Part shown: positions 1 to 64,000 of the stretch, in pieces
Numbering within the stretch: position 1 is the first letter of the stretch
How the letters are laid out: each line of letters starts with the position of its first letter
Source: Anaerolineaceae bacterium oral taxon 439
GTDB taxonomy: Bacteria > Chloroflexota > Anaerolineae > Anaerolineales > Anaerolineaceae
Assembly: GCA_001717545.1 (NCBI GenBank)
Contig: CP017039.1
Coordinates: 1,860,001-1,924,000, forward strand
Reading direction: 5' to 3'
DNA: 64,000 nucleotides
Notes under the pieces: generated by a model
Databases searched by the model: none
Seen by the model: the letters and a program-made list of their open reading frames with translations, nothing else
Told to the model about the DNA's origin: nothing
Translations under genes and position numbers: made by a program

Positions 1-512
1 GGCTGCGTCGGGTAGAAACGGTGCCAGTAGTATTTTCCGACCTTTTCGTCATACGCCCAGTTGGACGACTGCGAATCGACGAAAATAATCCGCGCCTCGG
101 CGTATTTTTTCGGATTGTCGCTCCAGACAAAATAATCGAAATACTTCGATGACGGGTCGTTTCGCGCCGCCTGGAACCATGGATGATCGCTGGAACAGTG
201 ATTGATCACCAAATCGGAAATCAGTCGCATCCCGCGCGCATGGACTTCATGAACCAGGCGTTTGAAATCCTGAATCGTTCCAAACGGAGCGTAGACGCCC
301 TTATAGTCCGAGATATCGTAACCGTCGTCGCGGAGCGGACTTGGATACGTCGGCTGGAGCCAGATACAATCGACGCCCAGCCCGCGGATATAATCGAGCC
401 GGGAGATCAGCCCTTGAAAATCGCCGTATCCGTCCCCGTTCGAATCCATAAACGAGCGGGGATAGACCTGATAAAAAATCGCGTTTTGATACCAATTCGA
501 TTCAACGCTCAT
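1..512 (-). CDS. GH13 trehalose synthase-like alpha-glucosyl hydrolase/transferase, N-terminal part (runs off left edge)
   Basis: Translation of the minus strand from an ATG at 512 gives a typical GH13 barrel start: YQNAIFYQVYPRSF, then NGDGYGDFQGL, GVDCIWLQPTYPSP, DDGYDISDY and the region II-type LISDLVINHCSSDHPWF. The stretch EARIIFVDSQSSNW followed by YYWHRFYPTQ resembles trehalose synthase / alpha-glucosidase members of GH13 (subfamily 16 style). An AAAGG ribosome site lies 8 nt before the ATG. Catalytic Asp and Glu residues would lie beyond the window edge. The gene is the last visible member of the sugar ABC operon to its right, so it probably processes the imported maltose- or trehalose-like glucoside in the cytoplasm. 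No signal peptide is seen. The exact reaction cannot be fixed from about 170 residues. Confidence 0.85.
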   Translation of the reverse strand, partial: MSVESNWYQNAIFYQVYPRSFMDSNGDGYGDFQGLISRLDYIRGLGVDCIWLQPTYPSPLRDDGYDISDYKGVYAPFGTIQDFKRLVHEVHARGMRLISDLVINHCSSDHPWFQAARNDPSSKYFDYFVWSDNPKKYAEARIIFVDSQSSNWAYDEKVGKYYWHRFYPTQ

Positions 513-703
513 AAAGCAAACCTTTCAGGGAAATACCTGACAGAAAAAGAAACAACCTTCTCCACGAACCGGATCGTCCGCGCGCAATCAACCGAATCAA
601 CAGGGCTCCCGCGAAATTCCCGAATCGCGATCGACGCGGGAACCCTTCATATTTTTTGTCGCCCGCGCCGGAGCTTTCACCATCGGCGGAAGCGAACGAT
701 TAA

Positions 704-1828
704 CTAACCCTTGACCGACCCCGCCATCATGCCGCGAACGAAGTAACGCTGAAGCGAGAGGAAAACGATCATCGGAATAACCATCGAGATAAACGCCCCC
801 GACGTCAGCAGGTGCCAGTCGTTGCCCTTTGTCCCGACCATGTTCGCCAGCGTCTGCGTCACGACCTCATTCTTCCCGCCGCCCAATGTAACCAGGGCAA
901 CCAGATAGTCGTTCCAGACCCAAAGGAACTGAAAAATCGTAAACGAGGCGATCGACGGAATCGACAGCGGTAAAATCAACTGCGTAAAGACGGTAAAGTT
1001 CGACGCGCCGTCGATAAACGCCGATTCGAGGATATCGCGCGGGATCGTGCTGATATAGTTGAAAAGCAGGTAGATCGCCAGCGGAAGCCCGAACCCGGTA
1101 TGCGACAGCCAGATTCCCAGGAACTTCCCAGTCAGGTTGACCGCGGTTAAGTCCTGAAGAACCGGAACAATCGCGATTTGGAGCGGGACGACGAGGAGCG
1201 CGACGACAACCGTGAACATCAGCTTCCGCCCGCGGAAATTCAGCCAGGCGAAGCCGTAAGCGGCGAACGCCGCGATCAGGATCGGAATAATCGTCGCCGG
1301 GATCGTAACCGTCAGCGAGTTCAGGAACGAATTGCTCAGGTCCGAACCGTTCCGCGTCAGGAGCGATCCGTCCGCGCCTTTATACTGGATCGCCTTCCCG
1401 GACAAAACATTCTGATAGTTTTCGAGCGTCAGGTTCAAATCGAACCCGACCCAGCGCTTTTCCATAACTTTAAGCGTCCGCGTCCGTTTCGCGCCATGAT
1501 ACGTTCCGCGATAGCTTCCAACCGTGACGCCGTTTTTAAGCGACTGGTAATCGCCGGTAAACTCGGTCCCGTCGTCCATCGTAAACGTCATGACGCCGCT
1601 GGTCTGCTGGTCCTCCGGGAGTTTCAGCTCCATGACCTCGACCCAGGAACGATGTGGGAAGAATTCCCACCAGCCGGAATTGAAGATCGTTTCAGACTGG
1701 CGGAACGACGTCACGAAGATTCCGAAAATCGGGACAAAGAAAATCAGCGCGATCAGGACCAGGACCAGATTCACAAAGAACTGCCCCATGCGCTTCTGCG
1801 ATTCATAACTTTTCGTTTTCGCCGCCAT
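704..1828 (-). CDS. Sugar ABC transporter permease, MalG type, with extra extracytoplasmic insert
   Basis: This 374-residue protein is the second inner-membrane subunit of a carbohydrate ABC importer. It has a first transmembrane helix near residues 17-40. The binding-protein-dependent permease core occupies about residues 165-370 and includes the EAA loop that contacts the ATPase (ESAFIDGASNFTVFTQLILP). MalG relatives are usually 270-300 residues. Here about 75-100 extra residues sit between the first helix and the usual FDLNLTLENY segment, rich in Thr, Gly and charged residues (MTFTMDDGTEFTGDY, GSYRGTYHG), and probably form a small beta-rich domain outside the membrane. The start ATG overlaps the stop of the MalF-type gene (ATGA), so the two permeases are translationally coupled. 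No ATP-binding subunit is in this operon; a shared MsiK-like ATPase elsewhere is likely. Confidence 0.93.
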   Translation of the reverse strand: MAAKTKSYESQKRMGQFFVNLVLVLIALIFFVPIFGIFVTSFRQSETIFNSGWWEFFPHRSWVEVMELKLPEDQQTSGVMTFTMDDGTEFTGDYQSLKNGVTVGSYRGTYHGAKRTRTLKVMEKRWVGFDLNLTLENYQNVLSGKAIQYKGADGSLLTRNGSDLSNSFLNSLTVTIPATIIPILIAAFAAYGFAWLNFRGRKLMFTVVVALLVVPLQIAIVPVLQDLTAVNLTGKFLGIWLSHTGFGLPLAIYLLFNYISTIPRDILESAFIDGASNFTVFTQLILPLSIPSIASFTIFQFLWVWNDYLVALVTLGGGKNEVVTQTLANMVGTKGNDWHLLTSGAFISMVIPMIVFLSLQRYFVRGMMAGSVKG

Positions 1829-3195
1829 CAGAACGCCTTCCTTTCATTAAATTGCTTCAGGTTCATGATCATGACCGGAATAACCAAAATCAACAGAACG
1901 ACCGCGATCGCCGACGCCCGCCCCTTGTTGTAATACAGGAAGCGCTGATTAAAGAACTCATTCGCGATCACGTTCGTCCCATACTGCCCACCGGTCATCG
2001 ATCGGACAATATCAAACGTCTTCAGGCTGAAAATCGCGACCGTCGTCGTCACGGCGATAATTGCGCCGCTGATCACCGGGATAATAATCCGGAAGAAGAT
2101 CTGGAACTCGTTCGCGCCGTCGATCCGAGCCGCTTCGAGGAGATCGTTCGAGATCCCCTTAATCGCCGACGAAAGAATGACCATGCAGTAACCCGTCTGG
2201 AGCCAGATCATGATCACGATCAGCGCGAAATTATTCCAGAACGGGACCTGGAGCCAGGCTTGCGTCGTTCCGCCAAACAGCTCGATAATCGCGTTCAGCA
2301 GCCCGATCTGGGCGCCCTGCCCCTTATAATCGTAGATAAATTTGAAGATAACGCCCGCGCCGACGAACGAAATCGCCATCGGCATGAAAATAATCGTCTT
2401 GAAGAACTTCTCGTGATCCGTCCGGTCCGCCAGCGTCGCGATCAGCAGCCCCAGAAAAACCGAGAGGAACGTCCCGAAAATAAGCCAGAGAAGGTTATTT
2501 CGGAACACGATCAGCATCTGCAAATCGGTAAAAGCGAAAACGTAGTTCTCGAAAATCGGGATCACCGACAGCCCGTTCGCCTCGTACACCTTTCGGATCG
2601 CCATGACGACCGGGAGGACGAAAACGACGGCGACCGCTGCGACGATGACCGTGACCTTCAGCGCATGCGACTTGAAAAGGCCGCCTCGGGCCGCCGCTCC
2701 GCCGATCTTCCGGCGCTCGACCGCCCGACAGATCAGCCATAAAACGATCAGGATCGCAACGCTGATCAACGCCTGAACCAGAATCGGCGTCAGCCCCGCC
2801 CCGGCGGCGCTCGCTTCGTTGCCCCCGATCCAATGGATCCCGTCCGGATCTTTAACAGAATAAATCACTGTCCGGATCGTCGGAATCGCCAGCGCCCAAA
2901 GCAGGATCACGATCGCCGGCCCGACAAATAGATACGGCTGAATCAGTGACGTAATATGCGCCGGAAGCTGCTCAACGACCCAGTTCGTCCCGGCGAAGAA
3001 AAGCGCGACGATGCCGACGCCCCAGATAACCATGAAAATCGCGTTCGCGACTTTCATTTCGTTCGTTTCCAGGTATTCGTTAACCTTCAGCCCGCCGATA
3101 AAAATAACGACGATCAGCGCCAAAACGCCAATCATCTTAACGAGCGTTAACGGCGTTAACCTGGAAGATTGATCCTTGTATGAGACCATAGCCAT
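1828..3195 (-). CDS. Sugar ABC transporter permease, MalF type
   Basis: First permease subunit of the importer, about 455 residues. The ATG at 3195 is chosen because GGAGG lies 6 nt upstream; a longer open frame upstream of it has no ribosome site. The N-terminal half carries about five hydrophobic segments before the conserved core, more than a minimal MalF. The core contains the EAA loop (EAARIDGANEFQIFFRIIIP) and ends with a hydrophobic helix and a short basic tail. It follows the binding-protein gene after a 306-bp gap holding a strong hairpin, and overlaps the next permease by ATGA. It should form the translocation pore together with the 704-1828 product. Confidence 0.93.
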   Translation of the reverse strand: MAMVSYKDQSSRLTPLTLVKMIGVLALIVVIFIGGLKVNEYLETNEMKVANAIFMVIWGVGIVALFFAGTNWVVEQLPAHITSLIQPYLFVGPAIVILLWALAIPTIRTVIYSVKDPDGIHWIGGNEASAAGAGLTPILVQALISVAILIVLWLICRAVERRKIGGAAARGGLFKSHALKVTVIVAAVAVVFVLPVVMAIRKVYEANGLSVIPIFENYVFAFTDLQMLIVFRNNLLWLIFGTFLSVFLGLLIATLADRTDHEKFFKTIIFMPMAISFVGAGVIFKFIYDYKGQGAQIGLLNAIIELFGGTTQAWLQVPFWNNFALIVIMIWLQTGYCMVILSSAIKGISNDLLEAARIDGANEFQIFFRIIIPVISGAIIAVTTTVAIFSLKTFDIVRSMTGGQYGTNVIANEFFNQRFLYYNKGRASAIAVVLLILVIPVMIMNLKQFNERKAF

Positions 3196-3453
3196 CCGCA
3201 ACCTCCAATCTGATTCCAACGGTTCCGACGGCGCTCCATGGCCAAACCCGTCGCCGGCGAAAAGAACGAGCTCTTTCCAAACCGCGCCGATCCAGTCGCT
3301 ATGACCGCGCCCAACATAACCGATCATTTTGAGCCGAGATCCGAGCTAACCGCGGCACTGACGACAACCGGGACGATATTTTCCGTCCCCGCTAAACCAT
3401 CCTTCTTTTCAGCTCGGCCCCAGACCCGCGCTCGCCCGGACCGAGGTCGAACA

Positions 3454-3480
3454 GGGACGCCGGTTCTGATCCGGCATCCC
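3454..3480 (-). other. Strong intercistronic hairpin between binding-protein and permease genes
   Basis: Positions 3454-3463 pair with 3471-3480 (10 bp, one G-T wobble, 7-nt loop), 22 nt past the stop of the binding-protein gene. There is no T-run after it on the minus strand, so it is not a classical terminator. Such hairpins after a malE-type gene usually protect the upstream mRNA end, raising binding protein over permease. A weaker hairpin (GGGACG / CGTCCC) lies near 3372-3391. The rest of the 3196-3501 gap shows no gene. Confidence 0.6.
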
Positions 3481-3501
3481 TTCTTTTCCGTATCCCGCCA
3501 G

Positions 3502-4812
3502 CTACCAGGCGGAATCCATGATCCCGATCACGGTATCCAGGTCCGAGCCCGTGACATAATCGGTCATCCCTTTCCAGAACGTCCCCGATCCAACCGAGGC
3601 CGGCATCAGGTCCGAACCGTCGAAGCTGAACGAAGTCGCCTCGTCAACCATGGCGGCGATTTTCGCGTCGGTCGCGTTCGCGTACCATTCCGGATCCGCG
3701 TCGCGTCCCGGGAAGAGCGCGCCGCCGTTGCTGAGCCAGACCTTCAGCGATTCGCCATGCGTAAAGTACTCGAACGCAGCCTTGACCTCGTCACGGTCAT
3801 GACCCACGGCGACGCCGTAGATATCGCCGCCGCCCAGATACGGACGCCCGTATTCCTCGTCGATCGGCGGGAGATAGAAGACGTCGTAATCCTCGCCCGG
3901 CGTCAGCCCTTCCGGGAAGAATGCGGTGACAAAGTTCCCAAGCATATACATCATGCAGCCGTCCGTCTCAAAGAAGAGCGGCTTAACCGCTTCGCCGAAG
4001 TTCGTCGCCGCGATCGCCTCGCGCCCACCGTAGACGAATCCGTCCGTGAACCAGATTTCCCCGAGCAGTTCCATCGCGCGGCGGACCTCCGGGCTGTCGA
4101 ACTTCAGCTCGCCCTTCGTCCACTTATCATAGTTTTCGAGCGACGTCGTGCGCAGCATGATATTTTCGATCCAGTCCGTTCCCGGCCAGCCCGTCGCCGA
4201 CCCGGATTCAACCCCGGCGCACCACGGCGTTTCGCCATCCTCGACCATCTGCTTCGACAGCTCGATCATCTCGTCCCAGGTTTCCGGGATCTCATACCCG
4301 GCGTCAGCCCAAACCGCCGGCCGATAATAAACCTGCGACTTGGCGTTGAAACGCGCCCAGATCCCGGCCATCATTTCTTCGCCGTCCGGACCGGGCGTCA
4401 TCGCCAGATCGAGCCACGCCTGCGAATAGTTTTCTTTCAGCCAATCTTCCGAAACGATTTCGCGAACGTCGACAAGATGCCCGCCTTTCGCAAGATTCGC
4501 CATCAGGCCCGGCTGCGGGAAATCCATGATATCCGGGGCGTTCCCAGACTCAACGCGCATCAGAACCGTCGATTCGAAATCCTTGTTGCCGATATAAACA
4601 ATATCGATCCCGGTTTTCTTTTCGAATTCCGCGATCGATTCCTCGAAAAGAACCTGATCGCTGTCCATGAACGGACCGTCAAAAATAACTTCGGTCCCCT
4701 TGAATTCGCCATCGTAGGCGCGTTCGAGGTACGTCTTATCCTGTGCGGATACCGCCATGATCGCGCTGAAAACCAGCGCTAAGGCCAACAATACAGATAA
4801 AGATTTTTTCAT
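3502..4812 (-). CDS. Extracellular sugar-binding protein of ABC transporter (SBP_bac_1 type)
   Basis: A 436-residue secreted solute-binding protein. The start has a Lys-Lys n-region, a hydrophobic core and a likely signal peptidase I site after MAVSA; there is no lipobox Cys, which is unusual for a single-membrane organism unless it is held in another way. Family features include EFEKKTGIDIVYIG near the N terminus, the GNAPDIMDFPQPG segment, and GYEIPETWDEMIELSKQM, all typical of maltose/glucoside-binding proteins. GGAG precedes the ATG by 7 nt. It is the first transport gene after the LacI-type regulator (69-bp gap) and feeds the two permeases downstream. Substrate is probably an alpha-glucoside because of the GH13 gene at the end of the operon. 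Confidence 0.94.
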   Translation of the reverse strand: MKKSLSVLLALALVFSAIMAVSAQDKTYLERAYDGEFKGTEVIFDGPFMDSDQVLFEESIAEFEKKTGIDIVYIGNKDFESTVLMRVESGNAPDIMDFPQPGLMANLAKGGHLVDVREIVSEDWLKENYSQAWLDLAMTPGPDGEEMMAGIWARFNAKSQVYYRPAVWADAGYEIPETWDEMIELSKQMVEDGETPWCAGVESGSATGWPGTDWIENIMLRTTSLENYDKWTKGELKFDSPEVRRAMELLGEIWFTDGFVYGGREAIAATNFGEAVKPLFFETDGCMMYMLGNFVTAFFPEGLTPGEDYDVFYLPPIDEEYGRPYLGGGDIYGVAVGHDRDEVKAAFEYFTHGESLKVWLSNGGALFPGRDADPEWYANATDAKIAAMVDEATSFSFDGSDLMPASVGSGTFWKGMTDYVTGSDLDTVIGIMDSAW

Positions 4813-4881
4813 ATTGACTCCTTACTTTTTTCAAACAATCGCAGCCGACTGTTTTTTTCTGGTTGTCCATCGACGCATTGT

Positions 4882-5880
4882 TCAAGCCGTCGTCCGCACG
4901 ATCAGCTCCATCGGCAGATTCACGATCTGCGGAATGGTTTCCGGCGCGCTGAGCTTTTTCTTGAGAAGCTCGACCGCCAGGCTGCCGCTGTGGCCCAGAT
5001 GCTGTCGGATGGTTGTCAGTCCAAAATACTCGGACAGTTCAATATCATCAAACCCAACGATCGCCAGATCGTCAGGAATCCGCACGCCGCATTCCCGCGC
5101 CGCGCGGCAGATCCCAATCGCCTGATCGTCGGAAAGCGCGAAAATCGCCTCCGGGAAATCGCCGCTTTTAAAAACCTCCAGGAAGCGGTAGTACGCGCTG
5201 TAAACCTTACAGGGGACATCGTAATCGTAACGCGGATCGACCCGGTACCCATATTCGTTCAACGCTTCTAAATAACCGCGCCGCCGTTTTTCGTTCGGAT
5301 AAACGCTGTAATCGAACTGAGTCCATTCGCCCACAACGCCGAACTTCCGCCGCCCGCTCTCCCGAAGCAGGTTCCCAGCCAGCTTCCCGCCGGCAACATC
5401 ATCGATTACGATACAGTTCACCGCTGTCGAAGCAAATTCAATAAACGTCGCCTGGACCTCATGCGACAGGATTTTTTCGATTTGAGCCGGTTCAAGCGGG
5501 ATCGAAAGGAGAATCAGCCCATCCAGACCGCGAATCGGAAGCGAATTAAGAAAACGGTCAAACTGAACCTTTGACCCAACCGAAAAAACCTGCAGCTCAT
5601 AATTCAGATCCCCCTGCAGCGCTGTCGTAATCCCACGCAGCCGGTGAACAAACGAGCTGTCAGTAAATCGCGGGGCGCAGACGCAAATCCGCATCACGCC
5701 CGAACTGTTGCGCAGCCGCGCCTCGACCAGCGGCTTATACCCCAACGCCTTGATCGTCTGCTCCACGAGCTCCCGCGTGTCGGGGTTCACCATCTCCGGC
5801 TTATTCAGGACGCGCGAGATCGTCGTCGTGCTGACGCCGGCAATTCGTGATACGTCGTAAATAGTTGGCGCCTTCCCCAT
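4882..5880 (-). CDS. LacI-family transcriptional regulator of the sugar operon
   Basis: About 332 residues. The N terminus is a LacI helix-turn-helix: APTIYDVSRIAGVSTTTISR followed by the hinge-like VLNKPEMVNPDTRE. The rest is a periplasmic-binding-protein-like effector domain (VIDDVAGGKLAG, GFDDIELSEYFGLTTIRQ). The start at 5880 (MGKAPTIYDV) has an AGG about 7 nt upstream and suits the family; an alternative ATG at 5913 would add 11 residues without a ribosome site. It lies directly before the binding-protein gene on the same strand, so it probably autoregulates and controls the whole operon in response to the sugar. Overlapping palindromes upstream at 5969-5991 are candidate operators. Confidence 0.94.
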   Translation of the reverse strand: MGKAPTIYDVSRIAGVSTTTISRVLNKPEMVNPDTRELVEQTIKALGYKPLVEARLRNSSGVMRICVCAPRFTDSSFVHRLRGITTALQGDLNYELQVFSVGSKVQFDRFLNSLPIRGLDGLILLSIPLEPAQIEKILSHEVQATFIEFASTAVNCIVIDDVAGGKLAGNLLRESGRRKFGVVGEWTQFDYSVYPNEKRRRGYLEALNEYGYRVDPRYDYDVPCKVYSAYYRFLEVFKSGDFPEAIFALSDDQAIGICRAARECGVRIPDDLAIVGFDDIELSEYFGLTTIRQHLGHSGSLAVELLKKKLSAPETIPQIVNLPMELIVRTTA

Positions 5881-5968
5881 CTTGCCTGTCCCCGCTGCGC
5901 TCCGCTGATTCATCAAAAGATCTGATCATCTGACAAATTATCAATAGCCATTCTAAATATATGACACA

Positions 5969-5991
5969 AGTTTCAATGAAACTGTTTTCAT
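5969..5991. promoter_or_regulatory. Overlapping palindromes upstream of lacI-type gene: candidate operator
   Basis: AGTTTCAATGAAACT (5969-5983) is a perfect 7-bp inverted repeat around a central A. It overlaps ATGAAACTGTTTTCAT (5976-5991), a 6-4-6 inverted repeat. Size and TTTCA-n-TGAAA style fit LacI-family operators. It lies about 90 bp upstream of the regulator's start in an AT-rich stretch. The rest of 5914-6244 has no convincing gene. Confidence 0.55.
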
Positions 5992-6244
5992 AACTAAATT
6001 TACTGCTTTGGAACCATTCCGTCAATAGATTCAGCACCGGATTAAACGAAATCAGGAGCTTCATCATAGATATCCCTGCCATTTGTAATATAAAGAAATT
6101 CCGCCGAATAAATCACAAACGCGAATCCGCTTTTGTAAAAACCGCGCGCAGTTCTTAATATTTCAGCAACTTCGCGGTAAATTTACAAACAGTTCTGACG
6201 TCAAATCTTTTCCTGTTCCCCGCCTGAATATTCATATTTTTCGC

Positions 6245-6250
6245 TATAAT
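6245..6250 (+). promoter_or_regulatory. Probable -10 box for the radical SAM operon
   Basis: TATAAT at 6245-6250, in an AT-rich stretch, about 100 bp before the TTG start at 6353. No good -35 box is seen at 16-18 bp, so the promoter is inferred mainly from the -10 element and its position. Confidence 0.45.
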
Positions 6251-6352
6251 TCAGCCGGCCCGTGCCGTTCGCGAAGTCCGCTCGGACCGGGCGTTTACCG
6301 AAATAAGAATGATCCGTCGGCCGATGGATCTGACCCTGAAGGAACCGCATTT

Positions 6353-8260
6353 TTGAAACCAATCGATATCGAAAAAAACTTAGACCGATTCCTCCTCACG
6401 ATCGAAAAACCGGGACGTTACGTTGGCGGCGAATATAACTCCGTCCGAAAAAACCCGGGCGAAGTCCAAACGCGCGTCGCCCTCGCCTTCCCCGACATCT
6501 ACGATCTCGGCGTCCCGAATTTGGGGCTGGCGATCTTCTACGACCAGCTCAACCGCGATCCGGAAATCTGGGCGGAACGCGTCTACGCCCCATGGATCGA
6601 TATGGAAGCCGAAATGCGCGCGCGCGGGATCCCGCTCTACACGCTCGAAAGTAAAACGCCGATTGCCGAGCTCGACGTCATCGGCTTCACGCTTCCCTAT
6701 GAATCGCTCTGCACGAACCTGCTGAACATGCTCGATTTGGCCGGACTCCCGATCCAAAGCGCAGATCGCGGCGACGGCGACCCTTTGATTATCGCCGGGG
6801 GTCACGCGACCTTCAATCCGGAACCGATGGCGCCGTTTATCGACGCTTTCGTGATCGGCGAGGGCGAAGAAGCTTTCCCGGACGTTATCCGCGTTTATCA
6901 GATCTGGAAATCGAGCGGCGCTCCCCGCGGCGCGCTGCTTGAACGGCTATCCGAAATCCCGGGTGTCTATGTCCCGGCTTTTTTTGAGCCCGAATACAAC
7001 GCCGACGGAACCCTCGCCGCGATGATCCCCGCCAACGACCGCCTTCCGAAACGGATCCGGAAGCGGATCGTTCCGATCCTCCCGCTCCCACCGGAGCATT
7101 TCGTCGTCCCATCGATCGACGTGATCCAGAACCGCGTCGCCGTCGAGATCATGCGTGGCTGCTCGCGCGGCTGCCGCTTCTGCCATGCGGGGTTCGTAAC
7201 CCGTCCCGTCCGCGAACGCAGCGTCGACGAAGTCCTGAACGCGATCGACCGGGCGCTGGACGAAACCGGATACGAAGAAGTCGCCCTCCTGTCTCTCTCT
7301 TCGTCCGACTACACGCAAATTCAGGAGCTCGTCAACCGACTCCGCGATACCTACGTCGAACGCAAACTGAATATCGCGCTTCCTTCGCTTCGAATCGAAT
7401 CGCTTTCGGTAGAAATCTTCGAACGGCTCCGCGGCGGACGCGCCGGCGGGTTTACCCTCGCGCCGGAAGCCGCTTCCGATAACGTCCGCTCGATTATCAA
7501 TAAGCCTATCAGCCAGGAGCAACTCCTCGATACCGTCGACGTTATCTTCACGCGCGGCTACCAGACGATCAAGCTGTACTTCATGATCGGGCTCCCCGGC
7601 GAAACGATCGAGGACGTCGAAGCCATCGCAGAAACATGCCTGAAAGTGATCAAGATTGGACGGCGTGTCCACGGGAAACGGTCGCAGCTGAACGTCGGCG
7701 TCTCCACTTTCGTTCCCAAGCCGCATACGCCGTTCGAATGGGCGCCCGTTGATAACCCGGAAAATATCCGTGCGAAACAGGCCGTGCTGCGGGAAAAACT
7801 GCGTACGCCCGGCATAAAAGTCAGCTGGTCCGATCCAAACGCAACCTTCTTCGAAGCCTGGATGTCGCGCGGAGACCGGCGGCTGGCGGAGGTCATCTAC
7901 GAAGCCTGGCGGAACGGCGCGAAATTTGACGCCTGGCAGGATCATTTCAAGCTTGACGTCTGGCTCGCCGCCTTTGAAGCCAACGGGCTTGACCCACTCT
8001 TCTATTCGTCTCGCCTCCGCGAAGCCGACGAAGTCTTCCCCTGGGACCATATCGACGCAGGAATCACGAAACGAACGCTCCGCCGCGAATACGAACGCAG
8101 CCAACGGTTCGAGCTCCAGCCCGACTGCCGGACCGGGTGCTACGGCTGCGGCGTGAATCAGGCGTTCAGCTCGATGCAGCCGGATGCCGCCAACCCGCGG
8201 AAATGGTTCTGTCCCGTAATCGGCAGGCCCGCCGCCGAACCTGTCGGAGAAGCGCTATGA
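6353..8260 (+). CDS. B12-binding / radical SAM protein of the TIGR03960 type
   Basis: 635 residues. The N-terminal third resembles a cobalamin-binding-like Rossmann region (ALAFPDIYDLGVPNLGLAIF, LIIAGGHATFNPEPMAPFID, VIGEGEEAF). The radical SAM core begins near residue 262 with IMRGCSRGCRFCHAGF; Cys270, Cys274 and Cys277 form the CxxxCxxC ligand set for the 4Fe-4S cluster. A C-terminal Cys cluster (CRTGCYGCG) is also present. The start is TTG with AAGGA about 9 nt upstream. The stop overlaps the start of a DUF2344 gene (ATGA). This two-gene pair is common in anaerobes, where the partner is described only as radical SAM-linked; the substrate is not known. I see no sign of decay. Confidence 0.92.
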   Translation: MKPIDIEKNLDRFLLTIEKPGRYVGGEYNSVRKNPGEVQTRVALAFPDIYDLGVPNLGLAIFYDQLNRDPEIWAERVYAPWIDMEAEMRARGIPLYTLESKTPIAELDVIGFTLPYESLCTNLLNMLDLAGLPIQSADRGDGDPLIIAGGHATFNPEPMAPFIDAFVIGEGEEAFPDVIRVYQIWKSSGAPRGALLERLSEIPGVYVPAFFEPEYNADGTLAAMIPANDRLPKRIRKRIVPILPLPPEHFVVPSIDVIQNRVAVEIMRGCSRGCRFCHAGFVTRPVRERSVDEVLNAIDRALDETGYEEVALLSLSSSDYTQIQELVNRLRDTYVERKLNIALPSLRIESLSVEIFERLRGGRAGGFTLAPEAASDNVRSIINKPISQEQLLDTVDVIFTRGYQTIKLYFMIGLPGETIEDVEAIAETCLKVIKIGRRVHGKRSQLNVGVSTFVPKPHTPFEWAPVDNPENIRAKQAVLREKLRTPGIKVSWSDPNATFFEAWMSRGDRRLAEVIYEAWRNGAKFDAWQDHFKLDVWLAAFEANGLDPLFYSSRLREADEVFPWDHIDAGITKRTLRREYERSQRFELQPDCRTGCYGCGVNQAFSSMQPDAANPRKWFCPVIGRPAAEPVGEAL

Positions 8261-8898
8261 TCCGATATCGGATTACCTTTTCGAAATTCGGCCCCCTCCG
8301 ATACATCTCGCACCTGGAGCTTCAGCGTGTCTGGAGCCGCGTACTCCTGCGCGCGAAAATCCCGTTGACCTATACGCAGGGCTTCCACCCTACAATTAAA
8401 ATGGGGGTTGCCTGGCCGCTTCCGTTGGGCTGGACCGGCGAGGCTGAACTGATCGACTTCTGGTTCGAGTACCCAACCGAACGCGGCGAAAACCCTTTGC
8501 CCGAAGAACTTCAGGACCGGATCGATCGCGCCGCCCCGGACGGACTCCGCGCCACAGGGCTACGAACGCTCGAACCGTATGGACATGCGCTGACGACCGT
8601 TATCGACACGGCGGATTACCTCGTTGAGATCGACGGCGACGCCCCATCAGACCTCAGCGCGCGAATCGAAGAACTCCTCGCACGTCCGACGATTGAACGG
8701 ATGCGGCGAAAACGCGCTTATGACCTGCGCCCGCTGATCGAAACGATCGAGCCGACCGGTCCGGCTTCGTTCCGAACACGAATGGCCGCGCGCGATTCCG
8801 CGATGGGACGGCCTGACGAGCTGCTCGACGAGCTGCGCGTCCGTCCGGGGAACGCCGCGTATACGCGGCTGAAATTCAACCTTCTTCCCGGCGAGTAG
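8257..8898 (+). CDS. DUF2344 / TIGR03936 radical SAM-linked protein
   Basis: 213 residues from the ATG at 8257, which overlaps the stop of the radical SAM gene. An in-frame extension upstream lies inside that gene and is not used. The N terminus RYRITFSKFGPLRYISHLEL and the GFHPTIKMGVAWPLPLG segment are hallmark DUF2344 sequence. In many bacteria this domain is fused to the radical SAM protein or sits next to it, so the two probably work as a complex on one substrate, perhaps RNA or a peptide; the function is not established. No membrane segment or signal peptide. A 6-bp hairpin (8912-8927) follows the stop but lacks a T-run. Confidence 0.9.
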   Translation: MIRYRITFSKFGPLRYISHLELQRVWSRVLLRAKIPLTYTQGFHPTIKMGVAWPLPLGWTGEAELIDFWFEYPTERGENPLPEELQDRIDRAAPDGLRATGLRTLEPYGHALTTVIDTADYLVEIDGDAPSDLSARIEELLARPTIERMRRKRAYDLRPLIETIEPTGPASFRTRMAARDSAMGRPDELLDELRVRPGNAAYTRLKFNLLPGE

Positions 8899-8937
8899 AC
8901 CCCGGTTCCGCCTCACGTGACCGTGAGACAAGGGGCC

Positions 8938-8953
8938 AGTTGTCAAAGTAAAT
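8938..8953. repeat. 16-bp dispersed repeat, copy 1 (second copy at 13583-13598)
   Basis: AGTTGTCAAAGTAAAT occurs here and again at 13583-13598, just before the IS481-like remnant. The match stops abruptly at both sides. It may be a left-over transposon end. Confidence 0.5.
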
Positions 8954-9062
8954 CGGGCCTGGTGACAAAAAGTTGAACTGTGGAGTCCAATAAATCATGA
9001 AGCATACAAGAAAGCAAATATACGCAAGTCCCTTTGCCAACTGCCCGATTCTTTTCAAAAGC

Positions 9063-9761
9063 TCAGTTATCCATCAATGCGCCAGGGTCGAGTTTATACC
9101 CGACCATGCGCTCGGTCAGGATGATTTTCGGTTTTGAAGGATCTTTTTCGAGCGCTTTACGGAGCCATTGAATATGGACCTCGAGCGTGCGCATGTCTTC
9201 AGTAAAGTCGGTTTCCCAGACGCTTCGGAAAATATCACAGCGCTGGATAACCTGGCCCTGCTGTTCAAGAAAGAGCTCAAGAATTTTCGAAAGAATCGGC
9301 GTCAATCCGGTAACTCTTCCGTTCATGGAGACGGCGCGGCTTTTTGGATTGTAGATCAACCGGCCGATTCGCCTTGCGTTCGGATCAGTCAGCGAAAGGA
9401 CCAAGTTGATCTGATTCAAGAGAGATTGAATTTTAAACGGAAGGGTCATGACGACATCGGCCTTTTTGGAGATTTTCTTATCTTTCAAGGTATCGTCGAT
9501 GATCAGGATGACGCGGAGCGTGGGGGCGGTTTGCTTGATGCGGTAGATGATCCGGTTGCTGACCGTTCGCAGTGACGCAGCGTCTATCAGGATCAGAATC
9601 GGATCCACTTCTTCTATCTTCTGAATTGCCGCCGATCCGGTCGCCGCGATTTCTACGTCGAAACCCTTTTGGATCAGGCTCAGAAAAAAGGAAGGATGGT
9701 TTGTCTGTTTCCCTTCGATCAGGACAATTTTCCCGGGATGTTTTGTTTTTCGATCCGTCAT
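9063..9761 (-). CDS. OmpR/PhoB-type DNA-binding protein with degenerate receiver domain
   Basis: 232 residues: a receiver-like domain (about 10-125) and an OmpR winged helix (about 140-230, with RTLEVHIQWLRKALEKDP and ILTERMVGYKL). The candidate phospho-acceptor Asp60 (LILIDAAS) and Lys110 (TLPFK) are present, but the usual pair of acidic residues after the first beta strand is reduced to a single Glu (KIVLIEGKQ). Phosphorylation and magnesium binding may therefore be weak or lost. No histidine kinase gene is next to it, which also points to an orphan, possibly phosphorylation-independent regulator. A long leader of about 180 nt separates it from the likely promoter. Confidence 0.85.
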   Translation of the reverse strand: MTDRKTKHPGKIVLIEGKQTNHPSFFLSLIQKGFDVEIAATGSAAIQKIEEVDPILILIDAASLRTVSNRIIYRIKQTAPTLRVILIIDDTLKDKKISKKADVVMTLPFKIQSLLNQINLVLSLTDPNARRIGRLIYNPKSRAVSMNGRVTGLTPILSKILELFLEQQGQVIQRCDIFRSVWETDFTEDMRTLEVHIQWLRKALEKDPSKPKIILTERMVGYKLDPGALMDN

Positions 9762-9943
9762 TAGCGTTTTGCACCCTGTAATCGTCAGGACCTGTCTCGC
9801 GCGTCCGTTTTTTCTTCTGAGCTGGGATTGAGGACCGGTTCCATAGCAAATTTAAGCACGAAGTCAGTATGTTCGCCGAGATCGACCGTGCCGATGATAC
9901 CTTCACGGCGAACGTCCCGCTAAAAAAATCAATTAATTTTTAA

Positions 9944-9972
9944 ATTATACATCCTATCGATAAATCTACAAA
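9944..9972 (-). promoter_or_regulatory. Probable promoter for the OmpR-type gene
   Basis: On the minus strand a TATAAT box (9949-9944) is preceded at 17 bp by TTTGTA (9972-9967), a weak -35. Transcription would run to the gene starting at 9761, leaving a leader of about 180 nt. The stretch 9973-10136 holds no recognised feature. Confidence 0.45.
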
Positions 9973-10136
9973 GTCCAAGCGAGATTTAACGAAAAAGGAT
10001 GCGCCTCTAAAACAATTGTACTTGAAGCTTGGCCAGCTGTATATAGGGATTTTGGGTTAAATCGATTTGAGGCGGAAAATGGGGCGATCCAATAATCGGA
10101 TCGATCGTGGCAGATTATGTCCATATTGTTCGAAAA

Positions 10137-10190
10137 ATTAATTATCAAACCCCCGAAGACCATTGAGCCTTCGGGGGTTTGATAATTAAT
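10137..10190 (-). terminator. Rho-independent terminator after secF
   Basis: A perfect 22-bp stem (10137-10158 with 10169-10190) around a 10-nt loop. On the minus strand the stem ends in a T-rich run (TTAATTTTTCG). It lies 21 nt past the secF stop. The AT-rich outer part makes it one of the longest perfect stems in the window. Confidence 0.9.
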
Positions 10191-10211
10191 AAGCGCAATT
10201 TATGGAGCGGA

Positions 10212-11138
10212 TCAGGCTTCGGCCCGTTTTCCGCCCTTTCCCCAACTCTTCCAATCCTCTTTTTCCCAGACGACGAGAAGCGGCGCAGCGATAAAGATCG
10301 ATGAATACGTACCCATCAGCAGGCCGACGAGCAGGATAATCGAGAAATCACGGAGCGAAGCGCCGCCAAGGAGCGCCAGCGCCAGGAGCATGAACTCGGA
10401 CGTCATCAGCTGCGTATTGATCGAGCGTTCGAGCGTCTGAACGATCGAATGATTCACGAGCGTTTCGTAGTCGATCCCGCGTAGCAGCCGCGTATTTTCG
10501 CGGATGCGGTCGAATACGACGATTTTATCCTGCACCGAGAAACCGATCACGGTCAGCAGCGCCGTCAGCGTCAGCGACGTAAACTGCCAGCCCCAGAATT
10601 GCCCGAGCGCGGCGAGCGAAAGCACGATCAGAATGTCATGAACCATCGCCATCACAGCGCAGATCCCATAACGGAAGCTGTTCGGAATCGTTCGGAACGC
10701 GAACCAGATGTAGAGAATGACGGCGATCGCGGCGGCGAGGACAGCTAATCCTGCGCGCCCGGTGACTTCCTGCCCAATCGACGGCCCAACCGTGCTGACC
10801 GAGAATTGCAGCGCGTCCGGGTCCTGATTGTATTTTTCAGCGATGAAGTCCGTATAAGCTTCGATCTGATCGGTATCGAGCGCCGGCGCGCGGACGATTG
10901 CGTTCGTGTCGCCGGAGTTAACGACGGTTCCGTCGATCCCATATTCAATCGTCGCCGCTTCGAGTTCTTCCCGTTCCGGACGGGTTCCCTCGGCGAAGCT
11001 GAGCTCCATTAAGGTTCCGCCGGTAAAATCGATCCCCATCGGCAGGCCTTTGACCGCAAGAACGATTAATCCGGGCAGGATCAACAGCAATGAGAAGGCG
11101 AAAAACCAATAGCGTTTAGAGAGAATGTCGATTTTCAT
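10212..11138 (-). CDS. secF: Protein translocase subunit SecF
   Basis: 308 residues, the usual length for SecF. An N-terminal helix is followed by the periplasmic P1-like region with GIDFTGGTLMELSFAEG and a membrane half containing GFSVQDKIVVFDRIRENTR and SINTQLMTSEFMLLALALLG, both characteristic of SecF. Together with SecD it forms the proton-driven SecDF complex that aids late steps of Sec export and release of exported proteins. It is 13 bp downstream of secD, in the same operon, and ends at a strong terminator. The Ala- and charged-rich C-terminal tail is short. Confidence 0.97.
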   Translation of the reverse strand: MKIDILSKRYWFFAFSLLLILPGLIVLAVKGLPMGIDFTGGTLMELSFAEGTRPEREELEAATIEYGIDGTVVNSGDTNAIVRAPALDTDQIEAYTDFIAEKYNQDPDALQFSVSTVGPSIGQEVTGRAGLAVLAAAIAVILYIWFAFRTIPNSFRYGICAVMAMVHDILIVLSLAALGQFWGWQFTSLTLTALLTVIGFSVQDKIVVFDRIRENTRLLRGIDYETLVNHSIVQTLERSINTQLMTSEFMLLALALLGGASLRDFSIILLVGLLMGTYSSIFIAAPLLVVWEKEDWKSWGKGGKRAEA

Positions 11139-11151
11139 GTTTTACCTCCTC

Positions 11152-12585
11152 TTAGAGTCCAAATACTTTTGTCTTGACGTCCGCTTCGTCTTTCACCGAA
11201 CGCGTGAAATAATACAGGAGCGTTCTCGTGACCAGATAACTCGAAAGAAGTGAGATGACTACGCCGATCATCAGCGAAACGGCGAAGCCCTTAACAACGG
11301 TCGCCCCGAACGAAGAACCGAAATAGAAAAGAATTGCAGCGGTGATCAACGTCGCGATATTCGAATCACGGATCGAACTCCAGGCCTTTGTCCAACACAT
11401 TGAGGCGGCATGCTGAACCGATCGTCCGTCGCGGAGTTCCTCTTTCAACCGTTCGAACATGAGAATATTCGAGTCGAACGCTGAACCGGTCGTCAGCAGG
11501 AAGCCGGCGATACCCGCGAGTGAGAGGGTAACCGGGATCAGTTTATAAACCGCGAGCGTTACCAGACCATAAAAAACGATCGTCAGGATTGCGACAAGGC
11601 CGGGCAGACGATAGTAAATCAGCATGAATAAACAGGCGATCGCTAAACCGATCAATCCAGCGATCAGGCTTTTTCGCAGCGAATCTTCGCCGAGCGACGC
11701 GCCGATCATCTTGTATTCGACGATTTTCAGCGGGACCGGAAGCGCGCCGTATTTGAGCTGAACGGCTAAGGCGTTAGCGGAGTCAATCGTAAAATTGCCG
11801 GTGATCATGCCGGCGCCGTCGGTAATCGCCGAATTGATTCGCGGACTGGAGATGACTTTCCCGTCAAGGACGATTGTCAGGAAACGATTGATATTATTCG
11901 TCGTAAAGTCGCCGAAAATTTTCGCGCCCTCGTCTTTGAGCTCGAAAGTTACGACCGGAGTCGTCGCGTTCATCATCTCGACACCGACGGTTTTGATATC
12001 CGAACCTGTCAGGACCGTATGATAAATTGTTTCATTTTCGTCCGCTTCTTCGACTTCGGTTTCCGTGGTTTCGTTCATCATTTTGTCCGCAGAACCCGTT
12101 TCTTCTTCGGAAGTTTCGTCCGTCTCAGCGTTCATATCCGCGGCTTTATCGGCCGCAGCTGTGATATCGGTCTTAATCGGGTCGCCCTCGTTGAACGCCT
12201 TATCACCGGTATCAACGAATTCGAGAAGCCCGGTTCCCTTGAGCGTCCCGAGAACTTCGTCGGTATCGGTAACGCCCGGGAATTCAGCGATAATTCGCGA
12301 ATCGCCGGCGATCTGGAAAACGACTTCACTGACGCCGAGGCCGTTGCTTCGGTTTTCGAGAATCGTGCGTGCGGTTTCCATCTGTTCAGCGCTGACGGCG
12401 ACGCCGGGTTCGACGTCGGCTTCAAGTAAGACTTGCATCCCGCCTTGAAGATCTAACCCGAGATAAAGGTTTCCGGTCCGTTCCAGCCTCCCGATTTTCA
12501 ATCCTTTTTCGCGGGGAATATCAATAAATACAGCCAAAGCCGCGATGACGAGGATGATGACGAGGTTTACAATGGGTTTCTTCAT
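11152..12585 (-). CDS. secD: Protein translocase subunit SecD
   Basis: 477 residues. The first helix is followed by the D1 motif LGLDLQGGMQVLLEAD, a large extracytoplasmic domain, and the membrane half with AGIAGFLLTTGSAFDSNILMFERLKEELRDG. One clear oddity is an acidic, low-complexity stretch around residues 146-186 (Glu, Asp, Thr, Ala, Met rich) inside the extracytoplasmic domain, likely a flexible insertion. AAGGA lies before the ATG and a TATAAT box about 75 bp upstream. It works with SecF, encoded 13 bp downstream. Confidence 0.97.
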   Translation of the reverse strand: MKKPIVNLVIILVIAALAVFIDIPREKGLKIGRLERTGNLYLGLDLQGGMQVLLEADVEPGVAVSAEQMETARTILENRSNGLGVSEVVFQIAGDSRIIAEFPGVTDTDEVLGTLKGTGLLEFVDTGDKAFNEGDPIKTDITAAADKAADMNAETDETSEEETGSADKMMNETTETEVEEADENETIYHTVLTGSDIKTVGVEMMNATTPVVTFELKDEGAKIFGDFTTNNINRFLTIVLDGKVISSPRINSAITDGAGMITGNFTIDSANALAVQLKYGALPVPLKIVEYKMIGASLGEDSLRKSLIAGLIGLAIACLFMLIYYRLPGLVAILTIVFYGLVTLAVYKLIPVTLSLAGIAGFLLTTGSAFDSNILMFERLKEELRDGRSVQHAASMCWTKAWSSIRDSNIATLITAAILFYFGSSFGATVVKGFAVSLMIGVVISLLSSYLVTRTLLYYFTRSVKDEADVKTKVFGL

Positions 12586-12658
12586 ATTGTTCCTTGCTTT
12601 CTCCTTGGTTTTGCTTGCCCCTTGCTCCGAATGAACGAAATGGGCAACACAAGCACAT

Positions 12659-12664
12659 ATTATA
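12659..12664 (-). promoter_or_regulatory. Probable -10 box of the secDF promoter
   Basis: TATAAT on the minus strand (12664-12659), about 75 bp before the secD start. No convincing -35 box. The rest of the 12586-12758 gap carries nothing else I can identify. Confidence 0.45.
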
Positions 12665-12758
12665 CATCAATTCATATGATTTACGCTGAAATTCTTCCGG
12701 AATCCACTTGAAGGCGGAGGATTCGGATAAGGACGGCGGTCCAGCCGGACGGAGGAAA

Positions 12759-13505
12759 CTAATTATCGAGGTCGTCGACGTATTCGAGCGCGAACGGAAT
12801 CTGGTAGTAGACTTTGCGCGTTTGCGGAACGACGCCGGGTTCGGATGAACAGATTTGGAAAACGACGACGGTCATGTCCTGCCGCGGACGATTTTCGTCA
12901 AGATGAATCGCCTGATAAAGGATCAGGTTAGCGATCTCCTGCGCGGACGGATTGTAATTATCTTCCAGGATGGATAGCAGGTGCAACGAGACATCCCATT
13001 CATAACCGCCGCTACTGCCGGCCTGAAAGACGCCGTCAGAGGCCGCAATCAGGATTGTTCCGGGCGCGATTCTGATTTCATTAATAGTCGGACTTTGATG
13101 CGCGGCGGCGCCGAGCGGAAGCGAATCGTTGCTCCATTCATGAATGTCTTCGTTCCGATAGATGTAAATCGGGTGGGGATTATTGCGGCTGACGACGATC
13201 GTCTCGGTGCTCAGGTCAAGCGACATCAGGACGACCTCAGCCTGCCCCTTTCCCATGAAGAGCGTATAAAGATGATCCGAAGCGGCGCGCAGCGCGACGC
13301 TGTCGCGAACGCCGTCGAAGATGGAATCGCTGATTTTCTTGGAGCATTGATTGGAAACGCGTTTGTCCGGTACGCCATTGAGCTGTCCATCGCTCAGGAT
13401 CGCGGAATAACCGCTTCCACGCGGACGTTCGATAAGCTCGAACGTTTCGCTGTTCTCTACTCGGCCATATTGGGCGATTTTAGCGATGCCGACTTTTAGC
13501 TCCAT
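12759..13505 (-). CDS. SpoIIE-type (PP2C-like) serine/threonine phosphatase domain protein
   Basis: 248 residues consisting almost only of a SpoIIE-like phosphatase domain. Metal-binding motifs are visible: AILSDGQ near residue 36, AASDGVFQAG near residue 157, and RPRQDMTVVVFQ near residue 210. The middle part SLDLSTETIVVSRNNPHPIY fits the family. These enzymes dephosphorylate anti-anti-sigma factors or act in similar partner-switching or signalling pathways. No such partner and no sensory domain is encoded here, so the input is unknown. The start ATG at 13505 has only a weak ribosome site. It is upstream of secDF on the same strand but separated by 173 bp. Confidence 0.85.
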   Translation of the reverse strand: MELKVGIAKIAQYGRVENSETFELIERPRGSGYSAILSDGQLNGVPDKRVSNQCSKKISDSIFDGVRDSVALRAASDHLYTLFMGKGQAEVVLMSLDLSTETIVVSRNNPHPIYIYRNEDIHEWSNDSLPLGAAAHQSPTINEIRIAPGTILIAASDGVFQAGSSGGYEWDVSLHLLSILEDNYNPSAQEIANLILYQAIHLDENRPRQDMTVVVFQICSSEPGVVPQTRKVYYQIPFALEYVDDLDN

Positions 13506-13582
13506 ACTTGCTAATTGTACACGAAAATTTGTGATTCGGTTTTAAATTTGTCTGTTCTTTAGCCTGTTTTGAAAAATGTGTG

Positions 13583-13598
13583 AGTTGTCAAAGTAAAT
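13583..13598. repeat. 16-bp dispersed repeat, copy 2
   Basis: Second copy of AGTTGTCAAAGTAAAT (first at 8938-8953). It lies 25 bp before the perfect inverted repeat at 13623-13672 and about 100 bp before the transposase remnant, so it could be or lie near the left end of the element. Confidence 0.5.
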
Positions 13599-13622
13599 GC
13601 AATCAGGGCCGAATCTGCCGCC

Positions 13623-13672
13623 GGTCGGCTGGCCTGTCTACAAGTGATCTGATGTAGACAGGCCAGCCGACC
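13623..13672. repeat. Perfect 20-bp inverted repeat with 10-bp spacer
   Basis: 13623-13642 is the exact reverse complement of 13653-13672; the spacer is AGTGATCTGA. It is GC-rich, has no T-run, and sits 27 bp before the transposase remnant. Its perfection contrasts with the decayed gene beside it. It may be part of the element's regulatory region or a separate palindromic repeat. Confidence 0.8.
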
Positions 13673-13698
13673 AACCGCATACAGATGGATGAAGCATT

Positions 13699-14497
13699 AT
13701 GACGCTACGCAAGAATCTCTGCGAGATTTCTGACATAGACCTGAAAGTCATCCGAATCAGTATACATGAGGAAAAGCTCAAGCTGATTCATAACATGCGA
13801 AAACGAAATCCTCATACCAGATTCGTCGTATTCTGGGTGAAACTGCGCCAGACGAGGATATATCCGAACCATTACTGGCCTGTATCGCATCCTCCGCAAA
13901 GCAGAGAAATGGCCAACAAGGTGAAGAATCCAAAGTATGTCCCTAAAACGTACGAGCAGATACTATATCCGGGGCAACGCGTTCAAATTGACATTAAGCA
14001 CAACTCTGCTGCTTGCCTTGTTTCCAATTTGATCGGAAGTAAAGAGTACCGATATCGATGGATATTCTCGTTTCCGCTACGTTGAGGGCTTTGACGAGTA
14101 CCTTTTCCTCTGCTATCTTCCAGGAGAATACGCTTAAAACCCTCAAATTCAAGGTTGAATGCGTTCAAACCGATAACGGTTCCGAATTCACAAACCGATT
14201 TACCTCTAATCGCGATCGTCCCACACTGTTTGAGCAGCTGCTTAAACAGCGTGGCATCCAACACAAGCTCATTCGCCCTTATAACCCAAGGCACAACGGT
14301 AAGGCTGAACGCTCTCATCGCAAAGATAATGAGTGCTTTTATGCAACTCAACGTTTCAAATGGTTAACGGATTTTAAGAAACAATTGAAGGTTCACAATC
14401 GCTGATATAACAATTTCCCCACGAGCCCACTCAACTGGCTCTCCCCTCTTAGTATCTTAAGATTCTTCTTTCAAACTTGCAACATACAATTGATAAA
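13699..14497 (+). pseudogene. Broken IS481-like DDE transposase
   Basis: Pieces of one transposase are spread over all three frames. VVFWVKLRQ is followed by RGYIRTITGLYRILRKAEK in another frame, then KVKNPKYVPKTYEQILYPGQ, then YSRFRYVEGFDEYLFLCYLP in a third frame, then VECVQTDNGSEFTNRF and GIQHKLIRPYNPRHNGKAER. A TGA (near 14403) interrupts HNR-YNNFP close to the end. The first Asp (GQRVQIDIKH), the second (QTDNG) and the Glu (NGKAER) of the DDE triad are still recognisable. At least four frameshifts and one stop mean no active enzyme can be made. The N-terminal HTH region also seems shortened. Confidence 0.85.
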
Positions 14498-14579
14498 CAA
14501 CCATTATTCTAAACAAGTAAGCCTGTCAATTATGAGGAAACTCACATATTTTTCCACCTGCTTGCTCCTGAGGTTCTGG

Positions 14580-14762
14580 CGTGAACTACCACTGTATTCA
14601 GATTTTGGTCCTGACAGAATTTTCGCAAGAGCCGGCGTCATGAAGACAAGGGGCCTGATCGCTACGTCCACGACAGAGCTGATGCGCAAAATGAAAAGAA
14701 TCGGATTGATCGAGAGCACAGCGGGGAGACGCAAATACCGATTCACTGAACCGGCAAGCTGA
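14580..14762 (+). pseudogene. Winged-helix fragment, probably the 3' end of a lost gene
   Basis: The frame open to 14762 ends in IATSTTELMRKMKRIGLIES and GRRKYRF, which looks like the C-terminal winged helix often found in Fic-type or AAA-type regulatory proteins. Upstream in the same frame the sequence has no start with a ribosome site and soon runs into the transposase remnant. I read it as the tail of a gene cut off by the insertion element. The family is uncertain. Confidence 0.4.
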
Positions 14763-14802
14763 TATCGAACCGCGCGCAAAAATCACGCATTTCGCGCTGA
14801 CC

Positions 14803-14831
14803 TTTGCAATTTCCCCGAAATCGCATATAAT
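14803..14831 (+). promoter_or_regulatory. Probable promoter of tRNA-Pro
   Basis: TTTGCA (14803-14808), a 17-bp spacer and TATAAT (14826-14831), ending 13 bp before the tRNA. Spacing is ideal for a sigma-70 type promoter. Confidence 0.65.
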
Positions 14832-14844
14832 TCATCACGTTGTT

Positions 14845-14919
14845 CGGGGCGTGGCTCAGCCCGGATAGAGTGCACGGTTCGGGTCCGTGAGGTCGGCGGT
14901 TCAAATCCGCCCGCCCCGA
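14845..14919 (+). tRNA. tRNA-Pro (anticodon CGG)
   Basis: A complete cloverleaf of 75 nt can be folded by eye. Acceptor CGGGGCG pairs with CGCCCCG, the D stem is GCTC/GAGT, the anticodon stem CACGG/CCGTG encloses TTCGGGT, and the T arm is GGCGG-TTCAAAT-CCGCC. The anticodon CGG reads CCG codons, frequent in the GC-rich genes here; G follows the anticodon as is normal for tRNA-Pro. The 3' CCA is not encoded. Confidence 0.95.
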
Positions 14920-14941
14920 CAAAATAAAAATCCCGATATAG

Positions 14942-14968
14942 ATTCCGCAATTGCGGAATTTATTATTT
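14942..14968 (+). terminator. Probable terminator after tRNA-Pro
   Basis: ATTCCGCAATTGCGGAAT (14942-14959) is a perfect palindrome forming a 7-bp stem with an AATT loop, followed by TTATTATTTT. It lies 22 nt past the tRNA. The remainder of 14969-15105 has no recognised feature. Confidence 0.65.
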
Positions 14969-15105
14969 TCCGCAGCTCCCGCTCAACCGTCCTCATTACA
15001 TCAGGATCAATGTCATTGAATCGACATGCTTTTCATCCGTTGTCGGCCGTTGATTGTTTGGCAATCCAGCGCTTATGTTAAAATCAACTTATCGGAGGTC
15101 GGTAA

Positions 15106-15219
15106 ATGAAAAATCGGCGTTGGCAGCCTGCCATCGAAAAGCGCCCCGAGCGGATTCAGGATCTGGCAAACGCCGTAATCCCATTTTCAAAATCGAACGC
15201 CATTCCTGAATCTCTTTGA
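15106..15219 (+). CDS. Small ORF (37 codons) with strong ribosome site; possible leader peptide
   Basis: ATG at 15106 is preceded by GGAGG at 7 nt. The 37-residue product begins MKNRRWQPAIEKRPERIQ and has no recognised domain, signal or membrane segment. It ends 61 bp before the aminohydrolase start, which has its own strong ribosome site. It could be a short leader peptide, the shortened start of a lost gene, or chance. Only the ribosome site and position support it. Confidence 0.3.
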   Translation: MKNRRWQPAIEKRPERIQDLANAVIPFSKSNAIPESL

Positions 15220-15280
15220 CGGAACCGTTTGCGGCAACATCAGCAAAAGAAAGCGTAAGTATTTCAAGGAGGATTCCCAT

Positions 15281-16642
15281 ATGCTAATCTATAACGCAAC
15301 CCTCGTGACCTGGGAGACAGAAAACCGGGTGATTCCCAACTACGCAGTCCGGATCGACGGAAAAACGATCCGCGAAATCGGATCATCCGCCGAGCTGCTC
15401 GCGAAGTATCCGTCCGAAGAAAAAATCGACGCCGAAGAAAAAATCGTCATGCCGGGTCAAATCTGCGCCCATACGCATTTTTACGGCGCATTCTCCCGCG
15501 GCATGGCGATCCCCGGACGACCCGCTAAGGATTTTCCGGAAATTCTCAATAACCTGTGGTATAAGCTTGACCGCGCGCTCGACCCGGAAAGCGTCCGGCT
15601 TTCCGCCGAGTTGCTGACAGTAAACGCCGTCCGGAACGGCTGTACCGCCCTCTTCGATCACCATGCCTCGCCCGACGCAATCGACGGTTCGCTTGACGTT
15701 ATTGAAGACGTTATCGATAAAAGCGGGATCCGCGCCGCTTTATGCTACGAAGTGACCGATCGGAACGGGAAAGACGGCGCGAAAGCCGGAATCCGCGAAA
15801 ACGTCCGCTTCCTGACCAGGCTCAAGAACGGCGGGGACCTCGACGGACGTCTCGGCGGCTTATTCGGAATCCATGCCTGCCTGAGCGTCGACGACGATAC
15901 GCTGGCGGACTGCGCCGCGTCGAACCCCGGAGATTTCGGCTTCCATATCCACGTCGGCGAATCGCAGGAAGACGAATGGGACAGCCTGTATCGAACCGGA
16001 AAGCGCTGTATCCAGCGCCTGTACGATAACGGGATCCTTAACGAAAAAACGATCATCGCCCACGCCGTCCATGTCGACGTCGCTGAAATGGAGATGATCC
16101 GCGAAAAGAAATGCTGGGTGTCGCATCAGCCTCGATCCAACATGAACAACGCGGTCGGCGCGGCGCAGGTTGAATCGATGATGCGGATGGGGATTCCGGT
16201 CTGCCTCGGGAACGACGGGTTTACGTTCGACATGTGGAGTGAATGGAAAACGGCGTACTATCTTCAGAAAGTCGTCCATCGCGATCCGCGCCGCATGGGC
16301 GGATACGACGTCCAGCAGATGGGGATTTATAATAACGCGGCGCTCGCGGGTCAGGCGTTCGGTTTCGGCGAATCGTTCGGAAAGCTCGTCCCCGGCGCGC
16401 CAGCCGACCTGATCTTCGTCGATTTCCATCCGTTCACCGCGTTCAGCGCCGGAAATATCCCCTGGCATATTATTTTCGGCATGAGTGAAAGCATGATTAC
16501 CGATACGATCGTCGCGGGAAAATTCCTGATGAAGAATCGTGAACTGACGACGCTCGACGAGAAAGAAATCGTCGCGCGCGCACTGCGAAAATATCCGCAG
16601 GTCTGGGAGAAATTCAACCGCCTCCATGAGGCGGCCGCTTAG
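15281..16642 (+). CDS. ssnA: SsnA-type putative aminohydrolase (amidohydrolase superfamily)
   Basis: 453 residues, cytoplasmic. Metal ligands of the cytosine-deaminase/chlorohydrolase-like amidohydrolases are visible: CAHTHFYGAFSRGMAIPG (His64 and His66), FHIHVGES, IIAHAVHVD and LGNDGFT. Wording such as VMPGQICAHTHFYGAFSRGM strongly resembles SsnA, an aminohydrolase of the anaerobic purine/urate and selenium-dependent molybdenum hydroxylase gene sets. AAGGAGG lies 8 nt before the ATG. A rho-independent terminator follows, then a molybdenum-cofactor cytidylyltransferase-like gene. This supports a role tied to the molybdenum hydroxylases encoded from 36.7 kb on. The exact substrate is not proven; deamination of a purine breakdown intermediate is the best inference. 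Confidence 0.88.
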   Translation: MLIYNATLVTWETENRVIPNYAVRIDGKTIREIGSSAELLAKYPSEEKIDAEEKIVMPGQICAHTHFYGAFSRGMAIPGRPAKDFPEILNNLWYKLDRALDPESVRLSAELLTVNAVRNGCTALFDHHASPDAIDGSLDVIEDVIDKSGIRAALCYEVTDRNGKDGAKAGIRENVRFLTRLKNGGDLDGRLGGLFGIHACLSVDDDTLADCAASNPGDFGFHIHVGESQEDEWDSLYRTGKRCIQRLYDNGILNEKTIIAHAVHVDVAEMEMIREKKCWVSHQPRSNMNNAVGAAQVESMMRMGIPVCLGNDGFTFDMWSEWKTAYYLQKVVHRDPRRMGGYDVQQMGIYNNAALAGQAFGFGESFGKLVPGAPADLIFVDFHPFTAFSAGNIPWHIIFGMSESMITDTIVAGKFLMKNRELTTLDEKEIVARALRKYPQVWEKFNRLHEAAA

Positions 16643-16661
16643 AAATACGCTTACTTCGACT

Positions 16662-16710
16662 GGACTTGGCGATTTATTACCCCTCCGATATCTCGTCAAG
16701 TCCTTTTTTT
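16662..16710 (+). terminator. Rho-independent terminator between ssnA and the cytidylyltransferase gene
   Basis: 16662-16672 pairs with 16693-16703 (11 bp with one G-T pair, 20-nt loop), followed by seven T (16704-16710). It lies 20 bp past the ssnA stop and ends 15 bp before the next start, so it may attenuate rather than fully block read-through. Confidence 0.75.
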
Positions 16711-16725
16711 ATCAGGCCCTTTCGC

Positions 16726-17382
16726 ATGCAGCTGCCCGATCCAACGTCCCCATCGCTCCCGATCATCGCCGTTCTTCTCGCGGCCGGAAAAGGCGCCCGC
16801 TTTACCGCGCCGGCGCATAAACTGACCATTCCGATCGACGGCGTCCCGATCGTTCGCAGAACCGCGCTGAACTGCCTGACCGCCGATTTCGCCGCCGTCG
16901 TCGCCGTTACCGGCGCGAATTCTGAAACGATCCTGCCGCTCCTTCAGGACCTCCAGCTCCACGTCGTTTTTAATCCAGACTGGGAATCCGGCCAGTTCAG
17001 CTCTCTCCTCGCCGGGCTGAAAGCGGCGCGAACGGTCGGCGCGGGCGATCGCTTCGCCGCCTGCTTCGTCCTGGCCGACCAGCCGTTCGTCCGCGCAGCT
17101 ACATATAACGACCTGATCCGCGCCGCGCGTGAGAACCCGACGAAAATTATCGTCCCGCGCTTTAAAGAAAAACGCGGGAATCCGACCGTTTTCCCGGAAC
17201 GGTTCTTTCCCGAAATGCTGTCCGCGCCGATCGACGACAGCGGCGGGCGCAGGTGGCTCACCGAAGAGAATATCCGCTTCCTGGACGTAGACGACCCCGG
17301 CGTCCTGAAAGATATCGACCGGGTATCGGATTTACCCGGGAACGCGCCTGAATCGCGGCGCGGCGATATAATTAGCGCATGA
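16726..17382 (+). CDS. mocA: MocA-type molybdenum cofactor cytidylyltransferase (NTP transferase)
   Basis: 218 residues from the ATG at 16726; an upstream TTG at 16666 lies inside the terminator stem and is less likely. The nucleotide-binding signature IAVLLAAGKGARF is at the N terminus, followed by HKLTIPIDGVPIVRR, NPDWESGQFSSLLAGL and FVLADQPFV, all typical of MobA-like enzymes of the MocA/YgfJ branch. These attach CMP to molybdopterin, making the MCD cofactor used by xanthine-dehydrogenase-like enzymes. Two such hydroxylases are encoded at 36.7-39 and 53-57 kb. The gene overlaps the next one by ATGA. MobA (GMP transfer) is possible but fits the neighbourhood less well. Confidence 0.8.
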   Translation: MQLPDPTSPSLPIIAVLLAAGKGARFTAPAHKLTIPIDGVPIVRRTALNCLTADFAAVVAVTGANSETILPLLQDLQLHVVFNPDWESGQFSSLLAGLKAARTVGAGDRFAACFVLADQPFVRAATYNDLIRAARENPTKIIVPRFKEKRGNPTVFPERFFPEMLSAPIDDSGGRRWLTEENIRFLDVDDPGVLKDIDRVSDLPGNAPESRRGDIISA

Positions 17383-18233
17383 AATCATTCCTTAAATTAG
17401 AACCTTTCGCGAACGGTTATCAGGCGGTTAATTTATCGCCGAACGCCGCGCTGTCTAACGCCGAGGCTCAGCTTCGCACCCCCGACGGCGCGTATACGAC
17501 GTTTCGAACGTACGATAAATACTTTGTCCTCAACCTCAGGCAGCATTTCGATCGAATCGAGGAAACGGCAGCGCTGACCGGGAAGTCCGTCCGGCTGAAC
17601 CGGGCCGCGCTCCAGTCCGAAATCTGCGCGGCGTTGGAAGAAACGCCGTCGCCCGAGGCGCGGATCCGCCTGTCGCTCGACCTGTCCGTAAACCTTGGGG
17701 AGATCTATCTCTCGGTCGAACCATTCGCGCCGCGCCCGGCGAACCTGTATCAGTCCGGCGTCGAAACCGCGACCGTCCGCATGAGCCGAACCAATCCGCG
17801 CGCAAAACTGAGCCGCTTTTTAGGGCAGGCGGACGCCGTCCGACGAAGCGAAAAGAAAAACGTCGAGGAATACCTGATGATCAGCGACGACCGGGAGATT
17901 CTCGAAGGGCTGAGCTCGAATTTTTACGCGATCCTGCGAGGTGAATTATTTACCGCAGACGAGGGCGTTTTAGCCGGGACGACCCGAAAATTCATCCTCG
18001 ACCTTGCCGCCGCGGGAAACGTCCCTGTCCGGCTCCGGCCTATCTCCGTTTTTGAGCTGAACCGCGTCGACGAAGCCTTCCTTTCGAGTACAAGCCGGTC
18101 GATCCTTCCGGTTCGAAAAATCGATCGCTGGACGATCGGAAACGGCGCCGTTGGTCCCATCACTGCGAAACTCATGAAAGCGTTCGACGCCGAAATCCGG
18201 AAAAATCTCTCCGACCTGCGAATCGCGGAATAA
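17379..18233 (+). CDS. Class IV PLP-dependent aminotransferase / aminodeoxychorismate lyase-like protein
   Basis: 284 residues of fold-type IV. The PLP lysine is probably Lys143 (NPRAKLSRFLG). Also seen are the EILEGLSSNFYAI motif that binds cofactor phosphate and DEAFLSSTSRSILPV near the C terminus. The sequence is divergent from textbook IlvE or PabC, so branched-chain aminotransferase, D-amino acid aminotransferase and aminodeoxychorismate lyase are all possible. It is translationally coupled to the cytidylyltransferase gene (ATGA overlap), which may only reflect operon packing. Confidence 0.82.
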   Translation: MKSFLKLEPFANGYQAVNLSPNAALSNAEAQLRTPDGAYTTFRTYDKYFVLNLRQHFDRIEETAALTGKSVRLNRAALQSEICAALEETPSPEARIRLSLDLSVNLGEIYLSVEPFAPRPANLYQSGVETATVRMSRTNPRAKLSRFLGQADAVRRSEKKNVEEYLMISDDREILEGLSSNFYAILRGELFTADEGVLAGTTRKFILDLAAAGNVPVRLRPISVFELNRVDEAFLSSTSRSILPVRKIDRWTIGNGAVGPITAKLMKAFDAEIRKNLSDLRIAE

Positions 18234-18268
18234 AAAAACAGGGCGGCGCGATAAATACCCGACCGCCC
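18233..18268 (-). terminator. Terminator for the DUF2007 gene
   Basis: GGGCGG (18241-18246) pairs with CCGCCC (18263-18268). On the minus strand the stem is followed by TGTTTTTTT, fitting a terminator 10 nt past the stop at 18278. It sits between convergent genes. Confidence 0.7.
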
Positions 18269-18277
18269 CGACCCTGA

Positions 18278-18577
18278 TCAATTCGATCGCGGCTCTTCCC
18301 CATCGAGCTCAATATCGTCCGGATCGATAAAATCCTCGTCCGAATCTTCCGCGGGAACCTCCTCGTCGTCGATCAGGATCGCCTCCGCTTTTGCGGCGTC
18401 CTCTCTCCGGACCGCGATCCCGATCTCTCCTAAAATCCCGAACGATAACGCGTTCATCGAGCCATAACTTTCGCGGACGCGGATCGCCTGAATCCCGGCC
18501 TCTTCCAGCCTGGCGATCACGACGACCGCCTCCGCCTCGTTCGCCGCCCAGTATATCACCTCATTTTTTTCTGCCAT
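18278..18577 (-). CDS. Small DUF2007-like protein (putative signal-transducing protein)
   Basis: 99 residues. The N-terminal 70 (VIYWAANEAEAVVVIARLEE, GIQAIRVRES, IAVRREDAAKAEAIL) follow the DUF2007 pattern of a small ferredoxin-like fold. The last 30 residues are a highly acidic tail. DUF2007 members are called putative signal-transducing proteins but no mechanism is established. It is a single gene ending at its own terminator, followed upstream by an unrelated acetyltransferase gene. Confidence 0.75.
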   Translation of the reverse strand: MAEKNEVIYWAANEAEAVVVIARLEEAGIQAIRVRESYGSMNALSFGILGEIGIAVRREDAAKAEAILIDDEEVPAEDSDEDFIDPDDIELDGEEPRSN

Positions 18578-18603
18578 GTTTCCAGTTCCTTATTTGACCA
18601 GAT

Positions 18604-19146
18604 TTATTTATACCCGGTCCATTCCTCTTTCGTAAGACAACTTACATAATCCGTCCGCTTTTCGTTCAGAAGCGGAACGGCTGCATCCTCCAGCGTATAC
18701 TGATACCTGAAGCCGACCTTCTCCTGAACCCGCTTTGATTTCGCGTTCCCCTCGAAATAACCGCACCAGACTTTATTCATCCCGAGATCTTCAAACGCAT
18801 GTCGGAGAATTTCGCGCGCGGCCTCCGGTACTAATCCCCGTCCCCAAAACGGCTTCCCGATCCAGTACCCCAGTTCGCACTCGTCTTCGCTTTTCACTGC
18901 GTTCGTCCTTCCGTTCAACTTCAGCTCGATCGCTCCGATCGCCCTGTTTTCCGGCTTCAGGCAGATCGCGTACGCCTCAGCAGCGCAAAAAACGGTCCGG
19001 ATAACGTTCCGGCTCTCTTCGATACTCTGATGGGGCGGCCATCCAGCCGCCGGTCCCACAGCGGGATCGCTGGCGTATTGATATAAATCTTCCGCGTCGC
19101 TTTCTTCCCAGCGGCGCAGAATTAATCTTTTCGTTTCCAATATCAC
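18604..19146 (-). CDS. GNAT-family N-acetyltransferase (RimJ/RimL-like)
   Basis: 180 residues starting with GTG at 19146. The N terminus LETKRLILRRWEESDAEDLY, the GYWIGKPFWGRGLVPEAARE segment and NKVWCGYFEGNAKSKRVQEK with GF are typical of the RimJ-like branch of GNAT enzymes. These transfer acetyl groups from acetyl-CoA to ribosomal protein N termini or small amines. The acetyl-CoA loop GRGLVPEA is intact. The ribosome site is weak. Substrate unknown. Confidence 0.9.
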   Translation of the reverse strand: MILETKRLILRRWEESDAEDLYQYASDPAVGPAAGWPPHQSIEESRNVIRTVFCAAEAYAICLKPENRAIGAIELKLNGRTNAVKSEDECELGYWIGKPFWGRGLVPEAAREILRHAFEDLGMNKVWCGYFEGNAKSKRVQEKVGFRYQYTLEDAAVPLLNEKRTDYVSCLTKEEWTGYK

Positions 19147-19236
19147 GGGCCCTATCCACTTCTTCTGAAAGAAACAATCATTATTATTCTTTCCGTAAAT
19201 AAAGACATCACGATCTTGACAGCCGGTCCTTTTCAG

Positions 19237-20472
19237 TCATTTTCCCGCCCTGATTTTCCTTTCAATCGTCAGAACCTTTTTCTGAATTTTATCCAGCTTC
19301 TGCGCCTTTGACCATTCGCCGGCAACGGAATCCGAGCGGATATCCGCGATCAGCTCTGCATACAGCGCCAGCGCCGCCGGATAATCCCGCTTTTCCTTCG
19401 CCAACAGCACGGCAGCATTCTCCAGCCCTTCGACGTTCCCCGCCCGCCCGATCCGCAGGTAAATTTCCAGCGCATCGTCGATTCGCCCCGCACGCTTTAA
19501 TCCGGCGGCGATCCGTTTCAGCTCCGCGTCGCTGTACCGTCCTGGAGAAAGAATAAAATCCTTTCCCACGCTCGCCAGATCCGCCAGCGCCATTGCGCTC
19601 CGATACGCGAACGAATCCAACCGATACCGCGATTCCAGCTCGTCGTCGCCCGCCTCGGACGCGCACATCTCGCTCATCAGCAGCATGAACGCCGATAAGC
19701 TCGCGACATCCATGCGGTTATGATAAGACACCCCGCCCATCAGCGTCAAATCGCCGTCACGGAGAAAATCCCGGTACAGGTCCGGCGCCATATCGCCGGG
19801 GATCTCCTCTTCGCCGCGAACGAAACCTAAAATTTCTTCTTCAACGTTCCGCAGCCGACAGCCATGAAGCCGTTTTTTCCAGAAGCGCCGGACCGGATAT
19901 AGCAGGTCGAAATGAGCCAGGCCGTCGAAAGCGTGAGGAAGGAAATGAACCTTCTCCCGCGCATGGATCATCGGAACGTCAAACGATTTCCCGTTATACG
20001 TTACGAACGCGTCGAAACGCTCGACCGTCGCGCGGACCGCTTCGAGAAACGCTCTTTCGCCGCTCAGGTCCGGAAGAATAAACTGATCGACGACCAGACC
20101 GTCCGGGACGAAATAACTCAACCCAATCATGAAAACGAACCCGGCCGAATCGAACGATAACCCGCTCGTCTCGGTATCCATCGCGACAAATCCATATTTC
20201 CCAATATCGCGATCGTTCGTCAGGACTGCGTCCAGGCGCGGACTACGGCGAAATGGGGCCGAAAGCGGCGCCGTTCCGATCCGACCCGAAAGCGGAAAAT
20301 GAGAACGGACGTTGAAAACCTCGCCATATCGGTTTTCGGAAACGATCGCGTCCGGGAACTTCGTTTTCAGCATGGCGACTGCATCAGCCGTTTTTCGCAC
20401 GGTCCGTGACCCGCAGCTCGGAAACCCTTTCGTGACGCCCAGACCCGCCAATCTCTCTAAAATATCGCTCAT
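19237..20472 (-). CDS. YprB-like RNase H-fold (DEDD) nuclease with C-terminal helical repeats
   Basis: About 411 residues from the ATG at 20472. The N-terminal and middle parts contain DEDD exonuclease residues: FVAMDTETSG near residue 93, DAFVTYNGKSFDVPM near residue 155, and SYHNRMDVASL near residue 240. The C-terminal 130 residues are helical and TPR-like (RAGRIDDALEIYLRIGRAG, YPAALALYAELI). This layout matches YprB-type proteins of Firmicutes and Chloroflexota. It probably trims single-stranded nucleic acid; the physiological target is unknown. Confidence 0.87.
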   Translation of the reverse strand: MSDILERLAGLGVTKGFPSCGSRTVRKTADAVAMLKTKFPDAIVSENRYGEVFNVRSHFPLSGRIGTAPLSAPFRRSPRLDAVLTNDRDIGKYGFVAMDTETSGLSFDSAGFVFMIGLSYFVPDGLVVDQFILPDLSGERAFLEAVRATVERFDAFVTYNGKSFDVPMIHAREKVHFLPHAFDGLAHFDLLYPVRRFWKKRLHGCRLRNVEEEILGFVRGEEEIPGDMAPDLYRDFLRDGDLTLMGGVSYHNRMDVASLSAFMLLMSEMCASEAGDDELESRYRLDSFAYRSAMALADLASVGKDFILSPGRYSDAELKRIAAGLKRAGRIDDALEIYLRIGRAGNVEGLENAAVLLAKEKRDYPAALALYAELIADIRSDSVAGEWSKAQKLDKIQKKVLTIERKIRAGK

Positions 20473-20732
20473 GCACAAATTATAGCTGACGCCGAACGCA
20501 AAATAAATTTCTAAGCTTTATCCTGTTTCCGTCAGTCGTGCAGATCCAAATCCCTTCCAAGGCTTCGGGATACCGTGCAAATGCGCGGCGTTCATCGACT
20601 TATTTATGACATCTCATGGCTACGCGCATGAACAGAGCTTATTTTCCTAACTAAAGGCAATCGTCCGTAATGATTCAATTCGTTGTACAAATAAGAAGCT
20701 TGTCACATGAACCCCGCCATGATACACTTTTT

Positions 20733-20753
20733 TTCCTGAAGGTTCGTCAGGAA
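20733..20753 (+). promoter_or_regulatory. Hairpin in the leader of the triple phosphatase gene
   Basis: TTCCTGA (20733-20739) pairs with TCAGGAA (20747-20753), 7-nt loop, ending 6 nt before the GGAG ribosome site of the gene at 20771. It could tune translation. Nothing else was recognised in 20473-20732. Confidence 0.35.
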
Positions 20754-20770
20754 GAAATGGAGATCACAAT

Positions 20771-23700
20771 ATGAAACGCTTAACTCTTAAACTGTCAGCG
20801 CTGCTCTTAGCGGCATTCCTGGTTCTCAGCCTGACCATCTCCGCCAACGCGGAAAGCGTCGAAGCGCTCGTGACCGGAATTCAGAAATATGGAAATCTGG
20901 AGCTCGACCTGAAAGGGTCAGATTTCCTGAGCACGGGCTTCGCATACGGAGACGTCGTCACCGTGACGCTGAACGGCACGGAGTACGAAATGCCGGTCGT
21001 TTCGAACTACTCCGACGTCGACAACGGTTCAATGCTCTGCCGCGTCGTCATCAAAGAGGAGACAAACGAAGACGCAATGCTGCTCGCGATTAATATGGGT
21101 GATTTAGCGACGACGTCCGGAATCGCGGTCAAGAATAAAATCGAAGCCGACCCGGGTTTTGAATGGATCTATAACGAAGGCGTCGAACAGCCGGTCAAAG
21201 TCACCATTGACATGAAAGAAGCGGGGGCATATCATGAGCAGTACTTGATTCACCAACTGTCCCGCAGCGAAGAACGCGAAAGCTATCCAGATCTGAGCGA
21301 CGAAGAATTCGCGAACTTCCGCATGATTTCGACCACCGGTATCGGTTACGGAACGCTGTACCGCTCCTCGTCACCCGTCAATCCGGAAATTTCCCGGAAC
21401 GCTTACGCGGACGCCGCGATCGAGGCGGCAGGCATTAAAACGGTCGTCAACCTCGCCGACAGCGAGGAAACGATGAAAGCGTATGAAGGGTTCGACGACA
21501 GCTACTACGCAAAGCTGAATATCATCGGCCTGAACCTCGGCGTAGATTTCACTGCCGCTGAATTCAAGGAAGGTCTCGCCGCCGGACTGCGGCATATCGC
21601 TGCGAATGAAGGGCCCTACCTCCTGCATTGCACTGAAGGCAAAGATCGGGCTGGATTCACTTCCGCCATTATCGAAGCTTTCATGGGCGCAACCCTGGAT
21701 GAAATCATCGATGATTACATGACCACCTTCCATAACTATTACGGCGTCGAAAAAGGCAGCGAACAGTATGAAGCCATTGTCAACAGCAACATCATCAAAG
21801 TGCTGCAAACCGCATTCGACGTTGAAGACATATCAGCCGTTGACCTCGCCGCGGAAGCTGAAGAATATCTCAAAACGGAGCTTGGCTTAACCGACCATCC
21901 CGAAGAGAAAAAGCGAAACTGCTGGCTGCCGCGTGAAGAATATCTCAAAATTGAGCCTGGCTTAACCAATGGCGAAATCGCCGCACTGCGCGAGAAACTC
22001 GCCCTTCCGGCTGTCGAGGGTCATGTTGTCAACATTCAGAAATACGGGCATATGGATCTCGACATCAAGGGAAGCGACTTCCTGAAAGCTTATGACTATG
22101 GGGACATCGTCTCGGTTTCAGTTAACGGGAAAACCTACGATATGCCCGTCTGCAACAGTTATACAGATGTCGACGCTGGAGAATACCTCGTTCGCGTCGT
22201 GATCGATCCGGAAAAAGAACGCGACTTCATCTCGCTGTGCATCAACTACGGTCAATTTGCTGCCGACGCTGGAGTCGCGACGGGCGCTAAAGATGCCGAC
22301 GGGAATACCGTCTTCACGTACAATGAGGGCATCGAAGAGCCGGTCGGCGCCGCAATTTCGCTGCGCGAAAAAGGCGGTTATTATACCGAGTGGTTCAGCC
22401 GTCAGGTGACCATGCAGTACGAACGCGATGCATATCCCGATTTATCGGATGCGGAATTCGCGAATTTCCGTGAAATCACGACCGCCGGGATCGCGCCGAA
22501 AACCGTTTACCGTTCGTCTTCGCCGGTCAACGAGGACATCTCGCGAAACCTTTTCGCGGACGCGGCGGCCAGGGAAGCCGGAATTAAATCCGTTATCAAC
22601 CTCGCCGACAGCCAGGAATCAATGGAGGCTTACCCGACGTGGGCGGAAAGCTATTACGGGACACTGAATATTATCCCGCTGAACCTGACCGTCAACGTTT
22701 TGGGCGATGAATTCAAAGCCGGTCTCGCGGAAGGCGTCCGATTCATTGCGGAAAATGAAGGTCCGTTCCTGGTGCACTGCAACGAAGGGAAAGACCGCGC
22801 AGGTTTCTTCTCCGCTGTGATTGAAGCGCTGATGGGCGCGCCCGCGGACGAAATCGTCGCCGATTACATGACAACCTACGCCAATTATTACGGCGTCGAA
22901 CCGGGAACGGAAAAATACGACGCAATCGTCCGCAGCAACATCGCCAAAACGCTGGCGTCCTCGTTCGAAATCGAGGATATCGCCGATCCCGACGTCGATC
23001 TCGCGGCGGAAGCGGAAGAATACTGCCTTGAAATAGGGCTGACCGCGGACGAAATCGCGGCAATCAAAGAAAAACTCCAGGCGCCCAGCCTTTCCACCGT
23101 CGCCCCGTCCGTAGAAGAGATCGATAAATACGGAGACGTCCGTTTGTCCGTGACTTCCGGAGAGATCAGGGACCTCGGGATCGAATATGCGGATTATGTG
23201 CATGTCGCGTTTTCAGGTCAGGTCTTAAAGCTGCCGGTCGTCCCCGATTACCGTTACGTTGAAGCGAAGGGAAGCGCTTTGGTCGTCTGGGAAGACGACG
23301 CAAAGCCCGTCGAGCTGGAGATTTTCAACGGCAGCTTCGCGGCTACATACGGGTTAGCCGACAAAACGACCAACGAGGATAAAACCTATTTCTGGAACGC
23401 CCGGGAAGGCGTTGAATTCCCGATAAAAGTGACCGTGTCGCAGGGCGAAAAAGGGGGGTACGCCGGTCAATATCTCTTATACGACCTGAATCGGACGAAC
23501 GAGCGCGGCGATTACGCGGCGCTTACCGACAAGGAATTCGCGAATTTCCGCGCCGTGACGACAACCGGAATGGGAGAAAACGTCTTATACCGCGCCTCCT
23601 CGCCCGTCAATCCTAAAATCGGACGCAGCGCATTCGCCGACGCAGCTGTAAAAGAGGCGGAAATTAAGACGATCATGAACCAGGCCGACAACGAGGAATC

Positions 23701-24160
23701 AGCGAACGCGTATGAAGGTTTCGCCGATACGTATACGGCTTCGCAGAACGTAATCTACCTTGCGCTCGGCGCAGACATGGCTTCAGATCAGAACCGGACG
23801 GGATTCGCCGAAGGACTTCGCTTCTTTATCGCAAACGACGGCCCATACCTGATTCATTGCAACGAAGGTCAGGACCGAACCGGATTCAGCGTCGCGATTC
23901 TGGAATGCCTGATGGGCGCGTCCGAGGAAGAAGTCGTTGCCGATTATATGAAGACTTTTGAGAATTTTTACGGCGTGGAAAAAGGTTCAGAGCAATACAA
24001 CGCCATTTCAAACAACATCGTCAAAAACCTCAAATCCGCCTTCGCGGTCAACAGTCTCGACGGGCTGGACCTCGCGGATGCCGCTGAGACCTACCTGCGG
24101 GGAATCGGGCTGAGCGACGACGAAATTACCGCGTTGAAAGAGAAGCTAAGCGCGAAATAA
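20771..24160 (+). CDS. Secreted protein with three tandem tyrosine-phosphatase-like units, each with a beta domain
   Basis: 1129 residues with a clear signal peptide (LSALLLAAFLVLSLTISANA, about 1-27). The mature protein is three repeats of about 360-380 residues. Each begins with a beta-rich domain (IQKYGNLELDLKGSDF, then YGD.V.V, Y.DVD.G, IN.G) that resembles the C-terminal barrel of SAM hydroxide adenosyltransferases (DUF62). It is followed by a Y_phosphatase3-like domain (EFANFR, LYRSSSPVN, NLADS). The P-loop Cys and Arg are kept in all three: HCTEGKDRAG (Cys287, Arg293), HCNEGKDRAG (Cys670, Arg676), HCNEGQDRTG (Cys1030, Arg1036). All units may therefore be active on phospho-Tyr, phosphoinositide or similar phospho-esters outside the cell. 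There is no membrane or wall anchor. Repeat 1 carries an extra 25-residue duplication. GGAG precedes the ATG. The beta-domain assignment is inference. Confidence 0.8.
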   Translation: MKRLTLKLSALLLAAFLVLSLTISANAESVEALVTGIQKYGNLELDLKGSDFLSTGFAYGDVVTVTLNGTEYEMPVVSNYSDVDNGSMLCRVVIKEETNEDAMLLAINMGDLATTSGIAVKNKIEADPGFEWIYNEGVEQPVKVTIDMKEAGAYHEQYLIHQLSRSEERESYPDLSDEEFANFRMISTTGIGYGTLYRSSSPVNPEISRNAYADAAIEAAGIKTVVNLADSEETMKAYEGFDDSYYAKLNIIGLNLGVDFTAAEFKEGLAAGLRHIAANEGPYLLHCTEGKDRAGFTSAIIEAFMGATLDEIIDDYMTTFHNYYGVEKGSEQYEAIVNSNIIKVLQTAFDVEDISAVDLAAEAEEYLKTELGLTDHPEEKKRNCWLPREEYLKIEPGLTNGEIAALREKLALPAVEGHVVNIQKYGHMDLDIKGSDFLKAYDYGDIVSVSVNGKTYDMPVCNSYTDVDAGEYLVRVVIDPEKERDFISLCINYGQFAADAGVATGAKDADGNTVFTYNEGIEEPVGAAISLREKGGYYTEWFSRQVTMQYERDAYPDLSDAEFANFREITTAGIAPKTVYRSSSPVNEDISRNLFADAAAREAGIKSVINLADSQESMEAYPTWAESYYGTLNIIPLNLTVNVLGDEFKAGLAEGVRFIAENEGPFLVHCNEGKDRAGFFSAVIEALMGAPADEIVADYMTTYANYYGVEPGTEKYDAIVRSNIAKTLASSFEIEDIADPDVDLAAEAEEYCLEIGLTADEIAAIKEKLQAPSLSTVAPSVEEIDKYGDVRLSVTSGEIRDLGIEYADYVHVAFSGQVLKLPVVPDYRYVEAKGSALVVWEDDAKPVELEIFNGSFAATYGLADKTTNEDKTYFWNAREGVEFPIKVTVSQGEKGGYAGQYLLYDLNRTNERGDYAALTDKEFANFRAVTTTGMGENVLYRASSPVNPKIGRSAFADAAVKEAEIKTIMNQADNEESANAYEGFADTYTASQNVIYLALGADMASDQNRTGFAEGLRFFIANDGPYLIHCNEGQDRTGFSVAILECLMGASEEEVVADYMKTFENFYGVEKGSEQYNAISNNIVKNLKSAFAVNSLDGLDLADAAETYLRGIGLSDDEITALKEKLSAK
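21860..21967 (+). repeat. In-frame 75-bp tandem duplication inside the first phosphatase unit
   Basis: 21860-21892 and 21935-21967 are 33-bp direct repeats with 3 mismatches, spaced 75 bp (25 codons). They encode EEYLKTELGLT and EEYLKIEPGLT. Units 2 and 3 lack the extra copy, so it arose in unit 1 after the triplication. Confidence 0.8.
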
Positions 24161-24183
24161 ATCGCCGGGAATCCCGACGTCAG

Positions 24184-24222
24184 AGAGGCTCGATGGAGTA
24201 CGTACCTTCGGGCCTCTTTTTT
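24184..24222 (+). terminator. Rho-independent terminator after the triple phosphatase gene
   Basis: AGAGGCTCGA (24184-24193) pairs with TCGGGCCTCT (24208-24217; one wobble), followed by TTTTTT. It lies 23 bp past the stop. Confidence 0.88.
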
Positions 24223-24424
24223 GTCCCAGCTCGATTTCTTCGTTTTACGGACTGAATAAAGATACCCGCTGTCCGCCGCTGTTCCGGAGAATCCAAAATC
24301 ATGATACAATAATCCCAGACACTGTCAACGAATCTACCCTCAACGACGCCGTACCGGCCTCCATATGCGCGGTGGTGGTTGTCATCTGGTTTCTTTTATC
24401 CCGCCTGAACCCGACTCGACGAAG

Positions 24425-24510
24425 TATAATTAATATTTGCACACATAGCATATGTGGCGCTTTAATAATTTAAATTCCTGTTGGGGCGTACAGGGACGGA
24501 CCCCTGTACG
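24425..24510 (+). promoter_or_regulatory. rpoC leader: TATAAT box and a 9-bp hairpin
   Basis: TATAAT at 24425-24430 probably marks the rpoC promoter; the -35 region is poor. In the expected leader, CGTACAGGG (24487-24495) is perfectly complementary to CCCTGTACG (24502-24510) with a 6-nt loop and no T-run. The region 24223-24424 shows no gene. A separate promoter is needed because rpoB is not upstream. Confidence 0.5.
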
Positions 24511-24551
24511 TTGCGACGGATTCTAAGTTCCAATCTCTTTGGAGGAAATTC

Positions 24552-28856
<4,305 letters not shown>

Positions 28857-28889
28857 ACCGAACCGCCGACACGAACCTTTACGGAACCG

Positions 28890-28920
28890 GAGGGGATTTT
28901 CAATGAAAGTCCCCTCTTTT
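28890..28920 (+). terminator. Rho-independent terminator after rpoC
   Basis: GAGGGGA (28890-28896) pairs with TCCCCTC (28910-28916), the stem extends inward through TTTT/GAAAG, and TTTT follows. It starts 34 nt past the rpoC stop. Confidence 0.88.
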
Positions 28921-29014
28921 CGATTAGATCCACTGAGCAGCCCGCGCTTTCATCCCCGACGCGCTCATCCAGTCACATTTCAGTCAACCATTCTCAAACC
29001 ACCCGTATCGCATC

Positions 29015-29020
29015 TATAAT
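29015..29020 (+). promoter_or_regulatory. -10 box only 6 bp before the GH5 start codon (possible leaderless mRNA)
   Basis: TATAAT at 29015-29020, with TTCTCA 18 bp upstream as a fair -35. Transcription would begin at or within a few bases of the ATG at 29027, and there is no ribosome site, so the mRNA may be leaderless. Confidence 0.5.
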
Positions 29021-29026
29021 AAAGTC

Positions 29027-30157
29027 ATGAATGAACGACACCGCAAAATCAACCGCCGTATGACCCTGCGTTTCGCCTGGTTCGCCGCCGCCTGCCTGAT
29101 CTTTTCTTTAGCCATGGCTTCCGCCGGCGCGGCGGAAACGAACGAGCCGTCGCCGTCTCTATCCGCCGCCGAACTTGTCAGGGAGTTGCGCCTTGGATGG
29201 AACCTGGGAAACAGCCTGGACGCGATGCACAAAGGGCGCGGCTTCAAGCTCGAAAGCGAAACGTTCTGGGAGAATCCGAAGCCGACGAAAGAGCTGATCA
29301 ACGCGGTCAGCGCCGCGGGCTTCAGCACGATCCGAATCCCGATCAGCTATTACAATCATCTCCGCGAAGACGGAACGATCGACCCGGCATGGCTGAACCG
29401 GATCGAGGAAGTCGTCGGCTGGGCGCTGGAAAACGACCTCTACGCAATAATCAACATCCATCACGACACCGGCATGAATCCCAGCCTCAACTGGATTTTC
29501 GCCGACACGGACGAATTCGAGAAGAGCCGCGTGAACTTCGTCTCAATCTGGGAACAGGTCGCCGCGCGGTTCATCGAGACCGATCAGCGCCTGATTTTCC
29601 AAAGCTCCGGCGAATGGATGAACCGGGAGCGGAGCTGGGATAACCGGGAGGATCAGCGAATCGTCCATGCCCTGAACCAGTCGTTTATCGACACGGTTCG
29701 GAACTCCGGCGGAAAGAACGCGGACCGGTTCCTGATGCTGTCGCCGTTCGCGGCCTCCGCCGAAGAAGAGATCATCCGCGAAATGCTCCACTGTCCGTTC
29801 TCAGACCCCGCCGGCGACAAACTGCTCCTGAGCGTACATAGTTACACGCTCGACCCGGAGCTCATTTCGTCAGGCGCGCAATCGCTCGCAAACATCGCAA
29901 CAGAATTCGGACTCCCGATCGTCGTTGACGAAATCGGCTTTCCAAAATCCATGCCGCGGCAACAAAATCTGGACGCGGCCAAAGCCTATTTTTCCGCGGC
30001 GGCGGAAGCGGGGATCGTCTGCTTCTTCTGGGACGATGGCTACGAATACGTGATTCTCGACCGCATGACCGGAGAAGTCGCAGATCGCGAGCTCCTGGAG
30101 CTCGTATTTTCCATCATCGGTTCGCCTGACGAAAGCGATCGCTCGCCGGTCCGATGA
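29027..30157 (+). CDS. Secreted GH5-family glycoside hydrolase with altered acid/base motif
   Basis: 376 residues. A basic n-region and hydrophobic core (FAWFAAACLIFSLAMASAGA) form a signal peptide; an internal ATG at 29060 is another possible start. GH5 (endoglucanase-like) features are LGWNLGNSLDAM, STIRIPISYYNHL, AIINIHHDTG (conserved His pair region) and the nucleophile segment LPIVVDEIGFPKS. The acid/base Glu normally sits in an Asn-Glu-Pro motif; here the matching place reads LIFQSSGEWMNRE, keeping Glu but replacing Asn with Gly and Pro with Trp. Length is right for a single catalytic domain without a carbohydrate-binding module. It probably acts on beta-glucans outside the cell, if still active. 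Confidence 0.88.
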   Translation: MNERHRKINRRMTLRFAWFAAACLIFSLAMASAGAAETNEPSPSLSAAELVRELRLGWNLGNSLDAMHKGRGFKLESETFWENPKPTKELINAVSAAGFSTIRIPISYYNHLREDGTIDPAWLNRIEEVVGWALENDLYAIINIHHDTGMNPSLNWIFADTDEFEKSRVNFVSIWEQVAARFIETDQRLIFQSSGEWMNRERSWDNREDQRIVHALNQSFIDTVRNSGGKNADRFLMLSPFAASAEEEIIREMLHCPFSDPAGDKLLLSVHSYTLDPELISSGAQSLANIATEFGLPIVVDEIGFPKSMPRQQNLDAAKAYFSAAAEAGIVCFFWDDGYEYVILDRMTGEVADRELLELVFSIIGSPDESDRSPVR

Positions 30158-30194
30158 AAAAAAACCGCCAGAAACGCTCGGGCGGTCTTTTTTT
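30157..30194. terminator. Bidirectional terminator between GH5 and the convergent gene
   Basis: ACCGCC (30164-30169) pairs with GGCGGT (30181-30186). It is preceded by an A-run and followed by CTTTTTTTT, so it can act on both strands. It starts at the GH5 stop codon. Confidence 0.88.
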
Positions 30195-30286
30195 CATCGC
30201 GTTGAATCGCGATCCGACTTTCGGTCAACGCTCACGCTGCTCTGGAAGCCGGGGAGAATCTCCGGCTTCCGCGATTGATTACCCCT

Positions 30287-31414
30287 TTACTGAGAAAAAC
30301 TATAGTAAGGATCGTCCTGATCCGGCACCCGGATATTCTCCATTCCCGGGAAATCGACGCTGAACGTCGTCGGGCCATAATAATTCAGCTTCGTCGTCCA
30401 GTGATAGATCGCCTGCCCATCCGGCGTAAACGCGAAACGGAGCTTCGGTTCGGAATAGAAAATCCAGTTCATCCGGTACAGGCGCATTTCCGGCGTCGCG
30501 GTCATCAGCCCGGCAGGATTAAACGCCATCGGGTAAGGAGCCACATGGATCGGGCCGTCAAACTGCTCCTTGTCCGCGAAGCGGCCGTCCCCGCCGCCGT
30601 CCGTCCCGCCGATCATCTTTCCGTCCAGCAGAAAGCGCGTTCCGGTTTCAACCGTTTCAATCTCTTTATTATTTCCAACCATGTTCCAATCCATGCGGGA
30701 AAAATCGCGGTGAACGTACTGGCTGGAGAGAAGAACGCTCAGTTCAAGATGCGACGGGCCAAAAAGAACGTCCGAAACCGAAATCCGGTAGCGATCGCGC
30801 GTCGCGGGAGCCCAGTCGGTTACCTGCGGCGCCGCCGTTTTCGGAATCCTGTCGTACGCTTTCGCGCCGGTCTCTCCGAAGAAAGACGGGCTGATCGTCA
30901 GCTCATTGCGCCGCTGCAAAAATCGATTCGCAAGCGCGCCGTCCGTTCCGGCATACTCGAAGCTTGCCGGATCCGCATAAATAAATTCAAGCGCAGGCTG
31001 ACCGAAATCGAGCTGCGCGAAGATAAGCTCCGCGTCGGCGGGAATCGGCGACGGGGCGAACCGGTAACGGATCCGAACCGCGTCGCAGCCGTCCGCGTCT
31101 ATCGGCACCGGCGGCTGCACCGCGTCCAGACCGCCCGCTGAAATGTTCTCCATATACGTTCGGAACGAATTCTCGATATCAGCCGATTCGACCTCGCAGA
31201 TTTCAGCCTCCCCGTCCGCGGCGATTTCCGGATCGAACGCGTACAGCAGCGTCAACAACAGCTCGTCGGCGCTGTTCTCCAGTTCCTCCTGAACGATATA
31301 GATCTCCTGATCGAATGGGATTGAAATCCCGTCAAAAGGAACGGACTGCGCAGATATACCCGCAGTCACGGCCAGCAGCCCAGCCGCCAGAACGCCCCAT
31401 ATGATCTTCTTCAT
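30287..31414 (-). CDS. Secreted protein of unknown function
   Basis: 375 residues, not recognised. It has a signal peptide (KKIIWGVLAAGLLAVTAGISAQ) and no further membrane helix or lipobox. The mature protein is acidic, rich in aromatic residues and predicted beta strands (GTRFLLDGKMIGGTDGGGDG, MNWIFYSEPKLRFAFTP, KLNYYGPTTFSVDF). Only two Cys residues (near 72 and 109) are seen, which could form a disulfide. It lies convergent to the GH5 gene and shares its terminator. A TATAAT box on the minus strand (31471-31466) is a likely promoter element. Function cannot be assigned; a structural or ligand-binding surface role is possible. Confidence 0.75.
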   Translation of the reverse strand: MKKIIWGVLAAGLLAVTAGISAQSVPFDGISIPFDQEIYIVQEELENSADELLLTLLYAFDPEIAADGEAEICEVESADIENSFRTYMENISAGGLDAVQPPVPIDADGCDAVRIRYRFAPSPIPADAELIFAQLDFGQPALEFIYADPASFEYAGTDGALANRFLQRRNELTISPSFFGETGAKAYDRIPKTAAPQVTDWAPATRDRYRISVSDVLFGPSHLELSVLLSSQYVHRDFSRMDWNMVGNNKEIETVETGTRFLLDGKMIGGTDGGGDGRFADKEQFDGPIHVAPYPMAFNPAGLMTATPEMRLYRMNWIFYSEPKLRFAFTPDGQAIYHWTTKLNYYGPTTFSVDFPGMENIRVPDQDDPYYSFSQ

Positions 31415-31465
31415 AACGAACCTCCTTCTTACCCAAACATCATATACATCTTATTTTCACAACAC

Positions 31466-31715
31466 ATTATACAAGAAAAAAACACTGACCATGTGCTAAA
31501 AGTAATAAAAAACGCATGACAAATATCCAGTCGTTTTATCTGCCTTTTGTCATTTCTCTGTATGACGATCCTCTGTGATCCGCATGACAGACGGTCTACA
31601 TGCATTCAATCTATATCGCACATTTTTTAACCAATCCCGGGCCAAAATGAAGTTGAATAAAAATTCCTGATTCCCCGGACGAACCGACGGGAGCCGAAGA
31701 AAAGAATGCTATAAT
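31466..31715. promoter_or_regulatory. Divergent promoter region between the secreted protein and gyrA
   Basis: TATAAT on the minus strand (31471-31466) faces the secreted-protein gene and TATAAT on the plus strand (31710-31715) faces gyrA, 47 bp before its GTG. The -35 boxes are poor for both. GCATGACA occurs twice (near 31513 and 31581). No gene is seen in 31415-31762. Confidence 0.45.
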
Positions 31716-31762
31716 CGGTACTCGTCTTACGGGTCAATCCAACGGAAAGGGAAGCGGCGAAC

Positions 31763-34369
<2,607 letters not shown>

Positions 34370-34468
34370 CGCGGCCGCCCGAAAGCAACCGCCGCCTCGG
34401 TTTCCCTGCCTCAGGGTAAAATCAAACCGCTCTACCGATTTCCCAGAAAGAACGAGAGGAAATTAAGT

Positions 34469-35434
34469 ATGAAAATAGTCATTCTTGACGGATGGACGAC
34501 GAATCCCGGCGACCTGAGCTGGGAGGAACTCGAAACGCTCGGAGAGCTGACCGTCTACGATCGGACGGATCATCAGAATCTCGCCGGAATCGTCGAGCGG
34601 ATCGGCGGCGCCGAAGCCGTCCTCACGAATAAAACGCCGCTGCCCCGTGAAGTCCTGGACGGCTGCCCAACTGTTAAATATATCGGCGTCCTGGCGACCG
34701 GATATAACGTCGTCGACGTCCCCGCCGCCGCGGAACGCGGAATTACCGTCACGAATATCCCCAGCTACGGAACCGAAGCCACCGCACAACACGTTTTCGC
34801 GCTCCTTCTCGAGGCCACGAATCGGGTGGGCGCGTTCGACCGCGCGGTCCATCGCGGCGACTGGCAGCGGTCGATCGATTTTACCTTCCAGCTGGATCGT
34901 CCGTTGATCGAGCTGGCGGGGAAAACGCTCGGGATCTTCGGCTTCGGACGGATCGGGAAAGCCGTCGGGCGGATAGCGCGCGCGTTCGGAATGAACGTGA
35001 TCGCCGCCAGCCGGTCGCAGTCCGAAGAAGGGAAAGCGATCGCGGAATATGTACCGGTCGACGAACTTCTCGCCAGATCGGATTTCATCTCGCTGAACGC
35101 CGCGCTGACGCCGGAGCTCGTCGGATTCATTAATCGGGATCGCATCGCGAAAATGAAGGACGGCGTCATCCTGATCAACGCCAGCCGCGGGCCAATCCTG
35201 AATGAAGGCGACGTCGCCGACGCGCTGAATTCGGGGAAGATCGGCTGCGCGGCGATCGACGTCGTCTCGATCGAGCCGATCGCCGCGGAAAACCCGCTGC
35301 TTCGCGCGAAAAACTGCCTGATCACGCCGCATGTCGCCTGGACGCCGCTCGAAACGCGGAAGCGGTTGATCTCGATCGCGGCGGAAAACCTGCGCGCTTT
35401 CGTCGCCGGCGCCCCGATCCATACGGTCCGCTAA
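34469..35434 (+). CDS. D-2-hydroxyacid dehydrogenase (glycerate dehydrogenase-like)
   Basis: 321 residues. NAD-binding motif GIFGFGRIGKAVGRIARAFG, the Arg in LINASRGPILNEGDVADAL, Glu in DVVSIEPIAAENPLL, and the catalytic His in LITPHVAWTPLETRKR are all present. The order and spacing fit glycerate/hydroxypyruvate reductase-like members. It reversibly reduces a 2-keto acid with NAD(P)H. AAATTAAGT precedes the ATG with GAGAGG further upstream. A single gene without an obvious pathway partner. Confidence 0.92.
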   Translation: MKIVILDGWTTNPGDLSWEELETLGELTVYDRTDHQNLAGIVERIGGAEAVLTNKTPLPREVLDGCPTVKYIGVLATGYNVVDVPAAAERGITVTNIPSYGTEATAQHVFALLLEATNRVGAFDRAVHRGDWQRSIDFTFQLDRPLIELAGKTLGIFGFGRIGKAVGRIARAFGMNVIAASRSQSEEGKAIAEYVPVDELLARSDFISLNAALTPELVGFINRDRIAKMKDGVILINASRGPILNEGDVADALNSGKIGCAAIDVVSIEPIAAENPLLRAKNCLITPHVAWTPLETRKRLISIAAENLRAFVAGAPIHTVR

Positions 35435-35505
35435 CGGGCGTGCGCAGCCATACCTTTTTGGTTTTTCCGGTGAAAAATCGAAACTATGGTATACTATGTA
35501 CTGTT

Positions 35506-35578
35506 GCCCTCGTAGCTCAATGGATAGAGTCGTTGACTTCGAATCAAAAGGTTGGGGGTTCGAGTCCCTCCGGGGGCG
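35506..35578 (+). tRNA. tRNA-Arg (anticodon TCG)
   Basis: A 73-nt cloverleaf: acceptor GCCCTCG with CGGGGGC (one G-T), D stem GCTC/GAGT, anticodon arm GTTGA-CTTCGAA-TCAAA (one mismatch at the stem base), and T arm GGGGG-TTCGAGT-CCCTC. The anticodon TCG reads CGA and related Arg codons. CCA is not encoded. It stands about 1.1 kb from the start of the AT-rich island. A TATACT box lies at 35490-35495. Confidence 0.95.
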
Positions 35579-35629
35579 CTTGAGTAAACCCGCAACTCTG
35601 CGGGAGATGATAGCGGATGAGCCATGAAG

Positions 35630-35661
35630 CCTTATCAGATTCTCAAGGATAAGGTTTTTTT
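35630..35661 (+). terminator. Rho-independent terminator after tRNA-Arg
   Basis: CCTTATC (35630-35636) pairs with GATAAGG (35648-35654), followed by seven T. A second small hairpin (CCCGCA/TGCGGG, 35589-35604) lies between it and the tRNA. Confidence 0.88.
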
Positions 35662-35769
35662 ATGGTTAATAAACGCGGCGGGCCTGACGAGGCTGCCCTC
35701 GCAGGGATTTTACATGGTATTTCCTGAGATAAGACGCCAGCAATAGTTACACAAAAGGAGAACGATCCA

Positions 35770-36585
35770 ATGATCGGAGCAATCATCGGCGACATTGCAG
35801 GGTCGCGTTTTGAGTTCAATAACCACCGCAGCAAGGAATTTGACCTGCTTACTGATAGCTGCTCCGTCACAGACGACAGTATCATGACGCTTGCCGTCGC
35901 CAGGGCGATCCTGGAAGCGTCGAAGGCCATGCCGTCCGGCACGGATGGCTTTTACGCTGCGTTGTCTGAATTGACGGTGAAGTATCTGAGGGAGATCGGG
36001 CGGAGGTATCCGCGCTGCGGATTCGGCGGCAGGTTCTATCGATGGATTTTCAGCGACAATCCCCAACCCTATAACAGCTTCGGCAATGGAGCCGCCATGC
36101 GAATCAGCCCCGCTGGATTCATCGCGAAAACCGAGCGGGAAGCGGTCCGCCTTTCCCAGACGATTACGGCGGTCACGCACAATCACGCGGAAGGGATCAA
36201 AGGCGCGGAAGCCACGACCGTCGCGATCATGATGGCGAGACGAGGGGCGCTGAAAAGCGAAATTCGTCAGCGCATCGCCCGCGATTATTACCCGCTGGAG
36301 TTCACGATCGACGAAATCCGCCCCACTTACCGTTACCATGCGAGCTGCCAGGAGACCGTCCCGCAGGCGATTGAAGCTTTCCTGGAGTCCGATTCATTCG
36401 AAGACGCGATCCGCACGGCGATCTCTCTCGGCGGCGACAGCGATACCCTCGCCGCCATCACCGGCTCTATCGCCGAAGCGTATTACGGCGTTCCCGCCGA
36501 TCTGAAAGAAGCTGCGCTCGGCTATCTCGACGATGAGCTGCGGGCGATTTATGACGAGTGGGAGCGGTTCTGCGGGAGCGCATAA
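35770..36585 (+). CDS. ADP-ribosylglycohydrolase family protein
   Basis: 271 residues of the DraG/ARH family. The N terminus has MIGAIIGDIAGSRFEF and the metal site TDDSIMTLAVARAI (Thr34, Asp35, Asp36); the C-terminal metal site is ISLGGDSDTLAAITGSIAEA. Both sites look intact, so it should remove ADP-ribose from proteins, nucleic acids or small molecules. GGAG precedes the ATG by about 9 nt. It is a lone gene between tRNA-Arg and the AT-rich island and is itself GC-rich like the left part of the window. Confidence 0.93.
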   Translation: MIGAIIGDIAGSRFEFNNHRSKEFDLLTDSCSVTDDSIMTLAVARAILEASKAMPSGTDGFYAALSELTVKYLREIGRRYPRCGFGGRFYRWIFSDNPQPYNSFGNGAAMRISPAGFIAKTEREAVRLSQTITAVTHNHAEGIKGAEATTVAIMMARRGALKSEIRQRIARDYYPLEFTIDEIRPTYRYHASCQETVPQAIEAFLESDSFEDAIRTAISLGGDSDTLAAITGSIAEAYYGVPADLKEAALGYLDDELRAIYDEWERFCGSA

Positions 36586-36612
36586 CGCCTGAAAAAAACC
36601 GAAATAAAGATA

Positions 36613-36645
36613 ACGATACCCGCCCGTCGCGAAGCTGAGTATCGT
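36613..36645. terminator. Weak hairpin between convergent genes
   Basis: ACGATAC (36613-36619) pairs with GTATCGT (36639-36645) around a 19-nt loop. On the minus strand TATCTTTATTTC follows. It may end transcription of the large minus-strand cluster, whose last stop is at 36696. Confidence 0.4.
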
Positions 36646-36695
36646 CAATAAAGCTGATCAATGGAACATTGCTTCGCGTATGGGACAAACCCGTA

Positions 36696-38975
36696 CTATC
36701 TCATATTACTTTCCTGAATTGCCCTGAGAACCACATCCGGCGTCAGCGGCAATTGATCAATCGAAGTATCCAACGCATTGCATACCGCGTTCGCAACCGC
36801 CGCCGCCACTGGGACAACGGAGCATTCTCCAATACTTTTTGCTCCGAAAGGCCCGCCAATTTCAGCGTTTTCAACAAAAGCAATACGAATTTCCGGCATC
36901 TCGGCAGCATGCAGCATTTTATACTTTTTCAGAATAGCATTCGTAACTTTTCCATCTTCGTTAATCAAGAGAGCTTCCGTCAGAGCGTACCCAAGTCCCA
37001 TTTGGATCGCGCCTTCAATCTGACCCTCGGTTTGCATAGGATTAATCACCTTACCCAGATCATGCGCAGCGACAAACAATAGCGGTTTTACGATCCCCGT
37101 TTCTGTATCAACGCTGACTTTACAGAAATGAGCCCCATAGGACAGCGCTAAATTTGCGGACGCAAACGTATCGCTGACGCAAATATCCCGCTGGTTTGCC
37201 TGCTTTGCATGGCGGACAATATCGGCCACAGTCACAGACCTTTTTTCGGAGCCCTTCCAGATAGCTGCGCCATTCTCAAAAAAAATCTCATCAGGATTTA
37301 CGTTCAGAATCTCCGCCGCTTCTTTCCTAAGTTCAGAAGCAAGATGTTCGGCAGCCTTTAGAGCCGCGTTGCCGCCGACAAACGTCCCTCGGCTGGAGTA
37401 ATTCCCCAAATCCCACATTGTGGTTTCTGTATCGGCGGTTACGCAGGTTATATGCGCTAAGGGAATGCCGATTACAGAAGAAATAATCTGAAGCTGGGTT
37501 GTAACCGTGCCATTTCCCATATCAGAGTAACCCGTAAAAACGGTAAGACTCCCATCCTCGTTCAGCTTTAACATAACGCCGCTGGTATCGGGCATAACCC
37601 CGTATACGCCGTTGCCATGAACGCCTACCGCCATCCCGACACCAATTCTGAATCTCGCCATACGCTCCTTGCTGAGCTCCATCGCATCGAGATTCTTTTC
37701 CCAATCAAACAGAACTTTACCGCGAAGAACCGCTTCCTTCGGAAAGGCTCTTCCGTGTGGGACCTGATTTCGGATATCGCAGTCTTCAGCATCAACCAAG
37801 TTGATCATCTGCAAATCCAATACGGATATATTAAGCATCCTGGCAATACGATTCATTTGCCTTTCCTGGGCGAAACATCGCTGCGGAGATCCAAAGCCGC
37901 GCATGGCTCCTGATACAGGCGTATTGGTGAAAACCGGATAACCGGTAAAACGCAGATTCGGCGTTTTATGCTTCTTGAAGAACTTGCCGCCCGAAGCCCA
38001 GACAACGCTTGAAGTTCCCGCTGAATAAGCGCCTGCGTTAGCGATCATCGTCATTTTCTCCGCTATAATACGTCCGTCATTCATGACAGCGGTTTTTAAA
38101 TGGATCGTCATAGCATGTCTCGTCCGGGTCGAAATAATCTCTTCCCGCCGATTCAGCGTTATCTTCACCGGGCGCAATGTCATGATGGAAAGCTGAGCGA
38201 CGACCGGTTCTAAAATAGCATCGATTTTTCCTCCGAAACCGCCGCCCATGCAAGGATTAATCACCCTTACTTTATTCAGAGGCAACGAAAAAATACGGGA
38301 AAGATTGGCGCGGCATCCGAAAACGTCCTGGGACGGTGAATAGACGGTCAGTTTCCCGTTCGCTTCGTAGTCTGCGATCGCGACATGCGGCTCCATCGCC
38401 CCATGGTGGACGGAAGACAGCCTGTATGTAAAGTCCAGGACATGATCCGCATCTTCCCAGCATCCATCCACATCGCCAGCGCTAAGATATACCGTTTCAG
38501 GGACATTTCCGCCCTCATGAATAGGATATGCGTCTTCATGCATGGCCGTTCCAGGATCGATATAATATGGAAGCTCCTGATATTCAACTTTAATAAGTTT
38601 GGCGGCCCTTTCCGCGATTTCAAGAGTATCCGCCGCTACCGCCGCCACCCGATCGCCAATATACCGAACCCTCTGGTCAAAAATTTTTTCGGTCAGAAAT
38701 TTATCGATATCCTCCCCGCAGCTGTTATAAGAAACCTGGCTGCAATTCTTCCACGTACATACAGCCCTCACCCCTGGGATTCTTTCCGCTGCTTCCGTAT
38801 CGATCGACTTGATAATTGCGTGCGGAACTGTGCTCCAAACCATTTTCGCATACAGCATACATGGAAGTTTCATATCGTCTGCATAACGGATAAGCCCTCT
38901 GGCTTTCAACTCAGCGTCGTAAAGAGGCGTCCGAAAGCCAATTTCACTGTTTTTATACAGATTTTGATTTTGCAT
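36696..38975 (-). CDS. Molybdenum hydroxylase large subunit (xanthine dehydrogenase/aldehyde oxidase-like), second system
   Basis: 759 residues. Molybdopterin-cytosine-dinucleotide-binding features of the XDH family are visible: GGGFGGKIDAIL, GAMRGFGSPQ, GYSDMGNGTVTTQLQI, and the active-site Glu region GPFGAKSIGECSVVPVA. It hydroxylates an N-heterocycle or aldehyde using water. It overlaps the 2Fe-2S subunit gene by 23 bp. Unlike the system at 53-57 kb there is no FAD subunit next to it, so electrons may leave through the 2Fe-2S subunit to another carrier. It is the last gene of the minus-strand cluster. Substrate unknown; a purine or purine-derived ring is suggested by the neighbourhood. Confidence 0.92.
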   Translation of the reverse strand: MQNQNLYKNSEIGFRTPLYDAELKARGLIRYADDMKLPCMLYAKMVWSTVPHAIIKSIDTEAAERIPGVRAVCTWKNCSQVSYNSCGEDIDKFLTEKIFDQRVRYIGDRVAAVAADTLEIAERAAKLIKVEYQELPYYIDPGTAMHEDAYPIHEGGNVPETVYLSAGDVDGCWEDADHVLDFTYRLSSVHHGAMEPHVAIADYEANGKLTVYSPSQDVFGCRANLSRIFSLPLNKVRVINPCMGGGFGGKIDAILEPVVAQLSIMTLRPVKITLNRREEIISTRTRHAMTIHLKTAVMNDGRIIAEKMTMIANAGAYSAGTSSVVWASGGKFFKKHKTPNLRFTGYPVFTNTPVSGAMRGFGSPQRCFAQERQMNRIARMLNISVLDLQMINLVDAEDCDIRNQVPHGRAFPKEAVLRGKVLFDWEKNLDAMELSKERMARFRIGVGMAVGVHGNGVYGVMPDTSGVMLKLNEDGSLTVFTGYSDMGNGTVTTQLQIISSVIGIPLAHITCVTADTETTMWDLGNYSSRGTFVGGNAALKAAEHLASELRKEAAEILNVNPDEIFFENGAAIWKGSEKRSVTVADIVRHAKQANQRDICVSDTFASANLALSYGAHFCKVSVDTETGIVKPLLFVAAHDLGKVINPMQTEGQIEGAIQMGLGYALTEALLINEDGKVTNAILKKYKMLHAAEMPEIRIAFVENAEIGGPFGAKSIGECSVVPVAAAVANAVCNALDTSIDQLPLTPDVVLRAIQESNMR

Positions 38976-39492
38976 GTTCCCGGCTTTCTTTCAACCGCTT
39001 CGCTGATAACTGAATCGCCTGAACAATCTTCACATACCCCGTGCACCTGCAAATATTGTTCGACAGCGCTCCCCGTATTTCGCTTTCATCCGGATCCGGA
39101 TTCCTGTCCAATAACGCTTTCGCGGCGATAATCATTCCTGGAGTACAATAACCGCATTGGACAGCGCCGCATTCAATGAAAGCTTCCTGAATCGGATGTA
39201 AGCCTTCGCCATCCGCTAAATTTTCGATCGTCTCAATTTTCATTTGCCGCTCATGCGCCTTTCGCGCAAGCAACGTACAAGCGTTGACCGCTATCCCATC
39301 GGCAATAATTTTACACGCCCCACAGTCTCCTGTCTGGCATCCGCATTTTGTTCCTGTCAGATCAAGGACTTCGCGAAGGACATACAACATTGTCCATCGT
39401 GGATCTATTTCAAGCTGTATAACTTTCTGATTGATCCATAGTGTAACTGGAATTTTTATATTTACAGTTCCCTGATCATCTTGAATCGTCAT
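38953..39492 (-). CDS. 2Fe-2S subunit of the second molybdenum hydroxylase
   Basis: 179 residues. It carries the plant-type 2Fe-2S site (CGCQTGDCGACKIIADG) and the second, helical site (VQCGYCTPGMI and NNICRCTGYVKIV). These transfer electrons from the molybdenum centre. It is longer than some family members by about 20 residues at the N terminus (TIQDDQGTVNIKIP). The gene overlaps the large-subunit gene downstream, so the two are co-translated. A dipeptidase gene precedes it by 44 bp. Confidence 0.93.
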   Translation of the reverse strand: MTIQDDQGTVNIKIPVTLWINQKVIQLEIDPRWTMLYVLREVLDLTGTKCGCQTGDCGACKIIADGIAVNACTLLARKAHERQMKIETIENLADGEGLHPIQEAFIECGAVQCGYCTPGMIIAAKALLDRNPDPDESEIRGALSNNICRCTGYVKIVQAIQLSAKRLKESREHAKSKSV

Positions 39493-39536
39493 GATATAAG
39501 TCCTTCCCGGATCGGCGAAATAAGCGTCTTTTTCTG

Positions 39537-40571
39537 CTATACAATCGCATCCGTATCAGAGAATACCCTTAACGCATTCTTGAACATCATTTTATCGATC
39601 GCCGAACCTGGAAGGCCGGATTCCCTTAATGCTGTAAATAAAAGGTCCATTTTAAGCGGGCTATCAATTTCCAGATTCTCAGCAGGAATACCGTCAAAAT
39701 CCGTCCCAATCGCCAAAACATTTTCACCGCCAATATCGTAAGCGTGACGGACATGCCGAACCATATCTTTCACACAGCTATACCAATCCGTTTTTTTCTG
39801 GTGGAACAAAATCTCACTGATAACGCTGCCACCTATATTCTCCTTTTCCCGCGCGTCGGCAAGAAAAAAATGACAGAAATTCAACCCCATTACGCCACCC
39901 TTCTCGGAAAGCGCACGAATCATTTCGTCCGAGAGATTCCGAAAATGCGGAACCAGCTCGCGACAATTTGAATGAGAAGCGATAATGGGCTTGTCAGACA
40001 ACTCGATTAAATCCCAAAATCCACCGTCGGATAAATGAGAAACATCGATAATAATCCCAAGCTCATTCATCAGCGCAACGGATTCGCGTCCAAATTGACT
40101 CAAACCTGAAGACATTATGGAGCTTATGTCAGAGCTTGGACTTCCGAAACAATTTTCCTGATACCAGGTAAGTGTAAGCATACGAATTCCTAAGTTCCTG
40201 TACGCGATCAGCTTATCAAATTCGCTATTTACACTGCGCCCATCCTCAAGCGCTAATATCGCTGAAAGGAACCCCATTTGATAGTTCTGCATAATTTCTT
40301 GCGCGCTTACAGCCAGAGCGGCGATATCTTTATGGTCCGACAGCGATTTATTAAACCTGCTTATTATATAATTAATATATTCGCTTTCCCCTATCCGTTT
40401 AGCTTTAAGTTCATCCACCGACGGTTGGTAAATCGCGAAACATTGCGCCATTGCACCCGCACGATGAAGCCTGTCTAAATCCACAGAGCTTCGTTTAGAT
40501 GAAAAAAGGTCAAAGTCATCCGACAATAAAAAATGAAGTAAAACATCGCAGTGAAGGTCAATATATCCCAC
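39537..40571 (-). CDS. M19 membrane dipeptidase-like zinc hydrolase
   Basis: 344 residues. Zinc ligands of the renal dipeptidase family are present: IDLHCDVLLHF (His and Asp), ILALEDGRSV (bridging Glu), IIDVSHLSDGGFWD (His), IIASHSNCRELVPH (His), and AIGTDFDGIP (Asp). There is no signal peptide, so it acts in the cytoplasm. Family members split dipeptides, including those with D-residues, and some act on other small amides. In this cluster it may process an N-acyl or peptide-like intermediate. It lies between the enzyme I gene and the second hydroxylase. Confidence 0.92.
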   Translation of the reverse strand: MGYIDLHCDVLLHFLLSDDFDLFSSKRSSVDLDRLHRAGAMAQCFAIYQPSVDELKAKRIGESEYINYIISRFNKSLSDHKDIAALAVSAQEIMQNYQMGFLSAILALEDGRSVNSEFDKLIAYRNLGIRMLTLTWYQENCFGSPSSDISSIMSSGLSQFGRESVALMNELGIIIDVSHLSDGGFWDLIELSDKPIIASHSNCRELVPHFRNLSDEMIRALSEKGGVMGLNFCHFFLADAREKENIGGSVISEILFHQKKTDWYSCVKDMVRHVRHAYDIGGENVLAIGTDFDGIPAENLEIDSPLKMDLLFTALRESGLPGSAIDKMMFKNALRVFSDTDAIV

Positions 40572-40661
40572 TATTTCCTTCTCCTACATATTTTCAAAGA
40601 CTATGCATTAAATTTCAAAAATAATTCAACCCGATTTTTCCGCCGCCAGATTATCTTATGA

Positions 40662-42377
40662 CTAACGGTCGCTCAGAGGATTTTCTTTATGAATAAGCCC
40701 CATCTGATAACAGCATACCTGAATTTTTGGGAGAATACTTGGGGACATACTCAAAACATCGATCCCATAATCCAGCCAGGCAGGAATCAGATCAATGCTT
40801 GACGCCGCCTCGCCGCAAATCCCGACCTCAATTCCGTGCCGGTGCGCAGCCTCCGCAATTGCCTTAATCAACTGCAAAACTGCCGGATTATCAGCCCGAT
40901 AGAGATTTTGTACTTTTTCATTTAAACGGTCACAGGCCATTGTATACTGAATCAAATCATTCGTCCCAATACTGAAAAAATCGCAGTGTTTAGCGAATTC
41001 ATCCGCCAATACAGCCGCGGCCGGAATTTCAACCATCATCCCTAATTTAATCTCTTCAGAGCAAGGAATTCCCTGATTTTTCAGCTCATGCATTGACGCA
41101 TATACAATCGCTTTCGCCCGCTCAAGTTCTTCTACCGTGGATATCATTGGGAACATAATTCGGACTGGCAACCCCGCAGCCGCTCGCAAAATAGCTCGAA
41201 TTTGCGTCTTGAACAGTTCAGGTTCAGCCAAAGCAATCCGTATCGCACGATAACCGAGGAATGGGTTCATCTCTTCAGGCAGGTTCAGACCAGGAACCTG
41301 TTTATCGCCGCCGATATCGAAGGTACGAAATGTAACGGGGAGATTCTTCATAGCCTGAAGAACATTCCGATAAATCTGATATTGCTGTTCTTCGTCAGGG
41401 AGAGAGGCTTGATTGTAATAGAGAAATTCCGTCCGGAAGAGGCCAATTCCCTGAGCGCCCGATTGGATCACGGAAGGAAGATCATCAGGCCCACTGATAT
41501 TCGCTTCAAATCGGATACGCCTGTCATTCCTTGAACGCAGGGAGCATCCTTTTAAGGTATCAAACAGCCGCAGCGTTTCTTCGTTTCGCTTCATCTTCGC
41601 CTCAAACGAACGATAATCCTCGGCTTCCGGGTTAAGCGTTATCACGCCGTCATCCGCGTCCAGAATCAGTTCGGATCCATCTTCAATAGATTCTATTTCT
41701 TCGCCATGATCCAGAATCACCATAGGAATAGATTTAGATTTAGCCAGAATAGCAGAATGCGTTGTCCAGCTGCCATGCGCAACAATAATTCCGCAGTACT
41801 TTACAAAGTTGAAATGAATCACGTCGGAAGGATAAAGCACATTCTTAATCATAATACACTGATCCTGAATATCAGAAACAACCGGACCTTCCGCATAAAA
41901 ACGAGAGGCGTGACAAACGCGCTGATCAGATTGAGCGTTTGCTAACGCCCCCATAAGCTGAGCTGATATATCACAAATATCCAATGCGCGCTCGCGTATG
42001 ACTAAATTACCGGATTTTTCCAACATTCCGCATATCTTCTCCGTCTGAGATTTCAGAGCCCATTCGACACAGCAGCCCTCTTCCTCTATCATCTCGGAAA
42101 CAGCTTCTATCAAAGCCGGATCCTCAAGAAGCGACAGATGAGCAGACAGAATTCCGGATTCGTCATTATTTAAAACTTCCAATGCCTTTGAATATTGCTC
42201 CTGCAAATGACTTTGAACATCCAGCACAGCCTTTTCCCAGCGGCGCTTTTCCAGGCAAACATCAGCAGCTGACTGTCTAAGAATCATCGCTGCTCGCTCT
42301 TCCATCTTAGCGGCAACACCTTTAACCAGACCGAATCCGTTCCCACGTCCACTTAGAATCCGTTTTTGAGTCCTCAC
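40662..42377 (-). CDS. ptsI: PTS enzyme I (phosphoenolpyruvate-protein phosphotransferase)
   Basis: About 571 residues from the GTG at 42377, which has GGGAG 5 nt upstream; a TTG 15 bp earlier is less likely. The phospho-His segment reads GIIVAHGSWTTHSAILA (His207), with Gly-Ser-Trp in place of the more common Gly-Gly-Arg and Thr-Thr-His for Thr-Ser-His. The PEP-binding barrel contains GIGLFRTEFLYYN, TFRTFDIGGDK, FFSIGTNDLIQYTMACDR and the catalytic Cys in GICGEAAS. It takes phosphate from PEP and passes it to HPr, encoded 48 bp upstream. Having both general PTS proteins inside the cluster makes the transport system self-contained. Confidence 0.95.
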   Translation of the reverse strand: MRTQKRILSGRGNGFGLVKGVAAKMEERAAMILRQSAADVCLEKRRWEKAVLDVQSHLQEQYSKALEVLNNDESGILSAHLSLLEDPALIEAVSEMIEEEGCCVEWALKSQTEKICGMLEKSGNLVIRERALDICDISAQLMGALANAQSDQRVCHASRFYAEGPVVSDIQDQCIMIKNVLYPSDVIHFNFVKYCGIIVAHGSWTTHSAILAKSKSIPMVILDHGEEIESIEDGSELILDADDGVITLNPEAEDYRSFEAKMKRNEETLRLFDTLKGCSLRSRNDRRIRFEANISGPDDLPSVIQSGAQGIGLFRTEFLYYNQASLPDEEQQYQIYRNVLQAMKNLPVTFRTFDIGGDKQVPGLNLPEEMNPFLGYRAIRIALAEPELFKTQIRAILRAAAGLPVRIMFPMISTVEELERAKAIVYASMHELKNQGIPCSEEIKLGMMVEIPAAAVLADEFAKHCDFFSIGTNDLIQYTMACDRLNEKVQNLYRADNPAVLQLIKAIAEAAHRHGIEVGICGEAASSIDLIPAWLDYGIDVLSMSPSILPKIQVCCYQMGLIHKENPLSDR

Positions 42378-42425
42378 GATTTCTCCCGCCAATCCAACTG
42401 ATAATTTATCAGCGTTTCTTCAGCT

Positions 42426-42677
42426 TCACGCGCACAAGAAGTCAGCAATTTTGCTGATCGCCTCTTCTTCCCCATCGCCTTCGCAGATCAGCATAATTTG
42501 GTCGCCCTGATTTACGCCCAAAGAAAGTATCTCCAATAAACTTTTTGCGTTTGCCTGTTGCTCCTTAAACTGAATTTTTACCTTACATTTTTGCGCTTTG
42601 GCAAGCGACATTAAATCCGCGGCAGGTCGTGCATGGAGTCCGGACGCATGCTTTACAGTAACCACAACATTTTTCAT
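42426..42677 (-). CDS. ptsH: PTS phosphocarrier protein HPr
   Basis: 83 residues. His15 in ASGLHARPAADLM is the phosphate carrier, and Ser46 in NAKSLLEILSLG is in the place used by HPr kinase. The C terminus matches the usual fold (GDGEEEAISKIADFL). It carries phosphate from enzyme I to the IIA protein of the PTS encoded just upstream. A long hairpin lies in the 84-bp gap between this gene and the IID gene. Confidence 0.96.
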   Translation of the reverse strand: MKNVVVTVKHASGLHARPAADLMSLAKAQKCKVKIQFKEQQANAKSLLEILSLGVNQGDQIMLICEGDGEEEAISKIADFLCA

Positions 42678-42701
42678 GATCGGTTCTCTCTGCTTTTATT
42701 C

Positions 42702-42743
42702 AAATCATGGAAAGGCAGGCGACTACCTACCTTTCCATGATTT
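42702..42743 (-). other. 18-bp stem hairpin between the IID and HPr genes
   Basis: 42702-42719 pairs with 42726-42743 (17 Watson-Crick pairs and one wobble, 6-nt loop). On the minus strand it is followed by GAATAAAAG, not a T-run. It lies 19 nt past the IID stop and probably acts as an RNA stability element or partial attenuator separating sugar-specific and general PTS genes. Confidence 0.75.
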
Positions 42744-42761
42744 CTTTCGTATGAAAATTCC

Positions 42762-43601
42762 CTATCCCAGAATTCCAAGCGCCCCTAAAACAAAGGCGAT
42801 AACAACGACGCCTAACATGATTTTCCATGTTTTGACGTTCCTGGTAGTCAGATAGTAGATCAGCACAGTCACAGCCAGCGGCAGAAGCGACGGCATCAAT
42901 GCATCGAACAGGTTTTCCTGCAAATTAAACGGTACATTGCCAATAGTAAAAGCAAGCGCGCTTTTTACATTAACATAGTTGGGAATCAGCGCGCCCATTA
43001 CCGTACAGCCAAGAATACCCGCCGCGCTGATCCAGGTTTTCATCCGACCATCAGCCAACATACCAGAAATAGCATTAGTGCCCAGCCGATAGCCGTACAT
43101 CCAGGAATTATAGGCTATAACCATTAGAACGACCGGCAAAGCAATCAGGACAAAAAGAGAGCCGAATACATTGCCTTTCGTAGCCATACTGATACCGAGC
43201 GCAACCATAATCGGAATCACAACGCCCTGTACGATCGAATCGCCAATCCCTGCCATCGGGCCCATCATACCGGTTTTAAAGCTGTTAATAGCCTCATCCG
43301 TAAGCGGAGCGCCGTTCGCTCGCTGCTCTTCCATGGCAATCGTTCCGCCAAGGATGACCGCGCCAAAATTAGGATCAGTATTGAAAAATGTCAGATGGCG
43401 TTTCAAGCCAGCCGCTTTTTCGTCTGGGTCCGGATAGAGCTTTTTGATAATCGGAGCCATCGCCATAGCGACAGCCGTACCCTGCATTCTCTCATAGTTA
43501 TAATTCGCGTGAGAAAAGAACTGCCAGAGCCAATATGATTTCTTTACATCTTTTTCATCCAGGCTTACGTCCTGAACTTTTCCTTCATTCTTGCTTTCCA
43601 T
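42762..43601 (-). CDS. PTS mannose/fructose/sorbose-family IID component
   Basis: 279 residues. LWQFFSHANYNYERMQGTAV at the N terminus and FNTDPNFGAVILGGTIAMEE are typical of IID proteins, as is the Gly-rich MGPMAGIGDSIVQGVVIPI. Several C-terminal membrane helices follow. It forms the membrane channel complex with IIC. The ATG comes 1 bp after the IIC stop, with the ribosome site AAGGAAGGG inside the end of the IIC gene, so the two are tightly coupled. Confidence 0.95.
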   Translation of the reverse strand: MESKNEGKVQDVSLDEKDVKKSYWLWQFFSHANYNYERMQGTAVAMAMAPIIKKLYPDPDEKAAGLKRHLTFFNTDPNFGAVILGGTIAMEEQRANGAPLTDEAINSFKTGMMGPMAGIGDSIVQGVVIPIMVALGISMATKGNVFGSLFVLIALPVVLMVIAYNSWMYGYRLGTNAISGMLADGRMKTWISAAGILGCTVMGALIPNYVNVKSALAFTIGNVPFNLQENLFDALMPSLLPLAVTVLIYYLTTRNVKTWKIMLGVVVIAFVLGALGILG

Positions 43602-43602
43602 C

Positions 43603-44364
43603 CTACCCTTCCTTAGCTTCTTTCAGCGACTTTTTCGTATTCGTCATAAAGACCATCGCACAAATAAGACCGATAATGCTAATTCCGATAATGGGAATAT
43701 TGAAGTAAGCGGCTAAAACGAAACCCGCCAGTAAAAACGGCCACGTTTCCTGTTTCAAAATCGCCCTCAGGTTCAAGGCAATTCCAAGCGCAGGCAGTAC
43801 GCCGCCCACAGCGGATAACCCTCTGAAAGCCCAGCTGCCAGCGATTGCATTCAGGAAACCGCCAACCGCTTCGCCACCCCACTTGCAGAACAAAGCGACA
43901 ACAATCATTTTGAAAACAAACAGCATGATCTGTGCAGGCAGCCAGTTCATAAGCATGACGCCTCGTTCATCCCCTTTTTCAGCGTAATTATCCGCCCAAT
44001 GCGCGAATATAGAGGAAATACTCATACGTCCAACCCAGACAACCGTACCGAGAATGCCAATCGGTAGAGCCAACGCCAAAGCGGCCTCCAGACTTGTATC
44101 CAAGGCCAGAGCAAAGGCTGTACCAACGTATCCAGCCAACGCCATGTCGCTCGGAATAGAACCGCCAACGCTCATATGCCCGAGGAAGATCAGGTTAATC
44201 GTTCCACCGATAATAGCCCCCTGCACAGGATTTCCCATTACCAAACCCACAAGAAATCCGCCGACTACCGGGCGCTGCAGAACATAATAGCCTTCCCCGA
44301 AGAAAAACGGAGCGTCCGCAAAGTAGTAAAGAAATGCAACAACAATTGCTTGCCACCAAGACAT
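43603..44364 (-). CDS. PTS mannose/fructose/sorbose-family IIC component
   Basis: 253 residues, highly hydrophobic with about seven membrane segments. Family features are RPVVGGFLVGLVMGNPVQGA, IGGTINLIFLGHMSVGGSIP and a short charged C-terminal tail (NTKKSLKEAKEG). With IID it forms the sugar channel. GGAG precedes the ATG, and the IIB gene ends 27 bp upstream. The mannose family transports and phosphorylates hexoses, amino sugars, sorbose and glycated amino acids; the substrate here is unknown. Confidence 0.95.
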   Translation of the reverse strand: MSWWQAIVVAFLYYFADAPFFFGEGYYVLQRPVVGGFLVGLVMGNPVQGAIIGGTINLIFLGHMSVGGSIPSDMALAGYVGTAFALALDTSLEAALALALPIGILGTVVWVGRMSISSIFAHWADNYAEKGDERGVMLMNWLPAQIMLFVFKMIVVALFCKWGGEAVGGFLNAIAGSWAFRGLSAVGGVLPALGIALNLRAILKQETWPFLLAGFVLAAYFNIPIIGISIIGLICAMVFMTNTKKSLKEAKEG

Positions 44365-44391
44365 AATTTTCTCCTTTTAATTAATGGCCAA

Positions 44392-44865
44392 TCAGAACTT
44401 CAAATTATCCAGATTGACAGCTTTTTCATCAGGGAACACTTGCAAATACACTCTTGTCCCCATTCTTTGAAGCTCTTTTAATTGATCCAACTCCTCCGGC
44501 GATACCTGAGTACTCCGCATAATCGGCTTACGATTCGCTCCCTGCCCCATATTCCCAACATTCAGTTCTTTAATTTCCACTCCGGATTTCGCTAAATTAA
44601 GCATCGTGCCCGGTGTTTTCGCCAAAACGATCGTCCTCGTACGCTCAGGCTCAGCTTTGATAGCTTGAATCGCATCTTCCATTGTTAGGATCTGAACTTC
44701 ATAATCAGACGGAACGGCCATTTTCATAATAGAGCAAAGCATTTCATTTTTTGCAGTTTCATCATCAATACAAATAATATTTGTAGATTTGTACACCTTG
44801 CTCCATGCTGTCATGACCTGCCCATGGATCAACCGATCATCGATTCTATATAAGACTACCCCCAT
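44392..44865 (-). CDS. PTS mannose/fructose/sorbose-family IIB component
   Basis: 157 residues from the ATG at 44865, which has GGAGG 6 nt upstream; an earlier in-frame ATG lacks this. The phospho-His is His14 in YRIDDRLIHGQVMTAW. NVGNMGQGANRKPIMRSTQV and LQVFPDEKAVNLDNL are family features. It takes phosphate from IIA and donates it to the incoming sugar at the IIC/IID complex. It is encoded as a separate protein rather than fused to IIA. Confidence 0.95.
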   Translation of the reverse strand: MGVVLYRIDDRLIHGQVMTAWSKVYKSTNIICIDDETAKNEMLCSIMKMAVPSDYEVQILTMEDAIQAIKAEPERTRTIVLAKTPGTMLNLAKSGVEIKELNVGNMGQGANRKPIMRSTQVSPEELDQLKELQRMGTRVYLQVFPDEKAVNLDNLKF

Positions 44866-44901
44866 ATCTGCCTCCTTTTTCACTAACACTCAAAACAAAA
44901 C

Positions 44902-45318
44902 CTATTCCATTGACTTCGATTTTTGTATCCCGAACGAAACGTTGTCAACAATACCATCCTTACCGCTTTGGATTGCATTTTTAACAACTTCCGCGCTATC
45001 ACACTCCTTTCTGGTCGATAATACTTCCAGCAACAGAGGCAAGTTAACACCGGAAATACAAGCTGAACCATATTTCACAACCGACATGAGCGCCGCATTA
45101 AAAGGAGTCCCATTTCGAAGATCGGTCAGAATAAGAACATTCTCCGCTTCTCCGGTCTCCTGAATAACTCGGCTGATTTTTTCGGTAAAGATTTCCAAAG
45201 ACTCTCCTGGGTAGAGACCTAAGACATAAAGCTTTTCCTGATTCCCCAAGATCATTTCCGCCGCCTCGCGAAGGCCGGAGGCGTACGATCCGTGACTGGC
45301 TAAAAGCACGTGCATCAT
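44902..45318 (-). CDS. PTS mannose-type IIA component
   Basis: 138 residues. The active His9 lies in HVLLASHGSYASGLREAAEM, and VLILTDLRNGTPFNAALMSV is the usual mannose-IIA segment. It shuttles phosphate from HPr to IIB. It starts 7 nt after the dehydrogenase stop; two ATG codons in a row are both possible starts. Length is right for a free-standing IIA. Dihydroxyacetone kinase DhaM has a related fold, but the IIB-IIC-IID genes next to it decide for a sugar PTS. Confidence 0.94.
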   Translation of the reverse strand: MMHVLLASHGSYASGLREAAEMILGNQEKLYVLGLYPGESLEIFTEKISRVIQETGEAENVLILTDLRNGTPFNAALMSVVKYGSACISGVNLPLLLEVLSTRKECDSAEVVKNAIQSGKDGIVDNVSFGIQKSKSME

Positions 45319-45324
45319 CTTGTC

Positions 45325-46383
45325 TTATCCCGCGCTGCCATTCAAATGAATCAGGACCCGGAACGTTTCCATGCTGAGCGCCCGGTTAAAAGCAGTTTCC
45401 GCATCAACCATATCATACTTTTCCGAAAGCAATGGATGCACGTCAATCAGCTTTTTACCCAGAAGCTGCGTTGCCTGCCAGAAAGCTTTAATAGTGGGGC
45501 TATAGGAACCGGTGATGACCTTCTCGCTGTAATGGATTCCGTTTGGACTGAATGGAATATCATTTCTGGGATGGAAAGACCCATAGTAAACAAGTCTTCC
45601 CCTGTCAGCAAGGATTTTAATATAGTCGCCAGCCAGATTTAAATTGTTTACCGTAAAAATAACCGCATGCGGTCCCCGCGATTCGGTCAACCTCCGAATT
45701 TCCGTCTCGGCGTCTTTCTCAACCGGGTTGAAAACATCATGAGCGCCTATCGATAAGGCAACTTCGCGCCTTCTTTCGTCAGGCTCAGCCAATATCACTC
45801 TTGCGCCAGACAGTTTTGCTAAAAGAACATGCAGCTGCCCCATAATTCCGCCGCCAACAATGACGACATCTTCTCCAAAACTCAACTTTGCCTGTTCCAT
45901 ACTATGCAGACAGCAGGCGAGCGGCTCTGCAAAAGCCGCGGCTTCAAGATCCACATGGCGCCCTGGAAGTTTAAAGATCCGATCGGACGATATCGCAATA
46001 TACTCAGCCATTCCGCCCGAACCCGGAATTCCATCGTAAATTCGTTTCTTCTTTTTTCCTTTGCAAAGGTTATCCATCCCCCTGCGGCAATATTCGCATT
46101 GACCGCAGCTGTCAAACGTTTTCACAACACAGGGATCACCCACCTGAAGATCGCAGATCGTATTCTCCGGAATATAGGCGACTTCGCCCGATACTTCGTG
46201 ACCGGGGACAAAAGGCAGCGGGACATCCTCCCCTTTAAAAATTCTCTGTTCCCAGGTACAAATCATACAATGGCGCAAACGAATTAATACCTCGCCGGCT
46301 TCCGGAACGGGCGCCGTCAGTTCACGAACCTCTGCGGCGCCTGCTTTCGGAATCACAATAGCTTTCATCTTATCAGGAATCAT
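45325..46383 (-). CDS. Zinc-dependent medium-chain dehydrogenase (sorbitol/threonine dehydrogenase-like)
   Basis: 352 residues. The catalytic zinc site is suggested by the Cys in HCMICTWEQRIF and by PFVPGHEVSGEV; the structural zinc lobe has CGQCEYCRRGMDNLC. The nucleotide fold follows as VVIVGGGIMGQLHVLLAKLSGARV. It oxidises a secondary alcohol, typically of a polyol or sugar acid, with NAD(P). Ribosome site GGGAG is 6 nt before the ATG. Between the aldolase and the PTS genes, it probably acts on a phosphorylated or free sugar derivative imported by that PTS. Confidence 0.92.
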   Translation of the reverse strand: MIPDKMKAIVIPKAGAAEVRELTAPVPEAGEVLIRLRHCMICTWEQRIFKGEDVPLPFVPGHEVSGEVAYIPENTICDLQVGDPCVVKTFDSCGQCEYCRRGMDNLCKGKKKKRIYDGIPGSGGMAEYIAISSDRIFKLPGRHVDLEAAAFAEPLACCLHSMEQAKLSFGEDVVIVGGGIMGQLHVLLAKLSGARVILAEPDERRREVALSIGAHDVFNPVEKDAETEIRRLTESRGPHAVIFTVNNLNLAGDYIKILADRGRLVYYGSFHPRNDIPFSPNGIHYSEKVITGSYSPTIKAFWQATQLLGKKLIDVHPLLSEKYDMVDAETAFNRALSMETFRVLIHLNGSAG

Positions 46384-46407
46384 TTTCTTCTCCCAACCAG
46401 TCCAATC

Positions 46408-47172
46408 TCAAAGCTGAATCTCAGAGGCCTTTGCTCCATGATGAACAAGGTCTGCCAGGGCTTTTACAACCTTCTCTGGATTTTCATGGTTCCATACGTT
46501 CCGTCCAATCGCAACGCCCGCGGCTCCGACTGAACAGGCTTCTTCGATACAGGTAAAGAGACCACCTAATTCTTTGCTTTTAGCGCCGCCGAGGATAACG
46601 ACCGGCGCATAAGCAGCCTTAATGATACGCGCATACTCTTCCGGAGTACCCGCGTAGCTCGTTTTAATAATATCGGCCCCATATTCACAGCCAGTCCTGG
46701 CAGAGAGCACCAGATTGTCAATATTCCACGGTATTTTTCCGCTGAAACCGCCGGGGAGCATTTCCGCCATAACCGGGAACCCCCATTCATGCGCGGAAGT
46801 CGTAATTTTCGCCAGATTTTTCAGGCTCTTCTCTTCTCCCGCTGAACCGGGGAAACCCATGCACGCAACGGCGTCCGCCCCAATCTTGATCGCGTCTTCA
46901 ACTCTAAACAACAATTCAGGTTCGCATCCAGGGCCTAAACAGGAATTGCCGCCATCCAAGCGCACAATCAACGCAATATCCTGCAGAAGATCGGCATAAC
47001 GTTTAGCGACGCCATAAGTCGTCAGGAGCGCATCCGCGCCGCCGCGCACAATTGCCGTTAGAATTTTTTCCATATTATCAAGAGCTGGATTAACCGGCAG
47101 CCCCATACCATGATCCATTGCAACAATAACAGTTTTCTTATCTTCTCTAAAGATACGATTCAAACGTTTCAT
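46408..47172 (-). CDS. Class I aldolase of the DhnA/FbaB/LsrF type
   Basis: 254 residues from the ATG at 47172 (AAGGAG upstream). The N terminus VIVAMDHGMGLPVNPALDNM, the segment LIVRLDGGNSCLGPG, and ADIIKTSYAGTPEEYARI with candidate Schiff-base Lys170 match the archaeal-type class I fructose-bisphosphate aldolase / LsrF group. VVILGGAKS and GVAIGRNVWNHENP form the phosphate-binding end. It probably cleaves a ketose phosphate made from the PTS substrate. An LsrF-like thiolase or other DhnA reaction is also possible. It is the first gene after a good promoter. Confidence 0.9.
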   Translation of the reverse strand: MKRLNRIFREDKKTVIVAMDHGMGLPVNPALDNMEKILTAIVRGGADALLTTYGVAKRYADLLQDIALIVRLDGGNSCLGPGCEPELLFRVEDAIKIGADAVACMGFPGSAGEEKSLKNLAKITTSAHEWGFPVMAEMLPGGFSGKIPWNIDNLVLSARTGCEYGADIIKTSYAGTPEEYARIIKAAYAPVVILGGAKSKELGGLFTCIEEACSVGAAGVAIGRNVWNHENPEKVVKALADLVHHGAKASEIQL

Positions 47173-47208
47173 ATATCTGCTCCTTGGAAACCAAGTATTT
47201 GTTAACTT

Positions 47209-47237
47209 ATAATACAAGAGTCCGCCCAGCAGGTCAA
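47209..47237 (-). promoter_or_regulatory. Sigma-70 type promoter of the aldolase-PTS operon
   Basis: On the minus strand TTGACC (47237-47232), a 17-bp spacer and TATTAT (47214-47209), about 37 bp before the aldolase start. This is the best promoter match in the island and divides the PucR/purine part from the PTS part. Confidence 0.75.
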
Positions 47238-47312
47238 CGTAAAAAAATAACAACAAACCCGCTTTTTTTTGTGAAACAACACTAAACAGATGTAATAAAA
47301 AGACTGGCTGAG

Positions 47313-49007
47313 CTATGCCTGATAATCTTCAGAAGATTTTCCAAAAAGCCGCTTTAATTCAAATGCAAGCCGAAGGTTGAATTGAGCCTCGCCGGAACGA
47401 ATTGAAAAACCAAGAATCCTCTCAATTCGTTCCAGACGATAAGTAATCGTATTATAGTGAGTAAATAAAGCTTCCGCTGTTTCTTTAACGCTTGAGTTAT
47501 TCATCAAATAAGTGTATAAAGTCTGGCATAATTGCGACCTCTGGTTCTTGTCATACTGGACAAGAGGGTCAAGAAACCGTTTCACATATCTGCCCGCGGT
47601 TTTACATTTTCTTAATGGGAATAGGATTGAAAGCGTACCAAGATCCTTTTCCTGAATCAGACTTCTCTGAATATCGCAAATACGCGAAATCTCAGCTATC
47701 GTCAGTGCCTGCTGATACAGTTCAGGAATATCCGAAAGATTTCCCGGATCTGAAACGCACATACGGAAGCGATCCGTGTTCAACGCTGTGGATAACTGCG
47801 CCTTCAAGCTGGCGAGAATAACCTGCGGAGGGAGCTCCGCCGCTTCATCAAATAAAATAATCGTCAACTTCCCTGCATAGGTCGTATAGAGCCAACGCTC
47901 TTGAATATTATCATGACCGTTGCTCAATTCCTCCGAAGAAAAAGATGAATACTGTAAATACTCCGAAGTCTCAAAATAATCGACTACAATAATCCAATAT
48001 GTTTTATCTGTGGGCAAGTACAGATCATGCGTCCGGGCCGAGAAAGAAATATCCGAGCCGCTGCCGTATTTCCCAGTTAAGCAATTGATAATAAACTTGT
48101 CTTCATATTTCTTTTGAAGCCGCCTGATTTCCGTCATATTCTGATACTCAAGTGTCAGAATTCGTCCGACTCTTTCCAACGCAGAAATTTTTGACCAATT
48201 CAAAGGAATATCTTGAATGACTGCAATTGAATAAGCCTCTTCCTCCAGCCTGTAGACAGGCAACAGAATCATACGCATTCTCTGATCCTGGTATGGAATA
48301 ATAAATCCATGGGAATCCGGATGAGAGCTTTGAAGATCTTCGGCCAAGCTATCCTCCGCTATCTTTTTTTTTCGCAGCAATTTTTCCATCTCTTTATAAA
48401 TACGAGAACGGATCAGCTGAACGCCTCGATCACCGAATTGATCAAGAAAAAGACGCGTAGACTCACTGAAGTATAAGCCGTGCCCCTTATGAACAAATAT
48501 TATTTTATGCTCAAGGATTCTTTCGATTCCTGCTAATTTTTCATCGATTTTACCAGGACGTTGGAGCGCTTCAATTAATTCTTCAGTACATAACTGAAGC
48601 TGTTTAAAATGATCCGCTTTTTTGCGCAAAAGCGTACTGGTAATATCATATATGATATTACTAAAAATTGACGATAGAGGCAGCTTGATAAGAGCGAAAT
48701 TCTCCTGATTACAGAGATCAAGCACCTTTGGCGGAACTACGAAATTTTTACTCGTTTTGATACATAGCGCCGCAGCGTTTTGCTTCGCAAGGCTTTGAAC
48801 CGCTGATAGAAGCGTCATAGGACCACCTCGAAAAGGGTAATCCGTCACAATTACGACTTCGTTTTCGCTCGCCCAGTTCCCTAAATCAGGCATATCAATC
48901 ACTGTAGCGCCGTCAACCGGATGACTTAATCCGTCTTGTCCCGCTATTACGTAGCTTTCTTTCATTGAATCCAGCGCAAGAAGGCTTTCTACAGTTAGTC
49001 CTTCCAA
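47313..49007 (-). CDS. PucR-family transcriptional regulator
   Basis: About 564 residues from a TTG at 49007, which has AAAGGGG 6 nt upstream and begins 11 bp past the aminohydrolase stop; a further upstream TTG would overlap that gene. The N-terminal PucR domain starts EGLTVESLLALDSMKESYVI and includes ENEVVIVTDYPFRGGP. The middle is a long sensory region. The C terminus holds the PucR-type helix-turn-helix (SSVKETAEALFTHYNTITYR, then LERIERILGF). PucR regulators control purine or amino-acid catabolism, which fits the gene set upstream. It is probably the sensor of the island. Confidence 0.92.
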   Translation of the reverse strand: MEGLTVESLLALDSMKESYVIAGQDGLSHPVDGATVIDMPDLGNWASENEVVIVTDYPFRGGPMTLLSAVQSLAKQNAAALCIKTSKNFVVPPKVLDLCNQENFALIKLPLSSIFSNIIYDITSTLLRKKADHFKQLQLCTEELIEALQRPGKIDEKLAGIERILEHKIIFVHKGHGLYFSESTRLFLDQFGDRGVQLIRSRIYKEMEKLLRKKKIAEDSLAEDLQSSHPDSHGFIIPYQDQRMRMILLPVYRLEEEAYSIAVIQDIPLNWSKISALERVGRILTLEYQNMTEIRRLQKKYEDKFIINCLTGKYGSGSDISFSARTHDLYLPTDKTYWIIVVDYFETSEYLQYSSFSSEELSNGHDNIQERWLYTTYAGKLTIILFDEAAELPPQVILASLKAQLSTALNTDRFRMCVSDPGNLSDIPELYQQALTIAEISRICDIQRSLIQEKDLGTLSILFPLRKCKTAGRYVKRFLDPLVQYDKNQRSQLCQTLYTYLMNNSSVKETAEALFTHYNTITYRLERIERILGFSIRSGEAQFNLRLAFELKRLFGKSSEDYQA

Positions 49008-49018
49008 ATTATGCCCCT

Positions 49019-50347
49019 TTATTTGCAGGTTTTTTGCTGTTCCCAAAGTTCATGGCTCATCAATTTGAGTTGCTGCAATGTTGTCCGCCTCATTTGGTCG
49101 TTATTTTTATCGCTGTTATAGACCATATTTCCAGCAATAAAAACATGCTTTATGAACTCTTTCTTCCCATATACAACAATCTGATCATAAATATTATCCC
49201 TGGTGATCTCGGTTGGCCAAAGATCGGCCATGACGATAAAATCTGCCGCCGCGCCTTCATTCAACGTTCCGCCATGATATCCCATGCACCTGGCGCCCAT
49301 CTCCGTCGCCATCTTGAAAACCAACCTGGCAGGCATGACGGTAGTTGATTCTAAATGCGCTTTATGAATCAGAAACGCAGCGCGCATAACGGAAAAGAAA
49401 TCGTTTACATACCCATCGCTTCCCAGTCCAACGGGAATCCCTGCATCGAGCATTTTAGGAACAGGGGCTATACCGCCGCCCACCTCACAGTTACTGATCG
49501 GCATATGCGAAACGCAGGTATTCGTTTTCGCTAACAGTTCAATTTCCTTCTCGTTCACCTTGACGCATTGGGACGCCAGAGTCCGATCGTATAGTGCGCC
49601 CAACCGGCAGTAAAGCTCTGCGGGCAGGACCTGGCGCCGGGACTTCAGAACATCAGGCTCAAACGAGCTCTCTGAAAGGTGAAAATGGAAAATTGCGTCT
49701 TCCCCTTTCGCCGTCATCACAGCTTCTTCAATAAAAGAATCGCTGCAGCTAAAGGTCGTATGCGCGCTGACCGCGCCTCGAATCAGGCGGGAGTTTTCCT
49801 GAAAATAGCGGATCGCGCCCTTGTTTTCAGAAAGACATCTCCTCCCATTGTCCGACGAAATGCGTTCAGAAGACTCAAGCGAAACAATCGCTCTCATCCC
49901 CATTTTCTCAAGAACCTTACCCTGTTCGATGAGAACGCCCTCTTCAGCCAGCGGCGCTTCAAGAACATCGAAAATCGAAACCACGCCCGATTCCAATGAT
50001 TCCATTGCTGTATAAAACGTCGTAGCCAACACATGTTTAAGTGACACTTTGTTTTCCATATCCGGCCACCAATAATCTTCAAGAAAAGATTCGAAATTCC
50101 GGATCGTTATCTTGGGCGTCATACCATGAGAAAGGACGCCATATTGATGCATATGCGAATTGACGAAACCAGGGCAAACGACCTGATCCCGATAATCGAA
50201 AATCTCGTATTGATTTTCCTTCGCCAGACGCAGGATTTCATCGTTCGGCAGAACCTGATTTATTTTTCCCCCAGCAAACAAAAAACCATGCTCGCTCTCC
50301 GCGCAAGCAGAATCAACCACAAGCCAGCCAGCCAACACCGCAAACAT
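49019..50347 (-). CDS. Amidohydrolase-superfamily aminohydrolase (SsnA/guanine-deaminase-like)
   Basis: 442 residues. Metal-site features are VCPGFVNSHMHQYGVLSHGM, IFHFHLSESSFEPD, the SHMPISNCEVGGG segment, and LGSDGYVNDFF. It belongs to the chlorohydrolase/SAH-deaminase branch. It is a second, clearly different relative of the SsnA-type gene at 15.3 kb and takes the usual place of ssnA in the purine-degradation cluster. It probably removes an amino group from a purine or ring-opened intermediate. GGAGGA lies 10 nt before the ATG. The N terminus lacks a few residues found in longer members but the barrel is complete. Confidence 0.9.
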   Translation of the reverse strand: MFAVLAGWLVVDSACAESEHGFLFAGGKINQVLPNDEILRLAKENQYEIFDYRDQVVCPGFVNSHMHQYGVLSHGMTPKITIRNFESFLEDYWWPDMENKVSLKHVLATTFYTAMESLESGVVSIFDVLEAPLAEEGVLIEQGKVLEKMGMRAIVSLESSERISSDNGRRCLSENKGAIRYFQENSRLIRGAVSAHTTFSCSDSFIEEAVMTAKGEDAIFHFHLSESSFEPDVLKSRRQVLPAELYCRLGALYDRTLASQCVKVNEKEIELLAKTNTCVSHMPISNCEVGGGIAPVPKMLDAGIPVGLGSDGYVNDFFSVMRAAFLIHKAHLESTTVMPARLVFKMATEMGARCMGYHGGTLNEGAAADFIVMADLWPTEITRDNIYDQIVVYGKKEFIKHVFIAGNMVYNSDKNNDQMRRTTLQQLKLMSHELWEQQKTCK

Positions 50348-50483
50348 GATTTACCACTCCTCCTTTTATAATACCTCAGAGAAAAGCCGCACAGAATCTA
50401 TATATTCTCCACTCATATGTATATGAGGCGTTTATGTGAGATTTGCTCATCCATATCCTCCATAAGCTATCGCGAAACCTCGT

Positions 50484-51794
50484 TCATAAGATCGAAGTCA
50501 GTTTTCGCCGCAGGTATTTCCCCCGCCTGCCATACTGGACGCCATTATTAATCACGAACGAACCGGATGCCATGACTTTTTCAATCTTAACCTGAACTTC
50601 CGTATCCTGATAAATCGATTGATCCTGATTCGAGTGATTGGGCAGCTTATACCGCGCGCACGAATCATCAAAAAAAACAAGATCTGCATCGCTATCGATT
50701 TGCAGGCTGCCCTTCTGAGGATAAAGGCCATGCAAAACAGCTGGATTTCTGGTATAGCGTTCGATGACTTCTTCACCAAATAGCTGATACATCAATATAA
50801 AAGAATGCTCTACGCCGCCTACACCCATCGGCATTTCAGATATTTTTTTATTCTTCTTTTCATATGTCATAAATGGACAATGATCGGTTGCAAAAACAGA
50901 AAGCAAACGCCAATTCTCCTTGAGTATTCTCTGCTCCGCTAATGATTTTAAAGGAGGCGTCATGCTATAGCGAAAAGCTTCTGAACCTTGATAGACAGAG
51001 TCATCAAAATAAAAGTAATGCGGAGCTGACTCAAGAAAAAGTCTCCTGTTCAGAATATCTCCATACTCAGCGGAAAGTCTTTGAATCGTCGTTCCGCTGC
51101 TGACATGGACAATATAAGCGTTTCCCTGATGTTTCCGGACAAATTCCGCAATCTTCAATACCTGCGCTACCTCAACCTCTGCTGGCCTTGCTTTACTTAG
51201 TTGCGCAATCTCTTGTAGATCAAAACGAATCAGATCGTCATCCTCCGCGTGACATAATATGCGAATATCGTTCTCAGCGGAGCGCCTGATCATTTTTTCA
51301 ACAGTTTCGTCGGAAGAATAGGCGGCAGGTTTATACGTTGTATATAGCTTAATCGTAGGCGATCCAATCGTAAGCGCCGCGCTGGCAATATCCCCTGCCG
51401 TATCCTGCAGCTCACAGATCGCTGCGTGAAAACTATAATCGACGATGCTGTTTTGAGCTAATTTTCTTTTCCGCTCAAATTCCTTTTGAATCCCCTCGCC
51501 TGTCGGTCTTTCATCAAGGAAATCAATATAGGTCGTGACTCCACCCCAGGCGGCCGCTATACTGCCGCTATAAAAATCGTCAGCAGAAGTATACGGACCG
51601 CTTCCCATCGCAAGGTGAACATGCGGATCGATGATTCCGGGAATAATCTTGAGCCCATCTGCATCAACATGCTTCACCGCAGGAAGGAGCTCGTCGCTGA
51701 TATTCGCAATCCGGCCAGCCGTAACATAAAGGTTCGTCTGCACCCATTGCCTATCGAGATATGCCTTTCCCCCGCAAATTCTTAAGTCGTACAT
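50484..51794 (-). CDS. Hydantoinase/dihydropyrimidinase-like cyclic amidohydrolase
   Basis: 436 residues. The first metal-binding motif is IIPGIIDPHVHLAMGSGPYT. The carbamylated Lys is likely in SPTIKLYTTYKPAAY. ILCHAEDDDLI, AYIVHVSSGTT and SVFATDHCPF supply the remaining His and Asp ligands. This is the HyuA/dihydropyrimidinase layout. It opens cyclic amides such as hydantoins, dihydropyrimidines or allantoin-like rings. GGAG precedes the ATG by 5 nt. It lies between the PreA-like dehydrogenase and an aminohydrolase, matching hyuA of the urate/purine degradation gene set. Confidence 0.93.
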   Translation of the reverse strand: MYDLRICGGKAYLDRQWVQTNLYVTAGRIANISDELLPAVKHVDADGLKIIPGIIDPHVHLAMGSGPYTSADDFYSGSIAAAWGGVTTYIDFLDERPTGEGIQKEFERKRKLAQNSIVDYSFHAAICELQDTAGDIASAALTIGSPTIKLYTTYKPAAYSSDETVEKMIRRSAENDIRILCHAEDDDLIRFDLQEIAQLSKARPAEVEVAQVLKIAEFVRKHQGNAYIVHVSSGTTIQRLSAEYGDILNRRLFLESAPHYFYFDDSVYQGSEAFRYSMTPPLKSLAEQRILKENWRLLSVFATDHCPFMTYEKKNKKISEMPMGVGGVEHSFILMYQLFGEEVIERYTRNPAVLHGLYPQKGSLQIDSDADLVFFDDSCARYKLPNHSNQDQSIYQDTEVQVKIEKVMASGSFVINNGVQYGRRGKYLRRKLTSIL

Positions 51795-51842
51795 TTTTCT
51801 CCTTCAGCCAATTTCTCATTATCGTTTTTCCTATGCGAATTT

Positions 51843-53042
51843 TCAACTTTCCCGAATCTCCCGATCAAAATCCGCGGACAAAGCTGCTTTCTTTCTCTCC
51901 CTGTCAGACTGCTCCGCCCAGGCTGCTGTAAGCGCACCGGTTGGGCATATATCAACGCACATACCGCAATCACGGCAGCGTTTTGAATCGACCTGCATCT
52001 GAGGGAAATCCAACTTGCGCGCGTCGTAGCAGCAGACCTGCTCGCAGCGTTTGCATTGAATACATTTGGGAGAACCGTCTGCTTTATAAGGTTCAAAGTG
52101 GAAGTCGTAATGCCTGATCCGCTCGGTTCCCGGAAAATTACTCAAAGCGGCCCGATATGCCGACTGAATATCGGGATATCCTAATACATCAAGCATTTTA
52201 ATCAACTGATGATTCAGCTGACGGATGAATTCCACACCCTTAAGAATACCGGCTGAGCAGATTCCCGTGCCCATCGCGCCGGCCATGACATATTCCAAAG
52301 CGTTTTCAGCCGACATGATTCCCCCTGATCCATAGATATTCTTATAATCAGGGAAACGCATGGCGATCTCAGCTACAATCCTAAGAGCAATCGGTCGTAT
52401 CGCTTCGCCCGTCAACCAGCCATAACCATCATTTCCAAACATAACTGGTCGCGCTTTACGAATGTCGATCTTCAGAACTGGGCCAATCGAATCGATCGCA
52501 CAGATCCCATCCGCGCCATGCTCGATACACTTTTTAGCCGATTCAATCGGATCGTCCCAGTTCCCCGACAATTTGCAGATAACGGGAATGCTGACATGCG
52601 CCTTTGTAAAATCCAACATCGGAAGCAAAGTCTCTTCACGATAAGAAACCAGTTCGATCATATGCGAACCGGCTTTTTCGACCTCCCCAACAATGGCTTT
52701 TGCTTCCTTTAACGTATGCCCCACACTGGCAATAACTGTAGCGCCTGAAGCAACTGTCCGGGGAATTTCGACTTCACACCACTGTTCGGACGGAATATCA
52801 GCCCATTTCTCAGCATTCAGCAAACTATTTTGACCAAATCTGGCGATATGCCCTATCGGATTTATAGCAGGACTTAGCCGTATCGTCTTCGTAACGACAG
52901 CGCCCGCGCCAGCCTGATGCCCTTTGATCATTCCCTCGGCGCTGTAGCATAACGGTCCGGAAGTTAAAATAAAGGGACTTTGCAGCTTCCGCTTACAAAA
53001 CTCGATCTCAATCCGATTTCCGTTAACTTCATTGTCCTTCAT
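51843..53042 (-). CDS. PreA-like dihydropyrimidine/dihydroorotate dehydrogenase with two 4Fe-4S sites
   Basis: About 399 residues from the ATG at 53042, which follows GGAGGGAAGGGAA. It overlaps the 2Fe-2S gene by 14 bp. The FMN barrel shows LQSPFILTSGPLCYSAEGM, AGAGAVVTKTIRLSPAINP, VICKLSGNWDDPIESAKKC and IYGSGGIMSAENALEYVMAG. The C terminus adds a ferredoxin module, CIQCKRCEQVC and CRDCGMCVDICPTGAL. This is the layout of the PreA subunit of NAD-dependent dihydropyrimidine dehydrogenase, but no PreT partner is seen. In the known purine cluster the analogous redox role is held by YgfK-type proteins. It probably reduces a C=N or C=C bond in the hydroxylated heterocycle. Confidence 0.9.
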   Translation of the reverse strand: MKDNEVNGNRIEIEFCKRKLQSPFILTSGPLCYSAEGMIKGHQAGAGAVVTKTIRLSPAINPIGHIARFGQNSLLNAEKWADIPSEQWCEVEIPRTVASGATVIASVGHTLKEAKAIVGEVEKAGSHMIELVSYREETLLPMLDFTKAHVSIPVICKLSGNWDDPIESAKKCIEHGADGICAIDSIGPVLKIDIRKARPVMFGNDGYGWLTGEAIRPIALRIVAEIAMRFPDYKNIYGSGGIMSAENALEYVMAGAMGTGICSAGILKGVEFIRQLNHQLIKMLDVLGYPDIQSAYRAALSNFPGTERIRHYDFHFEPYKADGSPKCIQCKRCEQVCCYDARKLDFPQMQVDSKRCRDCGMCVDICPTGALTAAWAEQSDRERKKAALSADFDREIRES

Positions 53043-53628
53043 TTCCCTTCCCTCCAGAAAGTTCGCATACTTCAGGCTTACTAAAAGGTTCCCAAGGTAA
53101 CGGCCTGCCGCCGGAATCGGAGACCATACCCCTATCCCTTCTCTCAGGCTCAGCTTGATTCGCATGCTGAGCTACATCATAGATAGCGTCTATGATTTGC
53201 TTATAACCCGTACAACGACAGAGATTCCCCGATAACGCAGTTTTGATCTCGTCGTAGGTCGGGTTGGGATTTTCCTTCAGCAGCGCGGTCGCGCTCATCA
53301 CAAACCCTGGCGTACAAAATCCGCACTGAATCGCCTGATGCTCTATGATTGCCCGCTGCACAGGGCTTAGAGAGTCCGGAGAAGATATCCCTTCAATCGT
53401 CACCACTTCGCGCCCCTCACAGCTGCCGATCAACATCAGACAGGAAGTTACGGCTTTATTATCCACAATAACCGTACAAGCACCGCACTCGCCCACAGAA
53501 CATCCTTCTTTAGTACCCGTCAGATGAAAATCATCACGCAGTACATCCAGAAGCCTTCGGTTAGCTTTTGTCAATACTGTCACGTCTTCACCGTTCAGCC
53601 GGAAACGAACTTCAATTTTTTCACTCAT
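53029..53628 (-). CDS. 2Fe-2S subunit of the three-subunit molybdenum hydroxylase
   Basis: 199 residues. 2Fe-2S sites are EGCSVGECGACTVIVDN and QCGFCTPGFVMSA with GNLCRCTGYKQIID. The C terminus extends about 35 residues beyond the usual end (AEPERRDRGMVSDSGGRPLP), a tail that overlaps the next gene. The start overlaps the FAD subunit stop (ATGA) with GGAGG upstream. It passes electrons from the molybdenum subunit to FAD. Confidence 0.94.
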   Translation of the reverse strand: MSEKIEVRFRLNGEDVTVLTKANRRLLDVLRDDFHLTGTKEGCSVGECGACTVIVDNKAVTSCLMLIGSCEGREVVTIEGISSPDSLSPVQRAIIEHQAIQCGFCTPGFVMSATALLKENPNPTYDEIKTALSGNLCRCTGYKQIIDAIYDVAQHANQAEPERRDRGMVSDSGGRPLPWEPFSKPEVCELSGGKGNEGQ

Positions 53629-54509
53629 GATTGGTCCTCCGCGTCATAAACAGCCGCGCACAGCGCACGTTCAGCCAAAACAGTCAAGGCTGGCTCTTTA
53701 TATGCAGAAGACCATCTCCTGCCATTCTCCTCCAGCATCTGCTCAGAGACCTGAGCTGCCGTCTTGCTGATCAGGGCTCTGGACGGCTTCTGCCCGCAAA
53801 GCAAGCGTTCCGCCCGCTGATAGCGCTTCACACGTCTCCCGACACACCCAGGAACAATCATGGCGTTTTGTATACTGCCGTCCCGTTGAAAATCAAGAAC
53901 CACGGCTACGGAAAGTCTCGATATGGCGAGAGCTCTCCTTCTCCCCAGCTTCACGAATGACGATCTTTCGCTCGGCAATAATTTCCGGACTTCAACCGCT
54001 ATTACAAACTCCCCTGCATCAAGTCTCGGGACACCCATATCATCGTAAAAATCAGAAAGGCGCATCCTTCGTTCACACTTATACCCATGAATCAGCAGTT
54101 CAGCATCCCCAGCCAGCAAAGGAGGCAGAGGATCGGATGCCGGCGATGCATTACAGATAGCACCGCCAACAGTTCCCATATTCCTGATCTGAGGAGATCC
54201 CACTAATGAGCAAGCTTTTGATAAAAAAGGAAAGTACTGACGAACAAGAGAAGAACACTCAATCATCGTATGCGTACATAAAGCGCCTATCCTTAATGCA
54301 TTTCCAACGTCCTCAATTCGAGACAATTCCGCCTGAAAAGGATGCAGATCGACGACGGCTTCCAGCTCATCCCACCGCCTGTTTTTTTCATGCAGCTGAA
54401 CCAAAAGATCCGTCCCGCCAGCGAGAATACAGGCATGTGGATGATGAACAAACAGCACCCGGCTGACCTCTTCCAAATTTTGAGCTTTGATAAAAGTGAA
54501 ATCTTTCAT
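53625..54509 (-). CDS. FAD-binding subunit of the molybdenum hydroxylase (XdhB/CoxM-like)
   Basis: 294 residues. The FAD sites are CILAGGTDLLVQLHEKNR and IRNMGTVGGAICNASPASD, both intact, followed by the C-terminal CO-dehydrogenase-flavoprotein-like domain. It hands electrons from the 2Fe-2S subunit to NAD or ferredoxin. It lies 12 bp after the large-subunit gene and overlaps the 2Fe-2S gene, giving the order large-medium-small. This is a complete XDH-type enzyme, unlike the two-subunit version at 36.7-39.5 kb. Confidence 0.94.
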   Translation of the reverse strand: MKDFTFIKAQNLEEVSRVLFVHHPHACILAGGTDLLVQLHEKNRRWDELEAVVDLHPFQAELSRIEDVGNALRIGALCTHTMIECSSLVRQYFPFLSKACSLVGSPQIRNMGTVGGAICNASPASDPLPPLLAGDAELLIHGYKCERRMRLSDFYDDMGVPRLDAGEFVIAVEVRKLLPSERSSFVKLGRRRALAISRLSVAVVLDFQRDGSIQNAMIVPGCVGRRVKRYQRAERLLCGQKPSRALISKTAAQVSEQMLEENGRRWSSAYKEPALTVLAERALCAAVYDAEDQS

Positions 54510-54521
54510 TCTGGCCTGAGA

Positions 54522-56894
54522 TTATTTAATGGGTTTCCTCAATTTCCGTCCTAACAGAATCGTCTCCAAATCACATGGATTCTCTCTGACCCGGCGGCCG
54601 GTAGCGTTGTAAACCGCATTGGCAATCGCCGCGGCAACCCCTTCCGTTGCGGGCTCGCCAACGCTCTTAGCCCCATAAGCGCCGTTCGGATCCTCGCATT
54701 CAAAAATATTAACCTTCATTTCCGGAATATCCATCGCGGTAGGGATCAGGTAAGTATCGAGATTTTCAGATGTAACTTTTCCGCGATCCAGCGTTACTTC
54801 TTCCATAACGCCATAGCCCTGACCCATTACAATACCACCAAAAACCTGTCCTTGAATTAATGCCGGATTGATAGCCGTACCGACATCATGGCTAGACGTT
54901 ACTTTTTGAACCTCGACGTAACCCGTCCGCATATCCACTTCAACTTCCGCAACAATACAACCATAAGCAAAAGTCGGGAAAGCTTTCCCCTGTCCGGTTT
55001 CATGGTCCTGCGTCATATCATCCGGCTGAAACCAGTTATAAACTGAAAGCTGACGCCCTGCCCAAAGACAAGGGAGCGTTACCTCCTGAATATCAAATTT
55101 AACGCCCGGATATCGCGTAAAATAAAACATACTGTTTTGTAGTTCGATATCGTCAACTGTAAAATCCTGATATGTGAGCGAACAATGGGGAAGTCCTGTT
55201 TCTTCCTCAACTTTTCTTAAAGACAGGAGTTTCATATCGTATGCATGACGGATCAGGAGTTTTTTCATCTCCTGCCCCGCGCGTTTAACGGACTGAGAGC
55301 CCATTATTGTACCGCGAGAAGCAACGGTCATGCCGCAGTCCGGAATAGAATGGCTGTCAACTCCGTAAAAAGAAATACTATCAAATTTCAATCCGGATGC
55401 TTCTGCTGCAATTTGGACAAATGCGGTTTTTAATCCCTGACCATTTTCCGCCAACCCTGAATTAATCGTTGCGGAACCGTCTTCATTAACGATGAAAAAA
55501 CAGCCGCCTGCGTCGGGCGATTCTCCGCCAAGGCCACAGCCCCGATGAGTAATCGCCATTCCGATTCCTTTTTTATATTCAGCGTCCGCTTCCTGCCGCA
55601 TGTAAGCGTCGCGTTTTCTCCGATAATCCGTCTGACGCAGCGTATAATCCATCACTTCCTGTAAAATGACATGCTGAACCTGATCATTCGTTGCGGTAAA
55701 AGAACCGTCCTTCAAGCAGTTAACTCGCCTGAGCTCATCTTCCGGCATACCGAGTTCCTCAGCCAATTCATCGATCAGCTGCTCCTGGGCAAAAATAAGC
55801 GAAGGAGAGCTGTACCCGCGCATCGCTCCGGAATGAATGTTATTGGTAAACACGCCGAACGTATCCGTTTTTACATGTTCCACTTCATATGGACCAACCG
55901 AATGAACGTTCGCGCGCCAGTTCATAAACTGCGTTTGATTATTGTAAGCCCCTGAATTGTCAATTTGCTGACCTTCGAAAGCTACGATTTTCCCGCTTTT
56001 CTTCGCCCCGATTTTATATCTTAGGATAAAAGGATGCCTTTTAGCGCTTTCAAGCAGCGAATCCTCACGGCTAAAAACCATTTTAACGGGTTTATTTGTC
56101 AGACGCGCCAAGTATGCAGCTCTCGCTGCGACCAAACCAACCACTTCTTCTTTACCCCCGAAAGACCCGCCCAGGACGTCCTGAACCAGACGCACCCTGT
56201 TCAGCGGTATTTGCAGAATATCCGCTACGTATCGCCTGGTAAAGAAAGGATTCTGCGCAGACGCATGCACCGTCATGCGCCCTTCGTTTGCCTGATAGTA
56301 CGCGACGGCCGCTTCCGGTTCCATATATGCATGTTCAACATATTGCGTTCGATATTCACGTTCGAGAATGACGTCTGCCTCCGCAAAGCCCTTTTCGATA
56401 TTGCCCTTTCTGATATGAAAAACTGATTCCGAAAATATATTATCCTGATATTCTTCGTGAACAAGAGGCGCGCCAACTTCAAGCGCCTCCTCAACCGTAA
56501 AAACAGCTGGCAAAATCTCATAATCCACGCTGATCTTTTGCAGCGCAAGATCCACAATTTCTTGAGTATCCCCAGCGACCATGGCTACACAGTCGCCGAC
56601 GTAACGTACGCGCTCCGTCAAATACATATAGTTAGACCAGCTCTTACATTTGGGCAGATCTCGAAACGTAACGACCGCCCTTACGCCGGGAATACGCTCA
56701 GCACGGCTCGAGTCAATCGACTTGACGCTTGCGCTGGGAAATGGACTTCTCAAAACACCGGCATAGATCATATCCGGGAGATATACGTCGGCGGCATATA
56801 CAGCCCGACCGGTAACCTTTTCAACACCATCCTTTCTGGGCAGCGAGCGGTTTAGAACCTGATATTTTTTATCTCCTAATAAGGGCATGATCAT
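54522..56894 (-). CDS. Molybdenum hydroxylase large subunit (xanthine dehydrogenase-like)
   Basis: 790 residues, starting at ATG 56894 or 56888. Motifs include KVTGRAVYAADVYLPDMIYA at the N terminus, GGSFGGKEEVVG, GAMRGYSSPSLIFAQE, SGLAENGQGLKTAFVQIA, and the active-site segment GAYGAKSVGEPATEGVAAA with the conserved Glu. It uses a molybdopterin-cytosine-dinucleotide cofactor to hydroxylate a purine-like ring. The cytidylyltransferase at 16.7 kb could supply the cofactor. It lies 27 bp after ygeY, a gene tied to such enzymes in many genomes; these are often, but not always, selenium-dependent. Confidence 0.94.
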   Translation of the reverse strand: MIMPLLGDKKYQVLNRSLPRKDGVEKVTGRAVYAADVYLPDMIYAGVLRSPFPSASVKSIDSSRAERIPGVRAVVTFRDLPKCKSWSNYMYLTERVRYVGDCVAMVAGDTQEIVDLALQKISVDYEILPAVFTVEEALEVGAPLVHEEYQDNIFSESVFHIRKGNIEKGFAEADVILEREYRTQYVEHAYMEPEAAVAYYQANEGRMTVHASAQNPFFTRRYVADILQIPLNRVRLVQDVLGGSFGGKEEVVGLVAARAAYLARLTNKPVKMVFSREDSLLESAKRHPFILRYKIGAKKSGKIVAFEGQQIDNSGAYNNQTQFMNWRANVHSVGPYEVEHVKTDTFGVFTNNIHSGAMRGYSSPSLIFAQEQLIDELAEELGMPEDELRRVNCLKDGSFTATNDQVQHVILQEVMDYTLRQTDYRRKRDAYMRQEADAEYKKGIGMAITHRGCGLGGESPDAGGCFFIVNEDGSATINSGLAENGQGLKTAFVQIAAEASGLKFDSISFYGVDSHSIPDCGMTVASRGTIMGSQSVKRAGQEMKKLLIRHAYDMKLLSLRKVEEETGLPHCSLTYQDFTVDDIELQNSMFYFTRYPGVKFDIQEVTLPCLWAGRQLSVYNWFQPDDMTQDHETGQGKAFPTFAYGCIVAEVEVDMRTGYVEVQKVTSSHDVGTAINPALIQGQVFGGIVMGQGYGVMEEVTLDRGKVTSENLDTYLIPTAMDIPEMKVNIFECEDPNGAYGAKSVGEPATEGVAAAIANAVYNATGRRVRENPCDLETILLGRKLRKPIK

Positions 56895-56921
56895 CGTCTC
56901 CGAGTCATTACAGCCTGATTC

Positions 56922-58139
56922 CTACAATTTTTTACACTGCGCTGCCAGGAAAAGAGGAAAAGCGGAATAGAACTGAATCGCCTTAAAAAGTTCGGGCAGA
57001 GGTACTTGATCATCTGTCGTATGGCAAAGCGGTTCGTCGCCAGCGCCAAAACCAATCGCTGGAATTCCCATCCGACCGCAAAGATGCGTCCCATTCGTGC
57101 AGAAATCCCATTTCGTAACAACCGGTTCTTTCTCAAACAGAGCTCGATAAGTCTGGACCCCGGCCTGTACGATTGGCGCGTCCTCCTCCATTACCCAAGA
57201 CGGGAAATAATCCGTACAATCAATTTTATAACCAGTATAAGTCTTGACCACTTCGTTATCGATCTCAACTTTAATTCCCTCAATCCCTGCGCAGAGAGAA
57301 CTGACCTCGTCAATCAATTCCTGCTCGGTCTCGCCGCAGGAAATACGCCGGTCGCAGGTGATAACCGCTTCGCCTGGAATCGTATTGAGAGAAGGAGCTT
57401 TGCATTCAACATTCGTAACTTCTATAGTACCTTTTCCTAAAAAATCGTCATCAACAAAATCATCATGCTCATCAATTCTTTTGATAATCGGAAGTGCTTT
57501 CACCAGCGCGTTGTCACCGCGCCAGGCCGCCGACGCATGGGCGCATTTACCCGGAACAGTGATGCGGATCAAGGCCCTGCCTTTATGCCCGCGCATAATC
57601 CTTCCGTTGCTTGCTTCCGCGACCAGGATATAGTCCGGTTTAATATCCGGATTCTCTTTCATCATCGCTGATACGCAGGAACCTTCCACGTCCTCTTCTG
57701 AAATAGAGCCGGATATCCAGAGAGTAAAGTCTTTATCCAGTGCTAACTTTTTTAGGATTCGCCCCGCGTACGTAATTCCAATCAGGCAACTCTTATCGTC
57801 TACGGCGCCCCTCCCATATAAAACCTGATTCTCAATCGTCGCTGAAAGCGGTGGGAACCGCCAGTCTCCCGGATTGCCCAAGTCAACGGTGTCAATATGC
57901 GCGTCATACAATACAACCGTTTTACCAGACCCGATTCTCCCGAGAACATTTCCGACGGCGTCCACTCTTACCTCGTCAAAATCAAAGTTGCGCATTTTCG
58001 CAGATAGAAACTTGACCGCTTCGTCCTCGTTATAGGTAACGCTTTCAATTCGAACCAACTCTTGAAGATCGCGAACAATCTCGTCTTCCCAGTCTTTTAC
58101 CTGTTTAACGATCGAAAGTAAGTTTGCAGACATGTTCAT
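56922..58139 (-). CDS. ygeY: YgeY-type M20 metallohydrolase
   Basis: 405 residues. M20 family metal ligands are seen in VVLYDAHIDTVDLGNPGDW, VLYGRGAVDDKSCLIG, SISEEDVEGSC and EPLCHTTDDQVPLPEL. The DAHIDTVDLG wording and GRIMRGHKGRALIRITVPGK are typical of the YgeY selenium-metabolism-linked hydrolases, related to acetylornithine/succinyl-diaminopimelate deacylases. In purine degradation clusters it is thought to hydrolyse a ring-opened carbamoyl or amide intermediate. GGTGG precedes the ATG. It is followed closely by the molybdenum hydroxylase genes. Confidence 0.93.
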   Translation of the reverse strand: MNMSANLLSIVKQVKDWEDEIVRDLQELVRIESVTYNEDEAVKFLSAKMRNFDFDEVRVDAVGNVLGRIGSGKTVVLYDAHIDTVDLGNPGDWRFPPLSATIENQVLYGRGAVDDKSCLIGITYAGRILKKLALDKDFTLWISGSISEEDVEGSCVSAMMKENPDIKPDYILVAEASNGRIMRGHKGRALIRITVPGKCAHASAAWRGDNALVKALPIIKRIDEHDDFVDDDFLGKGTIEVTNVECKAPSLNTIPGEAVITCDRRISCGETEQELIDEVSSLCAGIEGIKVEIDNEVVKTYTGYKIDCTDYFPSWVMEEDAPIVQAGVQTYRALFEKEPVVTKWDFCTNGTHLCGRMGIPAIGFGAGDEPLCHTTDDQVPLPELFKAIQFYSAFPLFLAAQCKKL

Positions 58140-58261
58140 AGTTCCACCCCATTTCGATTTTTATTTTCTTGCAACAAACAATAAATCTGTCAATACACCG
58201 ATTTCATTGCACACATCTTCGTAAGTGTACCACCGCCTTATTTTTACGAATTTTACAGCTG

Positions 58262-58927
58262 TCAATCAAGCGCAATCCTCGATCCGTTTTGCCGAGACAA
58301 GGCTTCCTGTCCCAAAACGCTGATAACAGCAGCTTTAGAGATCGCTTTAGCCAACCGATGAAGCGTTTCCAACCCAACAATATCTTCTATTGCGCCCTGA
58401 GATTTTTTATCCTGACTCCATATACTGCCACCCAGGTAGCAGCTGCCGCCACCGCCGGTTACAAGCATCCCATTCATCAAATAAAAACTGATCATCGGAT
58501 ACTTTGCCGTTTCCACTCCGCCATAACGAGTACCGCCTGTCGTGATGGCCGCGCCGACTTTATTTTCTAAAACACCCGAATGAACCATGTAAATCGGTCG
58601 CATCCGATTCAAAACAGCAGACAATTGCGCTGAAATATTCATGTCATAAACAGGAGAAGCCATAATTATCGCGTCAGCGGCAAGGATTTTCTGTTCAATT
58701 TCCTGATGATCGTCTTGAATAACACACATGGAACGAGCCCGGAGGCAAGCGTCGCAATGAACGCAGGGACTGATTTTTTTACCGGACACTGTCCAGAAAT
58801 CTACCGTAAAGACATCTGAAACCGACAAAATATCGTCCAAAACGGTTCTAAGAGCAAGTTCAGTCGCTCCATCCCTGCGCGGACTTCCACAAATACCCAG
58901 TATCTTGATTTTTCTCATCTGCCCCAT
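58262..58927 (-). CDS. NAD(P)H-dependent FMN reductase / iron-sulfur flavoprotein-like
   Basis: 221 residues with a flavodoxin-like fold: KILGICGSPRRDGATELALR binds FMN phosphate, IIMASPVYDMNISAQL and AITTGGTRYGG complete the site. A Cys cluster CVHCDACLRARSMC at about residues 55-70 matches the compact 4Fe-4S motif of iron-sulfur flavoproteins. It probably carries electrons to or from the hydroxylase or PreA-like enzyme. Either of two ATG codons (58927 or 58918) may be the start. It lies 25 bp after the ATPase gene. Two TTGACA boxes in the gap downstream (58140-58261) hint at an internal promoter before ygeY. Confidence 0.88.
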   Translation of the reverse strand: MGQMRKIKILGICGSPRRDGATELALRTVLDDILSVSDVFTVDFWTVSGKKISPCVHCDACLRARSMCVIQDDHQEIEQKILAADAIIMASPVYDMNISAQLSAVLNRMRPIYMVHSGVLENKVGAAITTGGTRYGGVETAKYPMISFYLMNGMLVTGGGGSCYLGGSIWSQDKKSQGAIEDIVGLETLHRLAKAISKAAVISVLGQEALSRQNGSRIALD

Positions 58928-58952
58928 GCTCTCTTACAATAATAATGTTCGG

Positions 58953-60458
58953 TTATGCTCCTCTGCCTGCCATCCACAATCCGATTTGCTCGATATTCGC
59001 TTCTTTTGGGGTTGTTTCGGCGATCATCCTCCCTTCATACATAACGCCGAATCGATCCGATAAGGACATAATTTCCTCCAGCTCGGTTGAAATCAGTATA
59101 ACAGCGCACCCTTGATCCCGATGGCAGATGAGATGTTTTCGGATCAATTCGCTTGCGCCAATGTCCACACCGCGTGTCGGATGTGCCGCGATGAGAAAGC
59201 GCGGTCTTTTATCCAGCTCTCGTGCTACAACTAATTTTTGCTGATTCCCTCCTGAAAGTGTCGCCAATGCGACATCTTCGCTGGGAGCTTTTACGTTATA
59301 CTTTTTAATCAGCTCTCCGCTATACAGATGTTCCTTCTTCCAATTAATCGAATTTCTGGTAGAAGAGAATTCGTCCGTCTTGTAGTTGTAAAAAGAAGTA
59401 TTTTCAAAAACAAAAAATTGACTGATGACCCCCATGTTTAAGCGATCTTCAGGAATATGCCCGATCGTTTTACGAAATATTTCATTCGTACTCGCATGAG
59501 TAATATCCTGACCGCAAAAAATAACCTGTCCAGAATCTTTGGGAATGATTGATAAAAGGGCTTTAACCATTTCAGACTGCCCATTGCCGTCAACACCCGC
59601 AATCCCATATATCTCGTTATTGAACACGGAAAAAGATAAGTCATTTACGACATTTTTCTTATAAGCCGTCGTCACACAAAGATTTCTAACCTCAATTATT
59701 TTTTTATCTCGACATGCGTTGTTTTCACTATGCGCAAATACGATATCTCTGCCGACCATGTGCCTTGCAAGTTCTTTCTCATTAGTATCCGCTTTTCTGG
59801 AACTCCAAACCGATTTACCACCTCTTAATACGGTAACTCGATCTGCAATTTCCATAATCTCATTCAATTTATGAGAAATGAAAACAACAGAGGTTCCAGC
59901 TTCATTTAGCTGGTGGATGATCTTGAAAAGTTCTTTTGTTTCCTGAGGCGTCAGTACAGCCGTCGGCTCGTCCAAGACCAGGATCTTACATGAATCATAG
60001 AGCGCCTTCAGAATCTCAACCCGCTGCTGCTGACCAACGGACAAGTCTTTCACAACAGCGGCAGGATTAACCTCCAAACCAAATTTCGCGGAAAGATTTT
60101 TGATTCTTTGGCTTGCTTTTCGCGTATTAATCAGCGGCGTCCGACAGGTGCATAGAATAATATTCTCGACGACAGTCAGAGCAGGAACTAACATGAAATG
60201 TTGATGAACCATACCAACCCCGAGAGCTCTCGCATCTCGGGGCTGTCGAATGTTAACTTGCTGCCCATCAAGAATAATTTGACCACTGTCCGGCTTTAAA
60301 ACACCATACAGGATGTTCATCAGCGTGCTTTTTCCTGCCCCGTTTTCGCCAAGAATTGCATGCGTCTCACCTTTTTTAATATCGAGGCAAACATTATCGT
60401 TAGCAGTAAGTGTATTGAACTTTATCGTAATATTCTTTAGTTGCAATATAGGATCCAT
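58953..60458 (-). CDS. ABC transporter ATPase of the BMP/nucleoside uptake type (two ATP-binding domains)
   Basis: About 501 residues from ATG 60458 (AAGGA upstream). Two ABC domains are fused: the first has Walker [10 protein letters not shown], signature LSVGQQQR and Walker [16 protein letters not shown]; the second has a degenerate Walker A (GVDGNGQSE) and signature [19 protein letters not shown]. This double layout is standard for purine-nucleoside/ribose-type importers of the RbsA-like YufO/NupO group. It powers uptake through the two permeases at 61.8-63.7 kb with the BMP lipoprotein encoded just upstream. Confidence 0.95.
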
Positions 60459-60521
60459 CTGAATTGTCCTTCTTGCGCCCATCCAAGCCTAAGATCGATA
60501 GGCAAGAATTATTATTTTATA

Positions 60522-61565
60522 TTATTCAAGAACATACTTAACTTCAATTTCACCGTTTTTAATTTTGCCGATAACGTCCATCAGAAGGTCTTGAACATCC
60601 TGCGGCACATCCGAACTAAAGTCCGTGAGCCAAACTGAACCCTCTTTGACCCCAAACACATAGGCTTTAGCTTCCAGCCGCCCTTCAAACCCAAGCTCCG
60701 CAACTTGCTCAATAGCGCCTGGCAAATCAATAATTGCGCTGGTTAAAGTTTGATCAGGGGCTAAAGCCTTTTGATCGCCATAAACCCCGATAATTCGCAG
60801 GTCCTTATGCTCTTTTACGTATTCAAACGCGCCGATACCAGCCTGATCCGCATTCGGCGCAATAATATCAGCTCCCTGCTGGACCATTGCCGCGGTCAAC
60901 TCTTTAAGCTGCGCTGTATCCGAAGAAGAACCCGTATAGCTGCTCAACACTTTGATTTCAGGATCAATGTACTCAACGCCCTGCCTAAAACCGGTCGCAT
61001 AGCGAATAATTCCCGGAATTTCCAGTCCGCAAGGCACAGCTACTACTTTCGTTTTTGTCATTTTTGCGGCCAAAACACCGGCCAGAAATCCCGCGTCGCT
61101 GCTATTGGTATCCATCGCAAAAACGTTGGGGGCCTCATATTCAATCGTACTGGTTACCGCAAACATTGTTTTTGGGAAATCGGCCGCAACAGCTTTAGCC
61201 GGATCTAAAAATTCAAAACCATGTCCTATAATAAGGTCGTAACCTTTACCGGCATATCCTCGATAAACAGCCTCATAATCAGACGTTTTAACATTTTCAG
61301 AGTATGCGGTTTCAAAGCCAGCCTGCTTAATTAATTCCAGTCCCTGAAAAGCTGTCGCGTTCCATCCTTCATCGTTAATCGTACCAGGAAGAACCAAAGC
61401 AACTTTGTATTGGGAATGATCGGTCATCTCGATCGCTTCTCCCGGCTTTTCTTTGTCCGCCTCAGCCGTTTCACTATTATTCACTGACTGTCCGCACGCA
61501 GCTAAAAATAAAACACAGACGACCGCCAAAAGCACAAAAACGATTACATTCTTCTTTTTAAACAT
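60522..61565 (-). CDS. BMP-family substrate-binding lipoprotein
   Basis: 347 residues with a lipoprotein signal (VFVLLAVVCVLFLAACG; the Cys is the lipid anchor) followed by a low-complexity linker. The mature part is BMP/PnrA-like: ALVLPGTINDEGWNATAFQG, LIIGHGFEFLDPAKAVA, FAMDTNSSDAGFLAGVLAA and GADIIAPNADQAGIGAFEYV. Characterised relatives bind purine nucleosides or bases, which agrees with the catabolic genes here. GGAG lies 7 nt before the ATG. The binding protein is separated from the permease genes by 248 bp, probably with its own promoter. Confidence 0.95.
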   Translation of the reverse strand: MFKKKNVIVFVLLAVVCVLFLAACGQSVNNSETAEADKEKPGEAIEMTDHSQYKVALVLPGTINDEGWNATAFQGLELIKQAGFETAYSENVKTSDYEAVYRGYAGKGYDLIIGHGFEFLDPAKAVAADFPKTMFAVTSTIEYEAPNVFAMDTNSSDAGFLAGVLAAKMTKTKVVAVPCGLEIPGIIRYATGFRQGVEYIDPEIKVLSSYTGSSSDTAQLKELTAAMVQQGADIIAPNADQAGIGAFEYVKEHKDLRIIGVYGDQKALAPDQTLTSAIIDLPGAIEQVAELGFEGRLEAKAYVFGVKEGSVWLTDFSSDVPQDVQDLLMDVIGKIKNGEIEVKYVLE

Positions 61566-61813
61566 AGCACGACTCCTTTTTCTTTTGCTTTATACGTTCA
61601 ATCCTATTTTTCGCGATTCTCAATTAACGATATCACAAGCAATACAGATTTGATTTACACATATATCCCACTGGCTGGAACATTTACCTAAGACCGCCTC
61701 CTCTTATAGTCTTAATATCATGCCAACACCACGCAGCGACAGAATATACAAAAAGGATCCAGTTACACGTATTTCGTCATAAGCCCCTCCTATCAGCGAG
61801 CAAAGCGAGCAAA
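61566..61813 (-). other. Intergenic region before the BMP lipoprotein gene
   Basis: 248 bp, AT-rich. On the minus strand TATATT near 61751-61746 may be a -10 box. A 9-bp tandem repeat, GCGAGCAAA twice, lies at about 61795-61812. I searched by eye for a purine riboswitch because of the context and found no convincing core. Confidence 0.35.
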
Positions 61814-62680
61814 TTAACTAAATTTAACATATTTTTTACCCAAAGAGGAAGGATCCTTAGAGTTTGCTCCTGAAATAATAACCGCTATGATCGTAATAAC
61901 GTAGGGAATAATGCGGATAATGGGCGCAGGAAATTTTGTAATACTTGCTTGTAAATTATACTGGAGTGCATTACTTGCACCAAACATTAAAGAAGCAAGA
62001 AGAACGCCTGCCGGTTTATACTGCCCCAATGAAACCGCTGCGAGCGCGATATAACCACGTCCGCCAGTCATTAATTCAGAAAAACTATTCATATGGGCCA
62101 TCGAGAGCGAACAACCACCAAGACCAATAATCATTGAACCGATAAGAACAGCAATCAGCTGCACCCGGTAAACATCAATCCCCGCAATATCAACAGCGAT
62201 TGGATATTCGCCCGCCGCACGGATCCGGAGACCAAGATTTGTATGATACAGAAAAAAGTAAAGGGCAAAAACGAGTATCAACGCAATAAAGGTCATGACG
62301 GAAACGCCTGAAAATACAGGACGAAACCCCTGAATTGAAGATTGCGACCCAGAGCCAAACGCTTGTCTCGATAAAGTAGTAGTCATTCCTTCAGCAAGAA
62401 GATTCAGAGCAACGCCAACAACAACCTGGTTGCCTTTCCAGTAAACCGTCATCAAGCCAAACAGAAGACCAAGAACAGCAAGAATAATAAGAGCTGCGAG
62501 GATTCCGAAGCCGGTATATCCGGTTAAGTAGGTTCCCAGAACACCAAAAAACGCGCCCACCAACATCATCCCCTCAGCCCCAATATTAATTACACCGCCT
62601 AACTGCATGATAAGAATCCCAAGTGCGACAAAAAGAATAGAAGTGCTGTCGCGAAATATGACGGTCATAAAATTCCACAT
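61814..62680 (-). CDS. ABC transporter permease, BMP/nucleoside type (second permease)
   Basis: 288 residues with about eight hydrophobic segments. GGVINIGAEGMMLVGAFFGV and the later ELMTGGRGYIALAAVSLGQY are hallmark sequences of the YufQ/NupQ-type permease of nucleoside importers. It pairs with the permease encoded 13 bp upstream. GGAG precedes the ATG. A 248-bp gap follows before the binding-protein gene, so these permeases may be transcribed partly apart from it. Confidence 0.94.
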   Translation of the reverse strand: MWNFMTVIFRDSTSILFVALGILIMQLGGVINIGAEGMMLVGAFFGVLGTYLTGYTGFGILAALIILAVLGLLFGLMTVYWKGNQVVVGVALNLLAEGMTTTLSRQAFGSGSQSSIQGFRPVFSGVSVMTFIALILVFALYFFLYHTNLGLRIRAAGEYPIAVDIAGIDVYRVQLIAVLIGSMIIGLGGCSLSMAHMNSFSELMTGGRGYIALAAVSLGQYKPAGVLLASLMFGASNALQYNLQASITKFPAPIIRIIPYVITIIAVIISGANSKDPSSLGKKYVKFS

Positions 62681-62693
62681 GAATAAGCTCCTT

Positions 62694-63713
62694 CTAATTT
62701 TTTTGCTTTACTGGGAATACCTGAATCGTCATCATCAAAATGATAATGGCTTGAATAATCAGAACAACAGATGATGGAACATTTGAAAACATCTGTACCA
62801 TATTTCCGCCTGTTTTCATTGCGCCAAAAAGGAACGATGAGAGAACGATACCAACCGGGCTGTTTTTACCCAGCAGCGCGACCGCAATTCCATCAAAACC
62901 ATATCCTGCCGAGAAATTCTGAAGCAGCCTTTTTTGAATGCCTAATAGCTCCATACCGCCGACAAGACCGCCTAATGCGCCTGAAATAGCGAAAGCTATC
63001 ATCCGATTTTGCTTGACATTGATGCCAATACTGTTCGCGACCGTAGGATTCTCGCCTACAATCCGCATTTCAAAGCCCTTTTTACTTTTTTGCCAATAGT
63101 AGCCATATATCGCAATGAGCAAAAGAGCAATGATAATTCCAATATTAACCCTTGTTCCAGGGATCAGGATAGGAAAACCAGCGGTCGATAACACTCTTGC
63201 TGATTGCGGGAATTCAGGCGCCTCGCGCATAGGCCCCGTCACCAGGTATTCGACAATAAATAACATGATGTAATTCATCATGACGGTCGTTATGACTTCG
63301 TTTGCACCGAAGCGATTTTTCAAATAAGCAATAAAGCAGCCCAAAAAAGTACCTGCCAGGATACCGGCAGTAACCGCGATGAATAAATGAAGGACGCCTG
63401 GCAAAAAAGTTATATTAACACCAACCCAGGTACTTAATATAGCGCCCGCCAGCATTTGGCCCTCAATCCCAATATTAAGCATCCCGCATCGGTACGCAAA
63501 CGCATAACTGATACCTGCAATGATCAAGCTCGCTGTTTTGAGAACTGTTTCAGAGAGCGTTTGAGACGTACCTACAGATCCTTCGATCATTAACCGATAT
63601 ACTTCAATCGGGTTATTTCCGCCCCTCCAAATAATGAAGGCGCCGATCAGCATCGCAATCATAATCGCGAGAAAGGGATAAAGAAAGTATTGGCTGAATT
63701 TACGTCTGACCAT
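62694..63713 (-). CDS. ABC transporter permease, BMP/nucleoside type (first permease)
   Basis: 339 residues, about nine membrane helices. GMLNIGIEGQMLAGAILSTW, FGANEVITTVMMNYIMLFIV and ENPTVANSIGINVKQNRMIA identify the YufP/NupP-type permease. It forms the import channel with the 61.8-62.7 kb product. No good ribosome site is seen before the ATG at 63713. It follows the ygeW-like gene after 92 bp that hold a strong hairpin. Confidence 0.94.
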   Translation of the reverse strand: MVRRKFSQYFLYPFLAIMIAMLIGAFIIWRGGNNPIEVYRLMIEGSVGTSQTLSETVLKTASLIIAGISYAFAYRCGMLNIGIEGQMLAGAILSTWVGVNITFLPGVLHLFIAVTAGILAGTFLGCFIAYLKNRFGANEVITTVMMNYIMLFIVEYLVTGPMREAPEFPQSARVLSTAGFPILIPGTRVNIGIIIALLLIAIYGYYWQKSKKGFEMRIVGENPTVANSIGINVKQNRMIAFAISGALGGLVGGMELLGIQKRLLQNFSAGYGFDGIAVALLGKNSPVGIVLSSFLFGAMKTGGNMVQMFSNVPSSVVLIIQAIIILMMTIQVFPVKQKN

Positions 63714-63723
63714 GGATTTTTAT

Positions 63724-63766
63724 GGGGCAGGAGGAGAAAATAATGGTTTGCTGCTCTTCCTGCCCC
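63724..63766 (-). other. 9-bp hairpin between the carbamoyltransferase and permease genes
   Basis: GGGGCAGGA (63724-63732) pairs perfectly with TCCTGCCCC (63758-63766), 25-nt loop. On the minus strand ATAAAAATCC follows, so it is at best a weak terminator; it may be an RNA processing or stability element. Confidence 0.5.
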
Positions 63767-63805
63767 GTCCTTTCACAAGGCACTTAAAGAATCAGGAAAA
63801 ATGAA

Positions 63806-64000
63806 TTATCTTCTGTTAATATTTCCCATGGTAAGCGCCATGAGAGCCTTAATCGTATGCAGGCGGTTCTCAGCCTCATCATAAATCACAGATCGCGGAC
63901 CGTCCAATACTTCGCTGGTGACTTCGATATCGCGATCCGCCGGCATGCAGTGCATATAAATCGCATCCTTCGAGCCGAGATCCATCTTACGCTGATCGAC
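63806..64000 (-). CDS. ygeW: YgeW-type knotted carbamoyltransferase, C-terminal end (runs off right edge)
   Basis: The last 64 codons are visible. They read [20 protein letters not shown] (the HCxP motif of carbamoyltransferases), [20 protein letters not shown] and end [11 protein letters not shown]. The VYDEAENR/[12 protein letters not shown] ending is typical of YgeW, the carbamoyltransferase of the purine-degradation/selenium-linked cluster, and differs from OTCase and ATCase. It would use carbamoyl phosphate, possibly in the energy-yielding direction to give carbamoyl phosphate and then ATP. It is the most upstream visible gene of the island; ygeX and carbamate kinase may lie just beyond the edge. 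Confidence 0.85.

Follow-up and report, generated by a model that had tools for sequence, protein, structure and literature searches.

PTP-like phytases of the Selenomonas PhyAsr type are cysteine phosphatases of gut bacteria. Atypical lipid phosphatases (ALPs; Y_phosphatase3, PF13350), such as M. tuberculosis PtpB/MptpB, Listeria Lmo1800 and Pho16B, possess the PTP fold, an HC-X5-R loop and a catalytic Asp, and by description consist of the phosphatase domain only. The ALP family was described by Beresford in 2010, phosphoinositide phosphatase activity being shown in some members (PMC3091653), and Pho16B, which has a signal peptide, hydrolysed ten of ten substrates including ATP and ADP (PMC6409689, where PhyAsr is also mentioned). 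SAM hydroxide adenosyltransferases, fluorinase and SalL (DUF62) carry a C-terminal barrel (SAM_HAT_C, PF20257) and, according to PMC10491745, an N-terminal domain with a catalytic His-Arg-Asp triad; the same paper reports a DUF62 protein crystallised with adenosine. Residues N215, S269, R270 and A279 bind SAM/fluoride (PMC3999930).

In the window, by which we mean the whole 64,000-nucleotide stretch of DNA analysed, a single gene combines both kinds of domain. Its units share with ALPs the PTP fold, the HC-X5-R loop and the catalytic Asp, and units 1 and 2 also the P-loop Lys, but each phosphatase domain is preceded by a DUF62-type barrel. These barrels have the DUF62 fold (Z 10.7-14.8), and the FGN-, FxD- and N-G-type loop positions of DUF62 proteins align with them; they differ from DUF62 proteins in adjoining a phosphatase domain in each unit. 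UshA-type 5'-nucleotidases, which perform the role that we propose below (extracellular nucleotide to nucleoside and phosphate), have a metal-dependent calcineurin-like fold whereas the window protein has a cysteine P-loop. That P-loop is of the ALP type rather than that of the PTP-like phytases.

Architecture of the three-unit protein

The reading frame opens with ATG and contains no internal stops (Table 1). Searched whole, the protein matched Y_phosphatase3 (E 1.8e-53) and SAM_HAT_C (E 1.7e-17), each over three stretches at the loose limit, and identity to unit 1, at 57% for unit 2 and 48% for unit 3, is well above chance. The first-pass annotation had proposed a secreted protein of three tandem units, each pairing a SAM_HAT_C-type barrel with Y_phosphatase3. 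Reading frame, Pfam matches and predicted folds agree with that arrangement, and secretion is supported by a likely signal peptide, read by eye. The hairpin downstream of the gene is absent from the output of the pattern scan, and the promoter scan was uninformative (six sites found, 3.2 expected).

Table 1. Coordinates of the gene and its features in the window
Feature	Position	Strand	Details and basis
Gene for three-unit protein	20771..24160	+	1129 aa; ORF call and Pfam
Signal peptide, likely (aa 1-27)	20771..20851	+	cleavage after ANA; by eye from sequence
Unit 1 barrel, DUF62 C-domain type (aa 28-148)	20852..21214	+	2zbv_C Z 14.8, 1.7 A, 95 aligned; SAM_HAT_C 27.0 bits
Asn42, fluorinase-N215 site of unit 1 (KYGN)	20894..20896	+	alignment
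Unit 1 phosphatase domain (aa 176-409)	21296..21997	+	1ywf Z 15.5, 3.8 A, 185 aligned; Y_phosphatase3 E 3.3e-17
P-loop 1, HCTEGKDR (Cys287/Arg293)	21626..21649	+	motif position in sequence
Unit 2 barrel (aa 410-536, approximate edges)	21998..22378	+	SAM_HAT_C 25.2 bits; alignment with unit 1
His427, fluorinase-N215 site of unit 2 (KYGH)	22049..22051	+	alignment
Unit 2 phosphatase domain (aa 552-770, approximate edges)	22424..23080	+	Y_phosphatase3 E 1.6e-17
P-loop 2, HCNEGKDR (Cys670/Arg676)	22775..22798	+	motif position in sequence
Unit 3 barrel (aa 773-891)	23087..23443	+	2zbu_A Z 14.3, 2.0 A, 98 aligned
Asp789, fluorinase-N215 site of unit 3 (KYGD)	23135..23137	+	alignment
Unit 3 phosphatase domain (aa 919-1127)	23525..24151	+	1ywf Z 15.1, 3.8 A, 187 aligned; Y_phosphatase3 E 3.3e-17
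P-loop 3, HCNEGQDR (Cys1030/Arg1036), Gln for Lys	23855..23878	+	motif position in sequence
Terminator-like hairpin, then T run	24182..24219	+	-21.8 kcal/mol, z -3.4; 1/200 shuffles equally good

Structures were predicted for units 1 and 3 (pLDDT 90-91, unit 3 at 91), and unit 2 was assigned from sequence. Both models match the DUF62/fluorinase C-domain and, in their second half, the PTP fold of PtpB, with the Z values of Table 1; the DUF62 C-domain likeness that the first-pass annotation had singled out for checking is thereby supported. The SAM_HAT_C cut-off of 25.5 bits lies between unit 1 and unit 2, the latter scoring slightly below it; unit 3 searched alone gave no SAM_HAT_C match at E 0.001, and its barrel was recognised because of the match to 2zbu_A, where the profile failed. 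The 11 Pfam matches of the window protein include no DUF62 N-terminal catalytic domain, and the protein therefore has no His-Arg-Asp triad. PMC12120602 places the DUF62 site between protomers, and the absence of the partner N-domain here is a point against a nucleotide substrate.

P-loops and pocket residues of the units

Cys, Asp and Arg of the P-loop are present in all three units, and the CX5R loops announced at Cys287, Cys670 and Cys1030 stand. One correction is needed: the defining Lys of the ALP signature is missing from unit 3. HCXXGKDR[TA]G is matched by unit 1 (HCTEGKDRAG) and unit 2 (HCNEGKDRAG), and unit 3 (HCNEGQDRTG) fails at that residue. Three phosphatases in one chain and a Glu at P-loop position 3 further set the window protein apart from ALPs. 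With PtpB as the nearest solved structure and the HCXXGKDRAG signature in units 1 and 2, a phosphoinositide phosphatase directed at the membranes of a host or of protists could be envisaged, a role already put forward for ALPs of the MptpB type; phosphoinositide activity was shown in other members (PMC3091653). We nevertheless consider it improbable, as the Lys important for PI(3,5)P2 is missing from unit 3, no lipid-binding domain occurs among the Pfam matches of the window protein, and the surface anchors of its relatives (LysM in 8 and SLH in 6 of the 78 scanned) point to the cell's own surface. The assayed ALPs are phosphoinositide-active or promiscuous, which also weighs against nucleotides.

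Judged from the alignment, the barrels appear to retain adenosine-side pocket positions but not the methionine-side ones. The fluorinase-F254 site is aromatic in 90/90 family units (Tyr in all three window units), and Asn occupies the N278 site in 79/90 and the N215 site in 74/90. The methionine-side S269 and R270 sites are variable, window units 1 to 3 having N/E/D and E/R/D in a poorly aligned loop. At the N215 site the window units read N/H/D and at the N278 site N/N/F, so that Asn stands at the former in unit 1 only and unit 3 has Phe at the latter, a pattern that argues against nucleotides. Paired with the P-loop residue, the N215 site reads N/K in unit 1, H/K in unit 2 and D/Q in unit 3; the units are therefore suggested to differ in substrate or phosphate position.

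Origin of the units, relatives and genomic context

Phylogenetic analysis placed units 1 and 2 as sisters close to Clostridia single units, and unit 3 in a separate GQDR clade. Simple triplication is rejected, since forcing the three window units into a single clade costs the tree 124 log units (p 6.4e-5). Membership of unit 2 in the main second-unit H clade was likewise rejected (p 0.005, a generous value because that clade was named after the first tree had been seen). Decay of unit 3 is an unlikely cause of the Lys-to-Gln change, which is common to its whole clade (5/5 rows in each of two trees); the unit 3 model is confident, and the Q-type unit of the G005/G006 pair gave a dN/dS of 0.070, from few changes. 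Relatives close enough to the window protein for selection to be tested directly did not turn up; across seven pairs of relatives dN/dS ranged from 0.05 to 0.22, and these ratios together with the confident models uphold the earlier view that the protein is not simply decaying.

The barrel-phosphatase module, with at least 560 matches, is common among the Bacillota and spirochaetes of the gut, and 84 of the 300 genomes sampled from one Clostridia family have it; within the sampled Chloroflexota, strong matches are confined to the genus of the window organism. The enzyme had been called unusual, which holds for three units in one reading frame, seen in the window protein only among the matches listed, but not for the paired module. 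No description of the pair was found in the titles and abstract openings of the open-licence PMC literature. Among the 78 relatives scanned for fusion partners, 14 carry 5_nucleotid_C and 12 Metallophos, and one relative is fused to a nucleoside hydrolase. Against a nucleotide substrate, the other 64 relatives are without 5_nucleotid_C, and neither this family nor Metallophos is among the Pfam matches of the window protein.

One relative, L050, carries a CotH kinase domain, which together with the PTP-like fold and TpbA among the structure matches might suggest an extracellular phosphoprotein phosphatase undoing surface-protein phosphorylation. CotH is found in only 1 of the 78 (a scan without L067, similar in length to L050 and its kin in the tree) against the 14 nucleotidase fusions, and we regard this reading as very improbable.

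Purine-degradation-type genes of the window (SsnA, YgeY, xanthine-dehydrogenase-type, PucR and Bmp) lie at least 12 kb downstream, with rpoC and gyrA intervening, or 4 kb upstream. Bmp importer genes adjoin three relatives (L030, L034 and L094), and the organism's own genome has 14 Bmp matches in 13 frames. Among 130 immediate neighbours, drawn from 233 listed within two genes and cut to 330 aa, no family recurred in more than three members; the top neighbour cluster was discarded as the probable antisense reading frame of the gene itself. This lack of a recurring neighbour, the distance of the purine-type genes in the window and a separate UshA-type protein encoded in the same genome all speak against nucleotides.

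Nucleotides as candidate substrates

Phytate-like compounds, phosphoinositides and phosphoproteins were the substrates first suggested; nucleotides, the class favoured by the fusion partners and by the residues of the pocket, were missing from that list. Each phosphatase is joined to a barrel that resembles the adenosine-holding part of another enzyme family, and dephosphorylation of nucleotides outside the cell, for uptake as food, is therefore suggested. With slightly less than even confidence, we propose that the protein is a cysteine phosphatase which works outside the cell in the salvage of nucleotides and phosphate and whose units differ. The Bmp genes beside relatives and in the organism's own genome, the purine-degradation-type genes of the window and the precedent of Pho16B, which accepts ATP and ADP, also count in favour. 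In the scheme that we infer, which covers activity, nucleotide substrate, pocket use and division of labour, the protein would be a Sec-secreted, multi-headed phosphomonoesterase. The Cys of each P-loop would attack the phosphate and the Arg would hold it, with the Asp of the loop as the likely general acid, as in ALPs. The barrel, a SAM-hydroxide adenosyltransferase C-domain without its catalytic N-domain, would bind the nucleoside moiety of the substrate or influence substrate choice in some other way. Extracellular nucleotides would thus yield nucleoside and phosphate, the nucleosides being imported through Bmp-type ABC importers towards the purine-degradation genes of the cell. The units would be non-redundant, acting on different substrates or phosphate positions.

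A general organophosphate/phytate scavenger, that is, a promiscuous secreted ALP releasing phosphate from various esters, inositol phosphates among them, in gut contents rich in plant matter, with the barrel as a mere structural spacer, is rather unlikely but comes next in probability. Pho16B also cleaved InsP6, at ~30% of naphthyl phosphate (PMC6409689), many kept relatives come from ruminant samples, and the PP-InsP phosphatases Siw14 and AtPFA-DSP1 rank high in the fold comparison. Enzymes of poly-phosphorylated inositides, however, differ in their P-loop (PMC3091653) from the window units, which have Glu at position 3 and, Arg apart, a single basic residue in units 1 and 2 but none in unit 3. 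Furthermore, a Pfam search with the window protein at E up to 1 gave no phytase family, the 25 families shown for the 78 relatives include no phytase fusion, and the pocket positions are conserved beyond the need of a spacer.

Extending nucleotide salvage to the whole family is possible though doubtful: the module may represent a large class, so far uncharacterised, of cysteine-dependent nucleotidases that gut bacteria deploy outside the cell, in which the SAM hydrolase/fluorinase C-barrel was reused for nucleoside recognition. The window protein would be the most elaborate form seen, its N/K, H/K and D/Q units stemming from two lineages and differing in the nucleotide or phosphate position attacked, and the second-unit His having been reached more than once. 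If so, the module would gain a substrate class and the DUF62 C-domain a role outside SAM chemistry, and the turnover of nucleotides and phosphate in the gut would have a metal-independent route. With its units joined in a single chain, the protein allows one to test directly whether specificity depends on the N/H/D and K/Q changes.

The three-unit gene and the predicted folds of its units

The three-unit gene, which has a likely terminator of its own, is flanked by an RNase_H_2 gene and by rpoC (identified from sequence); a GH5 cellulase gene immediately follows rpoC. Its GC3 of 0.65 is lower than that of rpoC (0.74) and gyrA (0.76). Judged by eye from the sequence, the N-terminus of the product is a typical signal peptide, and the Cys and Arg positions that the first-pass annotation assigned to three CX5R loops are borne out in the protein. 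Pfam found three stretches each of Y_phosphatase3 and SAM_HAT_C in the whole protein; when the units were scanned singly, SAM_HAT_C was above cut-off in unit 1 only and marginally below it in unit 2, and gave no match at E 0.001 on unit 3. The end of unit 1 contains a 33-base direct repeat with few changes, its copies 75 bases apart; this final stretch seems to have been duplicated, lengthening unit 1 relative to its kin.

Coordinates of the three-unit gene and of other features in the window
Feature	Position	Strand	Basis or content
Three-unit phosphatase gene	20771-24160	+	ORF, 1129 aa
33-base direct repeat	21860-21892 and 21935-21967		
GH5 cellulase gene	29027-30157		
Upstream purine-type stretch	15281-18233		SsnA, MobA-like, aminotransferase genes
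SsnA-type aminohydrolase	15281-16642		NCBIfam, above cut-off
Downstream purine-type stretch	36699-63713		XdhA-like, FAD subunit, PucR, amidohydrolase, PreA-like, YgeY, Bmp importer
Two XdhA-like subunits	within 36699-63713		below equivalog cut-offs
Molybdopterin-dehydrogenase FAD subunit	within 36699-63713		
PucR regulator	within 36699-63713		
PreA-like gene	within 36699-63713		below cut-off
Bmp ABC importer	within 36699-63713		
YgeY-type hydrolase	56922-58139		NCBIfam, above cut-off
Hydantoinase-like gene	window		below cut-off

AlphaFold2 models of units 1 and 3 (pLDDT 90.3 and 91.1) were compared with the PDB, Foldseek also being used for unit 1. Residues 1-120 of unit 1 matched the T. maritima protein 2zbv_C (Z 14.8, 1.7 A, 95 aligned), under which fluorinase, SalL and 2wr8, named a SAM hydroxide adenosyltransferase (Z 10.9, 2.0 A, 88 aligned), were ranked, and unit 3 matched 2zbu_A (Z 14.3, 2.0 A, 98 aligned). 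The N-terminal part of each unit had been likened to the DUF62 barrel, a relatedness upheld by both models. Residues 149-382 of unit 1 matched PtpB, 1ywf (Z 15.5, 3.8 A, 185 aligned), as did unit 3 (Z 15.1, 3.8 A, 187 aligned), and a C. difficile PTP likewise ranked high for units 1 and 3 (Z 14.6 and 14.2).

Distribution and history of the module

Scanning genome_contigs with a 12-row unit alignment gave at least 594 matching stretches, at least 560 of which encode relatives. Because the scan pattern demanded HCxEG[KQ]DR, P-loop retention in these loci is partly selected for; other letters at the P-loop Glu position do occur among relatives. The best 80 loci of the at least 560 relatives were kept, and belong mainly to Clostridia and other Bacillota of gut or ruminant origin; Spirochaetales and a single Chloroflexi record are also represented. 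They hold 82 unit-bearing ORFs, three with two units and 79 counted as single, including L039, which carries the phosphatase part only. The Clostridia family sample yielded 84 matching genomes out of 300 at E 1e-40 and three two-unit ORFs (G431, which is L035 again, G493 and G519), counts that are lower bounds since at most six candidates were scored per genome. Within the window's genus, strong matches were found in 6 of 14 genomes and none in 8: G004, G012 and G013 have one such unit each, G005 and G006 have two, and the window's genome, itself the only match at E 1e-40 among 396 genomes of the class-wide sample, has three. No other ORF with three units was found in the 80 loci or the Clostridia family, genus and class samples, and our literature search found no description of the large group to which this domain pair belongs. 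Four adjoining single-unit genes with P-loops HCT[VLM]GKDR (L143, G645:C51:46500-53500) are a tandem gene array in place of one multi-unit protein. Some genus genomes encode a second, divergent single-unit protein (L017, L018, L020, L021) that shares about 31-33% identity with the window protein.

Window units 1 and 2 group as sisters among Clostridia single units in a 97-unit tree (SH-aLRT 87, 94 in a second tree, neither starred). Two of these single units share 64-66% identity with unit 1, which is closer to them than to unit 2 (blastp 53%, multi-unit alignment 57%). Unit 3 falls in a five-member clade with P-loop GQDR (support 99*), together with Treponema L087, Pseudoflavonifractor L089 and the first units of G005 and G006. 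A tree placing the three window units in a single clade was rejected at p 6.4e-5, on the 92 of 97 rows that remained after five with long branches were dropped. The two-unit proteins of G005 and of G519 from the Clostridia sample are 71% identical over 704 residues and share the same order, D/Q first and H/K second (barrel N215 site/P-loop Lys position). This likeness, together with the lone match in the class-wide sample, points to horizontal transfer of the module into the window's genus. G005 and G006 each have a two-unit gene (L005, L006); dS between these genes is 0.035 in unit 1 versus 0.48 in unit 2, the pattern that an exchange of unit 2 would leave. All seven near pairs of relatives tried gave dN/dS of 0.05-0.22.

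Barrel pocket and P-loop residues

A 12-barrel profile aligned with 2zbu and fluorinase at KYGN/FGN and at the SNYSDV/FADA and AINMG/ARNA loops, and, at these two loops, with 2wr8. The roles of fluorinase F254 and R277 are assumed here. According to a figure legend, fluorinase N215, S269, R270 and A279 bind SAM or fluoride (PMC3999930). In a set of 90 units, the 97 less near-copies and one cut unit, Y or F always occupies the F254 site, and N is found at the N278 site in 79 and at the N215 site in 74; the S269 and R270 sites are variable. The N215 site is N, H and D in window units 1, 2 and 3, N/H in the two-unit proteins L035, L056 and G493, and D/H in G005 and G519, with the same patterns in the near-copies L072 and G006; among 81 single units, 71 have N there and 2 have H. 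The H label requires at least four changes on the tree, gains and losses not being distinguished. Placement of window unit 2 inside the main H clade was rejected (p 0.005).

In the ALP P-loop, as PMC3091653 describes it, Asp is the catalytic acid and Lys binds substrate. Both the barrel site and the P-loop are thus altered in unit 3, which has D at the N215 site and Q for the substrate-binding Lys. All five Q units have D in the barrel; since they share one clade, this pairing counts as one observation, not five.

A possible role in nucleotide salvage

Domain scanning of 78 of the 82 relatives (L057, L067, L072 and L084, near-copies or kin, left out) found Y_phosphatase3 in all 78 and SAM_HAT_C in 60 at E 1e-5, along with 5_nucleotid_C (14), Metallophos (12), LysM (8), SLH (6), nucleoside hydrolase (1) and CotH (1) domains. 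The nucleoside hydrolase fusion is at L088:7800-10022; at L050:7836-12092 a unit relative is fused to CotH kinase, Big_2 and fn3 domains. Bmp-type ABC importer genes lie immediately upstream of L030 and L034, and another is divergently oriented to L094, but no neighbour family recurred in more than three members among 130 immediate neighbours.

The window's genome encodes one UshA-type protein, and its 14 matches to Bmp fall in 13 open frames. The window's own gene set resembles one for anaerobic purine degradation. The ligand of the window Bmp protein is uncertain, as NCBIfam gives a putative B6 transporter as its best match, with a score under the cut-off.

We tentatively propose a role for the window protein in nucleotide/phosphate salvage. 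Domains, folds, residue patterns, phylogeny and fusions are the steps established here; beyond them, the units would act as phosphatases, perhaps on a nucleotide whose nucleoside the barrel may hold, and the three units may have different jobs. A precedent is Pho16B, an ALP carrying a signal peptide, whose substrates reported in PMC6409689 include ATP and ADP as well as other esters. General or phytate scavenging is a less likely role, phosphoinositides are improbable as the target of the window protein, and action on phosphoproteins is very improbable. The window protein merits attention as a three-unit, three-type protein and for its reuse of the DUF62 C-domain.
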